Source: Sphingosinicella humi (GTDB lineage: Bacteria > Pseudomonadota > Alphaproteobacteria > Sphingomonadales > Sphingomonadaceae). Taken from it: a stretch of 64,000 nucleotides of DNA. Below the pieces are notes generated by a model. The model was not told the DNA's origin. It ran no database searches and saw only the letters and a list, made by a program, of their open reading frames with translations. How positions within the stretch are numbered: position 1 is the stretch's first letter; each line of letters begins with the position of its first letter. Positions 1 through 64,000 of this stretch are shown here, one piece after another. The stretch spans positions 372,001 through 436,000 of the forward strand of contig NZ_QFFF01000001.1 in the NCBI RefSeq assembly GCF_003129465.1, given 5' to 3'. Position numbers and translations under genes: made by a program.

Positions 1-114
1 ACGGTGAGCCGGGAGCTCAGCGCGCTCAAGGCGGCGCGCCTCATCCAGCTGACCGGCACCCATTCGGTACGGCTGCTCGAAAAGGCGCGGCTGGAGGCAC
101 TGGCCGAAGGCTAA
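1..114 (+). CDS. Crp/Fnr family transcriptional regulator, C-terminal end (partial)
   Basis: Only the last 37 codons lie in the window. The open frame from base 1 to the TAA at 112-114 reads as the recognition helix and tail of a Crp/Fnr winged helix: a TVSRELSALK stretch, then a hydrophobic wing ending LEKARLEALAEG. TVSRxLxxLxxxGLI is the signature of this DNA-binding domain. It lies directly upstream of nirK, and an FNR-type box follows its stop by 12 bases. I infer that it is the Fnr/Nnr/Dnr-like activator of the nitrite reductase. The sensor domain is outside the window, so the ligand (Fe-S, haem or none) cannot be judged. Confidence 0.75.
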   Translation, partial: TVSRELSALKAARLIQLTGTHSVRLLEKARLEALAEG

Positions 115-125
115 GCCGGCGCGAA

Positions 126-139
126 TTGATCCTGCTCAA
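126..139. promoter_or_regulatory. FNR/NNR-type operator upstream of nirK
   Basis: TTGAT-CCTG-CTCAA matches the FNR/Dnr consensus TTGAT-N4-ATCAA at nine of ten conserved positions. Its centre is near 132.5. A TAAATC hexamer at 162-167 lies where a class II FNR promoter would place its -10 element, with transcription starting near 174 and the nirK start codon at 202. This is the expected geometry for oxygen- or NO-responsive activation. Confidence 0.7.
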
Positions 140-201
140 TTCCAGTTGAAAAACTCGGCTCTAAATCACTGTTATCCTTCACGTAGGAAAGAGATGTTGC
201 G

Positions 202-1233
202 ATGAAACGCTTACCCCTGTTCCTCGCCGGCGCCGCCCTGTTAGCGGGCCCCGCATGGGCTGACAAAGCCCACGATCACGCGCCCGCCGCCGTAGCCGAC
301 ATCGTTCGAGAGGCAAGCGATCTACCCGGGCCGCTGACTCGGCGCGGGCCCCAGACCGTCAAGGTCGACCTGGAGACGGTCGAAGTCACCGGCCAGCTCG
401 CGGACGGCTCCACTTATCACTACTGGACCTTCAACGGGAAGGTGCCGGGGCCCTTCGTCCGCGTGCGCGTCGGCGACACCGTCGAGGTGCGGATGAAGAA
501 TGCCGACGACAGCGCGATCATGCACAATGTCGACTTCCACGCCGTCACCGGTCCCGGCGGCGGCGCGGCCGCGACCATGGCCGCGCCCGGGGAAAGCAAG
601 GGCTTCACCTTCAAGGCGCTCGCGCCCGGCCTCTATGTCTATCATTGCGCGGCGCCGATGGTGGCGCAGCACATCGCCAACGGCATGTACGGCATGATCC
701 TGGTCGAGCCCGAGGAGGGCCTCCCTGCCGTCGACCGCGAATTCTACGTCATGCAGGGCGAAATCTATACCGAAGAGGCGCATGGCAGCGAAGGCGCGCT
801 CACCGAAAGCATCGACAAGCTGCTTGCGGAGCAGCCTGAATATTACGTTTTCAACGGAGCGGCCGACGGGCTCATCAAGAAGCCGCTCCAGGCGAAGGTG
901 GGCGAGACGGTTCGCGTCTTCTTCGGCGTCGGCGGTCCCAACAAGACGTCGAGCTTTCACGTGATCGGTGAGATATTCGACCGCGCCTACCCCTTGGCGT
1001 CGATCACCTCCGCGCCAATGACGGACGTGCAGACCATCACCGTCCCGCCCGGCGGCGCTGCGGTGACGGAGTTCAAGCTGGACGTGCCCGGCCGCTTCGT
1101 CCTGGTCGACCATGCGCTGTCCCGCATGGAGCGGGGCCTGAAGGCGCTGCTGGTCGTCGATGGCGACGAGCGCGCCGATCTCTTCAAGTCCCACCAGGAA
1201 GACGATCCTTCCGGGGAAGAGATGGGGCATTGA
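202..1233 (+). CDS. nirK: copper-containing nitrite reductase (NO-forming)
   Basis: This periplasmic enzyme reduces nitrite to nitric oxide in denitrification. The 343-residue protein has an N-terminal signal peptide ending near AWA-DK and two cupredoxin domains. Type 1 copper ligands are His108, Cys149, His157 and Met162. Type 2 ligands are His113, His148 and His304. The catalytic Asp111 and His253 are also present. The Cys-to-His spacing (YHCAAPMVAQH) is one residue shorter than in the Alcaligenes-type enzymes and resembles the AniA-like class. ATG follows GGAAAGAGATG. The upstream Crp/Fnr gene and FNR box, and pseudoazurin downstream as the likely electron donor, support the call. No NO reductase gene is visible in the window. 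Confidence 0.95.
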   Translation: MKRLPLFLAGAALLAGPAWADKAHDHAPAAVADIVREASDLPGPLTRRGPQTVKVDLETVEVTGQLADGSTYHYWTFNGKVPGPFVRVRVGDTVEVRMKNADDSAIMHNVDFHAVTGPGGGAAATMAAPGESKGFTFKALAPGLYVYHCAAPMVAQHIANGMYGMILVEPEEGLPAVDREFYVMQGEIYTEEAHGSEGALTESIDKLLAEQPEYYVFNGAADGLIKKPLQAKVGETVRVFFGVGGPNKTSSFHVIGEIFDRAYPLASITSAPMTDVQTITVPPGGAAVTEFKLDVPGRFVLVDHALSRMERGLKALLVVDGDERADLFKSHQEDDPSGEEMGH

Positions 1234-1246
1234 TCCCGTAACGGCA

Positions 1247-1285
1247 GACAAGGGCGGCGAGGAGACTATCCTCGCCGCCCTTGTC
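1247..1285 (+). terminator. strong hairpin terminator after nirK
   Basis: A perfect 16-bp GC-rich stem (1247-1262 with 1270-1285) and a 7-base loop begin 13 bases after the nirK stop codon. No long T tract follows, so it may act as a transcript stabiliser or a weak intrinsic terminator. Confidence 0.7.
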
Positions 1286-1627
1286 CGTTCGACCACCCCA
1301 GCTTGGCTGAGCCGCTCGAGTCGTAGGGTCGGATCGACGCGCAGGTACCCGATGCCGGGACGGCGATGTTCGCAATATCCACCGGAAACGCTTGCCGGGG
1401 TTGCCGCCCACAAAGCGCCTGCCGAACACCACTCTTCGCGAATGCACGATGTTGCCCTGGGGTCGCGGCACCTTGGCGCCCGCCGTTCAGCGGTCCGGCC
1501 CGTTTCCCTTGAGGAAGGCCGTTCCAGTTCCTCCAGCTCTCATTCTGGAACTTCGGGTCGGCGCCACTCAAGCGTGGTGGCGCGAAACGGCGCATCCGGG
1601 GGACACGGACCAGCTGCTGACATAAGA
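1286..1627. other. non-coding gap with no recognisable gene
   Basis: About 340 bases lie between two terminator hairpins. Short open frames exist on both strands, but none has a plausible ribosome-binding site, a known motif or codon usage like the neighbours. I see no repeat, tRNA or mobile-element sequence in it. Confidence 0.5.
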
Positions 1628-1659
1628 AAGGGCGCCGACCTGGGAGTGTCGGCGCCCTT
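1628..1659 (-). terminator. intrinsic terminator of the pseudoazurin gene
   Basis: A 12-bp perfect stem (1628-1639 with 1648-1659) with an 8-base loop lies 21 bases past the pseudoazurin stop. Read on the minus strand, the stem runs into a T-rich tail (CTTTCTTATG). Confidence 0.75.
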
Positions 1660-1680
1660 GGACCACGGCGGGAGCCAGGA

Positions 1681-2133
1681 TTATCGGGCCGCGGTCTGAA
1701 CCTTGGTCTTGTTGAGAAGGCCGGTGAAGACCTGCTTGGCCTTGCCGGGGTGGCTCACCTTCTGGGCGGCCGGGAGGTTGCCGGCATCGCCGACCACCAC
1801 AACCCCGACCATCCCCATCCCGTAGTGCGGCAGGCATTTATAGCCATAGACGCCGGGCTTGCTGAAGGTGACTTTGATCGGCTGGTTCATCTTGCCCTTG
1901 AAGGGCTGCGCGCCCGCCGGGATCATGCCGGCAATGCTCTCGGCATTGTGGCTCTTATCAGTCGGCACGAAGGTGACGGTGTCGCCGGGGGCGACCTTCA
2001 CCAGCGCCGGCTCGAACACCATCATGCCGGCCTTGCCCTTGTTGAGCATCTTGACGACGTGATCGGCCGCCATGGCGGGGCTTGCCATCGCGACCGCGGC
2101 CACTGCGCCGACGAGAAGGCTGGGAATACGCAT
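1681..2133 (-). CDS. pseudoazurin (periplasmic blue copper protein)
   Basis: This small type 1 copper electron carrier usually donates electrons to NirK. The 150-residue precursor has a signal peptide cut near PAMA-AD. The mature domain carries the copper ligands His62, Cys100, His103 and Met108, with the typical [12 protein letters not shown] motif. The ATG at 2133 was chosen over a longer frame because GGAGA lies just upstream and the signal peptide begins there. It converges on nirK and diverges from the class II ribonucleotide reductase across a 192-base gap with two FNR-type boxes. Co-expression with nirK at low oxygen is inferred. Confidence 0.93.
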
Positions 2134-2210
2134 TTCGAAGTCTCCATCCAACTTGGGCGGGAACCGCCGCCCGGATGGGAATCTGTTAGGGCAGCCTCGC
2201 GGCGACACCC

Positions 2211-2224
2211 TTGCGCTGGATCAA
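2211..2224. promoter_or_regulatory. FNR-type operator, pseudoazurin-proximal
   Basis: TTGCG-CTGG-ATCAA matches the FNR consensus with one full half-site (ATCAA) and one imperfect one. Its centre, near 2217.5, lies about 84 bases before the pseudoazurin start codon. A class II promoter would therefore give a leader of about 40 bases on the minus strand. Confidence 0.5.
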
Positions 2225-2246
2225 TCCGGCCAAGTCGATGGTAGAT

Positions 2247-2260
2247 TTGAGGCAGATCAA
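2247..2260. promoter_or_regulatory. FNR-type operator, nrdJ-proximal
   Basis: TTGAG-GCAG-ATCAA differs from the FNR consensus at one position. It is centred about 72 bases before the nrdJ start codon, so a start site 41-42 bases downstream would fall near 2295. It lies 36 bp from the other box in the same divergent gap. Confidence 0.6.
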
Positions 2261-2325
2261 ATCCCCACCCTTCGTGGCCGAATACCCAAGCTTCCTACAA
2301 CATCTAGTTTAGGGGAGGCAGGCTC

Positions 2326-4542
2326 ATGGGCTTCGAAAATGCGCTGGCGGAGGAAATCTGGGCGGCGAAATACCGGTTCAGGACAAACGACGGCACCGGC
2401 GACGAAGATTATGCCGCGACGATCGCGAGAGTCGCCGCCGCCGTGGCGGAGGCAGAGGCGCCCGAGGTCCGCGCCTTGTGGCGGGAGCGCTTCGCCGACG
2501 CCCTTTCGGATTTCCGCTTCATCCCCGCCGGCCGCATCCTCGCCGGGGCCGGGACCGACCGCAAGGTGACGCTGTTCAACTGCTTCGTGATGGGGACGAT
2601 CCCCGACAGCCTCGAGGGGATATTCGCCCACCTCAGCGAAGCCGCTCTCACCATGCAGCAGGGCGGCGGCGTCGGCATGGATTTCTCGACCATCCGGCCT
2701 TCTGGAAGTCTAGTGAAGGGAGTCGGCGCGGATGCTTCAGGGCCGCTTACCTTTATGGACTGCTGGGACGCAATGTGCCGCACCGTTCAGTCGGCCGGTC
2801 AACGGCGCGGGGCCATGATGGGATGCCTGCGCATCGACCATCCCGACATCGAGGCCTTCATCGAGGCCAAGCGCGATCCCGCCCGCTTCCGTAACTTCAA
2901 CCTGTCGGTCCTCGTCACCGACGATTTCATGAAAACCCTCGCCGCCGACGGCGACTGGCCGCTAGTCTTCGAAGGCGGGACCCGCCGGAGCGTCCGCGCG
3001 AGAGGGCTGTGGGACAAGCTGATGCGCTCGACCTACGACACGGCCGAGCCGGGCGTGATCTTCGTCGATCGCGTCAACCGAATGAACAATCTCGGTTATT
3101 GCGAGACGATCAGCGCCAGCAATCCGTGCGGCGAACAGATGCTGCCGCCGTACGGCGCCTGCCTCTTGGGCTCGATCAACCTCGCGCGGCTGGTCAACGA
3201 TCCCTTCGGGGACCATGCCGTGCTGGACGAGGAGCTGCTCGGCACCCTCACCCGCACCGCCATTCGGATGCTCGACAACGTCATCGATATCTCGGGCTAT
3301 CCGCTTCACCAGCAGGAGGCGGAAGCGAAGGCGAAGCGACGTCTCGGCCTCGGCATCACCGGGCTCGCCGATGCACTCCTCTTTTGCGGCGTCGCCTACG
3401 GCACCGGCCAGGCCGTCGCGCTCACCCGGCGCTGGCTCGAGATCATTCGCTGCGAGGCCTATCGCGCCTCGGCAGAATTGGCCGCGGAAAAAGGGCCTTT
3501 CCCTCTCTACGACTCTGCGATTCTCGATCAGCCCAACCTTGTCGACCTCGACGAGGAGACGCGCGAGCTGATCGCCGAGCATGGCCTTCGCAACGGCTGC
3601 CTCACCTCGATCGCGCCGACCGGGACGACGTCGCTCATTGCCGGCAACGTCTCATCGGGCGTCGAGCCGGTCTTCGCCTATTCCTATACGCGGCGAATCC
3701 GCCAGCCCGACGGCTCGACCCGCGAGGAAGCGGTCGAGGATTATGCGATGCAGGTCTGGCGTCGCCTGCGGGGCGACGAAGCGCCGCCCGCGGATCTCTT
3801 CGTCAGCGCCCAGACTCTGACGCCGTCCGACCATCTCACCATGCAGGCGGCGGCGCAGGCGCTGGTCGACAGCTCCATCTCCAAGACCGTCAACTGCCCG
3901 GAGGACATCAGCTTCGAAGCCTTCGCCGATGTCTATGTCGAGGGCTATCATCTGGGCTGCAAGGGTCTCACCACCTACCGCCCGAACCCCGTGACGGGAT
4001 CGGTGCTGAGTACCGCACCGGAAAAGCCCCTTCCCGTCCGCAGCGAGATCGTGCTCCAGCCTCGCGAGGAGGTGCTGCACGGCACGACCTACAAACTCAA
4101 ATGGCCGGACAGTGCGCACGCCGTCTACGTCACCATCAATGATGCGATCGACGGCGGTCAGCGACGACCGTTCGAGGTCTTCGTCAACTCCAAGAATATG
4201 GAGCATTATGCCTGGACGCTCGGTCTCACCCGAATGATATCGGCGGTATTCCGGCGCGGCGGCGACGTCTCCTTCGTGCCCGAGGAGCTGAAGGCGGTGT
4301 TCGATCCGCGCGGCGGCGCCTGGATGCAGGGGCGTTACGTGCCGTCGCTGCTAGCGGCGATCGGCGGGATCATCGAACGCCACATGGCCGGGCTGGACTC
4401 GGAGCCCTCGCTGATGCCCGAGGCGCGGCCGCAGGCGATGGCGATCGGCACCCAGCCTTGCCCGCAATGCGGCGCGGCGTCGCTGATCAAGGTCGAAGGC
4501 TGCAACAATTGCCTCGACTGCGGCTATTCGAAATGCGGGTGA
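2326..4542 (+). CDS. nrdJ: adenosylcobalamin-dependent (class II) ribonucleotide reductase
   Basis: This enzyme makes deoxyribonucleotides using a B12-derived radical, so it works with or without oxygen. The 738-residue protein has the reductase barrel: NCFVMG with Cys86, GGGVGMDFSTIRP near 113-125, and the catalytic NPCGE (Asn266, Cys268, Glu270). It ends in a zinc-ribbon tail with CPQC, CNNC and CGYSKCG cysteines, which is the vitamin-B12-dependent ribonucleotide reductase type. No N-terminal ATP-cone is seen. The ATG follows GGGGAGGCAGGCTC. The FNR-type box upstream suggests induction at low oxygen, when the aerobic class I enzyme is limited. Confidence 0.95.
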   Translation: MGFENALAEEIWAAKYRFRTNDGTGDEDYAATIARVAAAVAEAEAPEVRALWRERFADALSDFRFIPAGRILAGAGTDRKVTLFNCFVMGTIPDSLEGIFAHLSEAALTMQQGGGVGMDFSTIRPSGSLVKGVGADASGPLTFMDCWDAMCRTVQSAGQRRGAMMGCLRIDHPDIEAFIEAKRDPARFRNFNLSVLVTDDFMKTLAADGDWPLVFEGGTRRSVRARGLWDKLMRSTYDTAEPGVIFVDRVNRMNNLGYCETISASNPCGEQMLPPYGACLLGSINLARLVNDPFGDHAVLDEELLGTLTRTAIRMLDNVIDISGYPLHQQEAEAKAKRRLGLGITGLADALLFCGVAYGTGQAVALTRRWLEIIRCEAYRASAELAAEKGPFPLYDSAILDQPNLVDLDEETRELIAEHGLRNGCLTSIAPTGTTSLIAGNVSSGVEPVFAYSYTRRIRQPDGSTREEAVEDYAMQVWRRLRGDEAPPADLFVSAQTLTPSDHLTMQAAAQALVDSSISKTVNCPEDISFEAFADVYVEGYHLGCKGLTTYRPNPVTGSVLSTAPEKPLPVRSEIVLQPREEVLHGTTYKLKWPDSAHAVYVTINDAIDGGQRRPFEVFVNSKNMEHYAWTLGLTRMISAVFRRGGDVSFVPEELKAVFDPRGGAWMQGRYVPSLLAAIGGIIERHMAGLDSEPSLMPEARPQAMAIGTQPCPQCGAASLIKVEGCNNCLDCGYSKCG

Positions 4543-4694
4543 AGGCTCGGGCGCGGCTCCGCGCGAGGGAGTGCGAGCAACGCTATGCACTCCCGGGCCA
4601 TGATGGCATGATCGTGCGGGACCGCGGCGTGCGTCAGGACGCCCCCGCTCCCACGCATCGTGCAAGCCGGCAGCTAGGTTGGATCAAGAAAGGC

Positions 4695-5543
4695 ATGACT
4701 GGTTTTCCCAATCCCATTCTCTTCGCGACCGACTTCAGCGGTCGCTGCGACCGTCCCCTCGAAAGGGCGCTGGGCCTAGCCCGCCACTGGCGATCGAAAC
4801 TCGTCCTCCTACACGTCCTCGAGCCTCCCCACACGGATCTCACCGACGAGGAGCGAGAAGTCGAGGAAGCCCGGATCACGAACAAGCTGCGCACCCAAGC
4901 CGACGGCTCAGGGGTAAATGTTGAAACCAGGATCACGCGCGGGCGGGTCGCAGCGACAATAGCCAAGGTCGCCGAGGAGGTGGAGGCTGGCCTGATCGTA
5001 ACAGGCGTCGCCCGTTACGACGAGCTTGGCGACTTCATCCTGGGCACGACTGTCGACAGGCTGGTGCGCCGCAGCCATGTGCCGGTGCTCGTCGTCAAGG
5101 AGAAGCCCCGGTCCGACTACCGTAGCCTCCTCATCGCAACGGATTTCTCGAACGGCTCTGCCACGGCCCTCGAGCTGGCTGTCCAGTTCTTCCCTGAGGC
5201 GGCCTTGAACCTGGCCCATGCCTATCATGTTCCCTTCGAGCCCGTGCTGGGAAGAGAAGCCCAGGCACCGGCGCTCCAGGCCAGGATCGCCGAGGAGCTG
5301 GACGATTTCTTGCACTTTCTGCACGTGCCGGCGGATGTGCGCGACCGCATCGACTTCCACCTGGATTATGGCGAGACGGCACCGGTGATCAGCGGCCTTG
5401 CTCGATCGGTGGAAGCGGATCTCGCGGTGATCGGCGCTCATGGCAAAAGCGGATTTGTCGCGGCGACCATCGGCAACAACGCCAAGGTGCTGCTGGAATC
5501 GCTGTCGTGCGACGTCATGCTGGTGCCGAAGGATGCGCTATAG
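4695..5543 (+). CDS. tandem-domain universal stress protein
   Basis: This 282-residue protein has two Usp domains in series, each opening with a beta strand of the type PILFATDFS or SLLIATDFS. Each closes with a G-rich ATP-loop region and a VPVLVVKE or CDVMLVPKD strand. The second glycine loop (GAHGKSGFVAATIG) is closer to the ATP-binding Usp consensus than the first. The ATG at 4695 fits the domain boundary; upstream in-frame ATGs only add low-complexity sequence. Tandem Usps often belong to hypoxia or starvation regulons, which fits the neighbouring nrdJ, but I see no FNR box in its own leader. Confidence 0.88.
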   Translation: MTGFPNPILFATDFSGRCDRPLERALGLARHWRSKLVLLHVLEPPHTDLTDEEREVEEARITNKLRTQADGSGVNVETRITRGRVAATIAKVAEEVEAGLIVTGVARYDELGDFILGTTVDRLVRRSHVPVLVVKEKPRSDYRSLLIATDFSNGSATALELAVQFFPEAALNLAHAYHVPFEPVLGREAQAPALQARIAEELDDFLHFLHVPADVRDRIDFHLDYGETAPVISGLARSVEADLAVIGAHGKSGFVAATIGNNAKVLLESLSCDVMLVPKDAL

Positions 5544-5588
5544 GGAGGCCTCGCCCGCCTCGAGGCGCCCTCACTTCCACGCAGCGTC

Positions 5589-6557
5589 TCAGGAGTGCGG
5601 CTCCGCCAGCTCCAGTTCGATGCCTTCGCCACGGTGAAGCGAGTCGGCCGTCACGACGACGGTCGTGCCAGGGCGCACCACTGACAGCACCGCCTGCTTG
5701 AAACCCTCGTCGACCACGATTTTGCCTGGCAGCCGCTCCCCGTCCGGCGCGGCAGGCGCGCCGGGCAAGGCGAGGCGCAGCCAACGAGCGTCGGCCGCTC
5801 CAGGCTGCTGTAGGCTGTAAGCGGAGGTGCCTCGAATGGCGGCACGTATTTCGACAGGCGCAGAGCCGATCTCCTTGCCGTTGCGCAGGACGATCACCAG
5901 ACGATCGGCGGCGCTGACGATAATCGAGACCGGTCCCGACGGCGAAGCCTCTGGCTCCCAGACGATTTGCCCGGCCGCCGCCTTCCGGAGCGCGCCTTCG
6001 TCACTCGCCAGGATATCCGGAGTGGGAGTCACCCGCGGCAATGAGGGCTCATCGGTCACCACGACGGTGAGCCCGAGCTTCGTCACGCCGTACAGCCGCT
6101 TGGCGAACTCCAGCGGGAGACGAATGCATCCATGTGACGCGGGGTATCCCGGCAGGGTTCCGGCATGAAGGGCGATGCCGTCCCAGGTAAGCCGCTGCAT
6201 GTAGGGCATTGGCGCATCGTTATAGAGGTTGGACTTATGGTCCACCTTGCGCTGGAGGATGGTGAATATGCCCGTCGGTGTCTCGTGCCCATCCTTCCCG
6301 CTGGAAATGGTGGACACGCCGATGGGAACGCCGTTGCGGTAAACGACGGCTCTCTGGGTCGCGAGGCTTACCATTACGAGGACGGGCCCCTCGGGAGCGA
6401 CTTGGGGGAGCCACAGGAACTCTCCCGGCTTCAGCCTTTCCACCGTTGCCATGATGGCTCCGGAGCTTCGTCCAGGCTCTGCCGCAGCGGCTCCTGCCCA
6501 GCCTGGCGCAACGGTCACCGCCAAAAGCGATATTGCGAGAAGGGGACGCATCTTCAT
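5589..6557 (-). CDS. YkuD-type L,D-transpeptidase, secreted
   Basis: This enzyme family cross-links peptidoglycan or attaches proteins to it through L,D-peptide bonds. The 322-residue protein has a signal peptide (about 1-26). The YkuD catalytic domain (about 58-175) contains HAGTLPGYPASHGCIRLP, giving catalytic His131, His142 and Cys144. A second half (about 195-320) resembles a repeated beta-rich domain without the catalytic cysteine. Start chosen at 6557 because GGGAGGAAT lies 8 bases upstream; a second ATG lies two codons later. It is divergent from the metallo-beta-lactamase RNase gene, with a gap of about 70 bases. Confidence 0.85.
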   Translation of the reverse strand: MKMRPLLAISLLAVTVAPGWAGAAAAEPGRSSGAIMATVERLKPGEFLWLPQVAPEGPVLVMVSLATQRAVVYRNGVPIGVSTISSGKDGHETPTGIFTILQRKVDHKSNLYNDAPMPYMQRLTWDGIALHAGTLPGYPASHGCIRLPLEFAKRLYGVTKLGLTVVVTDEPSLPRVTPTPDILASDEGALRKAAAGQIVWEPEASPSGPVSIIVSAADRLVIVLRNGKEIGSAPVEIRAAIRGTSAYSLQQPGAADARWLRLALPGAPAAPDGERLPGKIVVDEGFKQAVLSVVRPGTTVVVTADSLHRGEGIELELAEPHS

Positions 6558-6628
6558 TGTTTCCTATTCCTCCCGATCAGGGGCGGCTAGCATCGGCCCT
6601 GTTCTCCCACCACTCGGGAAAGCTACGG

Positions 6629-8286
6629 ATGCAGACAGAAGAAGCGGCTGGCATGTCGAGAGACCGGAGGAGCATTGTGGATCACCTGCCGACCCTCGCC
6701 TTCCATGGCGCCGCGCGTACTGTCACCGGCTCGTGCATGGAGGTGATTTCCGGCCAACGCCGCCTTCTCATCGACTGCGGGCTTTTCCAGGGATCGCGAA
6801 CGCTCGAGACACTCAATCGTGAACCGTTCCCGTTCGATGCGCGCTCCCTAGACGCCGTCATCCTGACCCACGCTCATATCGATCATTCCGGCCTGCTGCC
6901 GAAGCTTGTCCGGGACGGCTACCGGGGGCCTATTTGGTGCACGGGCCCCACCAAGGATCTTTTGGGACACATGCTACCCGATGCGGGCAGGATCCAGGAA
7001 AGCGAGGCGGAGCGCCGGAACCGACGCGCCGATCGGGCGGACGAAGAGCCGGTCGAACCGATCTATACGGAAGCGGACGCTCTCGCCGCCTGGCGCCAGT
7101 GCCGGAGTGCTCCGCTCGACACATCGTTCGAGCCGGCGCCAGCCCTCAAGGCCCGCCTGTGGAATGCCGGCCACATCCTCGGCTCCGCCTCGGTCGAGCT
7201 GGAGGTCGCGGGCACGCGTCTGTTCTTCTCCGGAGACATCGGCCCCGAGCACAAGGCCTTCCACCCGGACCCGGAGGGCCCCTCGGGAATTGACCATGTC
7301 GTGTGCGAGAGCACCTATGGCGACCGTTTCGCGACGAGGTCAGCATCGAGGAGCGCCGCTCCATCCTTGAGTCGGAGATCAAGGCGGCCCTGACGCGAGG
7401 CGGCAACCTGGTCATTCCGGTCTTCGCGCTCGAGCGAACGCAGGAGCTGCTGCTCGACATCGCGACCCTCATCAACAGCGGTCGCCTCAAGCATAGCCAA
7501 GTCTTCATCGACTCGCCGCTGGCCATTCGCGCGACCGAAGTTTTCGCCAAGCACCAGAAGGAGCTGGAGGATCTGGGATCCGGCGAGGTCTTCCGCCGCC
7601 CCGGCTTTCATTATGTCGAGGACGCCGCCCACTCGATGCGGCTCAACAGCCTGTCCGGCGCGATCATCATGGCCGCGTCCGGAATGTGTGAGGCGGGGCG
7701 CATCCGCCATCATCTGCGCCACAATCTTCCACGCCGTGAATCCACAGTGCTTTTCGTCGGCTTCCAGGCCGCGGGGACGCTCGGCCGCGCCATTCTCGAC
7801 GGTGCCAGCCGAGTCCGGATTTCCGGCCACGATGTCGCAGTACGGGCGCAGGTGCGCCGGATCGACAGCTACTCCGCCCATGGGGATCGCGACGACATAT
7901 TGGCCTGGCTTGCCGCCCGGGAACCCATTGCGGGAACGATCTTCCTCACCCATGGCGAAAGCCAGGCGATAGAGACCCTGCGGCGGGAGCTGCAGTCGCG
8001 AGGCTCGCCCGCCAGGATCGTGGCACCCGAGATTGGGGAACGCTATGCGCTGCCCGCCGGAGAGGCGGCGAAGCGAACGCAAACCGGCCGGGTCGACCTG
8101 CATGAAGCGCTCAGTGACGACTGGCAGAACGACTATGCCCGCTTCGCAGTCAACCTGAAACGCGAGTTGCAGGCCATCGAGGACAAGCGCGCCCGGCGCG
8201 AGGCGATCGAGCGCATGCGCGAGGTGCTGGACGGCTTTCGGGCGCATAAGGAGAAGCGCCGATCAAGCCCTGTCCGGCAAGGGTGA
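6629..8286 (+). pseudogene. beta-CASP metallo-beta-lactamase fold RNase, interrupted by a one-base frameshift
   Basis: The first part (6629 to about 7330) encodes the metallo-beta-lactamase half with the zinc motif HAHIDH (His81, His83, Asp85, His86) and a CESTYGDR strand. The sense frame then moves to the frame that starts inside 7303-7332 and continues to 8286. That second part has the beta-CASP and RNA-specificity elements (VIPVFALERTQELL, SGMCEAGRIRHHL, SYSAHGD, LTHGES). Adding one base near 7328-7331 restores a protein of about 552 residues, usual for this CPSF/RNase J-like family. It may be a true mutation or a sequence error. The start is uncertain between ATG 6629 and ATG 6653. Confidence 0.8.
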
Positions 8287-8486
8287 CGCCCGCTCCCTGC
8301 CGGGGCGGGAGCTTGTCCATGATTTAGATAGCGAGCGGCGCGCCATTTTCCCCGGAGACACCGGTTCCTCCGGCTCGCTGGGGTTTCGGCAATCGATTGA
8401 GACTAGCTGTTCCGTGTCCGTTCGGATCCGCGAAAACTGCTTCACCGGATTTCACCGGACTTTGCGGAAAGCCGCCACGTCCGGCA

Positions 8487-8526
8487 AAACAAAAGCCCCT
8501 GAAATCCGAAGATTTCTGGGGCTTTG
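8487..8526 (-). terminator. intrinsic terminator of tRNA-Val
   Basis: On the minus strand a stem of GCCCC and GAAATC segments with one mismatch closes on a TTCG tetraloop (the 8492-8499 and 8501-8506 arms pair with 8511-8516 and 8518-8525). TTTTGTTTT follows. It starts three bases after the tRNA 3' end. Confidence 0.85.
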
Positions 8527-8528
8527 AA

Positions 8529-8603
8529 TGGTGGGCGTGGCAAGGATTGAACTTGCGACCCCTGCGATGTCAACACAGTGCTCTACCACTGAGCTACACG
8601 CCC
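8529..8603 (-). tRNA. tRNA-Val (anticodon GAC)
   Basis: The minus strand folds as a complete cloverleaf. The acceptor stem GGGCGTG pairs with CACGCCC, the D arm has TAGCTCAGTGGTAGAGCA, the anticodon loop is TTGACAT with GAC at 8569-8571, and the T arm has GTTCAATCC. The CCA end is encoded. GAC reads GUC/GUU valine codons. A UUCG-loop terminator follows directly. Confidence 0.97.
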
Positions 8604-8792
8604 ACTGCGGGCGGCATGTAGCGACGCCTTCGCCGCGGTGCAAGCCCGCTTGATGCGTTGTCCATAAGTCTGTTTGCACGCGCCGGACCAGGGATTGGCC
8701 GGCCGGCTCCCGCTGCCCGTCTATCGGGTGCGGCAGGCGAAGATCAGGACGCGGCGGCTGATCGATTTTCCAGTTCTCCCTGACGAACTTAA

Positions 8793-11117
<2,325 letters not shown>

Positions 11118-11181
11118 TATGCGCCCGTCGCGCCGCTTCGGCGCCGCGACGCCCGATCGCGTCGCGGGAGAGGAATGACCG

Positions 11182-11469
11182 ATGCGCCGGTGCGAAGTCG
11201 ATCGACTGGATCCGACCCGGACCTACTGGGTGCCGGCGGTCGTTTCCCCTGCCCCCAACTGGGCGGGTGCCCCGGGCTGCCGGAGAGGCGCGCGCTTCAT
11301 GGTGGATACCAAATCCCTACGGGTCAGCCGTGACGAGTTCAGCCCTTTTGACAGCCGGCTGAGCTGCCTCAATTGGATCATGCTCCACCGCCCGAACCTC
11401 AACCGGACGCTGCCCGGGGCCAGGATCCAGGCGGTCGCCCTCGACCGGTGGCTCCTGGGCCTGGACTGA
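11182..11469 (+). CDS. hypothetical protein, 95 residues
   Basis: I do not recognise this family. The frame starts at an ATG preceded by GGGAGAGGAATG and runs 95 codons, with codon choice like the neighbouring genes. The product is basic and Arg/Trp-rich, with the central stretch FMVDTKSLRVSRDEFSPFDS, and has no signal peptide or membrane segment. It follows katG by 64 bases in the same direction and could be co-transcribed. No strong competing frame exists on the other strand, but a chance open frame in GC-rich DNA remains possible. Confidence 0.4.
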   Translation: MRRCEVDRLDPTRTYWVPAVVSPAPNWAGAPGCRRGARFMVDTKSLRVSRDEFSPFDSRLSCLNWIMLHRPNLNRTLPGARIQAVALDRWLLGLD

Positions 11470-11543
11470 ATGCGTGCGCGGGCCGCGCGAAGGCGGGCTG
11501 CGGTTGAACTGTCTATGGAATGGCGTCGAACGGAGGCGAGACG

Positions 11544-11921
11544 CTACAGCCGCCCGTGCTGGTCTTCTGTCTGGAACAGGCGGTCCACCTCGGCGACGAG
11601 ATCCTTGAGGTGGAAGGGCTTGGAGAGGACCTTGGCCGTCGGCGCCGTGCTGCCGGCCTTCAGGGCCACGGCGGCGAAGCCGGTGATGAACATGACACGC
11701 ATGTCGGGGGCGATGATCGCGGCGCGCTGGGCGAGCTCGATGCCGTCCATCTCGGGCATGACGATGTCGGTGAGAAGCAGGTCGAAGCTTTCCGCCTCCA
11801 GCAGCGGCAGCGCGGCAGTGCCACGGTCGACCGCCTTGACCTCATAGCCGACCTTCTCGAGCGCCCGCGCCAGATAGAGGCGCATCGACTCGTCGTCTTC
11901 GGCCAGAAGAATCCTGATCAT
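11544..11921 (-). CDS. cpdR: CpdR-type single-domain response regulator
   Basis: The 125-residue receiver domain has no output domain. Its features are the acidic pocket in LLAEDDES (Asp9, Asp10), phospho-acceptor Asp52 in LLTDIVMPEMDGIELA, and Lys101 in LSKPFHLKDLV. The FITGFAAVAL and AKVLSKPFHL strings are typical of CpdR, which in Caulobacter primes ClpXP to degrade cell-cycle proteins such as CtrA pathway targets and is silenced by phosphorylation through CckA-ChpT. Start chosen at 11921, where the domain begins; upstream in-frame sequence is not conserved-looking. It is divergent from the N-formylglutamate amidohydrolase gene. Confidence 0.9.
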   Translation of the reverse strand: MIRILLAEDDESMRLYLARALEKVGYEVKAVDRGTAALPLLEAESFDLLLTDIVMPEMDGIELAQRAAIIAPDMRVMFITGFAAVALKAGSTAPTAKVLSKPFHLKDLVAEVDRLFQTEDQHGRL

Positions 11922-12076
11922 CCGTGTTCCGCAGCTCGCTGGCGGCGCGCGCCATTGCCGCCGCATCTTTCGATTATGCCCGAAGGCCTTAAGATTTTCC
12001 AGCCATCGCGAGGGTCTATCCTGCCGACGTTCGGCGATTGCGCCGCGCCGGGACACTGCTACCATGAGCGGTTGTC

Positions 12077-12937
12077 ATGGCCGAGTCCCCCAACGAGCCA
12101 CCGTTCCTGCGCGTCGGCCCCGGCATCCTTGCCTCACCGGTGGTGCTTTCGGTGCCCCATGCCGGGCGGGCCTATTCCCCGGACCTAATCCGCGCCTCCC
12201 GCCTTCCCGTCGACAGATTGGAGACGCTCGAGGACCGGCTGGTCGACCGCCTGATCTGGCGGGCGGTGGCCGAGGGTTCGACGGCGCTGGTCGCGCAGGT
12301 ACCGCGCGCCGAGATCGACCTCAATCGCGACGAACGGGAAGTGGACGCCGCGATGGTGTCGCCGCCGCCGCGTGCCCTTCTCGCCACCGCACGGACGCGG
12401 GGCGGCCTTGGCCTTGTCCCGTCGCGGATCAGCGGGGCGGGCGCGATCTGGCTGGGGCGCATGACCGGAGCCGAGCTGACGCGGCGCATCGACACGGTGC
12501 ACCGCCCCTATCATGAGGCGCTCGCGCAGCTTCTGGAGGATGCCCGCGACCGCTTCGGCGTCGCCATCCTGCTCGATTGCCATTCGATGCCGCCGCGGGA
12601 CCGCACGAGAGGCAGTGCCGAGCTGGTGTTCGGCGACCGACACGGCGCCAGCATCGCGCTCGATTTGCTCGAGGCGGCGATCGCCGCGGCCGAAGCGGAA
12701 GGGTTCAGCGCGGTCCGCAACGCCCCTTATGCGGGCGGATACATCACTGCCCGTCATGGCCGGCCGGACCGGGGCATCCATGCTCTGCAGCTGGAAATCG
12801 ACCGGTCGACCTATTTGGGGGCCGATCTACGCTCCCCAGGCCCCGGTTTCGAGCGGACGGCGCGGATGATCGCGGCCGTCGCCGCCGCGCTTTCGGCGCG
12901 GGCGCAAGAGGCGCCGCAAAGCATCGCTGCCGAATAA
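12077..12937 (+). CDS. N-formylglutamate amidohydrolase family protein
   Basis: The family (FGase, HutG-like) hydrolyses N-formyl amino acids, as in histidine catabolism, or acts on related N-acyl substrates. The 286-residue protein has family blocks: an early VVLSVPHAGRAY, DLNRDERE near 85-92, a HRPYHEAL helix, the metal-site segment LLDCHSMPP, and a late GRPDRGIHALQLEIDRSTYL. No other hut genes lie nearby, so its substrate in this strain is unknown. It is head-to-head with cpdR, a short gap between them carrying the promoters. Confidence 0.88.
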   Translation: MAESPNEPPFLRVGPGILASPVVLSVPHAGRAYSPDLIRASRLPVDRLETLEDRLVDRLIWRAVAEGSTALVAQVPRAEIDLNRDEREVDAAMVSPPPRALLATARTRGGLGLVPSRISGAGAIWLGRMTGAELTRRIDTVHRPYHEALAQLLEDARDRFGVAILLDCHSMPPRDRTRGSAELVFGDRHGASIALDLLEAAIAAAEAEGFSAVRNAPYAGGYITARHGRPDRGIHALQLEIDRSTYLGADLRSPGPGFERTARMIAAVAAALSARAQEAPQSIAAE

Positions 12938-12969
12938 AAAAGCCACCTCGCCGGGGGAGGCGAGGTGGC
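12936..12969 (-). terminator. intrinsic terminator on the minus strand downstream of sapC
   Basis: An 11-bp perfect stem (12942-12952 with 12959-12969) is followed on the minus strand by a run of six T. Read on the plus strand, the hairpin sits right after the amidohydrolase stop, so it may serve both genes. Confidence 0.8.
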
Positions 12970-13073
12970 CAAGGTTCAGGGAGGAACGCCCAGATTGGGC
13001 GCTAACACGCCGCGGCAAAGGGGGGATACCGCGACGCATCTTTCCAGAGATAGGAAGGGGTTAGCAGCTTTCA

Positions 13074-13108
13074 AGAGCGTCCGTCGCCGCGCGACGAACG
13101 GACGCTCT
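13074..13108 (-). terminator. hairpin after sapC
   Basis: An 11-bp stem (13074-13084 with 13098-13108) with a GC-rich loop lies 39 bases past the sapC stop. There is no clear T tract, so termination efficiency is uncertain. A second, better terminator lies about 105 bases further on. Confidence 0.5.
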
Positions 13109-13146
13109 GATGCGGTGGCGAACGCCCCGCGATCCGCCTGAAAGGA

Positions 13147-13947
13147 TCAGGCGTTCGCCGGTGCAGGCGCGAGTGTGCCTTCGGGGACCTGCGGGCCCTT
13201 GCCCTGCTGAACCTGCCGCGCGAAGATTTCGCGCAGGAGAGGCAGCGAGAAAAGATGGGCCATGACGAGGGGCAGCAGCCCGCTCTGATTCATCCGGCGC
13301 AGCTCGTCGCCGCGCAGGTCGCGGACCTTCTCCTCCGAGACCATTTGGAAGCCCCGGTAGATGAAGGGCGTCGCTTGGCCGGTGCTCGACGAGATCGAAA
13401 CCTCGCCGTCGATCAGCAGGCCTTCCTTCTTGATGTCGGCGACGAAGGCATTGGTGCGATGCGCCGAGGTCTCGAAATCCTCGCAGAATTTGAGGATCGC
13501 ATTGGTCGTCGCGGTCGGCTTGCCGTCCTCGAACAGCGCGTTGCCCTCCTCGGCTTCGCGGACGAGACCGCTCTCGCCGTCGAAGCAGAGCGACAGCTCG
13601 TCCGAATCCGGGCGAGTGCGGGCCAGCATGAACGGGTAGCGGCGGATATAGGCCGGCACATAGACATCGTTGAGCAGCTTGCCCTGCTCGTCGACGAACA
13701 CATTAACCCCTTCGTTCAATCCCATCAGCGCCAGGGGCACCGGATTCTCGCCCGTGGAGAAGACGATCGGATAATAGCGCTGGCAGGCCACGAACTCGTC
13801 GACGGTGATCGGGATGGCGTGCGCGTTGGCGAGGAACGGCGCGCTGTCGGCGGTGTGGGTCTTGAATGTCGCATGCAGGTTGCTCGAAAGCGGCTCGAGC
13901 TGCTTGTAGAAGAGCGGCAATTGGTTCGTCGGCGCGGCGCTCGCCAT
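13147..13947 (-). CDS. SapC family protein
   Basis: The 266-residue protein matches the SapC family (named for a Campylobacter S-layer protein) found widely in alphaproteobacteria. Recognisable segments are LFYKQLEPLSSNLHATFK at the N terminus, FVACQRYYPIVFS, PVALMGLN-type and NVFVDEQGKL segments, and YIRRYPFML. The family's biochemical role is not established; it is often linked to the cell surface or to protein-secretion loci. No signal peptide is visible. GGAGACCCGCT precedes the ATG. Two hairpins follow the gene. Confidence 0.85.
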   Translation of the reverse strand: MASAAPTNQLPLFYKQLEPLSSNLHATFKTHTADSAPFLANAHAIPITVDEFVACQRYYPIVFSTGENPVPLALMGLNEGVNVFVDEQGKLLNDVYVPAYIRRYPFMLARTRPDSDELSLCFDGESGLVREAEEGNALFEDGKPTATTNAILKFCEDFETSAHRTNAFVADIKKEGLLIDGEVSISSSTGQATPFIYRGFQMVSEEKVRDLRGDELRRMNQSGLLPLVMAHLFSLPLLREIFARQVQQGKGPQVPEGTLAPAPANA

Positions 13948-14008
13948 AGCGGGTCTCCGAGAGAGATGATGAAAGCAGCCGCTTCAGGCCGCCAGTGTCC
14001 GCCACCGT

Positions 14009-15481
14009 CTATTGGCGATGGGGCGATTGCGCAAGGCTTGCTTGAGCCCGCGCAATGGGCGGGACGAGCTTTCCGGGATTCATTATGCCCTTGGGATCAA
14101 GCGCCTTCTTGATCGCGCGCATGGCGGCGAGCCGGGTCGGGTCTCCGAGCCGCGCGAGCTCGGCCAGGCGCATCTGGCCAATGCCATGCTCGGCGGAGAT
14201 CGAGCCGCCGGCGGCGGTGACCAGATCGTGGACGAACGCCGTGACCGCCGAACCCTCGCCGACAGCCCAGGCCTGGTCGGCGCCTTCAGGCGCACGCACG
14301 TTGAAATGGACGTTGCCGTCACCGAGGTGCCCGAAGGCGATGACCCGGGTACCGGGAAAGCGTTGCTCCACCGCCGCCGTTGCCTCGATCATGAAGGCGG
14401 GCATGGCCGAAACCTCGACCGAAACGTCGTGCTTGGCGGCCGGGCCGTCCTTCTTCTCCGCTTCCGAGATGCTGTCGCGAATGCGCCACAGGGCCTCCGC
14501 CTGGGCTTCGTTTTGAGCGATAATCGCATCCTCGATCACGCCGATCTCCAGCGCCGCGCCGAGCGCCCGTCCGAGCTCCTTCTCGGGACTTGGAGCGACC
14601 ATCGGTGCCACCGCTTCGATCAGCACATGCCAGCCATGGCTGCCTCCCAGCGGAGCACGCGTTCCGGCAACATGGCGGAGGACCAGATCGAGGGCCTGCC
14701 GCGGCACCAGCTCGAAGCTTTCGACGGCATCGCCCACCGCATTGTCGAGCAGGCGGAGCAGCGCCAGCGCCTTGTCGGGCGATTCCAGCCCGCACCAGGC
14801 GACGGAACGCGAGCCCACCGCCGGCACCAGCTTCAGGCTGGCGGCGGTGACGATTCCGAGTGTTCCTTCGGCGCCGATCAGCAGCTGGCGAAGGTCGTAG
14901 CCCCGATTGTCCTTCTTGAGCGGCGCGAGGCTGTCGAAGATCGAGCCGTCCGGCAACACCGCCTCTATGCCCTCGACGAGCGCGCGCATAGTGCCGAAGC
15001 GCAGCACCTGCGTGCCGCCGGCATTCGTCGAAACAAGCCCTCCGATAGTGGCCGAGCCCTTGGCGCCGAGCGACAAGGGAAAACGGCGCCCGACCGCCGC
15101 CGCCGCCTCGTGCAGGTCCGCGAGTATGACGCCGGCTTCGGCGACCGCCACATTGGCCTCGGCGGAGATGGACCTCAGCCGGTTCATCCGCCGGGTCGAA
15201 AGAAGCAGGGCATCGCCGGCCTCGCTCGGCGTCGCGCCGCCCGCCATCGACGTATTGCCGCCCTGCGGGACAAGCGGGACGCCCTCGGCCGCGCAGAGGC
15301 GGACGATGTCGGACACTTGCTGTGTCGTGGCCGGCGAGAGCATGGCGGCGGCCGCGCCCTGATAGCGGCCGCGCCAATCCTGCAGCCAAGGGGCGAGGTC
15401 GGAAGGATCGGCGGTAAAGCCCTTCAGCCCCAGTCGATCCTTCAATTCTGTCAGCAGCGATTGCGAGGGAGGATTGGACAT
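14009..15481 (-). CDS. FAD-binding oxidoreductase (GlcD / D-lactate or D-2-hydroxyglutarate dehydrogenase type)
   Basis: This flavoenzyme family oxidises D-2-hydroxy acids. The 490-residue protein has the PCMH-type FAD domain (about 40-220) with VPLVPQGGNTSMAGGATP and GSATIGGLVSTNAGG, then the FAD-oxidase C-terminal domain. The latter has HLGDGNVHFN and the closing SISAEHGIGQMR motif, whose histidine is a metal or substrate ligand in relatives. The family does not resolve the exact substrate (D-lactate, glycolate or 2-hydroxyglutarate). It lies downstream of no obvious partner; a short divergent gap separates it from a small secreted protein gene. Confidence 0.87.
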   Translation of the reverse strand: MSNPPSQSLLTELKDRLGLKGFTADPSDLAPWLQDWRGRYQGAAAAMLSPATTQQVSDIVRLCAAEGVPLVPQGGNTSMAGGATPSEAGDALLLSTRRMNRLRSISAEANVAVAEAGVILADLHEAAAAVGRRFPLSLGAKGSATIGGLVSTNAGGTQVLRFGTMRALVEGIEAVLPDGSIFDSLAPLKKDNRGYDLRQLLIGAEGTLGIVTAASLKLVPAVGSRSVAWCGLESPDKALALLRLLDNAVGDAVESFELVPRQALDLVLRHVAGTRAPLGGSHGWHVLIEAVAPMVAPSPEKELGRALGAALEIGVIEDAIIAQNEAQAEALWRIRDSISEAEKKDGPAAKHDVSVEVSAMPAFMIEATAAVEQRFPGTRVIAFGHLGDGNVHFNVRAPEGADQAWAVGEGSAVTAFVHDLVTAAGGSISAEHGIGQMRLAELARLGDPTRLAAMRAIKKALDPKGIMNPGKLVPPIARAQASLAQSPHRQ

Positions 15482-15555
15482 GACGGTCCGCCACGATAGT
15501 GAAGGAGCTTTGGGGGGGCGAGCAGAATTAATCGCATGTTCAAGCGCAGGAGGGG

Positions 15556-16029
15556 ATGGCCGGCAGCAATGGAGCCCCTGCAGTGATCGACCTCGGCACC
15601 GCGGCGCTGCTGCTGCTGCACGTGGCCGGCGGCCATGCCGCCGGCGCGCAGGAACCGATTCGCTTTGCCCAGCTGTCCATCCGCCGGCAGATCATCGTCC
15701 GCGTCCCCGTGCGCGTCCGAGACGAAGCCCCGGATCCGCCCGACGTGGAGTGGCATGAAAGCCGCGGTCCCGACTGCGTGTCCGCCAAGTCCATCGCCGG
15801 CGCCGCGCTGCTCGGCCAGAGCAGCGTCGACCTGCTGTTGCGCGACAGCAGCCGGGTCCGGGCGAAGCTTGAAAACGCCTGCCCGGCGCTGGACTATTAT
15901 TACGGCTTTTACATCAACCCCCATCCCGACGGTCGGATCTGCGCCGACCGTGACGTGATCCGGTCGCGCATGGGCGGCCAGTGCGAGATCGAGAGCTTCA
16001 AGCGACTCCGTCCGGCGCCGCGGGACTGA
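15556..16029 (+). CDS. hypothetical exported protein, 157 residues
   Basis: I do not recognise the family. The protein starts with a hydrophobic segment (LGTAALLLLHVAGGHAAGA) typical of a signal peptide. A basic beta-rich stretch RRQIIVRVPVRVR follows, then three cysteines in the mature part (GPDCVSAK, LENACPAL, GQCEIESFK) that could form disulfides. AGGAGGGG lies almost against the ATG at 15556, an unusually short spacing; a GTG nine codons later is an alternative start. The length, exported nature and cysteine pattern suggest a small periplasmic protein. Confidence 0.6.
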   Translation: MAGSNGAPAVIDLGTAALLLLHVAGGHAAGAQEPIRFAQLSIRRQIIVRVPVRVRDEAPDPPDVEWHESRGPDCVSAKSIAGAALLGQSSVDLLLRDSSRVRAKLENACPALDYYYGFYINPHPDGRICADRDVIRSRMGGQCEIESFKRLRPAPRD

Positions 16030-16110
16030 CGTTCGCTTGACATTTGCCCGCCGCTTCGCACAAGCCGCACCCTACGCAGCTTCCAACTAAGCGCCATTTC
16101 CGGAACCCGC

Positions 16111-17442
16111 ATGACTTTCGCCGATCTCGGCCTTTCAGACGAATTGCTACGCGCCGTCAGCGAAGCGGGCTATGACGAGCCGACTCCGATCCAGCGCGGC
16201 GCCATCCCGTCCGTGCTGATGGGGAAAGACATCATCGGCATCGCTCAGACCGGCACGGGCAAGACGGCGAGCTTCGTCCTGCCGATGATCGACATCCTGG
16301 CCCAGGGCCGCAGCCGCGCGCGCATGCCGCGCTCGCTGATCCTGGAGCCGACCCGCGAGCTCGCCGCCCAGGTCGCCGAGAATTTCGAAAAGTACGGCAA
16401 GCACCACAAGCTTTCGATGGCGCTCCTGATCGGTGGGGTCTCCATGGGCGACCAGGTGAAAGCGCTGGAAAAGGGCGTCGACGTGCTGATCGCGACGCCG
16501 GGGCGGCTCATGGACCTGTTCCAGCGCGGCAACATCCTTTTGACCGGCTGCGACCTCCTCGTCATCGACGAGGCGGACCGCATGCTCGACATGGGTTTCA
16601 TTCCCGACATCGAGGATATCTGCACCAAGCTGCCCGCCAAGCGGCAGACCCTGCTCTTCTCGGCGACCATGCCGGCGCCGATCAAGAAGCTGGCCGACAA
16701 GTTCCTCACCCACCCGAAGACCATCGAGGTCGCCCGCCCGGCCACGGCCAATGCCTCGATCGACCAGCGGCTGGTGCGCGTCGATCCCCGCAGGAAGAAG
16801 GAGGCGCTGGTCGAGCTGCTCCGCGGCGAGGACGTCAAGACCGCGATCATCTTCTGCAATCGCAAGTCGATGGTGCGCGAGCTCACCACCAGCCTCAAGC
16901 GCCGGCGCTTCGCCGCCGGACCAATCCACGGCGACATGGAGCAGGCGGAGCGGATCAAGGAGCTCGACCGGTTCAAGGCGGGCGAGATCAACATCCTCGT
17001 CGCGTCCGACGTCGCCGCGCGCGGGCTCGACATCAAGGACGTCAGCCACGTCTTCAACTTCGACGTGCCGTGGCAGCCCGACGATTATGTCCACCGCATC
17101 GGCCGCACCGGCCGCGCCGGCAAGACTGGGGTGGCCATCACCCTCGCCACCAAGGAAGATGGCGACGCGATCGCCTCGATCGAGAAGCTGATCGGCGCGC
17201 CCATTCCCCCGATTGAGGGCGCGCGTGAACCGGCCGAGGCGACCGAACCGGCCGAAGATAAGCCCGCCCGCAAGCCGCGCGCCAAGAAAGCGGCCGAGCC
17301 CAGGGGTCGGCCCGAAGAGCGCAAGCCGAAGCGCGAGTCCGAAGCTCGCGACACGGCCCGGCGCGACAAGGAACCGGAACCGGCCGACGAGGGCTGGAAT
17401 GGCCCGGTGCCGAGCTTCCTCGCCCAGGGCCTCGGAGGCTGA
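16111..17442 (+). CDS. DEAD-box ATP-dependent RNA helicase (RhlE-like)
   Basis: This enzyme unwinds RNA in ribosome assembly or decay. The 443-residue protein carries the motifs in order: Q motif (PTPIQ), Walker A AQTGTGKT, PTRELA, TPGRL, DEAD in LLVIDEADRMLDMGF, SAT, then motif VI HRIGRTGRAG. After about residue 375 comes a low-complexity basic tail rich in Lys, Arg, Glu and Pro, as in RhlE-type helicases. It ends only five bases from the convergent GFA gene. Confidence 0.93.
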   Translation: MTFADLGLSDELLRAVSEAGYDEPTPIQRGAIPSVLMGKDIIGIAQTGTGKTASFVLPMIDILAQGRSRARMPRSLILEPTRELAAQVAENFEKYGKHHKLSMALLIGGVSMGDQVKALEKGVDVLIATPGRLMDLFQRGNILLTGCDLLVIDEADRMLDMGFIPDIEDICTKLPAKRQTLLFSATMPAPIKKLADKFLTHPKTIEVARPATANASIDQRLVRVDPRRKKEALVELLRGEDVKTAIIFCNRKSMVRELTTSLKRRRFAAGPIHGDMEQAERIKELDRFKAGEINILVASDVAARGLDIKDVSHVFNFDVPWQPDDYVHRIGRTGRAGKTGVAITLATKEDGDAIASIEKLIGAPIPPIEGAREPAEATEPAEDKPARKPRAKKAAEPRGRPEERKPKRESEARDTARRDKEPEPADEGWNGPVPSFLAQGLGG

Positions 17443-17447
17443 ACGCC

Positions 17448-17846
17448 CTATTCCTGCCGGATCGGCGGATCGGTCTCGATCCGCAGCCACGGATGCCGCC
17501 GCTCGTCGTAGACTGACACCGTCGGCTCGGGAAAGGACGGATCGGCGAAGGCGCCAACCGGAATGCTCACCATGCCTGGCCGCCGCTCGATCTCATAATG
17601 GACGTTGGAGCCGCACCGCGGGCAGAAATGAAACCGCCCCCAAAAACCTTCCTCGGAGGTGCGGGTGAAGACGGCGCTCTCCCCGTCGATACGAACCTGA
17701 TCCTCGCGGAACGTCGCGTTGAAGGCGAAGGGAGCGCCGGTCCGCCGCTGGCAATCCAGGCAATGGCAGACCGAGCGGCGAACCGGCTCTCCGGTGCAGG
17801 TCGCGCTCAGGGCGCCGCAGGCGCATCGTGCTACTCGGGTCGTCAT
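17448..17846 (-). CDS. GFA family protein (glutathione-dependent formaldehyde-activating domain)
   Basis: This 132-residue zinc protein has the GFA cysteine pattern: CACGAL near residue 8, VCHCLDCQRRTG near 27-38 and FCPRCGSNVHYE near 74-85. The founding member speeds formation of S-hydroxymethylglutathione, but most family members have no proven substrate. It is convergent with the helicase gene, with almost no spacer. A separate formaldehyde operon lies near 56-58 kb, so a shared pathway is possible but unproven. Confidence 0.88.
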   Translation of the reverse strand: MTTRVARCACGALSATCTGEPVRRSVCHCLDCQRRTGAPFAFNATFREDQVRIDGESAVFTRTSEEGFWGRFHFCPRCGSNVHYEIERRPGMVSIPVGAFADPSFPEPTVSVYDERRHPWLRIETDPPIRQE

Positions 17847-17921
17847 CGTCTCGCCTCCACTTCCGCCGGGCGCCGATCTAAGCAGGATTCGGACGCGGAC
17901 GAAAGTGGAGGCGGAGCATAG

Positions 17922-20369
17922 CTACAGGCCGACGACTCCGTCGTCGTCCTTGGTAATGACGATCGTCGCCGAGCGCGGGCGAGAGGTGGCACCGCTGTCG
18001 GTCTGGGTGGCCGGCCAGTGGCCGTTTCCGTCGTCGCCCGGATGCTGGATGTTGACGAACAGCGCGCGGCCGTCGGGCGTCGAATCGATGCCGGTGATCT
18101 CACAGCCTTTCGGCCCGACCAGGAAGCGGCGCAGATTGGTCCCGGGCGCCGCGCCGACGATCGTCGACTGCGCGGCCATGGCCCCGTCGGCGCCGACATT
18201 GGTGATGGTGACCGGCCCGCCATCGCCTAGCCTGCCCGGCTGGGCGGCCAGCATCATGCAGTTGGAGACGTCGGTATAGGCGCCGTCGTCGGTCTGGATC
18301 CACAGCAGCGGATTGACCTTTCCCGCGGCGTTGGTCGCGCGCGAGAACCAGAGGCCGTCCGGGCTGGAGAAGTCGTTGCTGGCGTCCAGCGCCGAAAGGT
18401 TGACGTTGCCGGAGTCGAGATCGGCCCCCGCGCCGAAGGCGTAGACGTCCCAGGCGAAGCGCGTCGCCTCCCCGCTGTCGTTCGCTTCCTTGAGACGCAG
18501 GATGTGGCCGTTGGGATTGCCCCGCTGGTCCTCGCCGTCGGTTGTCGGATCATTATAGTGGCGTGGATTGGCGGCGTCCGTGCCGTTCAGCGGACGCCCC
18601 GACGCGCTGTTGTTCGTGAGGGTGAAGTAGATTTCGCCGGTGACCGGGTTGGTCGCGCTCCATTCCGGCCGGTCCATCCGCGTGGCGCCGAGGGCGTCGG
18701 CGGCGAGACGGGCGTGGATGAGCACGTCCGCCTGATCCCGGAAGGGATAGGACGCATTGCCCGGCGTGAGCGGTCCCCGGCCGAAGATCAACGGAAGCCA
18801 ATCGCCCGTGCCGTCGGCGTTGAACCGCGCCACATAGAGCGTCCCCCGGTCGAGATATTTGTCGCCGATGGCGAGCCGGTCGTCCGCCCGGGCATCCCCC
18901 GCCGACCAGGCCGCCGCCGAGACGAACTTGTAGATATATTCGCCGCGGCCGTCGTCGCCCATGTAGAAGGCCGGGCGGGCGCCGTCGCTGAACAGGCCCG
19001 GCCAGCAGCCTTCATGGCCGAGGCGGCCGAGCGCGGTGCGCTTCCGGGGCGCTTTCGAGGGATCGTAGGGATCGATCTCGACGACCCAGCCGAACTGGTT
19101 GGGCTCGTTGCGAAAATCCCCGGTCGCATCGGCCGCCTCCGGATCGGCCGTGGCGTTCCAGCGGGAATAGGCGGTGCTGCTCCGGTCGGCGGGCTGGACG
19201 GTCGTCCAGGCGAAATTGCCGCCGTTCCCCGCCCTGACGCCGTAGCGGCCGAGCGCGGTCGCTTCCGCCGGAGTCCGGGCTGCATCGTCGCCCTCGTCGC
19301 GCCGGAAGTAGAAGGCCCAATTCTCCTCGCAGGTGAGGTTCGTGCCCCAGGGCGTGTAGCCGTTGGCGCAATTGTTGATCGTGCCGCGGCCGCGCGTGCC
19401 GTCGGGCGAGAAGCGCGTGCGCATCTGATCGCTGCCGGCGGCCGGCCCCCTGAGCTCGGTTTCGGTGAGCGGGGTGACGCGGCGGTTGAGCGCCGAGCCC
19501 TGGACATAGCTCCAGCCGCCGGCGGCGTCGCGGGTCACCTCGACGACGCTGACGCCATGGGCCTCCATCTCCTTCAGCGCCTCCGATTCCGGACGGGGCG
19601 CCGGGGTCGGGCCGTTCGGATGCAGGAAATCCTGAGTGATGTTCTCATGGTTCATGACCAGGAGCCCGCGATTGCTGTTCGCATCGTCCCGGTCCCCGCT
19701 CGCGGAGAGACCGTAATAGAAAAGCGCGTCGTGATGGTCGCCGGCACGGTCGTCGAAGCCGCTGTCGCCGCCATTATTGGCATAGGCCGGAACACCGCCC
19801 TTGATGGGATCGCCCAGCCGGTAAAGGACGGTGACGCTATAGCCGGCCGGGACGATCACCTTGTCCTCAAGGCTCTTCGATACCGCGTCGAAACCGAGGC
19901 GCGCGGGAGTGACCGTGACGGTGCTTTCGTCCGAGACCTCGCGGCCTCGCGCGTCAGCGGCGCTGAAGCGGAAGACCAGCGGCGTCGATTCCTCCACGCT
20001 CGGCGCGATGAAGCTGGCGGTGGCCGAATCGGCGTTGGTCAGCGTCACTTTCGGGCCGGAAACCTGCTCCCATTCCGCCGAATCCGGATCGCCGTCGGTC
20101 GTGCCGCTCAGGACGACCACTCGTCCGGCGCTGGTCTGCGCGTCCTCGCCGGCATCGACGGTGACGTCGCTGTTGCCGTTGCCGTCGTCGCAAGCGGCCA
20201 GCAGCCCAGTCGAAACGGTCGCCATGGTCAGCGCCGCGACGCCCCCGAACAGGGTCTGGCGCCGCGAATAGCGTTCGCCGACGATGCTGGCGAAGGTCGG
20301 ATTGCCGGAGCGGTTGGTGTCGACGTCTCCGTCCGAATAGCCGACCGGGAAAAGGTTTGAACTGTCCAT
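17922..20369 (-). CDS. PhoX family phosphatase with Tat/lipoprotein signal and an Ig-like domain
   Basis: PhoX enzymes are Ca/Fe-dependent alkaline phosphatases that release phosphate from organic esters outside the cytoplasm. This 815-residue protein starts at 20369, giving a Tat-like SRRQTLF motif at 35-41, then a hydrophobic run ending in the lipobox LLAAC (Cys60). Residues about 68-155 form an Ig/PKD-like beta domain (EWEQVSGPKVTL, LVFRFSAADARG). The DUF839/PhoX body follows, with NHENITQDF, GTINNCANGYTPWGTNLTCEENW and GHEGCWPG, all typical. The extra N-terminal domain makes it longer than classical PhoX. A single half PHO-box (CTGTCAC, minus strand at 20464-20470) lies upstream, but no full box. 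Confidence 0.88.
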   Translation of the reverse strand: MDSSNLFPVGYSDGDVDTNRSGNPTFASIVGERYSRRQTLFGGVAALTMATVSTGLLAACDDGNGNSDVTVDAGEDAQTSAGRVVVLSGTTDGDPDSAEWEQVSGPKVTLTNADSATASFIAPSVEESTPLVFRFSAADARGREVSDESTVTVTPARLGFDAVSKSLEDKVIVPAGYSVTVLYRLGDPIKGGVPAYANNGGDSGFDDRAGDHHDALFYYGLSASGDRDDANSNRGLLVMNHENITQDFLHPNGPTPAPRPESEALKEMEAHGVSVVEVTRDAAGGWSYVQGSALNRRVTPLTETELRGPAAGSDQMRTRFSPDGTRGRGTINNCANGYTPWGTNLTCEENWAFYFRRDEGDDAARTPAEATALGRYGVRAGNGGNFAWTTVQPADRSSTAYSRWNATADPEAADATGDFRNEPNQFGWVVEIDPYDPSKAPRKRTALGRLGHEGCWPGLFSDGARPAFYMGDDGRGEYIYKFVSAAAWSAGDARADDRLAIGDKYLDRGTLYVARFNADGTGDWLPLIFGRGPLTPGNASYPFRDQADVLIHARLAADALGATRMDRPEWSATNPVTGEIYFTLTNNSASGRPLNGTDAANPRHYNDPTTDGEDQRGNPNGHILRLKEANDSGEATRFAWDVYAFGAGADLDSGNVNLSALDASNDFSSPDGLWFSRATNAAGKVNPLLWIQTDDGAYTDVSNCMMLAAQPGRLGDGGPVTITNVGADGAMAAQSTIVGAAPGTNLRRFLVGPKGCEITGIDSTPDGRALFVNIQHPGDDGNGHWPATQTDSGATSRPRSATIVITKDDDGVVGL

Positions 20370-20497
20370 TAGAAAGCCCCTGTTCGTGCATGACTGCGGG
20401 GGCTTGATGGAGGAACGCCGTGTCAGGCCGCGGGCGCTTCCGGGACTCGACGAATGCCGGAATGTGACAGTTGAATGGCGGTGCCGGCCGGCACCGC

Positions 20498-20998
20498 TCA
20501 GCGCGGCGCCCGCCTCATGATCGCATGGGGTATGACATGGTCCGTCACCGCGTCGGCGTCCACTTCGAATCCGAACTTGCGATAGAAGCGGATGGCCCGC
20601 TCGTTGTGGCGGATGACATTGAGCCAGAGGGGCCGCTTCGCCCCTAGCCAATCGATCCCAGCCTCCATCAGCGCGGCCGAAACGGGCGTGCCGTGGAAAT
20701 CGGGATGCACCATCATCCAGTCGAGCTCGCGATTGTCCGGCGCATGAACGGTGGCGATCACATAGCCGGCGAAGGCGCCATCGACGAAGGCGGCGACGAA
20801 ATGCTGATGCGCGTTCGATGCCGCGGCCAGGCAGGTCGGCGCGCTGATGGCGACGATGCGGCGGTTGGAAGCGATCTGCGCTTCGGTGAGGTTGTCGCGA
20901 TAGAAGGTGGCGCGAGTGGCCGCCTCGGTAAGGCGGGTGACGGCGTCGGCGCCGCTCCGCTCGGCCGCTTCGCGGTCGATGAGCATTTCGATCTTCAT
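20498..20998 (-). CDS. GNAT family N-acetyltransferase
   Basis: The 166-residue acetyl-CoA-dependent acyltransferase fold shows a beta strand AGYVIATVHAP, then LDWMMVHPDFHGTPVSAALM. In the latter, the usual R/Q-x-x-G-x-G/A loop is degenerate (HPDFHGTPVS). The C-terminal HNERAIRFYRKFGFEVDAD is highly typical of GNATs. The substrate cannot be predicted. It lies seven bases after the Lrp/AsnC regulator gene in the same direction, so the two are probably co-transcribed. GAGGAAAAG precedes the ATG. Confidence 0.83.
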   Translation of the reverse strand: MKIEMLIDREAAERSGADAVTRLTEAATRATFYRDNLTEAQIASNRRIVAISAPTCLAAASNAHQHFVAAFVDGAFAGYVIATVHAPDNRELDWMMVHPDFHGTPVSAALMEAGIDWLGAKRPLWLNVIRHNERAIRFYRKFGFEVDADAVTDHVIPHAIMRRAPR

Positions 20999-21005
20999 CT
21001 TTTCC

Positions 21006-21428
21006 TCAGCCGAGATGACGTTCCAGGACGATGTGCGTTGAGACTTCGCCCACGCCGGGAACCGCGGCGATTGCGGCGCGCGCGTCCTCTATGGCGGCGA
21101 CATTGTCGCCGTCAACTCGGAGAATCAGATCGACGGCGCCGCCGACCGAATGGATGGTGGCGATGGCGGGAATGCGCTTCAGCTTCGGCACGATGTCGGC
21201 GCAGCGCCGGCCGGGTTCGAGGCGCAGCATCAGCCAGGCACTCTCGCGCGCTCCGACGGCGCTGCCCTCGACCAGGGTGAAGCCGGCGATGGCGCCGGAC
21301 GCCTGCAACTTGGCCAGACGCTCCTGCGTGGCGGTCCGCGACAGGCCGAGGTCGCGCGCAAGGGCGACGATCGGACGCCGGGCATCGCGCTTGAGGAGAG
21401 TGAGCAGCAGCCTGTCCTTATCGTCCAT
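21006..21428 (-). CDS. Lrp/AsnC family transcriptional regulator
   Basis: The 140-residue regulator has an N-terminal winged helix (KDRLLLTLLKRDARRP with recognition helix LSRTATQERLAKLQASGAI) and a C-terminal RAM ligand-binding domain (about 65-140). The start is set at ATG 21428 because Lrp proteins begin with the DDKDR helix; an in-frame GTG or ATG further up adds only eight residues. It is divergent from a cysteine hydrolase gene and leads the GNAT gene. The usual role is amino-acid-responsive control of neighbours. Confidence 0.88.
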   Translation of the reverse strand: MDDKDRLLLTLLKRDARRPIVALARDLGLSRTATQERLAKLQASGAIAGFTLVEGSAVGARESAWLMLRLEPGRRCADIVPKLKRIPAIATIHSVGGAVDLILRVDGDNVAAIEDARAAIAAVPGVGEVSTHIVLERHLG

Positions 21429-21531
21429 CTTCCCGCCTTCCCCGACCGGCATTCTGCCGGCGCTTCCGTCTTATTGCCTAATGAAAGCGGCAGAAAGGGT
21501 CGGCAAGGATGGCGTCGAAAGGAGACCGCTC

Positions 21532-23333
<1,802 letters not shown>

Positions 23334-23340
23334 TCAAAGG

Positions 23341-24246
23341 CTAGAGAGCCATCTCCCAGATTTCGCCTTCCTCCGGCCTGCCGAAGACATGGTGGGTTTC
23401 GGTCTTCACGATCGTCATGCCCGCGGCGGCATAGATGCGGCGGGCGCTGAGGAGCACGCTGTGGGTCCAGAGCTGCATCTTCGCGTAGCCGGCGGCGCGG
23501 GCGAAGGCGATGCATTCGGCGACCAGCGCCTGTCCAATGCCGAGACCGCGCGCCCAAGGCTCGACATAGAGGAGGCGAAGCTTGGCGATGTTATCGCCGC
23601 CATCGACCAGCAGCACTGAGCCTGCCATCGCGCCCGCCCGCTCGGCCACCCAGCATTGCTCGAGCCCCGGCTGAAAATCGCGGAGGAAAGCGGACGTGAT
23701 CTCGCCCTGCAGTATCTCCATCGGCCTGCCCCAGCCCCAGCCTTCGGCATAGAGGATCGATTGGCGGGCGGCGATCAACCCCATGTCGCCGGGCCGGAAG
23801 GTGCGCAGCGTCCAATCCGCGCCTTCGCCGCCGCCGAGCAGCGCTTGCGCCGTCTCCAGCGCCTTGACCAGCGTCTCCCGGTCGGTGGTACCGAGCGGCG
23901 CCAACCGCGTCTCCACCTCCGCCCGCGTCCGCCGATCGAGCGCGCCGAACGCCGCCCGACCCGCCGGCGTGATGGCGATCGGCCGCCGACGCGCATCCTT
24001 GCCTCGTCCGCGACTGATCCAGCCCCGCGCCTGGAGGCGGCGCAGCAGACGGCTGACATAGCCCGCATCCAGCCCGAGCTCCGCCTGCAGCTCCGAGGCG
24101 GTAAGAGCTTCCCGATGCGCGATCTCGTAAAGCAGCCGCGCCTCGGCGAGTGACAGGTCGCTCCGCATATAATGAGCGTCGAGCGCGCCCACGAAACGCG
24201 TGTGGAAGCGGTTGAACGCGCGGAGGGCGGTCACGGCATCGCTCAT
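23341..24246 (-). CDS. MarR-GNAT fusion: helix-turn-helix regulator with N-acetyltransferase domain
   Basis: The 301-residue protein has two parts. Residues about 1-145 are a MarR winged helix (LSLAEARLLYEIAHRE, SELQAELGLDAGYVSRLLRRLQARGWI). Residues about 150-301 are a GNAT acetyltransferase (VEPWARGLGIGQALV acetyl-CoA loop, then SARRIYAAAGMTIV). This fused layout is a known family; both regulation and acetyl transfer are plausible, but targets are unknown. The start was set at ATG 24246 because upstream codons add nothing like MarR. A palindrome GTTGAC-GGA-GTCAAC lies 22-36 bases upstream and could be its own operator. Confidence 0.88.
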   Translation of the reverse strand: MSDAVTALRAFNRFHTRFVGALDAHYMRSDLSLAEARLLYEIAHREALTASELQAELGLDAGYVSRLLRRLQARGWISRGRGKDARRRPIAITPAGRAAFGALDRRTRAEVETRLAPLGTTDRETLVKALETAQALLGGGEGADWTLRTFRPGDMGLIAARQSILYAEGWGWGRPMEILQGEITSAFLRDFQPGLEQCWVAERAGAMAGSVLLVDGGDNIAKLRLLYVEPWARGLGIGQALVAECIAFARAAGYAKMQLWTHSVLLSARRIYAAAGMTIVKTETHHVFGRPEEGEIWEMAL

Positions 24247-24267
24247 GGTACCAATTGCTAGTGCATT

Positions 24268-24282
24268 GTTGACGGAGTCAAC
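24268..24282. promoter_or_regulatory. palindromic operator candidate (GTTGAC-N3-GTCAAC)
   Basis: A perfect 6-bp inverted repeat with a 3-base spacer lies in the divergent gap between the MarR-GNAT and peroxiredoxin genes. Further TTCAAC (24287-24292) and GTTGAC half-sites follow within about 45 bases. This fits binding by a dimeric MarR-type protein, but no footprint evidence exists. Confidence 0.5.
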
Positions 24283-24374
24283 TAAATTCAACATTCCTGG
24301 CGCCGTGGAGTTGACGCTGGTGGCGCCGCCGCGCTGCGGCTAAAGTCCGCGCGCCTTTCATGGGAGATTGCCCG

Positions 24375-24911
24375 ATGCGCCTCGCCGCCCTTGCCTCCAC
24401 CCTGGCCCTCGCCCTTGCCGCCGTCCCTGCCGCCGCCGCGCTGCCGGTGGGCGCGGAAGCGCCGGATTTCACGACTCGCGGCGCGCTGGCGGGAAACCCG
24501 TTCCGGCTGCACCTCGAGGAGCAGCTGAAGCAGGGGCCGGTGGTGCTCTATTTCTTCCCCAAGGCCTTCACCGAGGGCTGCACCCTGGAGGCCCACGCCT
24601 TTTCGGAGGCCGCCGACGAGTTTCGGGCGGCGGGCGCGCGGGTGATAGGGCTGTCGGCGGACGATTATGAGACGCTCGCCAAATTCTCGGTCGAGGCGTG
24701 CCGCAACGCCTTCCCGGTCGCCACCGCCAGCCCGGCGACGATCAAGGCCTATGACGTCGCCCTGGCGCAGAAGCCGGAGCTTTCCGACCGCACCTCCTAC
24801 GTCATCGCCCCCGACGGGCGGATCGTCTACGTCCACAGCGCGATGGACTGGCGCGACCATGTGAAGAACACGCTGGCCGCCGTGCAGGCGTGGAAGGCCA
24901 AGCAGCGCTGA
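24375..24911 (+). CDS. exported peroxiredoxin (AhpC/TSA, BCP/PrxQ-like)
   Basis: This thiol peroxidase of 178 residues starts at ATG 24375, after GGGAGA. It has a signal peptide (about 1-22, ending AAA-LPVG), so it acts in the periplasm. The peroxidatic motif is FFPKAFTEGCTLEAHAF with Cys69; the next cysteine, Cys109, is a possible resolving residue. PrxQ-type enzymes normally have the second Cys five residues after the first, so the 40-residue spacing here is atypical. It is divergent from the MarR-GNAT gene across a palindromic gap. Confidence 0.82.
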   Translation: MRLAALASTLALALAAVPAAAALPVGAEAPDFTTRGALAGNPFRLHLEEQLKQGPVVLYFFPKAFTEGCTLEAHAFSEAADEFRAAGARVIGLSADDYETLAKFSVEACRNAFPVATASPATIKAYDVALAQKPELSDRTSYVIAPDGRIVYVHSAMDWRDHVKNTLAAVQAWKAKQR

Positions 24912-24940
24912 GCGGACGCGAGCCGCCGCGCGCGCCCTCT

Positions 24941-26287
24941 CTAATAGCGATCGTTCAGCGCAAAGATCGGTTTCCGCTCCCGCCATGCGCCGTCGGTGAA
25001 ATCGGGGAAATCGAGCGTGCGGTTGCCGTTGGCGATCGATTGTTCGGACAGCGGCGTGATGGCGCTCCAGGCCACCGCATCATAGATGTCGATCGGCATC
25101 GGATCGCCGGCCTTCAGCGCCTCGATGAAGGCGTGGATGACGAAGAAGTCCATGCCGCCATGCCCCGCGCCCTCCGCCTGGGCGCCGTGGCGCCGCCAGA
25201 GCGGATGGTCGTATCGGTCGAGCCAGGGCTGCGCCGGCTCCCATTGGTGCGGCTCGCTCTTGCCCTCGATGTAGATGGAATCGTTGACGTCCATCCATAG
25301 TCCTTCCGTCCCCTGCACCCGGAAGCCGAGCGAATAGGGACGCGGCAGCGACGTATCGAGGGTGAGCAGGATCGTCTCGCCATCGGCGCAGGCGATCTGC
25401 GTCTGGACGATGTCGCCGAGCGCGAATTGGACCTTGGCGTTCGGGTGGCTCGGCCCCGCCTGGTCGACGATGTAATCGTGCAGACCGCGCGCCTTGCTGG
25501 CGTAGCTGGTGAGGCGGGTGAAGCGGTTGCCGCGATGGATGTTGGCCTGCATCGCGCAGGGACCGATGCCGTGGCTGGGGTAGAGATCGCCGTTGCGGGC
25601 GACGCCGTGATCGGTCCGCCAGCGCGCCTCCGACCAGCCCTTCTCGCCGAACTCGACGCCGCCGCCATAGGCCTTGCCGGGCTCGCCCGAGTTGAACTTC
25701 ACGGCGCGAAGGTCGTGCTGATAGCCGCCCTCCAGATGGACGATTTCGCCGAACAGCCCCTGCCGCGCCATGTTCAGCACCGCGAGCACGTCGCGGCGGT
25801 AGCAGACATTTTCGAGCAGCATGTAGGGCGTGCCGGTGGCGAGCTGGGTGCGCAGCACGTTCCAATGATCGTCGAGGGTGATGCCGGCGACGACCTCGCA
25901 GCCGACCGCGACCTTGGCCTTCATCGCCTCGATCGCCATCGGCGCGTGCCATTCCCAGGGCGTGGCGACGATGACGCCGTCGAGCCGCGCCTGGGCCAGC
26001 ATCTCCCGCCAGGCCTGGTCGCTGCCGGTGAAGACCTCAGGCGCCGGCTTCCCGGCCTCGGCGACCTGCTTCAGCGCGCGGTCGAGCATGAACTTTTCGA
26101 CATCGCACAGCGCCGCCACCTCGACATCGTCGCGGCGGGCCAGCTCCTTCAGCAGCACCTGGCCGCGCATGCCCGTGCCGATGACGCCCAGACGAAGGCG
26201 GCTCGCCGGCCGCGCCCGGACCATCGCCGGTAAGGAAGCGGCGGCGGTGAAGGCGGCGGCGGTGGACAGGAACTGACGACGATTCAT
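24941..26287 (-). CDS. Tat-exported Gfo/Idh/MocA family protein, GH109-like glycosidase
   Basis: This 448-residue protein starts at 26287 with a twin-arginine signal (MNRRQFLSTAAAF). The Rossmann fold begins LRLGVIGTGMRGQ. The segment TPWEWHAPMAIEAMKAKVAV and the block LLENVCYRRDVLAVLNMARQGLFGEIVHLEGGY are close to the GH109 alpha-N-acetylgalactosaminidases, which use bound NAD for a redox-assisted hydrolysis. An oxidoreductase role is the alternative. It stands alone between a peroxiredoxin and a YciI-like gene, with no sugar-uptake genes beside it. Confidence 0.8.
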   Translation of the reverse strand: MNRRQFLSTAAAFTAAASLPAMVRARPASRLRLGVIGTGMRGQVLLKELARRDDVEVAALCDVEKFMLDRALKQVAEAGKPAPEVFTGSDQAWREMLAQARLDGVIVATPWEWHAPMAIEAMKAKVAVGCEVVAGITLDDHWNVLRTQLATGTPYMLLENVCYRRDVLAVLNMARQGLFGEIVHLEGGYQHDLRAVKFNSGEPGKAYGGGVEFGEKGWSEARWRTDHGVARNGDLYPSHGIGPCAMQANIHRGNRFTRLTSYASKARGLHDYIVDQAGPSHPNAKVQFALGDIVQTQIACADGETILLTLDTSLPRPYSLGFRVQGTEGLWMDVNDSIYIEGKSEPHQWEPAQPWLDRYDHPLWRRHGAQAEGAGHGGMDFFVIHAFIEALKAGDPMPIDIYDAVAWSAITPLSEQSIANGNRTLDFPDFTDGAWRERKPIFALNDRY

Positions 26288-26413
26288 GCAGGACGGCTCC
26301 CCTGATGTGGGGCGTCCCAGCCACGGCCCCGATGAGAAGCCGCCTTCCTGCACCGGCACCGAGGCCGGGTGCAAGACGGGGCAATTGCGGTCAGCCGGCC
26401 GCCGGCTCTCGGG

Positions 26414-26710
26414 CTAGGGTCGGACGGGGGTTGATGCGCCCTTTCCGACCACGGTGGTCCAGGGCAGGACGCGCCAGGCCCGGACGATGCCCTCGCGAAC
26501 ATAAGGGTCCGCCGCGGCGAAGGCGGCGGCTGCGTCGGGATTGGTGAAGATCAGCATGGCGGACTCGACGGGATCGCCGACGGCGCCGCCGAGGAGCAGG
26601 TCGCCCTTGTCCGCGGCTTCCCACGCAAGAGCCAGATGCGCATCGCGAAAGGCAGGGCGGCGATCGAGATAGTCGGCGGCGAGATCGTAGCTGAGGAGAT
26701 AGTGGGGCAT
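26414..26710 (-). CDS. YciI-like protein
   Basis: The 98-residue protein of the YciI/YCII fold (dimeric ferredoxin-like) has the opening MPHYLLSYDL, a central HLALAWEAADKGDLLLGGAV helix-turn and the closing strand RAWRVLPW. The conserved His/Asp pair of the family can be placed at His29 (RDAHLALA) and in the DPYVREG region. Family function is not established. ATG 26710 is preferred to an upstream GTG. It opens a run of small DUF genes that also includes two DUF1801 proteins, a VOC protein, DUF2200 and DUF1993. Confidence 0.8.
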   Translation of the reverse strand: MPHYLLSYDLAADYLDRRPAFRDAHLALAWEAADKGDLLLGGAVGDPVESAMLIFTNPDAAAAFAAADPYVREGIVRAWRVLPWTTVVGKGASTPVRP

Positions 26711-26830
26711 GGAGGCGACCTGTTTCACGCGGTGGAGGGATTGTCGAGAGCGACCATTCGCGTCGACGTGGCTTTTCGATAACTCAAGGCCGCGTCATTG
26801 TCAGTGCGCCTATAGAAAGGAGTGAACGCG

Positions 26831-27280
26831 ATGGCCGACAAGAGCTCCAACACTCCCGCGAAGGCGGCCAAGCCGGTCCTCCTTTCGGGCGGGAACCCGC
26901 AGATCCCGAAAGGCCATGGCGAGGCTCCCGTGCAGGCCTATATCGAGGCGATGCCGGGGTGGAAGCAGGAGGTCGGCCGCCGCCTGGACGCGCTGATCGA
27001 GCGCGCCGTCCCTGGCGTGCAAAAGGGCGTGAAGTGGAACTCGCCCCTCTACGGCGCGCCGGATGCCCCGCCGGACCATTGGTTCGTCAGCTTTCATTGC
27101 TTCGACCGCTATGTGAAGGTGACCTTCTTCCAAGGCGCGTCGCTGCGGCCGGCGCCGCCCGAGACGTCCAAATATCCGGACATTCGCTATTTCCACATCC
27201 ATGAGGACGACGCGCTCGACGAGACGCAGTTCGCCGACTGGGTGAAGCAGGCCAGTCAATTGCCGAATGAGAAGATGTGA
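26831..27280 (+). CDS. DUF1801 domain-containing protein (first copy)
   Basis: The 149-residue protein has a short basic N-terminal tail and then a DUF1801/YdhG-like fold. It contains the helix VGRRLDALIERAVPGV, followed by VKWNSPLYG, the family's hallmark, and VKVTFFQGASL. Function is unknown, although structural relatives include frataxin-like folds. AAGGAG, eight bases upstream, fixes ATG 26831. A second DUF1801 gene follows after ten bases, so the two likely form one transcript. Confidence 0.85.
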   Translation: MADKSSNTPAKAAKPVLLSGGNPQIPKGHGEAPVQAYIEAMPGWKQEVGRRLDALIERAVPGVQKGVKWNSPLYGAPDAPPDHWFVSFHCFDRYVKVTFFQGASLRPAPPETSKYPDIRYFHIHEDDALDETQFADWVKQASQLPNEKM

Positions 27281-27290
27281 GGAAAGAACG

Positions 27291-27695
27291 ATGAGCGACG
27301 AGAACCCTTCCCAGCTGATCGATGCGAAGATCGAGGGGCTGGGCGACTGGCGGGGCGAGGTGCTGCGCCGTGTGCGGGGGCTGATCCGGGAGGCGGACCC
27401 GGAGGTGGTCGAGGCGGTGAAGTGGCGCAAGCCCTCCAATCCGGCGGGGGTGCCGGTGTGGGAGCATGGAGGCATCCTCTGCACCGGCGAGACCTACAAG
27501 GACAAGGTGAAGCTGACCTTCGCCAGGGGCGCTTCGCTCGACGACCCCGCGGGCCTGTTCAACGCCAGCCTCGACGCCGGCACGCGGCGGGCGATCGACA
27601 TCCGCGAGGGCGATGCGATCGACGGCGAGGCGCTGAAGGCGCTCGTCCGGGCGGCGGTGGCGGCCAATGCGTCCCACCCTCCCCGCTCCCGCTAG
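27291..27695 (+). CDS. DUF1801 domain-containing protein (second copy)
   Basis: This 134-residue protein is a diverged paralogue of the gene just upstream. It shares the helix and hallmark in [14 protein letters not shown] and the strand [22 protein letters not shown] before ATG 27291 sets the start. Tandem DUF1801 genes suggest a heteromer or substrate split, but nothing is known. Its stop overlaps the convergent VOC gene by four bases. Confidence 0.85.
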
Positions 27696-28120
27696 AAGCT
27701 GATCTTCACCGAGGGCGCGCTGCGCGTGGCCTCGCCATGGTGGACCGCCTCGATATTATTGCCGTCGGGATCGAGCAGGAAGGCGGCGTAATAACCGGGA
27801 TGATAGGTCCGCTCGCCCGGTGCGCCATTGTCGGTGCCGCCGGCGGCGAGGCCGGCGCGGTGGAAGGCGTCGACGGTGGCGCGGTCCCTGGCCTGGAAGG
27901 CGAGATGGTGGCGGCCGGTGAGCTTTCCCATCGCCTCCGGGCTGTCGGCCGAGGAGACGAACAATTCGTCGTACCAGAAATGGGCCTCCGCGCCGCCGCC
28001 GAGCGGGATTTCGAGCACGTCCATCACCGCCTCGTAGAAGCGGCGGCTGGCGCGCAGATCGGCGACGACGAGCTGGATATGATCGATCAGGCGGCCGCGG
28101 TGCAGCTCCATGCTTTCCAT
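27692..28120 (-). CDS. VOC (glyoxalase/bleomycin-resistance) family protein
   Basis: This 142-residue protein has the paired beta-alpha-beta units of the VOC fold. It opens with [26 protein letters not shown] and ends [16 protein letters not shown]. Metal-ligand positions typical of the family are visible as His12 (DHIQ), the HHLAF histidines and the final Glu. The substrate is unknown; related proteins isomerise or bind electrophiles. GGGAGACGCTG precedes ATG 28120. It converges on the DUF1801 pair. Confidence 0.86.
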
Positions 28121-28227
28121 CAGCGTCTCCCGTTTTTCGGCCCCGCCCTGCGAGCGGGCGCTCCACTGGCGCCCTTCCCGAAATGGCGTAGGATTGTCCA
28201 ACCGCAATCGACGGAGGCTGCACAAAA

Positions 28228-28581
28228 GTGGCCAAGCACCGCATCTACACGACGAGCGTCGCGAGCGTTTACCCGCATTATGTCGCCAAGGCCGAGAAGA
28301 AGGGGCGGACGAAGGCGGAGGTGGATGAGATCATCGGCTGGCTGACCGGTTATTCTCGGCAAGCGCTGCAGGCGCGGCTCGACGCGGGCACGGACTTCGA
28401 GACCTTCTTCGCCGAGGCGCCCGCGATGAACCCGGCGCGCTCCGCGATCACCGGCACGGTGTGCGGCGTGCGGGTCGAGGCGGTCGAGGAGCCGGTGATG
28501 CGGGAGATACGCTATCTCGACAAGCTGATCGACGAGCTGGCCAAGGGCAAGGCGATGGAGAAGATCCTGCGGGCGGGGTGA
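28228..28581 (+). CDS. DUF2200 family protein
   Basis: This 117-residue protein matches DUF2200 along its whole length, from [20 protein letters not shown] to the end [21 protein letters not shown]. Function is unknown. The fold is expected to be alpha-rich and cytoplasmic. It uses a GTG start 9 bases after GGAGG. It lies head-to-head with the VOC gene, inside the cluster of small stress-type proteins. Confidence 0.87.
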
Positions 28582-28802
28582 CGGGGTCACCCTAATTTTT
28601 CCGCGAATGGTCACCAAAGGTCGCACTGGCCATGGGGCTTGCCGGACGGGCCTGAACGCGCCGCGGCGACGGAGGAGCGGACGATGAAAAGAGCCGGGAC
28701 AAGGAAAACGCCTTCCGATTCGCCAGCCTGACAGGCGAAATCCTATTTGTATCCAACAATCCAAGCGACCGCGTTCAAGGGCCGTCGGCGCCGGCTAACA
28801 GG

Positions 28803-29375
28803 TCAGGCTTCGGCCGGAGGCGGGCCGGGTTCGCGCAGATAGGCGAACATGTGCGGCACGTAATCGGCCTTGCCGATCTCGATCCCTTCCTTCCGCAGGA
28901 TCGCGTAGGCGGCCATCAGGTGGAAGTAGAATTGGCCGAGCGCCCAGTCGCGCGCGAATTGCTCCCGCGTGAGATCGAAGGTGAGGCCCATCGGCAGGGT
29001 GAGCGCGAGCGGGTCCCCGGCGGGCGCCTGATCGAGCGCGTCCGGGGCGAGGCCGCCCAGAAAGGCGAACGCCTCGTCGATGCGGGCGCGGGCGGCGGCC
29101 AGGGTGCCGGGCCGGTCGCCGGCACCCCGGCCCTCGTCGAGCAGCGCGTCGAGCCCCTCCAGCGGCCGGCCCATCAGGCGCAGCGGCGCCTCCTGCGCCT
29201 GGACGCAGGCGAAGCGGATCTGGGTGGCCAGCGGGAACATGTCCGGCGCGAGCCGCGCCCGCAGCAAGACTTCGGCGCCGTCGGCCCCACGCTGCGCCTC
29301 CGCCTTGTCGAGCAGCCCGCCCAGGCCGCGGAGCATGTTGCGGTAGGTGGGGACGAGGAGTTCGGTCAGGTTCAC
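28803..29375 (-). CDS. DUF1993 family protein
   Basis: This 190-residue helical protein matches DUF1993: it opens LTELLVPTYRNMLRGLGGLLDKAEA, then has ARLAPDMFPLATQIRFACVQA and ends FYFHLMAAYAILRKEGIEIGKADY. The four-helix layout resembles DinB-type proteins, and the family is sometimes linked to bacillithiol- or glutathione-like transferases, but no function is proven. Start codon is GTG at 29375, with only a weak GAAAGA upstream. It ends the small-protein cluster; DNA beyond it has lower GC. Confidence 0.84.
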   Translation of the reverse strand: MNLTELLVPTYRNMLRGLGGLLDKAEAQRGADGAEVLLRARLAPDMFPLATQIRFACVQAQEAPLRLMGRPLEGLDALLDEGRGAGDRPGTLAAARARIDEAFAFLGGLAPDALDQAPAGDPLALTLPMGLTFDLTREQFARDWALGQFYFHLMAAYAILRKEGIEIGKADYVPHMFAYLREPGPPPAEA

Positions 29376-29412
29376 ATTGTATCTTTCGGGTCGTATTGCT
29401 CGGCCTCGTTAG

Positions 29413-29590
29413 CGGTCGAAGAGTCTCAGGGTCTACCGCGACCGGACACAGAATTCGATCGAGGACTTCACCCGATACAAGGCAGACCCTGAGAATTTTA
29501 AAGCCCAAGCGGTCGCTGGCAAGTATGCTGAACCGAACAAACCGAAGAAGAAAAAGGCCGCAACTGACACATCGAGCCCTTGTCAGGCTC
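29413..29590 (+). other. possible coding remnant (truncated ORF)
   Basis: A frame without a start codon reads SLRVYRDRTQNSIEDFTRY and goes on through ADPENFKAQAV to a lysine-rich run (PNKPKKKKAAT). It has the amino-acid balance of a real C-terminal tail, unlike GC-driven chance frames here. Its own stop is lost into the antisense of the DUF3800 gene. I cannot assign a family. It sits at the left edge of the lower-GC segment, so it may be debris from an insertion. Confidence 0.3.
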
Positions 29591-29598
29591 CGGTGAGC

Positions 29599-30801
29599 TC
29601 AACGGCTGGCGGCGGGGCCCCGCTCAGTCCCCTGCGACAATGCCTGCCGTTCAAAGGGCATGAGGCCATCACGATCATAAGCTGCGATATTATCCAACCG
29701 GATCGCCTCGTATCGCTCCTGCAGCTCCCTTGCGCGTTCAAGTTGCTCTTCGGTAACTTCCGCATTGAGCATAGGCCCGAACTGCTCCTGCATTGCCCGA
29801 CTGACGCCTTCAAACGAGAAGTCGCTCTGCATTCCTCGCCTCATGGCAAAGTTAAGAAGCCTTGCGCAGCGATAGGGAATGTCTCGGCCGGCCAGAAACT
29901 GCTTGAATATCCACAGGATGCAATCAGCTACCTGAATGCCGGGACTGCTATCAGAGGCAGAAACCTCAAAATCCGAATTGTGGACCTTTCGTAAGACCCG
30001 CGTTTCACCAGGCAAGTGGATTGGGTCTGGCAGAGCATTCGCAACCATTTTATGCCACTCGGCAAGCGTGCTCTCAAACTGAGATTGTCGGTCATGCCGG
30101 ATTCGGCGAACAGGGCGTTTCCACTTCTTCGACAGATCCTCAAGCCCATCAAGCAAATTGGTGAACGCGACCATATTGGGCATATGGCCATTCTTAGCCT
30201 GCCTGCCCGCTTGATGAAAATCGAGGCCCTCCGGATGCGCCTTTGACCATTCCAGGGCGTCGGTGATGACCTGTCGCGAGCGCTTGTCTGGAAGGAGGTC
30301 AACTCTGTCTATTATCGCTTGGCATATTTCCGGAATTAAGGCGCGCGCCCGCACCTCCGACCGTTCCATGAGCATAGACCAGAACAGCTTCGCGACATGC
30401 TCATCCAGGAGAAAGGCCACCTTGAACGCCAGAATCAGCCTCAAGGGCCGAATGTTATAAGTCTGCCAAGGGACTGCCGGGTTCTCGCCGCTATCGAAAA
30501 ACGTATCGAAGATCTTAGTCGCAAGGAGATACCGCTTCTCCACGCGCGAAATAAAAAACCGAGCATCCGCCTTCTTCAATAACTTCAACAAGTCGTCTGC
30601 GACCTCTTCAAGAGGCCCAAAGCCAAGCTCGGATGCATGGAGCGCTGGTACCCCTATCCGGCGGCAAATCCGATCATATTCACGCTTATACGCTAAGTCG
30701 AAATCCGTCTTCGTGATAAGTGCCGCAGTAAGAAATAGGGGTTGAGCGTCATCGAAAAGGTTCGCTCCCGTGTTCCCGGTCTCGTCGATGTAGGCATACA
30801 T
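29599..30801 (-). CDS. DUF3800 domain-containing protein (RNase H-like fold)
   Basis: The 400-residue protein has DUF3800 hallmarks: YIDETGNTG at 4-12, IRHDRQSQ near 234-241 and SSPGIQVADCILW at 285-297. These give acidic residues in the places expected of a metal-dependent nuclease fold. DUF3800 proteins occur on mobile elements and beside defence genes, but their activity is unproven. Base composition is clearly lower in GC than the flanks, a sign of transfer. GAGAGACACTTAGC precedes the ATG. Upstream on the same strand lies a stray thiC fragment. Confidence 0.85.
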   Translation of the reverse strand: MYAYIDETGNTGANLFDDAQPLFLTAALITKTDFDLAYKREYDRICRRIGVPALHASELGFGPLEEVADDLLKLLKKADARFFISRVEKRYLLATKIFDTFFDSGENPAVPWQTYNIRPLRLILAFKVAFLLDEHVAKLFWSMLMERSEVRARALIPEICQAIIDRVDLLPDKRSRQVITDALEWSKAHPEGLDFHQAGRQAKNGHMPNMVAFTNLLDGLEDLSKKWKRPVRRIRHDRQSQFESTLAEWHKMVANALPDPIHLPGETRVLRKVHNSDFEVSASDSSPGIQVADCILWIFKQFLAGRDIPYRCARLLNFAMRRGMQSDFSFEGVSRAMQEQFGPMLNAEVTEEQLERARELQERYEAIRLDNIAAYDRDGLMPFERQALSQGTERGPAASR

Positions 30802-30838
30802 GCTAAGTGTCTCTCAATTTAGCGTAGTCATAGCAATC

Positions 30839-31542
<704 letters not shown>

Positions 31543-31683
31543 GGGACCCTCGGCCTTCCTCCCCGAGCCGGGCCAGATCGCGCGGGCGAACGCCGCTGGC
31601 CTTCGCGAGCGCGACTGGGGGCGATTGGGATCGGGTTGCCTGTGTCGGCAAGGCGATGCATCTTCGAGCGAGGGGAGGCCGGG

Positions 31684-32061
31684 ATGATCGAATTGCTTTT
31701 GCCGCTTGGGGTGCTGTTCATCCTCTACCTGTATCTGCGCGCCGTTGTGGAACTCATCCGTCACTGGATTTCGAACCGGACGATCCGCGAAGCCATCAAC
31801 AAGCAGCCGGAGGCCGTGGGCCCGCTTATCGAGAAGCTGGGAATGGAGTCGACCCGCTGGACACCGAGGATCGTGGGCTGGATGATCGTGGCGGGGAGTC
31901 TCGCGCTGCCGCTCATCGGTTTGCTGGAATGGGCGACTGGTTTCGACCCGAACCTGTTGCTGGCGCTGGCGGCGCTTGCGGTGGGGCTTACGCTGGTGGC
32001 GCTCGGAAGAAGGCGGGCTCGCCTCGTGCTTCAGGAAAGCCGAGGCGAGCCTGGCTCCTAG
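31684..32061 (+). CDS. hypothetical membrane protein
   Basis: The 125-residue protein has about three hydrophobic segments: residues 2-25 (IELLLPLGVLFILYLYLR), about 61-78 (VGWMIVAGSLALPLIGLL) and about 86-105 (NLLLALAALAVGLTLVAL). An amphipathic loop lies between the first two. I do not recognise a family. GGGGAGG, five bases before ATG 31684, sets the start. It converges on thiC, with stops three bases apart. Confidence 0.6.
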   Translation: MIELLLPLGVLFILYLYLRAVVELIRHWISNRTIREAINKQPEAVGPLIEKLGMESTRWTPRIVGWMIVAGSLALPLIGLLEWATGFDPNLLLALAALAVGLTLVALGRRRARLVLQESRGEPGS

Positions 32062-32064
32062 ACT

Positions 32065-34140
<2,076 letters not shown>

Positions 34141-34173
34141 AGGCCATAGGCCAAAGCGGCGGGATAAGGAAGC

Positions 34174-35331
34174 CTAGCAGGCGAGCGGCTGGGACGGGGC
34201 GCCCTCGGCCGGCGCTTTCTTGACGCCGGCGAGGCAGGTGGGCTGCGGCGGCTCGACCTTTACCGGGGCGGACTGGCCGAGCGGCGCCTGGGCCGCCTCG
34301 TCCGCGCCGGCGCCGGTGAGTGCCCAGCGGTGGGCGGCGGCGACGGCAGCGCCACTGCGGGTCTGGGCGGCCAGCACGGTGGCGACACCCTCGCGGCTGG
34401 CGGGCTCGTAGCGGCGCAGGACGGCGCGCTGGAAGCTGTCGATGCTGGCGCCGCCCTCCCCCGCCTCCTCGGCCGCCTTGGCGGCGAGCGCGTCAGCGCC
34501 CTCCGCCGACCCGTTCGATCGGGTCAGGGCCGCGAGACGCGCGGGCGCGGCGAGGGCGGGCTCGCTGCCGCTGTGGCGATCGGTGAAGGCGGCGGGTTTT
34601 CCCCAGCCGCCGGCCCAGCGGTAGAAGATGTGGGTGCCGACATTGGCGACCTTGGAGAGGGTCGAGCTCCAATAAGGGACCACCCAGTTGGTGTGATAAT
34701 GGGTGGCATAGCCGACCGGGGCATAGACCTTGCCGGCGAGCGCTTCCTCCGCGACCTTCTTGGCGCGCTGCCAATAGGGCGCGATCGGGGCGCGGACGAG
34801 CGAGCCGTCGCAGGTGAAGGTGAACTGGCAGCCGGTGGCGCGCTCCGAGCCTTGATAGACGACGCCGCAGACGCTGTTCGGGTAGGCGGGGTGGCGGAGG
34901 CGGTTCAGCACCACCTGGGCGACGGCGCGCTGGCCTTCCAGCGGCTCGGTCGCGGCCTCGTAATAGATGGCGTTGGCGAGGCATTCGAGCGCCCGCTGGT
35001 AATCGGCCGCGCTGTGCGAGCGCTGGTCGAAGGCGCGCGCGGCGGGATTGGGGCCGTCGACGAGCGGAATCGAGGCGTTGAAGGCGACGGCGTCATTGGG
35101 GTCGACATGGCGGAATTCGAGCGGCTCCGGCGCGGGCGGGGCGACCTGACGCAGGGCGCGCGGCAGGTCCGGCGCCACCCGGGCCACGGCGCGGCTCTCG
35201 ATGCCGGTCACGCCCATCACATTGAGCCCGGCGATCAGATACAGCCCCACCAGCGTAGCGAGCACCAAGGTCGTCGGCCAATGACGGCGGTCGAGACTCG
35301 GGACCGGCAAGGACCTGATGGCTGTCAACAT
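34174..35331 (-). CDS. SleB-type cell wall hydrolase
   Basis: This 385-residue protein, from ATG 35331 (GGAG eight bases upstream), has one N-terminal membrane anchor (TLVLATLVGLYLIAGLNVMG, about 20-40). The hydrolase_2 domain follows: LECLANAIYYEAATEPLEGQ with the catalytic Glu, VAQVVLNRLRHPAYP, VCGVVYQG and ATHYHTNWVVPYW. The family cleaves peptidoglycan, originally seen in spore cortex lysis but common in Gram-negative bacteria for wall remodelling. The C-terminal third is low-complexity, Ala-rich. A longer form from GTG 35403 is possible. Confidence 0.87.
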   Translation of the reverse strand: MLTAIRSLPVPSLDRRHWPTTLVLATLVGLYLIAGLNVMGVTGIESRAVARVAPDLPRALRQVAPPAPEPLEFRHVDPNDAVAFNASIPLVDGPNPAARAFDQRSHSAADYQRALECLANAIYYEAATEPLEGQRAVAQVVLNRLRHPAYPNSVCGVVYQGSERATGCQFTFTCDGSLVRAPIAPYWQRAKKVAEEALAGKVYAPVGYATHYHTNWVVPYWSSTLSKVANVGTHIFYRWAGGWGKPAAFTDRHSGSEPALAAPARLAALTRSNGSAEGADALAAKAAEEAGEGGASIDSFQRAVLRRYEPASREGVATVLAAQTRSGAAVAAAHRWALTGAGADEAAQAPLGQSAPVKVEPPQPTCLAGVKKAPAEGAPSQPLAC

Positions 35332-35543
35332 CCAGCGACTCCACGGAACGAACCCGCCACCGAGGCCGCGCTGGACCTCCGGCACCCCCTGTCGGTTCGC
35401 CACATCACAAGTTTCAAGCAGGACGCCTCCCTCCCGCGAAGCGCGCGCCTATAGCATGGATTTACGTCCGCCGCCAAAAGGCCGATTCGACCGATACCGC
35501 TGAAAAGACGATGAATTGCGGCGTTGCAGCGGGCGGCGCCCAC

Positions 35544-35577
35544 GAAAAAGGGCCCGGAGCGGACGCCCCGAGCCCTT
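35544..35577 (-). terminator. intrinsic terminator downstream of the PRC-barrel-like gene
   Basis: On the minus strand an 8-bp stem (35550-35557 with 35568-35575, one G-U pair) is followed by a run of five T. It lies 23 bases past the stop codon of the secreted Gly-rich protein gene. Confidence 0.75.
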
Positions 35578-35600
35578 GCGATACTGCCTTGGCAGCGGCG

Positions 35601-36389
35601 TCAGTCCGCCTGGCCCTGTATCTCGCCGCGGCTCATCGCCGAGACCAGCGCCTCGCCCGAGACGCTGAAATTGTCCGCCGGCAGCGCCGCGACCCGATCC
35701 CCAACGGCAACCAGAACCGTATCGACGGCGCCGTTCGCGGTGCCGCGGACCTGGTTGACGGTGCCGATGGCGCGCCCGCTCGTGTCGCGGACGATCATGC
35801 CCGGCGAGACAGAGACGGCGCCGGCCGAATTGGCGGCCGCCGATCCCGCCGCGGCGAGCGAGCCGAGGCCGGCATTGGCGACGCCCGACGCCGCGCCCGA
35901 GGCGGAGCCGGAAGCGGATCCGGCGGTGCCGACAGCGCCGGTCGCCGCGCCTCCCGCTACCTCCGCGGCCGTGCCGACGGCGCTATCGAGCGCGCCGCGC
36001 ACCGCGTCCGTGCCGACGGCCTCGACACCGATGCCGGCATTGCCCGAGGCGCCGGCGTCGGCGTTCGCCGAGACGTTTCCGGACCCCAGCAGCGACGAGG
36101 TGGCGCTGGTCACCGAACCGGCGACGGAGCCGGAGGCGCTGCCGCCGGCACTGGCGCTGCCCGAGCGGGTGTCGACATTGCGATCGATGCGGGTCGCGGT
36201 GGAGCTTCTCACCGCGCCCTGGGTTGCGTTGCCGAGTCCGCCGACGGGATTGCCGAGGGTGCCCCCGAGCGTGCCGCCGACGGTGCCGCCCAGCGTTCCG
36301 CCAAGTCCGCCGCCGCCAAGAAGCTGTGCGGAGGCCGGCGCGGCGACGAGCGCGAGCGCGGCCGTGACGGTTGCGAGCCTGAATTTCAT
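35601..36389 (-). CDS. secreted Gly/Ala/Ser-rich protein with PRC-barrel-like C-terminus
   Basis: The 262-residue protein has a clear signal peptide (KFRLATVTAALALVAAPASA). A long low-complexity Gly/Ala/Ser region (about 22-200) follows, including repeated GGTLGGTVGG units. The small C-terminal domain SPGMIVRDTSGRAIGTVNQV with VALPADNFSVSGEALV has the look of a PRC-barrel. AAGGAG, eight bases upstream, fixes ATG 36389. It lies downstream of the S8 protease gene in the same direction, 94 bases away, and is probably part of the same surface or envelope module. Function unknown. Confidence 0.7.
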   Translation of the reverse strand: MKFRLATVTAALALVAAPASAQLLGGGGLGGTLGGTVGGTLGGTLGNPVGGLGNATQGAVRSSTATRIDRNVDTRSGSASAGGSASGSVAGSVTSATSSLLGSGNVSANADAGASGNAGIGVEAVGTDAVRGALDSAVGTAAEVAGGAATGAVGTAGSASGSASGAASGVANAGLGSLAAAGSAAANSAGAVSVSPGMIVRDTSGRAIGTVNQVRGTANGAVDTVLVAVGDRVAALPADNFSVSGEALVSAMSRGEIQGQAD

Positions 36390-36483
36390 ATCCTGTCTCC
36401 TTGCCTTTCGGATGAGGCGATCGAAGTCCTCACCCCGGCTAACGAGACGGCTTCCCGGTTTAATCCGGCCCCGGCAAAAATTT

Positions 36484-37773
36484 CTACGGAACGGGAGTCC
36501 GGCAGGTGCCGCAGACGAGGCCGCGGCCGAAGCGCTTGTCCGGCCCCTTGGGACCCAGATCCTTGGCCTCGGCATCGAGCGCGGCGACCGAGCCCGCCCG
36601 GGCGAGACGCGCGGCCACGAGCGGCACCGCGTAGGAGGTGCCGCGCACTTCCTTGATCCCACCCGCGACGTCGGCGGCGGCCATGTCGGCGCCGGGCGCG
36701 GCATAATCGAGATGGAGGGCGCGACCGGCCTCGATCAGCGCCCGATCCTTCCGATCCACGCCGGTGACGGCGATCACGTCCTTGTACGAGGCCGGAAAGG
36801 ACGGCGGGGCGGCCGGCCCGTCATTGCCGACGGCGGCGACGATGCGAGTCCCCCGCGCTTGCACCTTCTCGACGATCCTGGCGACGAGAGGATTGGCCGG
36901 GCCGACCAGGCTGACGCCGACGACTGGGACATCGCGCGCGGCCATGAAAGCGAGAGCCCTGGACAGGGCAAGCGCGTTGCCGCCCTTGGGATCGCGGCCG
37001 TAGATATCGGCGACGAGCAACCCCGCCCCGGGCGCGGCACCCTGGATCGGGCCGGATCCGACCGCCAGGGATGCCACCGCCGTGCCGTGGGCACTGGGCG
37101 CGGGGGCGCCGGCGACGAAGCCTTTCTGCTCGATGCCGCCGCTGAGCGAAGGATGGGCGCCGACACCGCCGTCGATGATGCCGACCTTCGCCTCGACGCG
37201 GCCGCCGCTCTGCGCCAGCGCGGCCGCGGCGGCGCCCGTGACGGACGCGGCGCCGCTCGGCAGATGGATGTGGTTGGGCGTGAAATCGCCGCCGGGCGCG
37301 ATATCCTCGAGCCGCTCCATCGCCTCTTCGAGCGACAGGCCGCGCGGCGCGACCAGGGTGACGGAGCGGAGACCGAGCCCTTCGAAATCCTCGTCGGCAA
37401 TAATGGAGAAGCCGGCGCTGCGCGCGGCGGCGAGCGTGGCGGGCGCCGGGTCGACGGCGATGATCTCGCCGCGCACGGCGGGGCCGACGTCCGTCATCTC
37501 CAGCGCCTCGGGATGAGCGCGGACCAGATCACGCATGCGACCGAGGCGGCTATCGGCAAGACGGCGGGCGGTCTCGCCGATCCGGTCGACGGTACGCGTG
37601 GCGCTATCGAGCGCGTCGATGCCGGTGCGGCCAACGCGATCGATCACCTGTCCGACACCGGCCGGAAGCCCCTGCCCGAGACCGCCCGGCAGAAGCTGGG
37701 CCCCGGCCGCGGTCGCGCCGAACAGGGCAAGCGCTCCGAGCGCCAGCGTCGCAATGTGTCGGCCGGGCTTCAT
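36484..37773 (-). CDS. secreted S8 family serine protease (subtilase)
   Basis: This 429-residue protein has a signal peptide (1-25) and a Gly-rich, then coiled pro-region to about 185. The subtilisin domain carries Asp201 (VGIIDGGV), His229 (PSAHGTAVAS), oxyanion Asn317 (VGNDGP) and Ser380 (RGTSYAVP). The C terminus ends in a Cys-x-x-Cys (CGTCRTPVP). It is divergent from an ECF sigma factor and anti-sigma pair. This arrangement is known for ECF-linked subtilases and suggests that the protease is a target, or a signal processor, of that sigma system. Confidence 0.9.
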   Translation of the reverse strand: MKPGRHIATLALGALALFGATAAGAQLLPGGLGQGLPAGVGQVIDRVGRTGIDALDSATRTVDRIGETARRLADSRLGRMRDLVRAHPEALEMTDVGPAVRGEIIAVDPAPATLAAARSAGFSIIADEDFEGLGLRSVTLVAPRGLSLEEAMERLEDIAPGGDFTPNHIHLPSGAASVTGAAAAALAQSGGRVEAKVGIIDGGVGAHPSLSGGIEQKGFVAGAPAPSAHGTAVASLAVGSGPIQGAAPGAGLLVADIYGRDPKGGNALALSRALAFMAARDVPVVGVSLVGPANPLVARIVEKVQARGTRIVAAVGNDGPAAPPSFPASYKDVIAVTGVDRKDRALIEAGRALHLDYAAPGADMAAADVAGGIKEVRGTSYAVPLVAARLARAGSVAALDAEAKDLGPKGPDKRFGRGLVCGTCRTPVP

Positions 37774-37850
37774 GACGGCGGCTCCTTTGCATTTTTTTCC
37801 TGTATCGCGGATTAAACGGTCCGCCCCGCCCGTTTCCTCCCCGACGACAG

Positions 37851-38345
37851 ATGGAGATGCCTGTCCAGGCCTTCGAACGCGAGCTGCTGACGCTGCTGCC
37901 CCGGCTCCGCCGGTTCGCCCGTTCGCTCGCCCGCGACGCGGCCGATGCCGACGACCTTATCCAGGTCGCGCTGGAGCGCGCGCTGAAGGCGAAGGAACAA
38001 TGGCAGGCGGGGACGAGACTGGATGCCTGGATGTACCGGATCATTCGCAACTGCTGGATCGACGAAGTGCGGGCGCGGACCCGCCGCGCCCAGACATTCG
38101 CGCCGGAGGAAGCGGGGATGAACGTGGCGGGCCAAGGCGATGCCGAGCTGAAGGTGCAAATGTACGACGTGGATCGGGCGATGGGCGAGCTGCCGGACGA
38201 GCAGCGCGAGGTGATCGCGCTCGTGCTGGTCGAAGGGCTCGCCTACAAGGAAGCGGCGGAAATTTTGGACATCCCGATCGGAACATTGACGTCGCGGCTG
38301 ACGCGAGGGCGGCAGGCGCTGGTGCGGCGGCTGGAGGCGGCATGA
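37851..38345 (+). CDS. ECF (extracytoplasmic function) RNA polymerase sigma factor
   Basis: This 164-residue sigma-70 family protein has region 2 (DAADADDLIQVALERAL with the WMYRIIRNCWIDEVRAR core-binding helix) and region 4 (LPDEQREVIALVLVEGLAYKEAAEILDIPIGTLTSRLTRGRQAL). Region 3 is absent, as in ECF types. Its stop overlaps the start of the anti-sigma gene as ATGATGA, so translation is likely coupled. It is divergent from the subtilase gene, whose promoter may be a target. Confidence 0.93.
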   Translation: MEMPVQAFERELLTLLPRLRRFARSLARDAADADDLIQVALERALKAKEQWQAGTRLDAWMYRIIRNCWIDEVRARTRRAQTFAPEEAGMNVAGQGDAELKVQMYDVDRAMGELPDEQREVIALVLVEGLAYKEAAEILDIPIGTLTSRLTRGRQALVRRLEAA

Positions 38346-39070
38346 TGACCGACGACGAGAAGCTGATGGCCTATGTGGACGGCGAGCTGATACCCGCCGA
38401 ACGCGAGGCGATGGAACGCGCCCTGGCGAAGGACCCGACCCTGCGCGAGAAGCTCGCCGAGCAGGAACGCCTCAAGGCGACGCTCGCCGCCCATTACGGA
38501 CCGGTCGCGGCCGAGGAGGTGCCCGAGCGTCTGCTGGCGATGCTGGGCGCCGAGACCGGACGGGCGGATGTCGCTTCGCTGAGCGCCGCGCGCGAGAAGC
38601 GACGGCGGCCGTCGTGGCGCCAGCTCGGCACGATCGCGGCCAGCCTGGCCGTCGGCCTGCTGGCGGGGCAGATGGTTTCGCTCCAGAGGGGCGACCCGCT
38701 GGCCGTGAACGACGGCGTCCTGGTAGCCGAGGGCGGGCTCGCCGAAGCGCTGGACAGCCAGCTCGCCTCGGCCCAGGCGCCCGGCGCGGCGACACGGATC
38801 GGCGTCAGCTTCGCGGACCGGCAGGGGCGCTTCTGCCGATCCTTCGACGCACCGGCCTTCGCCGGGCTCGCCTGCCGCGAGGGCCAAGACTGGCGCGTCA
38901 TCATGACCGCGCCCGCGCAAGGCGGCGGCGAGGCGCAGTATCGGCAGGCGGGATCGTCCGTCATCCTCCAAGCGGCGCAGGAGATGATGGCCGGGGCGCC
39001 GCTCGATGCCGAAGCCGAGCGGGCGGCGGTGGCAGCCCGCTGGGAAAATCCCGCCGCCGATCGGGATTAA
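38342..39070 (+). CDS. anti-sigma factor, single-pass membrane protein
   Basis: This 242-residue protein begins with the sigma-binding helical part (DDEKLMAYVDGELIPAEREAMERALAKDP, the usual anti-sigma opening without a zinc His-x3-Cys-x2-Cys). One membrane segment (LGTIAASLAVGLLAGQMV, about 95-112) follows. The periplasmic domain has one cysteine pair (GRFCRSF, GLACREG). It overlaps the sigma gene by four bases. The layout fits a regulated-release anti-sigma of the ECF module. Confidence 0.87.
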   Translation: MMTDDEKLMAYVDGELIPAEREAMERALAKDPTLREKLAEQERLKATLAAHYGPVAAEEVPERLLAMLGAETGRADVASLSAAREKRRRPSWRQLGTIAASLAVGLLAGQMVSLQRGDPLAVNDGVLVAEGGLAEALDSQLASAQAPGAATRIGVSFADRQGRFCRSFDAPAFAGLACREGQDWRVIMTAPAQGGGEAQYRQAGSSVILQAAQEMMAGAPLDAEAERAAVAARWENPAADRD

Positions 39071-39126
39071 AGCCGCCGCGGCCTTCGTTTCTCTCCCGAA
39101 CCATCAGTCAGAGCGGGAGTGAGTCC

Positions 39127-39900
39127 ATGCGTATTCCATCCATCTTTTTCGCGGCCATGGTGCTGATCCCGGCGTCGGCCGCTGCAGCGCCGGCGGTCGA
39201 GCTTTCCACCGGCCTCGACTATCGCGAAGGCGAATATGGCACGGGCGAGCGCATTGAGACCTGGGAAATTCCGGCGAGCGTCCGCGTCCAATCGGGCCGA
39301 GTGATCGTCAGCGCGACCCTCCCCTATCTGCGCGTCGATGCGCCGGGCAATGTCGTCGGCGGCGGCAGCGGCATCCTCGGGCTACCGATCATCGTCGATC
39401 CGACCGAACCGCCGGGGCGCGTGCGCCGCGAGGGGGTCGGCGACCTGGAGCTTGGCGCCGCCTATATCGTGCCGAGCGAGGCCGTCGGCCTCACCTTGTC
39501 GGGACAGGTGAAGGTGCCGACCGCCTCCGCCGCCAAGGGCCTCGGCACCGGCGAGTTCGACTATGCCGTGGGCGCGGAGCTTTCCAAGACGTTCGGCCGA
39601 GTCACGCCGTTCGTCGGCGTCGGCTACACCATGCCGGGCGATCCGGGGAGTTTCGAGCTTCAGGACAGCCTGTCCGCCCGCGCCGGCGCGGCGGTGCAGA
39701 TGGGCAAGAGGGTGCGCGGCCATGTCGCCTATGGCTACGCCCAGAGCGTAAGCCCGCTGGTGCCGGACGAACAGCAGGTCTCGGCCGGGCTGAACGCGGG
39801 TGTGTCGCAGAGTCTGTCGCTGGGAGTCTACGGCTCGGCCGGACTGTCGGAGGGCTCGCCGGACGTCGGCGCGGGGGTCCGGCTGGGCACGAGCTTCTAG
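39127..39900 (+). CDS. outer-membrane beta-barrel protein
   Basis: This 257-residue exported protein has a signal peptide (about 1-20, ending AAAA-PAVE). Alternating hydrophobic strands follow, with Gly/Thr/Tyr-rich turns (LTLSGQVKVPTAS, TPFVGVGYTMPGDPG, SLGVYGSAGLSEG). The C terminus is phenylalanine (GTSF), the barrel-assembly signature. It resembles the small transporter-like 'MetA-pathway of phenol degradation' barrels, but a substrate is not clear. It follows the anti-sigma gene by 56 bases and likely belongs to the ECF module. Confidence 0.75.
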   Translation: MRIPSIFFAAMVLIPASAAAAPAVELSTGLDYREGEYGTGERIETWEIPASVRVQSGRVIVSATLPYLRVDAPGNVVGGGSGILGLPIIVDPTEPPGRVRREGVGDLELGAAYIVPSEAVGLTLSGQVKVPTASAAKGLGTGEFDYAVGAELSKTFGRVTPFVGVGYTMPGDPGSFELQDSLSARAGAAVQMGKRVRGHVAYGYAQSVSPLVPDEQQVSAGLNAGVSQSLSLGVYGSAGLSEGSPDVGAGVRLGTSF

Positions 39901-39905
39901 GGACA

Positions 39906-40021
39906 CGTCATCCCGGCGAAAGCCGGGACCCAAGAACGGAGGCGTTCGAGTGTGGGTGCCGGCGCTTGTGCCTTAGATTGACGGGCGGTGTTCTTGGGTC
40001 CCGGCTTTCGCCGGGATGACG
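39906..40021. repeat. REP-like inverted repeat pair between convergent genes
   Basis: A perfect 32-base inverted repeat (39906-39937 with 39990-40021, starting CGTCATCCCGGCGAAAGCCG) flanks 52 bases. Each arm also folds on itself (TCCCGGC-GAAA-GCCGGGA). This is the form of paired REP elements. It lies between the outer-membrane gene and the convergent hydrolase gene and may also terminate both transcripts. Confidence 0.88.
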
Positions 40022-40063
40022 CGAGCGCCGATACCATTCCACCACCAATTCCCCGTGGCCCGC

Positions 40064-40807
40064 TCAATCCCCCATGCGGGCGCCGAGGACCATGTTGGTG
40101 ACCCAGCCGTTCAAGATCTTGTTGTAGGCGGCGCGGTCCTTTTCCGTGGAGAGGGCATGGTCGGCGCCCTTCAGCACGCGGTAAGTGAGCGAGCGGGCGC
40201 TGCGGAAGGAGGCCATATAGCCGCCGACGGCCGGGTGCGGCACCATCTCGTCGCATTCGGATTCGACGATCAGCACGTCGCCCTCGAATTCCGAGCAGGC
40301 GCGCAGCGCGCGGTTGTCGCTGTAGCTCAGCCAGGTCTGGCGATATTTGTTGAGATCGTCGCGATCGAGCGCGGCCTTGGGCGTCTCCCAATCCTCGTCA
40401 CGGTAGAGGGCGGGGACGCGCAGGGCGAGCCAGTTGACCGGCCGCATGGAGGTGAGAATGGCGGCGAGATAGCCGCCATAGCTGCTGCCGACGACGGCGA
40501 TGGCGGACTTGTCGACCTGCGGCTGGCCGGCGAGGAAATCATAGGCGGCGCAGAGATCGTTGAGATTCTCCTCGCGCGTCACCCTCTCGCGCATTGGCTC
40601 GGTGGCGGCGTGGCCGCGAAGGTCGAAGGTGAAACACAGGCAGCCAAGGCGCGAGATTTTGCGGGCACGCCTCAGATCCTGGGCCTGGCTGCCGCCCCAG
40701 CCATGGACGAAGAGGATGCCGGGGACGAGCTTCTCCGGCGCGAGGATGGTGCCCTCGATCTTCTGCCCGTCGACCCCGATCGTGACCTTGCCCCTGCCGT
40801 CGCTCAT
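40064..40807 (-). CDS. alpha/beta hydrolase family protein
   Basis: This 247-residue serine hydrolase fold has oxyanion-side FVHGWGGSQAQD (residues about 33-44), nucleophile elbow VVGSSYGGYLA, an acidic residue in ESECDEMVPH, and the late KGADHALS histidine. The substrate is unknown; dienelactone-hydrolase and acylpeptidase-like proteins share this form. Its ATG at 40807 overlaps the end of the DUF3182 gene as ATGA, so the two are one operon. Confidence 0.87.
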   Translation of the reverse strand: MSDGRGKVTIGVDGQKIEGTILAPEKLVPGILFVHGWGGSQAQDLRRARKISRLGCLCFTFDLRGHAATEPMRERVTREENLNDLCAAYDFLAGQPQVDKSAIAVVGSSYGGYLAAILTSMRPVNWLALRVPALYRDEDWETPKAALDRDDLNKYRQTWLSYSDNRALRACSEFEGDVLIVESECDEMVPHPAVGGYMASFRSARSLTYRVLKGADHALSTEKDRAAYNKILNGWVTNMVLGARMGD

Positions 40808-41937
40808 GGCCGCACCATCGCATATTTGACCATGGACCCCTCGGCCTCGTCGATGCCCTGGAAATAGATCGCCGCGCCGGCCGGAGGCGGATCGAAATCG
40901 CCATAGCGCTCGACCGTGCAGGCGCGGACCTGGTTCAGGTCCGGCTGCTCCTGGAACGCCTCCATCGCCGCGATCTCGGCACCTGTGGCGCCGCCGAGGC
41001 GCCAGCTTTGCTCCAGCACGCCGGAGCATCGCTTGCCGCGCGCATTCGTCCCCTGCGCCACGTCGTAATTGCGGCGGGAGGCGACAAGGCCGGGGAAGCA
41101 TTCCGTCGCCGCCGCATCATATTGCGAGGCCTGGATGACGGCGAGGCGGATGGGCTGGGTAAGGTCCAGCGCTAGGAGCGCATCGAAGCCGCCGCGGGCG
41201 AAGAGCAGGTCGGAGCCGCCATAGACCTCCTCGCCCTTGCCACTGGGCGTGGTGCCCTGCGTCCCCACATAGCTCACCAGCAGCTCGCCCACACGGGCGA
41301 GGCCGACGCTATAGGTCTCGACGGCGGCCAGATCCTCTTCCAGGACCAGTCCGCATTCCGAAAGCTGCGAAAGGTCCTGGGCTTCGAGCTCGGCGGCGAG
41401 CGCTTCCAGGCTCTCGACCGTGGCCTGACCCTGGCCGGACGTGGCGAGCACGGGCTTGAGGCGCAGCGGCCCGCGCTCCAGCAGCTCGCGCGCGGCGCGG
41501 CGGGCATCGTCCAGGGTGAAGACGGTGAAGCCCGCCACCACGCTCCCCTCCATGTGGCGGGCAAAGGCGTGGGACCAGCCGGGGGGCGCCGCGGCGGCGG
41601 GATCGACCAGCGCATGGGTGATGGCCTTGGTCGCGACGAAGCGATGGGGCACCACGCCGCCGAAAAGGTCATGCTCGCCTTCGATGCCCAGGGCGGCGGC
41701 TTCGTCGGTGAGGATCGTGTCGCTGGGGACGAAATAGAGCGGCCCGGGATAGTGGACCTCCGGGTCATGCTCGCCGGCGAAGTCGAAGCCCTTGAGAGCA
41801 GCGAGCCGGCGGCCGACCTCGCGGCGCGTGGCGGCGTCGTGCTGGTTGGCGAACTCGCCTTCTCCGCGCACGTAGAGCACGACCGCGCCGTTCGACGCTC
41901 CGCCGCTTTCCTCTCTTGTCCTGAGCGTGGTCAGCAC
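40804..41937 (-). CDS. DUF3182 family protein
   Basis: The 377-residue protein matches DUF3182, of unknown function, over [63 protein letters not shown] and [13 protein letters not shown]. The order (Gly-rich [11 protein letters not shown], then EED) suggests an ATP-grasp-like nucleotide site, which is inference. The start is uncertain: GTG 41937, TTG 41943 or TTG 41967; GGGAGAG lies 11 and 6 bases before the first two. It is followed by an overlapping hydrolase gene. Confidence 0.72.
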
Positions 41938-42071
41938 CGTCAAAACCGTCTCTCCCGTCCGTTGCAAACTTCGTTCACAATGTCCGGGACGACCCTTTTG
42001 TGCCGCGCTGGCGTCGCTCCGGCCGAAACGCTACTGTCGATTCCGACAGGGCCAAACGATCCGAGGACCCC

Positions 42072-44000
<1,929 letters not shown>

Positions 44001-44011
44001 AACGCGGGGCG

Positions 44012-44851
44012 TCAGCGGGCCTCTGACGGCTCGACGAAGTGAAATAGCGTCACGCCATATTTGCTGAGGCTCCACACGATACGGGCGAGACAATGATAGT
44101 CGGCGCGAGCGGGCCGGATCACGCGTAGCGGCGTCCCGTTGGCGGCCCATTCCTTCGCGCGCGCGGCGAGCTGCCGCTCGGTCAGCGTGCGATCGGCCAG
44201 CCTTACCCGGCATCCGCCGACGCGGGTGCCGGTGACGACGATCGTCTCCGCGTCCTCCGCGCCTGGGTCGGTCGCCGGCGGCTCGGCCTTTCCGGCCGAG
44301 GGCGGCGGTAGCGGGGCGAATGCCGGAACACGGGTCTCCGGAAGAGGCGTGGCGACCTCCCTCTCCTGATCCGGCCGGTCAGACTCCGGGGAGCCACCCC
44401 CTCCAGCCCTCCACATGGCTATGCGGGCGAGCGCGCCGTCGCGCGATTCCAGCTCCGCCCGCAGGATCATGTCGTCCTTCGACATCGGTCCTTCCAGATA
44501 GGGATAGGCGCCCTTGTCGAGCGCCAGGCGGAGCAGATTTTCCCACTCCCGGCAGGTGGTGAGCGCCGCCTCGGCCAGGAGCCTCGGCGGCTTTTCGGAT
44601 GTCTTCGCCAGGGCGCCGGCCTCGTTCTCGGCACATTCCCGCCAGCCGCGTTCGACCGCGAGGCGGGCGAGCGTCGCGCGGCCCTGATCCTGCATCCATT
44701 GCGGGTCCGCGATATTCGCCGACAGCTCGCGCCGCTCTTCGTCAAGGCGTTGCCGCTTGTCCTCGTGCCGGTCCGAAGACGGCTGGGCCGCCAGGATCGT
44801 CGCCGCCAGGGTGACGGCGACGAGCGGATCGACAGGCAGAAAGCCGGGCAT
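44012..44851 (-). CDS. hypothetical exported protein
   Basis: I do not recognise a family. The 279-residue protein starts with a hydrophobic signal-like stretch (LVAVTLAATILAAQ). A charged helical part (about 25-130) follows, then a Pro-rich linker (about 155-195). The small C-terminal domain opens AETIVVTGTRVGGCRVRL and has Cys residues in GGCRVR and YHCLAR that could pair. Similar 'VVTGTR' tails occur in sphingomonad exported proteins. It converges on acs and ends 12 bases after the neighbouring CoA-transferase operon. Confidence 0.55.
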   Translation of the reverse strand: MPGFLPVDPLVAVTLAATILAAQPSSDRHEDKRQRLDEERRELSANIADPQWMQDQGRATLARLAVERGWRECAENEAGALAKTSEKPPRLLAEAALTTCREWENLLRLALDKGAYPYLEGPMSKDDMILRAELESRDGALARIAMWRAGGGGSPESDRPDQEREVATPLPETRVPAFAPLPPPSAGKAEPPATDPGAEDAETIVVTGTRVGGCRVRLADRTLTERQLAARAKEWAANGTPLRVIRPARADYHCLARIVWSLSKYGVTLFHFVEPSEAR

Positions 44852-44863
44852 GAAGCAAGTCTA

Positions 44864-45880
44864 TCAGCCGGCCGGATCGTCTTCCACTCGCTGCGAAAAG
44901 CGAGGGGCAGGCGCCGGCTGAACCAAGCCGTCCGCTTCGATGAAGGTGCCGCGGGCGGCGTTGTGGGGATGGGCGGGAGCTTCGGCCATCGACAGCACCG
45001 GCGCCACGCAGGCGTCGGAGCCTTCCAGCAGCGCGCACCATTGGTCGCGCGGCCGGGTGCGGAAGAGCTCGGACAGGCGGTCGCGGAGGCCGGGGTCGTT
45101 TTGTGGAACCGAAAGGTTTAGCTTTCCCGCCAAGGCGGCGAAGAATTGGGGCTCCAGCGCGCCGACTGCGATGAACTTGCCGTCGGCGCATTCATAGCTG
45201 TCGTAAAAGGCGGCGCCGCCGTCGAGCAGGTTCGCGCCGCGTTCGTCCTTCCACATTCCGGCGGCGAGGAGGCTCCAGGTCTGGGCGGCCAGGAGCGCGG
45301 CCCCGTCGACCATCGCGCAGTCGATCACGCTGCCCTTTCCCGTCGCGCGGGCGGAGAGGATGCCGGCGAGCATGGCAAAAGCGAGCAGCATCCCGCCCCC
45401 GCCGAAATCGCCGACGGCGTTCAGCGGCGGCGTCGGCTTGCCGTCGGCGCGGCCATAGCCGTGGAGATTGCCGGCGAGCGCGATGTAGTTGATGTCGTGC
45501 CCGGCGGCCCCGGCGAGCGGCCCCTCCTGCCCCCATCCTGTCATGCGGCCGTAGACGAGGCGCGGATTGTCCCGGCACAGCAGGTCGGGCCCCAGCCCCA
45601 GCCGCTCCATAACGCCTGGGCGGAACCCCTCGATCAGCCCATCGGCCGAGCACGCCAGATCCCGCGCGCGAGCCGCGTCGGCCTCGGCCTTGAGGTCCAG
45701 CGTCAGTATTTCCGCTCGGCCCCGGCGAAGAATGTCCTTGTCGGGCGGGATCGGGGGCGCCCAGCCGGCCCGTTCGATACGCACCACCTCGGCACCATGG
45801 TCCGCCAGCATCATCGCCGCGAAGGGCGCCGGTGCGAGCCCGGCGAATTCGAGGATGCGAAGGCCGGCGAGCGGCTTCAC
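44864..45880 (-). CDS. CaiB/BaiF family CoA-transferase, alpha-methylacyl-CoA racemase type
   Basis: The family moves CoA between acids or epimerises 2-methylacyl-CoA. This 338-residue protein starts at GTG 45880 (VKPLAGLRILEF). It shows DHGAEVVRIER, LGPDLLCRDNPRLVYGRMTGWGQEGP and GHDINYIALAGNLHGYG; the last is typical of alpha-methylacyl-CoA racemases. The catalytic aspartate is expected in the GHD region. GTGA overlap with the upstream Asp/Glu-racemase-like gene indicates an operon, behind a double-palindrome regulatory site. Confidence 0.86.
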   Translation of the reverse strand: MKPLAGLRILEFAGLAPAPFAAMMLADHGAEVVRIERAGWAPPIPPDKDILRRGRAEILTLDLKAEADAARARDLACSADGLIEGFRPGVMERLGLGPDLLCRDNPRLVYGRMTGWGQEGPLAGAAGHDINYIALAGNLHGYGRADGKPTPPLNAVGDFGGGGMLLAFAMLAGILSARATGKGSVIDCAMVDGAALLAAQTWSLLAAGMWKDERGANLLDGGAAFYDSYECADGKFIAVGALEPQFFAALAGKLNLSVPQNDPGLRDRLSELFRTRPRDQWCALLEGSDACVAPVLSMAEAPAHPHNAARGTFIEADGLVQPAPAPRFSQRVEDDPAG

Positions 45881-46599
45881 AAGGGTCCGCCCCGCCAGCC
45901 GGGCATCTCCCGCTGGCCGAGGGCCACGTCCACCGCGGCGGCGGCAAGGAGTCGCGTGGAGTCGAGAATCGGGAGGGGCGACACCGCCTCTGTGATCAGT
46001 AGCGGAATCTCGGTGCAGACCAGCGCCGCCGCGTCGCAGCCGCGCTCCGCCATCGTCTCGATGATGCGGACATATTCGGCGCGGGAGGCGTCGGTGAAGA
46101 CACCGAGGCAAAGCTCGTCGAAGATGATGTCGTGGATGATCTTGCGGTCGGCCTCGTCCGGTATGTCCCAGCCGAGACCGCGACGGGCGAAGGCGCCAGG
46201 ATAGACCGGGCCTTCCATCGTCCAGCGCGTGCCGAGGATGGCGATGCGGCGGCGGCCATCCGTCGCGGCGCGGTCGGCGACCACCTCGGCGATGTGCAGG
46301 CAGGGGATCGGGAAGGCCTCACCGGGCACCTCGAGCGCGATATGGGCGGTATTGTCGGGGAGGACGAAAAAGTCGGCCCCGGCGGCCGCGAGCTTTCGCG
46401 CGTCCTCCATGAAGAGCGCGCGCAGGGCCGGAAGATCGTTCCGTTCCCAGGCGTCCAGCGCCTGGTGCATGGCGACGCCGGTGAGAGTGATCTCGGGATG
46501 ATTATGCGGGCCCAGATGGCGAATGCCTTCCATCCAGGCCGTGCGGTAGCAGAGCGTCGCCCCTTCGGCGCTGTGGGCCAGGATGCCGATATGCTTCAT
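45877..46599 (-). CDS. aspartate/glutamate racemase family protein with one catalytic cysteine
   Basis: This 240-residue protein has the racemase fold (MKHIGILAHSAEG at the start, FFVLPDNTAHIAL near 78-89, ALVCTEIPLLI near 193-203). The usual two-cysteine pair is incomplete: Cys195 is present, but the first position is Asp82 in PDNTAH. Some members of this superfamily with a replaced first cysteine are stereospecific or are hydrolases rather than true racemases. It overlaps the CoA-transferase gene, so the pair is probably one pathway, perhaps racemisation or breakdown of a branched or D-acid, which is inference. Confidence 0.8.
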   Translation of the reverse strand: MKHIGILAHSAEGATLCYRTAWMEGIRHLGPHNHPEITLTGVAMHQALDAWERNDLPALRALFMEDARKLAAAGADFFVLPDNTAHIALEVPGEAFPIPCLHIAEVVADRAATDGRRRIAILGTRWTMEGPVYPGAFARRGLGWDIPDEADRKIIHDIIFDELCLGVFTDASRAEYVRIIETMAERGCDAAALVCTEIPLLITEAVSPLPILDSTRLLAAAAVDVALGQREMPGWRGGPL

Positions 46600-46644
46600 C
46601 GGCTCATGCTGGCCCGGGCGCAGCGAAGGGGCAAGCCTCGATGA

Positions 46645-46694
46645 TGTTCAACCGAACGGTTTATCACCTGTTAGTGAAACCGTTCGGTTGAACA
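46645..46694. promoter_or_regulatory. double palindrome, TetR-type operator candidate
   Basis: Two 18-base arms are perfect inverted copies (46645-46662 with 46677-46694), 14 bases apart. Each arm also holds its own near-palindrome, AACCG-AA-CGGTT or AACCG-TT-CGGTT. It lies in the 101-base gap between the SDR stop and the Asp/Glu-racemase-like start, on the promoter side of the racemase operon. Two ACCGNNCGGT boxes about 31 bases apart, centre to centre, suit a TetR-family dimer pair. It could instead act as a transcript-end hairpin, but no T tract follows. Confidence 0.65.
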
Positions 46695-46700
46695 ACGGAC

Positions 46701-47483
46701 TCAGCGCGGCGCCATGCGAATGGCGCCGTCGAGGCGGACATATTCCCCGTTGAGATACGGGTTCTCGGCCATGAATACGGCAAGGCGCGCATATTCTTGA
46801 GGCTGGCCGAGGCGTTTGGGGAAAGGCACCTGTGCGGCGAGCGCATCCTGCACATGCTCCGGCATCATCGCGACCATCGGGGTCTTGAAGACGCCCGGAA
46901 GGATGGTGTTGACGCGGATGCCCTCGCCCATCAGGTCGCGGGCGATCGGCAAGGCCATTCCAAGCACGCCTGCCTTGGAGGCAGAATAGGCGGCCTGGCC
47001 GATCTGGCCGTCCTGCGCGGCGACCGAGGCAGTGTTGATGATGAGGCCCTTCTCGCCATCCTCCAGCGGTTCCAGATCTGCCATCCCGGCGGCGGAGGCG
47101 GCGAGCACGCGAAACGTGCCGATAAGGTTGATCTGTATGGCGAGCTCGAATTGATGGACAGGGTAGCGCTTAACCGCACCGGTTTCCTTGTCGCGCCCGA
47201 CCGTCTTCACGGCGTTGGCGACGCCGGCACAGTTGACGCAGATCCGCTCCTGCCCATGCGCCTCGCGCGCCCTGGCGAAGGCGGCATCGACCGCCTCGTT
47301 GGACGTCACGTCCACCTCGCAGAAGATGCCGCCGATCTCGGCAGCGACCTTTTCCCCCTTCTCCGCATCGCGATCGAAGACGGCGACCTTCACGCCCTTT
47401 TCGGCCAAGGCGCGCGCGGTGGCCTCGCCGAGGCCGGACGCGGCGCCGGTGACGACCGCGGATATTGAACCGTCGAGTTTCAT
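46701..47483 (-). CDS. short-chain dehydrogenase/reductase (3-hydroxyacyl-CoA dehydrogenase type 2-like)
   Basis: This 260-residue NAD(P)-dependent SDR has the nucleotide loop VTGAASGLGEA, CVNCAGVAN and catalytic Ser153, Tyr166 and Lys170 (INTASVAAQ, YSASK). The insertion around RDKETGAVKRYPVHQFELAIQINLIG and the ending LNGEYVRLDGAIRMAPR resemble human-type HSD10 and 2-methyl-3-hydroxybutyryl-CoA dehydrogenases. A role in acyl-CoA oxidation fits the CoA-transferase/racemase neighbours. GGGGAAAAC precedes the ATG. Confidence 0.88.
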   Translation of the reverse strand: MKLDGSISAVVTGAASGLGEATARALAEKGVKVAVFDRDAEKGEKVAAEIGGIFCEVDVTSNEAVDAAFARAREAHGQERICVNCAGVANAVKTVGRDKETGAVKRYPVHQFELAIQINLIGTFRVLAASAAGMADLEPLEDGEKGLIINTASVAAQDGQIGQAAYSASKAGVLGMALPIARDLMGEGIRVNTILPGVFKTPMVAMMPEHVQDALAAQVPFPKRLGQPQEYARLAVFMAENPYLNGEYVRLDGAIRMAPR

Positions 47484-47555
47484 GTTTTCCCCTTCCGATC
47501 GAGCGAATGCGTTTGCGGTTCACTAGAGGGAAGAGACGCCGCTCGACAAGCTTGG

Positions 47556-48248
47556 CTATTCAACCTTCGGCGGAAGAGGAAACAAGGTCAGGAACTGTTC
47601 CGCCAAGGCACGATCACCTTCTAGGGTAAGCGCGCCCGCCTCGGCCAGGGCGTCGAGAGGCTGCTTGCCGTAGACCGCCGCCGCCAGCGCCGCCGCCGTG
47701 CCGGTGAAGATGAAGTCGGCACCTTCGGGGTCTCCCCGCGCGATCTCCAGCCGGCCGTCCGCCATGCTTCCGCGAAACGCCTCCCTGCCGAGGCGCAGGC
47801 CGAGACTGGCCCGCATGCCCTTCGCCCGCTCGCCATCGAACATGGTGCGGAAACTGAGGATGATCGAAGTGGAGCTGATCGGCAGCGTCGGGTCGTGCGC
47901 GGGAGAGCGGGCCGCCCAGCGGCCGAGGCTCTGCACGATAGGTTCGGCCTCATAGCCCCATTGGGTCAGCTCATAGACCTGAGTCGAGGCGGGCGGAGGC
48001 AGCTTCCTGCGGACCAAAAGGCCGGACGCTTCCAGCCCTTCCAGCCGCTGGGTCAGCACATTGGCGCTGATTCCGGGCAGATCGGCGCGAAGGTCTGAGA
48101 AGCGCTTCGGTCCGAGCATAAGCTCCCTCAATACCAGCAGGGCCCAGCGCTCGCCGACCAGATCGAGCGCATGGGCGGTGCCGCAGGCGTCGTCATATCG
48201 CCTTTTCGAGGCGGCCTGGCGCTCGGTAGTTACTTTTTGTGACTTCAT
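47556..48248 (-). CDS. HxlR family transcriptional regulator with C-terminal SCP2-like domain
   Basis: This 230-residue protein has an HxlR winged helix (CGTAHALDLVGERWALLVLRELMLGPKRFSDLRADLPGIS). In its C-terminal half is an SCP2/lipid-binding-like domain (FIFTGTAAALAAAVYGKQPLDALAEAGALTLEGD). This two-domain form is common among actinobacterial and sphingomonad regulators of detoxification genes. It is divergent from the VOC/SRPBCC/GST operon, from which a gap of 60 bases with a pseudo-palindrome separates it; control of that operon is inferred. Start at ATG 48248. Confidence 0.88.
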   Translation of the reverse strand: MKSQKVTTERQAASKRRYDDACGTAHALDLVGERWALLVLRELMLGPKRFSDLRADLPGISANVLTQRLEGLEASGLLVRRKLPPPASTQVYELTQWGYEAEPIVQSLGRWAARSPAHDPTLPISSTSIILSFRTMFDGERAKGMRASLGLRLGREAFRGSMADGRLEIARGDPEGADFIFTGTAAALAAAVYGKQPLDALAEAGALTLEGDRALAEQFLTLFPLPPKVE

Positions 48249-48265
48249 AGTTGCTTTTACTAACT
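48249..48265. promoter_or_regulatory. HxlR operator candidate in the divergent gap
   Basis: AGTTGCTTTTACTAACT begins one base upstream of the regulator start codon. It is an imperfect inverted repeat with AGTT and AACT ends around a T-rich core. A related sequence, TAGTTACTTTTTGTGACTT, lies just inside the regulator gene (48227-48245). Two tandem sites suggest autoregulation along with control of the operon. Confidence 0.5.
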
Positions 48266-48308
48266 CACGTCGGCATGAATGGCAATCAGCGATTCGGAGG
48301 AGACGACC

Positions 48309-48737
48309 ATGTCCAAGCTGATCTTCGTGAACCTGCCGGTGACCGACCTTCAACGCTCCGTTGCCTTCTATGAGGCCATCGGGGCCGAGAAAAACCCGCA
48401 ATTTTCGGACGATACGGCGGCATGCATGGTCCTTTCCGAAACCATTCACGTGATGCTGCTGACCCATGATAAGTTCCGGCAGTTCACGCCCAAGCGCATC
48501 GCCGACGCGCACGCCACGAGCGAAGTGATGGTCGCCCTTTCGGAGGACAACCGGGAAGGCGTCGACCGCATCACCGAGAAGGCGCTGGCGGCCGGCGGCC
48601 GCGAGGCGCGCGACGCCGAGGATCTCGGCTTCATGTACAGCCGCCCGTTTGAGGATCCGGATGGCCATATCTGGGAGCCGTTCTTCATGGACATGGAGGC
48701 CGCGACGGCCGCGATGTCCCAGCCGGCCGAGGCCTGA
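48309..48737 (+). CDS. VOC family protein (glyoxalase-like), first gene of operon
   Basis: This 142-residue VOC-fold protein opens SKLIFVNLPVTDLQRSVAFYEAIGAEKN and ends SRPFEDPDGHIWEPFFMDM, with the usual metal positions partly changed (Asn near the first ligand site). Proteins of this group are called lactoylglutathione-lyase-like, but many have no known reaction. GGAGGAGACGACC precedes ATG 48309. It heads seven co-directional genes with gaps of 3-61 bases, divergent from HxlR. Confidence 0.87.
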   Translation: MSKLIFVNLPVTDLQRSVAFYEAIGAEKNPQFSDDTAACMVLSETIHVMLLTHDKFRQFTPKRIADAHATSEVMVALSEDNREGVDRITEKALAAGGREARDAEDLGFMYSRPFEDPDGHIWEPFFMDMEAATAAMSQPAEA

Positions 48738-48760
48738 ACGCGAAGACAAGGAGTGTCGAA

Positions 48761-49258
48761 ATGGCCGCACAGCATGAACTGTCTATTACCCGCTATATCG
48801 ATGCGCGCCCCGAGGCCGTCTATCGCGTCTGGACGGAGCGCACCGGCGAATGGTGGTGCCCCAAGCCCTGGACGACACCCGTGGTCGAGTGGGACCTGAA
48901 GGCTGGCGGACGCGCTTTCACGGTGATGCGGTCGCCCGAGGGCGAGGATATGCCCCACGACGGTATCTTCCTGGAAGTGGTGCCGAACGAGAAGGTCGTC
49001 TTCACCAACGCCTTCACCGCCGGCTGGAATCCGCAGGTGCTAAGCGGCGACGGCTGCGACTTCGGCATGGTCGCGATCGTCACCTTCGAGGCCGAGGGCG
49101 AAGGCACCCGCTACACCGCCCGCGTCCGCCACTGGGACGAGGAAGCGCTGAAGGCGCATGAGGCGATGGGTTTCCACGAAGGCTGGGGGCAGGTCGCCAA
49201 CCAGCTCGCCGAGCTGGCCGAAGCCGGGGAAACGACCACGGACCGAGCGGCGGCCTGA
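48761..49258 (+). CDS. SRPBCC (AHSA1/START-like) domain protein
   Basis: The 165-residue protein has the START/Bet v1 fold with a hydrophobic ligand pocket. It opens ELSITRYIDARPEAVYRVWTER, with GRAFTVMRSPEGEDMPHDGIF and FHEGWGQVANQLAELAE at the end, the standard AHSA1-type layout. The ligand is not known. It is the second gene of the HxlR-linked operon, and partner proteins of this kind often bind substrates for the VOC and GST enzymes beside them. AAGGAG lies upstream of the ATG. Confidence 0.86.
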   Translation: MAAQHELSITRYIDARPEAVYRVWTERTGEWWCPKPWTTPVVEWDLKAGGRAFTVMRSPEGEDMPHDGIFLEVVPNEKVVFTNAFTAGWNPQVLSGDGCDFGMVAIVTFEAEGEGTRYTARVRHWDEEALKAHEAMGFHEGWGQVANQLAELAEAGETTTDRAAA

Positions 49259-49277
49259 GCCCCAGGAGGAGAGCATC

Positions 49278-49952
49278 ATGCCTGTCGACCCGAGCGCCGA
49301 GATCGAGATCACCGCCCTCAAATGGGTGCCTGAGATGGCCCATGGTCTGGTCCGCGACATCCGCGTCCGCTGGGCGCTCGAGGAGGCGGGCCTCAGCTAT
49401 CGCGAACGCCTGCTCGAATTCCTCGGCGAACGTTCGCCCGAGGATCTTGCCGAGCAGCCGTTCGGCCAGGTGCCGGCCTATAGGGAAGGCGACGTCCATC
49501 TGTTCGAGAGCGGCGCGATCGTGCTCCACATCGCCCAGAATTCGGACGCGCTGATGCCGTCCGACCCCGCCGGCCGCGCCCGCACGCTCGCCTGGGTGAT
49601 CGCCGCGATCGACAGCGTCGAGAAGCCGATCTGGAACCTCGTCGAGATCAACATCTCGGGCGGCTCCGAATGGGGCCGCCTGCGCCGCCCCGAAGTCGAG
49701 GACTCGATCCGGCGGCGGCTCGGCCAGATCTCCGACTGGCTCGGTGAGAGCGATTATCTGGAGGACCGCTTCACCGCCGGCGATCTGATGATGACGACGG
49801 TACTGCGCATCCTACGCCGCACCGACTTCGTCGCCGAATATCCCAATCTCGCCGCCTATCAGGCCCGCTGCGAGGCGCGGCCCGCCTTCGCTCGGGCGCT
49901 GGCGGCGCAGCTCGCTGCATTCAAGGAACATGAACCCGCGGAAGCGGCCTGA
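49278..49952 (+). CDS. glutathione S-transferase family protein
   Basis: This 224-residue GST has an N-terminal thioredoxin-like domain (ITALKWVPEMAHGLVRDIRVRWALEEAGLSYRER; FGQVPAYREGDVHLFESGAIVLHIA holds the cis-Pro and the ESGAI glutathione-binding loop). The helical C-terminal domain ends DRFTAGDLMMTTVLRIL. The N-terminal catalytic Ser/Cys/Tyr is not obvious. Start chosen at ATG 49278, after GGAGGAGAGC. It adds a glutathione-transfer step to the detoxification operon. Confidence 0.9.
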   Translation: MPVDPSAEIEITALKWVPEMAHGLVRDIRVRWALEEAGLSYRERLLEFLGERSPEDLAEQPFGQVPAYREGDVHLFESGAIVLHIAQNSDALMPSDPAGRARTLAWVIAAIDSVEKPIWNLVEINISGGSEWGRLRRPEVEDSIRRRLGQISDWLGESDYLEDRFTAGDLMMTTVLRILRRTDFVAEYPNLAAYQARCEARPAFARALAAQLAAFKEHEPAEAA

Positions 49953-49979
49953 ACGGCCGCGGCAAGAAGGAGAAGCAGC

Positions 49980-50732
49980 ATGACCTATGTGGAAGGATTT
50001 GTCTGCGCGGTCCCGAGCGCCAACAAGGAAGCCTATCGCCAGCATGCCGCCGATGCGGCGCCGCTGTTCAAGGCGTTCGGCGTGAGGCGCCACTTCGAAG
50101 CCTGGGGCGACGACGTGCCGGACGGCAAAGTGACCGACTTCAAGGGTTCGGTGCAGGCCAAGCCTGACGAGACCGTCGTCTTCGCCTGGTTCGAATATCC
50201 CGACAAGGCGACGCGCGACGCCGCCAACGAGAAAATGATGAGCGATCCGCGGATGAAGACGATGGGCGAGTCCATGCCATTCGACGGTCAGCGGATGATC
50301 TATGGGGGCTTCGACTCCTTCATCGATGAGTCCACCGGCGGACGCGGCGCTTATGTCGATGGCTTCGTGGCGCCGGTCCCGGAGGGCAACAAGCAGGCCT
50401 ATCGCGACATGGCCTCCAAAGCCGCGGCGAAGTTCAAGGAATGTGGCGCCGTGCGCGTGGTCGAAGCCTGGGGCGACGACGTGCCCGACGGCAAGGTGAC
50501 CGACTTCAAGCGCTCGGTGAAGGCCGAGCCGGGGGAGAATGTCGTCTTTTCCTGGATCGAATGGCCGGACAAGGAGACCCGCGACGCGGGCTGGAAGGCA
50601 ATGATGGAAGATCCCGACATGCAGCCGGACAAGGACAAGATGCCCTTCGACGGAATGCGCATGTTCTGGGGCGGCTTCAGGCCCGTGCTCGACACCGCCG
50701 CGGAGACAGTCCCGTCCCGCGAACCGGCCTGA
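49980..50732 (+). CDS. DUF1428 family protein with two fused domains
   Basis: This 250-residue protein contains two DUF1428 (YbaA-like) repeats in one chain. Residues about 1-112 begin TYVEGFVCAVPSANKEAY, and residues about 124-238 begin AYVDGFVAPVPEGNKQAY. Each has EAWGDDVPDGKVTDFK, VVF.W.E(Y/W)P and MPFDG(Q/M)RM. DUF1428 is normally a single-domain protein of about 115-120 residues, so this is an internal duplication. The fold is a dimeric alpha-beta barrel, and fusion could make a built-in dimer. Function unknown. Confidence 0.9.
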   Translation: MTYVEGFVCAVPSANKEAYRQHAADAAPLFKAFGVRRHFEAWGDDVPDGKVTDFKGSVQAKPDETVVFAWFEYPDKATRDAANEKMMSDPRMKTMGESMPFDGQRMIYGGFDSFIDESTGGRGAYVDGFVAPVPEGNKQAYRDMASKAAAKFKECGAVRVVEAWGDDVPDGKVTDFKRSVKAEPGENVVFSWIEWPDKETRDAGWKAMMEDPDMQPDKDKMPFDGMRMFWGGFRPVLDTAAETVPSREPA

Positions 50733-50793
50733 TTGGCCTTCAGGGAGGCCGCGCCGCGACCTCCCTCCTCTCTACCGATGAAAGGACTTGTCC

Positions 50794-51636
50794 ATGTCCG
50801 ACCACGCTCCAACAGCCGAACGTTCGTCAACGCTCTCCGGAAGCGAGGAAGGCCGCAACCCGCATGGCAGCTTCATCTGGTATGAGCTGCTCACCAGCGA
50901 TCCCGACGCGGCTGCCGAGTTTTACGGCGAGGTCATCGGCTGGAACGCACGAAATGCGGGCCAGGCGGGCATGGACTACCGGCTGTTCTCGATGGACGGC
51001 ACCGATGTCGCCGGACTCATGAGATCGGAGGAAGGGATGCCTCCACCCGTCTGGCTCGGCTATATCGGCGTCAACGACGTCGACGCCGCGGCCGCCCGGA
51101 TCAGGGAGGCCGGCGGTTCGATCCACGTTCCGCCCACCGACATCCCCAACGTCGGGCGCTTCGCGATGGTGGCGGACCCGCAGGGCGTCGTCTTCTACGT
51201 CATGCGCGGGAATATGGATCAGGCGAGCACGGCCTTTGCAGCGCAAAGCCCCGGCCATTGCCGCTGGAACGAGCTCGTCGCCACCGACCAAGCCGCCGCG
51301 CTCGATTTCTACATCGACCAGTTCGGCTGGGAGAAGGGCGACGCCATGCCGATGCCTGTCCCGAGCGGCGCCGAGGGGGGCGAGGCCGGCGACTATCGCT
51401 TCATCAATCATCACGGCGAGATGATCGGGGCGATGATGAACAGCATGGGCGGCAAGCAGCGGCCGATGTGGAACTTCTATTTCGGCGTTCGGGACATCGA
51501 TAAGGCAACCGAGGCCGTCCGCGCCCATGGCGGCACCATCACCTTCGGCCCGCAGGAGATTCCGGGCGGCGAATATGCCGTCAACGCCATCGATCCGCAG
51601 GGTGCCGCCTTCGGTCTCGTCGGCCCCAGGAAATAA
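50794..51636 (+). CDS. two-domain VOC family protein
   Basis: This 280-residue protein carries two complete VOC domains: residues about 24-142 (FIWYELLTSDPDAAAEFYGEVIGW to VADPQGVVFYVMRG) and about 155-278 (HCRWNELVATDQAAALDFYIDQFGW to IDPQGAAFGLVG). Such double proteins are often called hydroxylase or glyoxalase-like. Start at ATG 50794, with AAAGGA seven bases upstream. It is the fifth gene of the HxlR-divergent operon. Confidence 0.88.
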   Translation: MSDHAPTAERSSTLSGSEEGRNPHGSFIWYELLTSDPDAAAEFYGEVIGWNARNAGQAGMDYRLFSMDGTDVAGLMRSEEGMPPPVWLGYIGVNDVDAAAARIREAGGSIHVPPTDIPNVGRFAMVADPQGVVFYVMRGNMDQASTAFAAQSPGHCRWNELVATDQAAALDFYIDQFGWEKGDAMPMPVPSGAEGGEAGDYRFINHHGEMIGAMMNSMGGKQRPMWNFYFGVRDIDKATEAVRAHGGTITFGPQEIPGGEYAVNAIDPQGAAFGLVGPRK

Positions 51637-51648
51637 GGAGAGCGAAGC

Positions 51649-52161
51649 ATGGCCACCAAGACTGACAACAAACTCGTCACTTGCCTGTGGTTCGACCATG
51701 GCGAGGCGCGCAAGGCGGCGGAGTTCTACGCCGCCACCTTTCCCGACAGCCATGTCGGGCCAGCCATGACCGCCGGTGCCGACTATCCCGGCGGCCATCG
51801 GGGCACTGAGCTGACCGTCGAGTTCACCGTCCTCGGCCGGGCCTTCGTCGGCCTCAACGGCGGCCCCAACTTCAAGCCCAACGAGGCGATCAGCTTTCAG
51901 GTCTACACCGACGACCAGGAGGAGACCGATCGATATTGGAACGCGATCGTCTCCAATGGCGGGCAGGAGAGCGAATGCAGCTGGTGCAAGGATCGCTGGG
52001 GCTTTTCCTGGCAGATCGTCCCGCGCGTGCTGATGGAAGGCATGACCCATCCCGATCCAGCCGTCGCGAAACGCGTGATGGAAGCGATGATGACCATGCG
52101 CAAGATCGACATCGCCACCATCGAGGCGGCGATCGCCGGCAAAGAGACGGCGGACGCCTGA
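51649..52161 (+). CDS. PhnB-like VOC protein (3-demethylubiquinone-9 methyltransferase domain)
   Basis: This 170-residue protein has the PhnB/VOC form: [26 protein letters not shown] near the start, [26 protein letters not shown] and a tail [16 protein letters not shown]. The name in databases is inherited from sequence similarity; methyltransferase activity is not shown for this group. It lies 12 bases after the double-VOC gene and three bases before DUF899, so transcription is shared. Confidence 0.86.
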
Positions 52162-52164
52162 GCC

Positions 52165-52896
52165 ATGGCGAGCGGCTTCGCGCATATGGCTTTCCCCAAC
52201 GAAAGCCCTGCCTATCGGGAAGCGCGCAACCAACTGCTCGGGGCCGAGATCGCGCTTCGCCGCCAAACCGAAGCCGTGGCCGAGATGCGCCGCGCGCTTC
52301 CGCCGGGCGGCGAAGTGCCCGAGGATTATGTCTTCGAGCGGATAGGCGCCGATTTCCGGCCGGAGATGGTGAAGCTCTCCGAGCTGTTCGGCGAGCATTC
52401 GACGCTGCTCCTCTACAGCTACATGTTCGGCCCCGAGCGCGATGCGCCCTGCCCCGGCTGCACGCATCTGCTCGACTGCATCGACGGCGCCGCCCGACAT
52501 GTGCCGCAGCGCGCGGCGCTCTATGCGGTCGCCAAATCGCCGATCGCGCGGCTCGCCGCCTGGGCTCATGATCGCGGCTGGAACCACCTGAAGCTGCTGT
52601 CCACGGCGGGCAACGAATACGACGCCCATTATTACGGCGACACCGGCGCGCTGACGCCTGCGATGCGCGCCGAACGGGGCTACAAAGACGGCGAGGTCTG
52701 GGATGAACCGATGCTCAACGTCTTCGTCCGCGACGGCGGCACGATCCGCCATTTCTGGGGCAGCGAACTGGTCTTCGCTCCCGACGATCCCGGCCAGGAT
52801 CATCGCGGGCTGGATTTCATGGACCCCGTCTGGGGCATGCTCGACACGACGCCCGAAGGGCGCGGGAAGGAGTTCTTCCCGAAGGTGAACTACTGA
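52165..52896 (+). CDS. DUF899 family (thioredoxin-like) protein
   Basis: This 243-residue protein matches DUF899: EAVAEMRRALPPGGEVPEDYVFERI, LSELFGEHSTLLLYSYMFGPERDAPCPGCTHLLDCIDGAARHV, HLKLLSTAGNEYDAHYY and MLNVFVRDGGTIRHFWGSEL. The CPGC motif is a thioredoxin-like pair in this family, so a redox role is plausible but unproven. It is the last gene of the operon. Confidence 0.9.
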   Translation: MASGFAHMAFPNESPAYREARNQLLGAEIALRRQTEAVAEMRRALPPGGEVPEDYVFERIGADFRPEMVKLSELFGEHSTLLLYSYMFGPERDAPCPGCTHLLDCIDGAARHVPQRAALYAVAKSPIARLAAWAHDRGWNHLKLLSTAGNEYDAHYYGDTGALTPAMRAERGYKDGEVWDEPMLNVFVRDGGTIRHFWGSELVFAPDDPGQDHRGLDFMDPVWGMLDTTPEGRGKEFFPKVNY

Positions 52897-53002
52897 TTTT
52901 CAAGAAGCGCGCGCGGCGGAGACAATGCCGCCAATGAAGCGCGTCGATATCGCCGCCGCCGAACGCGCGGCGGAGGGCGAGGCAGTGGCCTGAACCGTCG
53001 CC

Positions 53003-53078
53003 GTCATTGCGAGCAGAGCGAAGGAATCCAGCCGCGGCGCAGGCTGGATTGCCGCGTCGCTCCACTCCTCGCGATGAC
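53003..53078. repeat. REP-like intergenic palindrome
   Basis: A long imperfect inverted repeat runs from GTCATTGCGAGCAGAGCG with AATCCAG to the complementary CTGGATT and CGCGATGAC, with a GC-rich centre. This form of element recurs in alphaproteobacterial intergenic DNA. It lies between convergent genes (DUF899 and the aminotransferase). Confidence 0.8.
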
Positions 53079-53098
53079 CGAACACGGGTTATCCGGTT

Positions 53099-54283
53099 TT
53101 AGCGACTCACCGTTGCCAGTGCCCTCGCCAGCCGCTCGGGGTCGCCGGTCTTGAGGCCGGCGATGTTGATGCGGCCGGACTGGGGCATGTGGATGGCATG
53201 GTCCCGGCCCAGCGTCTCGGTCTGCTCGGCGCTGAGCGGGAGCATCGAGAAGATCCCGCGCTGCGACTGGACATGGCGGAGCATCGGCACCTCGCCCGAG
53301 AAGCCCCCCAGTTCGCTCCTGAGCTCCAGCAGGCGGCGGCGCATGGCGTCAAGCTCCTCCTCCCACAAAGCCCGCAGGCGCGGATCGCGGAGGATATGCG
53401 CGACCGTTCCCGCGCCATGAGCGGGCGGCATGGAGACGAGCGAGCGGCTGATCCGCTCCATCTGCCCCTGCACCCGGCGCCGCTCGTCCGCATTGGCGCA
53501 CAGCGCGAAGAGAATGCCCACCCGCTCGCGATAGAGGCCGAACGCCTTGGAGCAGGAGACGGCGATGAAGGCGCGCGGCACGGTCGCGGCGGATTCGCGG
53601 ATGATGTCGAGATCCTCCTCCAGCCCGTCGCCGAGTCCGTAATAGGCGGCGTCGATGATCGGAACGGCGCCGCGTTCGACGAGCATCGCGAGAAGCGCGC
53701 GTCGCTCGTCGCGACTGAGGTCGGCGCCGGTGGGGTTGTGACAGGGGCCGTGAAAGACGAACAGGTCCCCGGGACGCGCGCTGGTCGCCGCTTCCGTGAT
53801 CGCCTCGAGATTGAGGGCCTGGCGGTCGGTGTCGAAGTAACGATGCGTGACCAGCTCGAGCTCCGCCGCGCCGGCGAGGGTGGCGTGGTTGGGCCAGCTC
53901 GGCAGGCCGAGGTGCATCCGCGCGGACGGGTCGGCGGCGAAAGCGGAGTCGACGGCGATGCGGAGCGCGCCGGTGCCGCCCGTGCCCTGGATGGCGGCGA
54001 TGCGGCCGTCCCGGACGGCGGGATGGTCGGCGCCGAAAACCAGGTTCGTCATGCCCGAGACGAAGGCGTCGTCGCCGTGCAGGGCCTGATAGGCCTTGCT
54101 GTCCTCCTCGCCGAGGATCGCCTCCTCGGCCGCCTTCACCGCCCGCATGATCGGTGAGTGGCCGGCGGCGTCGCGATAGACGCCGACGCCGAGATCGATC
54201 TTCTCCGGCCTCGGATCGGCGCGGAAGCGGGCCATGACGGCGTGGAGCGGATCGGCAAGCGGTTCGGGAAATCGATCGAACAT
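53099..54283 (-). CDS. aromatic amino acid aminotransferase (class I, PLP-dependent)
   Basis: This 394-residue enzyme of the AspC/TyrB family transfers amino groups between aspartate or aromatic amino acids and 2-oxoglutarate. Motifs are DLGVGVYRD, HGPCHNPTGADLS, IIDAAYYGLGDGLEEDL and the PLP lysine in AVSCSKAFGLYRERVG. The closing INIAGLKTGDPERLARAL is typical. It points to aromatic amino-acid metabolism near hmgA, though 4 kb separates them. The ATG at 54283 begins MFDRFPEPLADPL. Confidence 0.93.
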   Translation of the reverse strand: MFDRFPEPLADPLHAVMARFRADPRPEKIDLGVGVYRDAAGHSPIMRAVKAAEEAILGEEDSKAYQALHGDDAFVSGMTNLVFGADHPAVRDGRIAAIQGTGGTGALRIAVDSAFAADPSARMHLGLPSWPNHATLAGAAELELVTHRYFDTDRQALNLEAITEAATSARPGDLFVFHGPCHNPTGADLSRDERRALLAMLVERGAVPIIDAAYYGLGDGLEEDLDIIRESAATVPRAFIAVSCSKAFGLYRERVGILFALCANADERRRVQGQMERISRSLVSMPPAHGAGTVAHILRDPRLRALWEEELDAMRRRLLELRSELGGFSGEVPMLRHVQSQRGIFSMLPLSAEQTETLGRDHAIHMPQSGRINIAGLKTGDPERLARALATVSR

Positions 54284-54385
54284 GGACAGCCCCTCAGTCT
54301 GGATAGCCAGGACGGATGGCGCTATGACGGCCTAGACACGGCCGGGGCAAGTGCCTTTCGCCCCTTACAACAACGGACGAGCGCA

Positions 54386-54622
54386 ATGACGGGCAATCCC
54401 TTCACCCACCACCCGCATGAAGTCGGCGAAACCTATGGCGAGCATTTCGCCCACGCGGGCCGGTCCGGCTTGAGACTGGTGGGAAGCGGCCTTGCCTGCC
54501 TGATCCACGCGGTGTTCCCGTTCCTGTTCGTCCATACCGCCAGCGACACGGTGCGCGACATGCACCGGGGCATCGCCAGGCGGGTCGATGCGCCCAATTG
54601 GGAACGGCATCCGATCATCTGA
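54386..54622 (+). CDS. DUF6356 family small membrane protein
   Basis: The 78-residue protein has one membrane segment (GLRLVGSGLACLIHAVFPFLFVH, about 28-50) and flanking His-rich ends (TGNPFTHHPHEVGETYGEHF and RDMHRGIARR). This matches the DUF6356 family of short alphaproteobacterial proteins of unknown role. The start ATG 54386 lies inside a longer open frame but gives the full family length. It is followed by a P1 peptidase gene 17 bases away. Confidence 0.75.
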   Translation: MTGNPFTHHPHEVGETYGEHFAHAGRSGLRLVGSGLACLIHAVFPFLFVHTASDTVRDMHRGIARRVDAPNWERHPII

Positions 54623-54639
54623 GCGCAAGAACGGGGGGC

Positions 54640-55767
54640 ATGATGCGAGGACTTGCCTTGGCGGCGCTGCTGCTGTTGGTGCCGTCCATGAGCGACGCCA
54701 GGCCGAGAGCACGTGAGGCGGGGATCGAGATCGGCATCCTCTCGCCGGGGCCGCTCAACGCCATCACCGACGTGGCGGGTGTCGAGGTCGGGCACGTCAC
54801 CCTGATCGAAGGCCAGACGATCCGCACGGGTGTCACCGCCATCCGTCCCCACGGCGGCAACCTCTATCAGGACAAGGTCCCGGCGGGCTTTGCGGTGGCG
54901 AACGGCTACGGCAAGTTCATGGGCTCGACCCAGATCAGGGAGCTGGGCGAGATCGAGACGCCGATTCTCCTCACCAACACCATGTCGGTGCCTGAAGCAG
55001 CGGCGGGCATCATCGAATGGACGATCGCACAGCCCGGCAATGAGGAAGTGCGGTCGGTCAACGCCGTGGTGGGCGAAACGAACGACGGCTATCTGAACGA
55101 CATCCGCGCCCGGCGCGTCCGCAAGGAGGCCGCGATCGCGGCCATCGACGCGGCGCAATCCGGTCCGGTTCAGGAAGGCTCCGTCGGCGCCGGCACCGGC
55201 ACCATCGCCTTCAGCTGGAAGGGCGGCATCGGCACCAGTTCGCGCAAGCTGCCGCAGACGCTTGGCGGCTATACCGTCGGCGTGCTGGTGCAGAGCAATT
55301 ATGGCGGCGCCCTCGTCGTCGACGGCGCGCGCGTCGGGGAAGCGCTCGGAAAATATTATCTGAAGAACGAGGTCGCGTCGGACGAGGCCGACGGCTCGGT
55401 GATCATCGTGATCGCGACGGACGCCCCGCTATCCGATCGCAATCTCGAGCGCCTCGCCCATCGCGCCTTCGTCGGGATCGCGCGGACGGGGTCGCCGATC
55501 ACCAACGGCTCGGGCGACTATGCCGTCGCCTTCTCGACCCACGAGGCGGTGCGCCGGCCCCCCGCCCGGCGCGAGGCGGCGAGCACGATCGGAGAGCTGC
55601 CGAACGAGATGATGTCGCCGCTCTTCCAGGCCGCCGCCGAAGCGACGGAAGAGGCGGTGATCAACTCCCTGTTCGCCTCGGAGACGATGGACGGCCATCA
55701 GGGCCGGATCGAGGGGCTGCCGATCGAGGAGGTCGTGCGGCTCCACCAGCGCATCAAGGGTGACTGA
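54640..55767 (+). CDS. exported P1 family peptidase (DmpA-like)
   Basis: P1 peptidases are self-cleaving Ntn-type aminopeptidases active on D- or beta-amino-acid peptides. The 375-residue protein has a signal peptide (1-20), GPLNAITDVAGVEVGHVTL, LLTNTMSVPEAAAGIIEW and VQEGSVGAGTGTIAF. The probable cleavage site is TNGSGDYAVAFSTHEA, where Ser291 would be the new N-terminal nucleophile. DmpA-type enzymes are usually cytoplasmic, so the signal peptide is notable; secreted P1 members do exist. Confidence 0.88.
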   Translation: MMRGLALAALLLLVPSMSDARPRAREAGIEIGILSPGPLNAITDVAGVEVGHVTLIEGQTIRTGVTAIRPHGGNLYQDKVPAGFAVANGYGKFMGSTQIRELGEIETPILLTNTMSVPEAAAGIIEWTIAQPGNEEVRSVNAVVGETNDGYLNDIRARRVRKEAAIAAIDAAQSGPVQEGSVGAGTGTIAFSWKGGIGTSSRKLPQTLGGYTVGVLVQSNYGGALVVDGARVGEALGKYYLKNEVASDEADGSVIIVIATDAPLSDRNLERLAHRAFVGIARTGSPITNGSGDYAVAFSTHEAVRRPPARREAASTIGELPNEMMSPLFQAAAEATEEAVINSLFASETMDGHQGRIEGLPIEEVVRLHQRIKGD

Positions 55768-55807
55768 GCCCGGTCTCCCGGGGGACGAAGGTTTTACTTC
55801 AGATGCC

Positions 55808-56650
55808 CTAACTGCCTAGCCGCTCCGCGTGCCAGCGGAGGTGATCCTCCATGAAGGTCGCGATGAAATAATAGCTGTGGTCGTAGCCCTCCTGCATCCG
55901 CAGGGTGAGCGGGATGCCGGCCTTTTCGCAGGCGTCAGCGAGGAGCTCCGGCCTTAGCTGCTCCGCCAGGAAGTTGTCGGCCATGCCCTGGTCGACGAGC
56001 AGTTCGGGCACCCGCGCCCCGTCCTCGATCAGAGCGGTGGCGTCGTAGCGGCGCCAGGCGGCACGATCGGCACCGATATAGCCGGTGAGCGCCTTCTCCC
56101 CCCACGGCACCCGCGCCGGAGCGACGATAGGGGCGAAGGCGGAGACGGATTTGAAGCGGTCCGGAGTCTTGAGCGCGAGCGTGAGCGCGCCATGGCCGCC
56201 CATCGAATGGCCGGTGATCGCCTGGCGCTCCATGTCAGCCGGGAAATGCTCGGCGATCAGCTCCGACAGCTCGCGCGTGATGTAGCTTTCCATGCGGAAA
56301 TGCTTCGACCAGGGCGCTTCGGTCGCATCGACATAGAAGCCGGCGCCCTTGCCGAAATCATAGGCTTCGTCATCCGCCACATCGTCGCCGCGCGGGCTGG
56401 TGTCCGGGGCGACGAAGATCAGGCCGAGCTCGGCGCAGGCCCGGCGATATTCGCCCTTCTCGGTCACGTTGGCGTGGGTGCAGGTGAGGCCGGAGAGATA
56501 CCAGACGACCGGCAGCTTCACGCCTTCGGCATGCGGCGGGACATAGACCGAGAAGACCATGTCCGTCCCGGTCTCGGCCGAGGCGTGCCGATACACGCCC
56601 TGCACGCCGCCGAAACACTTGTTGGTCGAGACGGTATCGAGCGCCATCAT
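55808..56650 (-). CDS. fghA: S-formylglutathione hydrolase
   Basis: This enzyme releases formate from S-formylglutathione, the last step of glutathione-dependent formaldehyde detoxification. The 280-residue alpha/beta hydrolase has PVVWYLSGLTCTHANVTEKG, nucleophile Ser149 in GHSMGGHGAL, and the late YDHSYYFI with the catalytic histidine. The match to esterase-D/FrmB-type enzymes runs the whole length. Its start codon overlaps the VOC gene's stop by four bases, in an operon with the formaldehyde dehydrogenase. Confidence 0.95.
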   Translation of the reverse strand: MMALDTVSTNKCFGGVQGVYRHASAETGTDMVFSVYVPPHAEGVKLPVVWYLSGLTCTHANVTEKGEYRRACAELGLIFVAPDTSPRGDDVADDEAYDFGKGAGFYVDATEAPWSKHFRMESYITRELSELIAEHFPADMERQAITGHSMGGHGALTLALKTPDRFKSVSAFAPIVAPARVPWGEKALTGYIGADRAAWRRYDATALIEDGARVPELLVDQGMADNFLAEQLRPELLADACEKAGIPLTLRMQEGYDHSYYFIATFMEDHLRWHAERLGS

Positions 56651-57030
56651 TGCGCCGGTCTATAGAGGCCGCAAAGCTTGTTTCCGGCCGGGTCGCGCAG
56701 ATAGGCGAGGTAGAGCTTGCCGAAGCCGCCCTCGCGATATCCCGGCGGATCCTCGCAGGTCGTTCCGCCATGGGCGAGGCCGGCGGCGTGCCAGGCATCG
56801 ACCTCTTCGGGGGACGCGCCCGCAAAGCCGACCGTCCCGCCATTGGCATGGCAGGCGGCCTCTCCGTTGAGTGGCTTGCTGAGCATGAACAGCCCGCCAT
56901 TGTGCATATAGAACACGCGGCCCTTGTCATCGATGCGGCCTGGCTTCGAGCCGAGCGCTCCGAGCACCGCATCGTAGAAGGTCTTCGACTTCTCGACGTC
57001 GTTGGCGCCGAGCATCACGTGTGAAAACAT
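56647..57030 (-). CDS. VOC family protein in formaldehyde operon
   Basis: The 127-residue protein has a single VOC domain: FSHVMLGANDVEKSKTFYDAVLGALG, FYMHNGGLFMLSKPLNGEAA and LAYLRDPAGNKLCGLYRPA. It lies between the S-(hydroxymethyl)glutathione dehydrogenase (26 bases upstream) and S-formylglutathione hydrolase (four-base overlap). A helper or lyase role in glutathione-adduct handling is inferred. GGGAGAGGAAAGC precedes the ATG at 57030. Confidence 0.88.
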   Translation of the reverse strand: MFSHVMLGANDVEKSKTFYDAVLGALGSKPGRIDDKGRVFYMHNGGLFMLSKPLNGEAACHANGGTVGFAGASPEEVDAWHAAGLAHGGTTCEDPPGYREGGFGKLYLAYLRDPAGNKLCGLYRPAQ

Positions 57031-57056
57031 GCTTTCCTCTCCCTGTGGCGATGACT

Positions 57057-58169
<1,113 letters not shown>

Positions 58170-58210
58170 GATGCGGGTCTCCTTGTCGTGCCGCCTCCTA
58201 CCCCTTCGTC

Positions 58211-58281
58211 ACGAGTGAAGTCGAGGGCGCTGGCACGGACTCATCGCATACGCCCCTCGACTTCGCTCGGGACGAACGAGG
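58211..58281. repeat. dispersed inverted repeat, copy 2
   Basis: This carries the same arms (GAGTGAAGTCGAGGG and its complement) and core (GGCGCTGGCACGGACTCATC) as the repeat at 23253-23325, in the opposite orientation. It lies between frmA and hmgA. Confidence 0.82.
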
Positions 58282-58285
58282 ATGG

Positions 58286-59575
58286 CTAGGGCAGCTTCGC
58301 CTTCGGGAAGCCGCCCCAGGCTTGGTCGTAATCGAGCTGCATCTGCTCGCAGTTGAGGGCGAACTCCGTGGGCCGGAAAGGCCAGCAGCTTTCGACCATG
58401 AAGGCCATCGTGCCTTCGATCCTGTGGGGCTTCAGCTCCGCCTCGCTCGCGCCCTTCCAGCTGGCGACGTCGGGGCCGTGGCCGGACATCATATTGTGCA
58501 GGGACATGCCGCCCGGTGCAAAGCCCTCCGCCTTGGCGTCATAGGCGCCGTGGATCAGGCCCATGCACTCGCTCATCACGTTGCGGTGGAACCAGGGCGG
58601 GCGGAACGTGTCCTCGGCGACCATCCAGCGCGGCGGGAAGATAACGAAATCGGCATTGGCTCGCCCGGGCACGTCGGACGGCGAGGTGAGGACGGTGAAG
58701 ATCGACGGGTCGGGATGGTCGAAGCTGACCGTGCCGATCGTGTTGAAGCGCGAGAGATCGTATTTCCAGGGGGCGAGATTGCCGTGCCAGGCGACCACGT
58801 CGAGGGGCGAATGATCGAGCGTCGTCGTCCAGAGCGAGCCCAGATATTTCTGCACAAGCTCGAATCCGCCGTCCCGGTCCTCATAGGCGGCGACCGGCGT
58901 CTCGAAATCGCGAGCGTTGGCGAGGCCGTTGGAGCCGATCGGCCCCAGCTCCGGAAGGCGGAAGAGGCTGCCATGATTTTCGGCGACATAGCCCCTCGCC
59001 TCCCCGTCCGGCAGCAGCGCGCGGAAGCGGACGCCGCGAGGGACGAGCGCGATCTCGCCCGGCGCCACGTCGATGCGGCCGAGCTCCGTCAGAAGGGCAA
59101 GGCGGCCCATCTGCGGGATGAACAGCAGCTCCCCGTCGGCGTCGACGAAGAAGCGGTCCTCCATGTCGCGATTGGCGCGGTAGACGTGGACGGCCACCCC
59201 CTCCAACTCGGCGGGATCGCGGTTTGCGACCATGGTCACCAGGCCGTCGATCAGGTCCGTCGGGCCGTCCGGCATGGGGAGCGGGTCCCAACGCAGGCGG
59301 TTGGGCGCGAGCGGCTCGTTCGCGGTGCCGGGCGCGAAGAGCTTGGCCCCTTGGTAGCGGCCATAGGGCGGATGCTCGGCGCTGGGACGCATCCGATAGA
59401 GCCAGGAGCGGCGGTTCTCGTGGCGGGGCGCCGTAAAGGCAGTGCCGGACAGCTGCTCGGCGTAGAGGCCGTGCGCCGGCTTCTGCGGCGAATTGCGCCC
59501 TTGTGGCAATGCACCCGGCACCGCCTCGGTCGCGAAATGGCTGCCAAAGCCGCTCATGTAGCCCTTAATGGTCAC
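58286..59575 (-). CDS. hmgA: homogentisate 1,2-dioxygenase
   Basis: This non-haem iron enzyme opens the ring of homogentisate in tyrosine and phenylalanine breakdown. The 429-residue protein has [13 protein letters not shown] near the start, [12 protein letters not shown], and the iron-site region [31 protein letters not shown] to [12 protein letters not shown] (His and Glu ligands). Start codon is GTG at 59575; an ATG six codons later is an alternative. No maleylacetoacetate isomerase or fumarylacetoacetase follows in the window. Confidence 0.94.
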
Positions 59576-59596
59576 GCTGCCTTGTCCCTAGCTGAA

Positions 59597-59709
59597 GTCC
59601 TTCGAGACGCCGTTTCGACAAGCTCAACGGCTCCTCAGGATGAGCGGCTTATATCAACTCGCTCATCCTGAGTAGGGACTGAGCTTGCCGAAGTCCCGTA
59701 TCGAAGGAC
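59597..59709. repeat. intergenic inverted repeat between hmgA and gor
   Basis: The outer arms GTCCTTCGAGACG and CGTATCGAAGGAC are complementary with one mismatch. An inner perfect 13-base pair (CTCAGGATGAGCG at 59634-59646 with 59660-59672) forms a hairpin. The element fills the whole gap. Confidence 0.8.
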
Positions 59710-61059
59710 CTATCGCATCAGCACCAGTTCTTCCGCCATGGTCGGGTGAAGCGCAACCACGGCGTCGAAATCGCTCTTCTTGAGCTTGGCCTTGACGGCG
59801 ATGGCAGCGGCCTGGAGGATTTCGGGCGCGTCCGGGCCGATCATGTGGATGCCGACCACTTCCTCGGTCTCGCCATCGACGACGAGCTTGTAGAGCGCCC
59901 GTTCGTTGCGGCCGGCGAGGACGTTTTTCATCGGGCGGAAATCCGACTGGTAGGTCTTCACCGTGCCGAGCCGATCGCGTGCCTGGCCTTCGGTAAGCCC
60001 GACGCTGGCAACGGGCGGGTGGCTGAAGACGGCCGAGGGGATGCTTTCATAATCGACCCGCGTCGGCTTGTTCCCGAACACCGTGTCGGCGAAGGCGTGG
60101 CCCTCACGAATGGCGACAGGGGTAAGCTGGACCCGGTTGGTGACGTCGCCGACGGCGTAGATGCTGTCGCAGCTGGACTTGTTGTCGGCGTCGACCATCA
60201 CCGCGCCTTTCTTGTCGAGCTCGACTCCTGCGGTTTCGAGACCGAGACTGTCGGTGTTCGGCCTGCGCCCGATGGCGAAGAGGATGGCGTCGGCCTCGAT
60301 CGGCTCGCAGCCGGTGAGGTAAGCCGTCAGCGTTCCATCCTCCCCCTTCTCGATCTTCTGGAAGGCGGCATTGAACTTGAAATCGATGCCCTTGGTGATC
60401 GAGATCTGGAGCAGCCGATCGCGCAGCGCTTCCTCATAGCCGCGCAGGATGGTGTCGGAGCGGTTCACCACCGTCACCTTGCTGCCGAACTCGTGGAAGA
60501 TGCCGGCGAATTCGTTGGCGATATAACCGCCGCCGGTGATCAGGATGCGCTTCGGCAACGCGTCGAGGTGGAAAACCTCGTTCGACGAGATGCCGTGCTC
60601 GGCGCCGGGAAAGTCGAGCATGACGGGCGTCGCGCCGGTAGCGATCAGTATCTTGCCGGCGGTGACGGTGCGGCCGCCGGAAAGCTTCACCTCATGCGGC
60701 CCAGCGACGGTCGCCCTCTCCTTGATGATTTCGACCTTATGGCGCTCGAGATTCTCGGTGTAGAGGCCTTCCAGCCGGTCCACCTCGGCGAGGACATTGT
60801 CGCGCAGGGTCGGCCAATCGAAGCGACAGTCCGGCACTTCCCAGCCGAAGCGGCGGGCGTCCTGCAGGTCCTCCGCGAAATGGGCGCCGTAGACGAGCAG
60901 CTTCTTGGGAACGCAGCCCCGGATGACGCAGGTGCCGCCAACCTTATGCTCCTCGGCGATCGCCACCTTCGCGCCATGGGCCGCCGAGACCCGCGAGGCG
61001 CGCACGCCGCCGGAGCCGGCACCGATGACGAAAAGGTCGTAGTCGTATTTCTGGCTCAT
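59710..61059 (-). CDS. gor: glutathione-disulfide reductase
   Basis: This FAD enzyme keeps glutathione reduced using NADPH. The 449-residue protein has the FAD loop VIGAGSGGVRASR, the redox-active GGTCVIRGCVPKK, NADPH loop ITGGGYIANEFAGIF and closing HPTMAEE. Length and motifs separate it from lipoamide dehydrogenase and mercuric reductase. Its ATG overlaps the aspartyl-protease gene stop by four bases, at the end of the pgi operon. Confidence 0.94.
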   Translation of the reverse strand: MSQKYDYDLFVIGAGSGGVRASRVSAAHGAKVAIAEEHKVGGTCVIRGCVPKKLLVYGAHFAEDLQDARRFGWEVPDCRFDWPTLRDNVLAEVDRLEGLYTENLERHKVEIIKERATVAGPHEVKLSGGRTVTAGKILIATGATPVMLDFPGAEHGISSNEVFHLDALPKRILITGGGYIANEFAGIFHEFGSKVTVVNRSDTILRGYEEALRDRLLQISITKGIDFKFNAAFQKIEKGEDGTLTAYLTGCEPIEADAILFAIGRRPNTDSLGLETAGVELDKKGAVMVDADNKSSCDSIYAVGDVTNRVQLTPVAIREGHAFADTVFGNKPTRVDYESIPSAVFSHPPVASVGLTEGQARDRLGTVKTYQSDFRPMKNVLAGRNERALYKLVVDGETEEVVGIHMIGPDAPEILQAAAIAVKAKLKKSDFDAVVALHPTMAEELVLMR

Positions 61060-61898
61060 TCACGAGGCTCCAGCCAGACGGAGCGCCCGGCAAAATCGGT
61101 GGTGATAAGGAAATGCTTGAGGATCGAGGTGCCGATATTGAGGTCGGTGGCGGTCTCGCCCGGGTCGATGGCGGCCGGCACGTCATGAAAGGTGCGGCCG
61201 GCGAGGGTCAGGCTCTTGAGCCGCACTATGTCGCGATCGACAGCGCCACCCAGCCCGCCGCCGCTGCGTCGCTCGACGATGCGGTCGGACGATGTGAGGC
61301 CGATCTTCTCGGCATAGGCGCGCCCTACCATCACGTCGCTGCCATTGCCGAGATCGAAGGCGGCCTGGACAGGCCCATGCCCCTCGATCGCGGCGGGAAT
61401 GGTCGGGATGCCACGCTGATCGGTTACGGGAAGAGGATCGCCCGTCGCCGGAGCCGCGTCGGCGAGAGCGATCGAGCCGCCCTCGAGGTCGATCCGAAAC
61501 CGCGCGCGATCGAACAATTCGCGGCCAAGAATCATCGGAACAGGCCGCCCGATCAGCCGCGACAACACTTCGTCGAGGTCGAGAATGGCAACCTTCTGGT
61601 TCAGCTTCACGCCGGCCGCGTCGACGGCGACGCCTTCCGCAAAGCTCGCTTCCATCTCGTTCGCGCCCGATCCGCGGGCAGTGGCACTGCCGGTGGAGGC
61701 GAGGCCGAGCTTCGCCGCGAAGTCATCGTCGAGGATGGTCATCTCGGCCCCGGAATCGAGAAGGGCGGTGCTGGCCTGCCCGTTCACCGTCACCGGAAGG
61801 AAAAGGCGATTGCCGAACATCTCCAGCGGTTCGGCCATGGCTGGAGCGAGCGGCGCCACGGCGAGCAGAGCCGCCCCTAGCCAGTGGATCGATTTCAC
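61056..61898 (-). CDS. exported retropepsin-like aspartyl protease family protein
   Basis: This 280-residue protein has a signal peptide (1-22) and two retropepsin-like lobes. The first has the active-site form ALLDSGAEMTIL (Asp48-Ser-Gly), and the second has AAFDLGNGSDVMVG, where the D-T/S-G is changed to DLG. So only one lobe keeps the standard triad. The gene sits between pgi and gor, with four-base overlaps on both sides, and uses GTG 61898. Proteins of this kind are periplasmic or membrane-linked in relatives; the substrate is unknown. Confidence 0.82.
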   Translation of the reverse strand: MKSIHWLGAALLAVAPLAPAMAEPLEMFGNRLFLPVTVNGQASTALLDSGAEMTILDDDFAAKLGLASTGSATARGSGANEMEASFAEGVAVDAAGVKLNQKVAILDLDEVLSRLIGRPVPMILGRELFDRARFRIDLEGGSIALADAAPATGDPLPVTDQRGIPTIPAAIEGHGPVQAAFDLGNGSDVMVGRAYAEKIGLTSSDRIVERRSGGGLGGAVDRDIVRLKSLTLAGRTFHDVPAAIDPGETATDLNIGTSILKHFLITTDFAGRSVWLEPRE

Positions 61899-63400
61899 GC
61901 CTGTTCCTCTCCAAATGCACGCGCGATCAGCGCCTTGGTCGACGGATCGAAGTCAAGATCGCCGCCGCCATCGATCGCCTTGGCGATCTCCTTGCCAAGC
62001 TCGACGCCGAACTGGTCGAACGGATTGATGCCGAGCAGCACCGCATTCGCGAAGGTGCGATGCTCGTAGAAGGCGATGAGTGCACCAAGCGTGCGTGCAT
62101 CGACGCGGTCGAGGAGGATCGTCGTCGAGGGCCGGTCGCCGGGGTAGCTGCGCGCCGGATCGTCCGCCTCCCGGCCCGCCATGAGCGCCGCGGCCTGCGC
62201 GAAGCAGTTGATAAGGAGCTGGCGATGGTGGTCGAAGGCGAGGCCGTGTTCCGGCTCGATCGCGGCGACGAACTCGACCGGCACCAGATGCGTGCCCTGA
62301 TGGAGGAGCTGGAAGACGGCATGCTGTGCATCAGTGCCGACGCCGCCCCAGACGATCGGCGAAGTGGCGCGGCTGACGGGCTTTCCATCCGAGGTCACGT
62401 TCTTGCCGTTCGATTCCATTTCGAGCTGCTGCAGATAGGCCGGGAGCAGGCGCAGCCGCTCGTCATAGGCGAACACGGCGCGCGTCTCGGCAGCGCGGAG
62501 GTTCGCATAATAGCGATCGACGAAGGCGGCGAGGATGGGCGCGTTCTCGGCCAGGGGCGCCAGGCGGAAATGCCGATCCATCGCGGCGGCGCCTTCGAGC
62601 AGCTCCTCGAACGCTTCCCAGCCTAGCGCCAGCGCGATGGGGAAGCCGATGGACGACCAGAGCGAGTAGCGGCCGCCCACCGTCTCGGCGAAAGGTAGGA
62701 TGCGGGTCTCGTCGACGCCGAACTCCACGGCTTTATCGGGATTGGCGGTCAGCGCGACGATGCGGCCATAAGGGTCATCAACCCCCGACTCCTGCATCCA
62801 GAGCAGCGCCGATTGGGCGTTGAGCATCGTCTCGGAGGTGGTGAAGGTCTTCGACGCGATGACCAGAAGGGTGGTCTGCGGATCGAAGCGGCCGAGCGCG
62901 GCTTCGAGGGCCGCGCCGTCGACATTCGAGACCACAGCCGTCTCATAGCGCTGTTCGTCGCGGCCGAGCGCGTCGATCAGGAAATCGGGGCCAAGCGCGG
63001 AACCCCCGATGCCGATGTGGAGGATCGATCGGATCGGCCCGAACGCCTCCGCCTCGATCGCGTCGATCAGGGCGCGCATGCGCGCGTGGAAGCCCTGGGC
63101 GCGGGCGACGCTCTCGGGCGCCCCCTGCCCCCGCTCCGCCGTATGCTCCGCCGCCCGGCCTTCGGTGACATTGACGGTCTTGCCGGAGAAAAGCGCCTCT
63201 CGGGCGCCGGCCAGATCGCGCGTTTCGGCCAGGGTTTCGAAGCCGGCGAGCAATGTCTCGCTCAAATGGGTTTTCGAAAAGTCGAAGCGGATGCCCGCCT
63301 CCTCGACGGACAGGCGCGCGAGGCGATCGGGTTCGGACTCGAACAGGGTGCTGAGCGGCTGGACCTCGGCCTCTTCCAGCGGCTTCCATGCGTCCTTCAT
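61895..63400 (-). CDS. pgi: glucose-6-phosphate isomerase
   Basis: This enzyme interconverts glucose 6-phosphate and fructose 6-phosphate. The 501-residue protein has ILHIGIGGSALGPDFLIDAL, IASKTFTTSETM, GGRYSLWSSIGFPIAL and the late EPEHGLAFDHHRQLLINCFAQ. Length is within the family. CAGGAGGAAAGCGA precedes the ATG. It leads the three-gene operon with the aspartyl protease and gor. Confidence 0.95.
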   Translation of the reverse strand: MKDAWKPLEEAEVQPLSTLFESEPDRLARLSVEEAGIRFDFSKTHLSETLLAGFETLAETRDLAGAREALFSGKTVNVTEGRAAEHTAERGQGAPESVARAQGFHARMRALIDAIEAEAFGPIRSILHIGIGGSALGPDFLIDALGRDEQRYETAVVSNVDGAALEAALGRFDPQTTLLVIASKTFTTSETMLNAQSALLWMQESGVDDPYGRIVALTANPDKAVEFGVDETRILPFAETVGGRYSLWSSIGFPIALALGWEAFEELLEGAAAMDRHFRLAPLAENAPILAAFVDRYYANLRAAETRAVFAYDERLRLLPAYLQQLEMESNGKNVTSDGKPVSRATSPIVWGGVGTDAQHAVFQLLHQGTHLVPVEFVAAIEPEHGLAFDHHRQLLINCFAQAAALMAGREADDPARSYPGDRPSTTILLDRVDARTLGALIAFYEHRTFANAVLLGINPFDQFGVELGKEIAKAIDGGGDLDFDPSTKALIARAFGEEQA

Positions 63401-63454
63401 TCGCTTTCCTCCTGTTCTGGCGGTCTATCTAGGGATGCTTCGCGGCAATGCCAA

Positions 63455-63485
63455 TTGACGCTATCGCCGATAGGTGTAATTACAC
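63455..63485 (+). promoter_or_regulatory. MarR promoter with overlapping palindrome GTGTAATTACAC
   Basis: TTGACG at 63455-63460 and TAATTA at 63477-63482, 16 bases apart, fit a sigma-70 promoter. The perfect 12-base palindrome at 63474-63485 covers the -10 element and lies four bases before the MarR start codon. This is the classic position for autorepression by a MarR dimer. Confidence 0.6.
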
Positions 63486-63489
63486 GCTT

Positions 63490-63903
63490 ATGCTCAGCAC
63501 GCTCTGCGCCTGCAACAAGCTCCGCCGCTCGGCCCGTATCGTCAGCGCGCTCTACGATGAGGCACTGGCGCCGTCCGGGCTGACGGTCGCGCAATTCTCC
63601 CTGCTGCGGATGCTTCAGCGTGCCGGCCCGTCCTCGCTCAGCGAATTCGCCGAGGCGAGCGGTTACGACCGCACCACACTCAACCGCACCCTGGCGCCGC
63701 TGGAGGCGAAGGGGCTGGTCGAGTCCAAGCCCGGCAAGGACCGGCGCAGCCGTATCGTCGCCATCACCGGCGAGGCGACGCAGGCGATGCGCCGGGCCCA
63801 ACCGCATTGGGAAGAGGCGCAGGCGCGGATCGAGGCCGCGCTCGGGCCCGACCACGGCAAATTGTTCGAGATGCTGGACCGGATCGAGGAGATGCGGGCA
63901 TGA
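63490..63903 (+). CDS. MarR family transcriptional regulator
   Basis: The 137-residue protein has the winged helix LTVAQFSLLRMLQRAGPSSLSEFAEASGYDRTTLNRTLAPLEAKGLVESKPGKDRRSR, typical of MarR. The start was set at ATG 63490, where the fold begins; the longer frame would run through the operator. Cys7 and Cys9 near the start (LCACNK) could be redox-active. Its stop overlaps the MFS transporter start as ATGA. The palindrome at its promoter suggests autoregulation and control of the pump. Confidence 0.88.
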   Translation: MLSTLCACNKLRRSARIVSALYDEALAPSGLTVAQFSLLRMLQRAGPSSLSEFAEASGYDRTTLNRTLAPLEAKGLVESKPGKDRRSRIVAITGEATQAMRRAQPHWEEAQARIEAALGPDHGKLFEMLDRIEEMRA

Positions 63904-64000
63904 CCATGCGCAGGCCCTGGATCGTCATCCTTTCGGCGGCCCTGATCGTCACGCTCGCCATGGGCGTGCGCCAGTCCTTCGGCCTGTTCATGCCCCAGAT
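63900..64000 (+). CDS. MFS transporter, N-terminal part (window ends inside)
   Basis: Only 33 codons are present: TMRRPWIVILSAALIVTLAM and then GVRQSFGLFMPQ. The basic start, one hydrophobic segment and the GxRxSFGLF motif match the first membrane helix of major facilitator transporters of the oxalate/formate or nitrate-like type. It overlaps the MarR gene by four bases, so the pair is probably a regulator-efflux unit. The rest lies outside. Confidence 0.75.
   Translation, partial: MTMRRPWIVILSAALIVTLAMGVRQSFGLFMPQ

Follow-up and report, generated by a model that had tools for sequence, protein, structure and literature searches.

Organization of the operon

The window, a 64,000-nucleotide stretch of the Sphingosinicella humi genome, contains a row of seven genes and a divergent HxlR-type regulator gene, which we confirmed as open frames at the following coordinates; gene starts are the output of a simple in-house gene caller.

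47556..48248, minus strand: hxlR-type regulator, 230 aa (Pfam HxlR and Alkyl_sulf_C/SCP2)
48309..48737, plus strand: VOC/glyoxalase-like protein, 142 aa (Pfam; PDB 4gym relative, 137.6 bits)
48761..49258, plus strand: AHSA1-type SRPBCC protein, 165 aa (Pfam AHSA1, 95.2 bits; PDB 1xfs, 99.6 bits)
49278..49952, plus strand: glutathione S-transferase (GST), 224 aa (Pfam; 3lq7 and 2ycd)
49980..50732, plus strand: tandem DUF1428 with two YbaA-like domains, 250 aa (Pfam, two stretches; PDB 2okq YbaA, 171.8 bits)
50794..51636, plus strand: double VOC protein, Rv0577/KbpA-like, 280 aa (Pfam; PDB 3oxh, 137.2 bits)
51649..52161, plus strand: PhnB-like VOC of the 3-dmu-9_3-mt family, 170 aa (Pfam, 155.3 bits; PDB 1u69, 206.2 bits)
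52165..52896, plus strand: DUF899, peroxiredoxin/thioredoxin-like, 243 aa (Pfam, 163.9 bits; CPGC at C96-C99)

The gaps within the row are, in gene order, 23, 19, 27, 61, 12 and 3 bp, and each of the eight proteins matches at least one Pfam family over the curated cut-off, so that the co-directional, tightly spaced row with a divergent HxlR gene described in the first-pass annotation was borne out. The 61-bp gap between the DUF1428 and double VOC genes contains a hairpin without a T-run. A scan of 48100-53110 found no intrinsic terminator downstream of DUF899. The same families are again co-directional in related genomes. Since they recur in this way, and since the operator described below is kept across 108 further loci, the arrangement together with the operator goes beyond chance; judged by sequence, the row beside hxlR is a real operon.

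Its families had been called mostly unnamed, which holds for DUF899, for which the sequence search gave no solved relative, and fails for the other six structural proteins, each of which has one. The nearest solved relatives of the GST are 3lq7 and the Eta-class AtuGSTH1-1 (2ycd), at about 184 bits each, the latter an enzyme with peroxidase activity (PMC3319563). In an alignment read by eye, Arg34 of 2ycd is matched by R26, whereas its Phe22, Ser25 and Arg187 are replaced. The double VOC protein matches Rv0577 and further VOC 'Glyoxalase' structures, and scores 113.7 bits against NCBIfam KbpA, under the cut-off of 250. The model of DUF899 matches AhpE (Z 14.7, rmsd 2.7, 147 aligned), and C96 and C99 of its CPGC motif are invariant in 12/12; it is modelled as a thioredoxin-fold, peroxiredoxin-like protein with candidate active-site cysteines. 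By these relationships (a GST akin to an Eta-class peroxidase, a peroxiredoxin-like DUF899 and three VOC proteins), the proposed detoxification theme appears sound. Searches of the open-access literature found almost nothing on DUF1428, DUF899 and the HxlR-SCP2 regulator, and the available parts of PMC3091736 and PMC4924334 do not describe this operon.

The comparison of operon content that had been suggested showed variable membership. DUF1428 and the double VOC gene occur in all 18 HxlR loci with long flanks, PhnB in 14, GST and VOC in 12 each, AHSA1 in 6 and DUF899 in only 2. The same families also accompany a TetR-type gene in 16 loci (one TetR representative scanned) and an ArsR-type gene in three Bosea loci (one scanned). 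In other clusters led by a regulator, such as ArsR-AHSA1, the AHSA1, VOC, DUF899 and DUF1428 families are likewise adjacent, but the regulators differ, and the three Bosea clusters have no YGAKTCK within 200 bp upstream.

The regulator and its operators

The regulator has an HxlR winged helix at residues about 20-114 (75.1 bits against a Pfam cut-off of 20.8) and an SCP2-like C-terminal domain at about 118-227 (Alkyl_sulf_C/SCP2, also over cut-off). Its AlphaFold2 model (mean pLDDT 86.3) matches YodB/HypR/HxlR folds and alkylsulfatase C-domain/SCP2 folds, with fold matches to 7kd3 (Z 13.8, rmsd 2.2, 101 aligned), 4a5n (Z 13.3) and 7bzg (Z 13.2), and YodB ranks first in Foldseek. Its sole cysteine, Cys22, is invariant in 22/22 aligned sequences, and we take it to be the equivalent of YodB Cys6. 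By sequence and fold matches, the winged helix and conserved N-terminal cysteine appear common to this protein and to the HxlR/DUF24 thiol switches YodB, CatR and HypR of Bacillus subtilis, which, much as proposed for this operon, locally repress detoxification genes including VOC dioxygenases. In contrast to those regulons, the regulator here carries the extra SCP2-like domain, and its promoter has paired AGTT-N9-AACT operators 21 bp apart plus a GANTC site. Among the open-access matches listed for HxlR combined with SCP2, no title concerned this operon and none included HxlR.

The operators and the putative promoter are as follows.

48228..48244, no strand: distal operator, AGTTACTTTTTGTGACT, 17-bp imperfect palindrome
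48249..48265, no strand: proximal operator, AGTTGCTTTTACTAACT, 17-bp imperfect palindrome
48251..48279, plus strand: putative operon promoter, -35 TTGCTT (48251-48256), 17 bp, weak -10 CATGAA (48274-48279)

The opening codons of hxlR, whose start position is uncertain, share sequence with the distal operator. Conservation was followed in a first set of 37 regions and in a second set of 108 loci, comprising 29 loci besides the window's own and 79 out of the 94 matches listed below them by score. The 15 matches left out lie in genomes already met, four of which (G068, G100, G129, G142) are outside the first set; the listing covers at least 177 of 397 genomes, and six of the 108 loci share an identical 60-mer with first-stage loci. 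Counts over 108 loci include L125, to which a wrong operator was assigned; counts over 101 loci are corrected.

A proximal operator scoring at least 21 is present in 107/108 loci, and a second one lies 20-22 bp upstream of it in 105/108, a count that rests on a low threshold (17). The median operator score is 27.3, against 18 in shuffled sequence, and 8/108 loci score no higher than the best shuffled sequence (23.5). The AGTT...AACT repeat noted earlier is accordingly a palindromic operator pair kept in related loci, and its persistence next to the regulator supports the suggested HxlR control. A whole-genome search with a 16-mer operator pattern (at most two mismatches) gave three matches, both known operators and one weaker site, whereas the reversed control gave 11, so chance matches are common at that stringency. 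This search gives no indication of further HxlR targets in the genome.

A sigma-70 consensus scan of 48100-53110 returned no promoter, and the -35 and -10 were instead read from conserved columns of the 108-locus alignment (+2..+7, and partly +25..+30, in operator coordinates). The putative -35 lies within the proximal operator. Sphingobium promoters without HxlR read TTGCGC-17-CATCAT in 5/5.

A GANTC site anchored to the operator

The main point of our analysis, absent from the first-pass annotation, is that sequence comparison places a conserved GANTC at a fixed distance from the operator.

48290..48296, plus strand: CGATTCG, a GANTC (48291-48295) in YGAKTCK form, 42 bp from the proximal operator start

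The site lies ~42 bp from the operator regardless of the distance to the first gene. It occurs in 35/37 first-set regions, the window included (L021 and L095 have none), and within the 45 nt past the operator GANTC ranks first among all XYNZW patterns, 256 in number (34/37; next best 22). Over 31 loci its spacing has an sd of 1.6 bp to the operator, as opposed to 32 bp to the gene start; these statistics left out six of the 37 regions, namely five Paracoccus loci with another spacing and L021. Out of sample, GANTC again ranks first past the operator (97/101 loci; next best 68). It falls at +38..49 in 94/101 loci, compared with 4.3% in letter-shuffled windows, in YGAKTCK form in 92/101, and is missing there in seven. 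At +38..49 the second-set counts are 100/108 for GANTC, including L145 without an operator (score 16.5), and 96/108 for YGAKTCK. At least one locus carries the site in 37/42 sampled genera, with the genus of L125 counted as a miss.

In 58 loci with GANTC at exactly +42, between-genus spacer identity is 27.5%, which means that the sequence around the site is saturated. There the site is followed by G in 100% and preceded by C in 82%; its central base is G or T in about half each, and G, A, T and C are fixed, these loci having been selected for the site. Promoters outside the module in module-bearing loci contain GANTC in 67/333 cases (divergent ones 40/140), and of the remaining divergent intergenic regions between 40 and 250 bp long 42/99 contain one, some of these being other module promoters. 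In background promoters 12/116 GANTCs are sense YGAKTCK. The promoters of non-module gene families have GANTC in 0-33%, except c14, which shares the TetR promoter, and c37, from six Brucella loci. A role as part of the ribosome-binding region was rejected because the distance to the gene start varies. A general trait of DUF1428 genes was also rejected, as 13/15 hand-picked loci of other orders have no GANTC within 200 bp upstream.

The site also occurs where the local repressor is missing. Seven loci without HxlR and operator carry GANTC, six of them distinct since L022 and L093 are identical in sequence, and five Sphingobium loci of this kind show TTGCGC-17-CATCAT-GANTC. For the TetR-type loci, the evidence (15/16) comes mostly from one genus, Sphingopyxis, with eight sites at the same place (-7). 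Among 44 module rows without a called divergent HxlR, seven are cut by the locus end; of the 37 judgeable ones, 28 have GANTC and nine have none within 220 bp (L017, L035, L036, L038, L044, L046, L055, L063, L079), the gap rule having stopped inside the cluster in several of these nine. The TetR gene of L038 and L063 was probably merged into its neighbour by the gene caller. Because L008, L026, L040 and L110 hold an operator-like site, and L040 and L110 an HxlR match, a figure of 11 loci with no regulator is overstated.

Possible relation to the GcrA/CcrM circuit

GcrA and CcrM are known for the control of cell-division and DNA-repair genes. As in the GcrA/CcrM regulons of Caulobacter and other Alphaproteobacteria, the promoter here carries a GANTC in the extended YGAKTCK form kept among orthologues, and the genome encodes GcrA (142.9 bits) and a CcrM-type RAMA domain (62.2 bits, 394-aa frame), CcrM being recognized here by the RAMA domain alone. 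What sets the present case apart is that the genes appear to serve detoxification and have a repressor of their own. The available parts of PMC7987155 put YGAKTCK forward, as a hypothesis, as the motif of promoters that GcrA activates in Caulobacter, and report that GcrA-activated Brevundimonas promoters show no extended-motif preference except a slight one for C. For the Caulobacter promoters that are activated at 40-60 min, the available part of PMC4287350 places GANTC between -10 and -35, whereas the site here is downstream of the putative -10, apparently at or just past a start position taken from conservation. A parallel in subject comes from Brucella, where, in the accessible text of PMC6813329, the DNA-alkylation repair genes ogt and aidB are GcrA-bound, linking chemical-damage defence to GANTC and GcrA as proposed here; those genes serve DNA repair, while ours are different genes with a probable role in small-molecule detoxification. 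PMC4470285, in the part available, also reports that redox state oscillates during the cell cycle of Caulobacter. Among the open-access matches listed, no title dealt with this operon or with such genes being controlled by GcrA. The conserved GANTC in this promoter suggests, short of proof, a link between chemical defence and DNA replication.

Proposed mechanism and alternatives

We propose, with a probability of about 0.6, that the operon is inducible and defends against electrophiles, organic hydroperoxides or both, with HxlR as its repressor and with a coupling to the methylation cycle of GcrA and CcrM. The repressor, with an SCP2-like domain for lipid or hydrophobic ligands and one conserved thiol, would bind both palindromes over the operon -35, an input whose operator is well supported, and would be released by modification of Cys22 or by a hydrophobic ligand. 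As a second input, CcrM would methylate the GANTC near the putative transcription start, and GcrA in complex with sigma-70 would recognize it, which could compensate for the weak -10 and give a replication- or cell-cycle-linked boost. GST, the peroxiredoxin-like DUF899, the three VOC proteins and the AHSA1 and DUF1428 binding folds would then act as modular sinks, not as one linear pathway.

The view of the row as a full pathway of enzymes acting on a single reactive compound, put forward in the first-pass annotation, draws on the presence of GST, VOC and thioredoxin-like proteins in a single row by one regulator, but it is unsupported, as membership is modular and partly dispensable and the same families stand beside HxlR, TetR or ArsR-type regulators; we regard it as very improbable. 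The proteins might instead form a sequestration module, in which VOC, AHSA1 and DUF1428 bind hydrophobic toxins such as natural-product antibiotics but do not turn them over, while the regulator detects these same ligands through its SCP2 domain. TnmS-type VOC and CalC-type proteins do sequester drugs, and the VOC structures matched by the double VOC protein and the SCP2-type folds matched by the modelled regulator C-terminus fit this idea; however, GST and DUF899 are predicted to be catalytic, and we judge it unlikely.

Two further accounts concern the GANTC site itself. The element may be functional and bound by some other factor, or serve the divergent hxlR promoter, with methylation and GcrA incidental. 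The two putative divergent promoters overlap, the conserved CAA at +34..+36 corresponds to a minus-strand TTG that is a candidate hxlR -35, GANTC would sit at about -41 to -45 of that putative promoter, and the conserved flanking G and C exceed what CcrM needs. Against this, the even split of the central base between otherwise fixed letters is what CcrM specificity predicts (the fixation following from locus selection), GANTC ranks first also without the 58-locus selection, and the element persists in loci that have neither hxlR nor operator, which leaves this account somewhat unlikely in our estimation. That an ordinary HxlR operon merely retains GANTC in its initially transcribed region or core promoter, with no regulatory role, seems doubtful. 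The site is close to the putative start and 20-29% of control promoters contain GANTC anyway, but its distance is constant to the operator and not to the gene, and the promoters of nearly all non-module families have it far less often. We know of no core-promoter element with a GANTC-type sequence, which also counts against it.

Returning to the coupling of HxlR repression with GcrA/CcrM methylation, we give even odds to its broader form, in which this Sphingomonadales detoxification operon would be a conserved member of the GcrA/CcrM circuit, in which an HxlR-SCP2 repressor that senses thiol modification or lipids would be joined to a methylation switch timed by replication. Electrophile defence would then be gated by passage of the replication fork, and the methylation link would be independent of the local repressor. 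What the comparisons indicate is a promoter with local HxlR operators and an operator-anchored GANTC, kept across dozens of related genera. DUF1428, DUF899 and the HxlR-SCP2 regulator thereby gain a shared testable context, in which a single promoter with two types of short site gives one readout. If the proposal is true, GcrA/CcrM control would extend from cell-division and DNA-repair genes to chemical defence, which would help to explain why the tolerance of alphaproteobacteria to electrophiles might change in the course of the cell cycle.

Operon anatomy and protein families

An HxlR-type regulator gene stands divergent from seven co-directional genes, in the order and place proposed by the first-pass annotation, and the tiny intergenic gaps described there were also recovered (23, 19, 27, 61, 12 and 3 bp across the operon). 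The seven genes are probably co-transcribed. Each of the eight proteins has a Pfam family over the curated cut-off (8/8).

Pfam families and nearest solved relatives of the regulator and the operon proteins.
47556-48248, minus strand: regulator, HxlR plus Alkyl_sulf_C/SCP2 C-terminal domain; YodB (5hs7)
48309-52896, plus strand: the seven operon genes, as follows
Gene 1 (from 48309), plus strand: Glyoxalase; 4gym
Gene 2, plus strand: AHSA1; 1xfs
Gene 3, plus strand: GST_N/GST_C; 3lq7 and 2ycd
Gene 4, plus strand: two DUF1428 domains; YbaA (2okq)
Gene 5, plus strand: double Glyoxalase (VOC); Rv0577 (3oxh)
Gene 6, plus strand: 3-dmu-9_3-mt (PhnB-like); 1u69
Gene 7 (ends at 52896), plus strand: DUF899; no solved relative by sequence search

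The 61-bp gap between the DUF1428 and double-VOC genes contains a GC-rich hairpin without a T-run (50742-50766), possibly an mRNA-processing or attenuation site. Shortly after the DUF899 gene, a palindromic repeat (GTCATTGCGAGC...) occupies 53003-53079; its 12-mer is found 54 times in the genome (3.03 Mb) and the reversed control once, which makes the repeat a REP-like family. Some 3 kb past the operon, the minus strand (55808-58169) carries formaldehyde detoxification genes for S-formylglutathione hydrolase and S-(hydroxymethyl)glutathione dehydrogenase, followed by a homogentisate 1,2-dioxygenase gene (58286-59575). The small protein between the two formaldehyde genes has no NCBIfam match at 1e-20 and looks VOC-like by eye.

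Features of the regulator, DUF899 and GST

The single cysteine of the regulator, Cys22, is invariant in 22/22 aligned orthologues. In its AlphaFold2 model (mean pLDDT 86.3), residues ~20-120 match HxlR/DUF24 regulators such as 7kd3 (Z 13.8, rmsd 2.2, 101 aligned), and residues ~109-227 match the SCP2-like C-terminal domain of alkylsulfatases (2yhe; Z 14.2, rmsd 1.9, 109 aligned). An HxlR-SCP2 orthologue is present in 177 of 397 family genomes (E <= 1e-20). DUF899 carries a CPGC motif with both its cysteines invariant (12/12), and residues 46-234 of its model (mean pLDDT 82.8) match peroxiredoxins, including AhpE (1xxu; Z 14.7, rmsd 2.7, 147 aligned). The operon GST most resembles 3lq7 and AtuGSTH1-1 (2ycd); a passage of PMC3319563 describes the latter as a transferase for aryl halides whose peroxidase activity on organic hydroperoxides is very high. 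Only Arg34 of the four important AtuGSTH1-1 residues is kept in the operon GST, as read by eye from the alignment. Given Cys22, the peroxiredoxin-like DUF899 and the kinship of the GST to AtuGSTH1-1, a role of the operon against electrophiles or hydroperoxides is reasonable, with such compounds as its presumed substrates.

A modular gene set with exchangeable regulators

Comparison loci (L-numbers) were fetched with the tandem DUF1428 protein as query, and the same families recur in them co-directionally. Among the 18 HxlR-bearing long-flank loci, DUF1428 and double VOC are present in all 18, PhnB in 14, GST and VOC in 12 each, AHSA1 and a RibD_C protein in six each, and DUF899 in two. Further recurrent partners are DoxX, a GFA-type protein, RibD_C, DUF4287, DUF6958 and an alpha/beta hydrolase, from one scanned representative each. 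A TetR-type gene takes the place of HxlR in 16 loci, and in 11 loci, an overstated group, our clustering recognised no regulator alongside the module genes. Since membership varies and regulators are replaced, the gene set is a modular cluster rather than one fixed pathway, and the earlier idea of a complete pathway for one reactive compound is not supported.

In several relatives (L002, L010, L047, L057, L058, L059, L061, L062, L064, L065, L086, L089) hxlR adjoins a gene of cluster c15, apparently CobS-like on our own reading, or its cut form c40. The hxlR neighbour in the window genome is instead an SDR gene, so its position differs from that in those relatives.

A conserved operator pair beside the regulator

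The AGTT...AACT repeat noticed in the first pass proved to be two palindromes, at 48228-48244 and 48249-48265. The same element comes after the regulator in a first set of 37 hxlR-operon regions, which includes the window, and in 108 further loci among the matches listed. Of these 108, 107 have an operator score of at least 21, 105 have a second copy 20-22 bp further upstream (score >= 17), and all have a module gene downstream. The median top score was 27.3 compared with 18 in shuffled sequence, with 8/108 loci at or below the best shuffled score of 23.5. This conservation beside the regulator supports the proposed HxlR control, in which HxlR would presumably act as a repressor that answers to a trigger. 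The regulator looks local, as the operator pattern gave one further weak match in its own genome beyond the pair, against 11 for the reversed control.

A GANTC site anchored to the operator

A GATTC at 48291-48295 lies at +42 bp, counted from where the proximal operator begins. GANTC was found in 35/37 first-set regions (absent from L021 and L095), and it ranked top of 256 XYNZW patterns over the 45 nt that follow the operator (34/37, runner-up 22). We then used an out-of-sample set of 101 loci, from which 6 loci with a 60-mer identical to first-stage loci and 1 without operator had been removed. GANTC was again the top pattern (97/101, runner-up 68), occurring at +38 to +49 in 94/101 loci versus 4.3% of letter-shuffled windows. 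In a separate count by genus, the site is in place in one or more loci for 37 of 42 genera. The distance from GANTC to the operator has an sd of 1.6 bp, compared with 32 bp to the first gene (31 first-set loci), and spacer columns between genera show 27.5% identity, that is, saturation. Where the site sits exactly at +42 (58 loci), its central base is G (46%) or T (53%), and the site is preceded by C (82%) or T (17%) and followed by G, giving the form YGAKTCK.

GANTC as such is not rare in promoters: it occurs in 67/333 non-module promoters, in 40/140 divergent ones, and in 42/99 of the remaining divergent intergenic regions between 40 and 250 bp long, a set that includes some other module promoters. 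Among 116 GANTCs in control promoters of the comparison loci, only 12 have the sense YGAKTCK form. Counted family by family, GANTC is strikingly frequent in the promoters of hxlR (34/37) and TetR (15/16). In the other non-module families its share is 0-33%, apart from c14 (11/13), whose promoter is shared with TetR, and c37 (6/6), represented by six Brucella loci. Within the module itself, c4, c18 and c0 have GANTC in 62, 50 and 40% of promoters.

Seven module loci without adjacent HxlR or operator also have GANTC upstream (L022, L087, L091, L092, L093, L097, L105), amounting to six distinct loci since L022 and L093 are identical in sequence. Five of these loci, all Sphingobium, have TTGCGC-17 bp-CATCAT with GANTC 7-9 bp past the -10, which supports the putative TTGC..-17-CANNAN promoter of HxlR loci and suggests that the site may serve the operon rather than hxlR. 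The site is not universal: GANTC was absent from the examined stretch in 9/37 judgeable module loci without a called divergent HxlR, and from within 200 bp in 13/15 hand-picked DUF1428 loci from other orders, two of which (L055, L079) have the DUF1428-double VOC-PhnB row.

Sphingopyxis module promoters (L033, L034, L037, L039, L041, L042, L043, L050) have TTGACA-17-TATGTN over a TetR-type palindrome, followed directly by GATTC and a predicted start codon. This arrangement suggests that these eight transcripts may be leaderless or very short-leader mRNAs.

Possible control by GcrA and CcrM

CcrM methylates GANTC in Alphaproteobacteria. The S. humi genome encodes GcrA and a CcrM-type RAMA domain, and the 250 bp ahead of the first start of its RAMA-domain gene contain five GANTC sites (own-genome locus L115, genome C1, ~733 kb). 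Passages of PMC7987155 put forward YGAKTCK as a hypothetical extended motif of GcrA-activated promoters in Caulobacter; in Brevundimonas the same paper found no such preference beyond a slight C. A review describes GcrA as a sigma activator that is aimed at sigma domain 2, hence the -10 reading, and that helps methylated promoters to form the open complex (PMC7403470); the putative -10 of the operon is weak, in keeping with a requirement for help of this kind. Among chemical-stress genes, ogt and aidB of Brucella set a precedent, both being bound by GcrA according to a passage of PMC6813329. Against GcrA control, the operon site sits downstream of the putative -10, unlike Caulobacter sites of the 40-60 min class, which a passage of PMC4287350 places between -10 and -35. 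Alongside the established operon anatomy, operator pair, operator-anchored YGAKTCK site and encoded GcrA and CcrM-type domain, we infer that the site would be methylated, with GcrA acting on the operon and timing it to the cell cycle. With its conserved methylation-type site, this otherwise ordinary-looking detoxification operon offers a way to test whether chemical defence is under epigenetic, possibly replication-linked, control.
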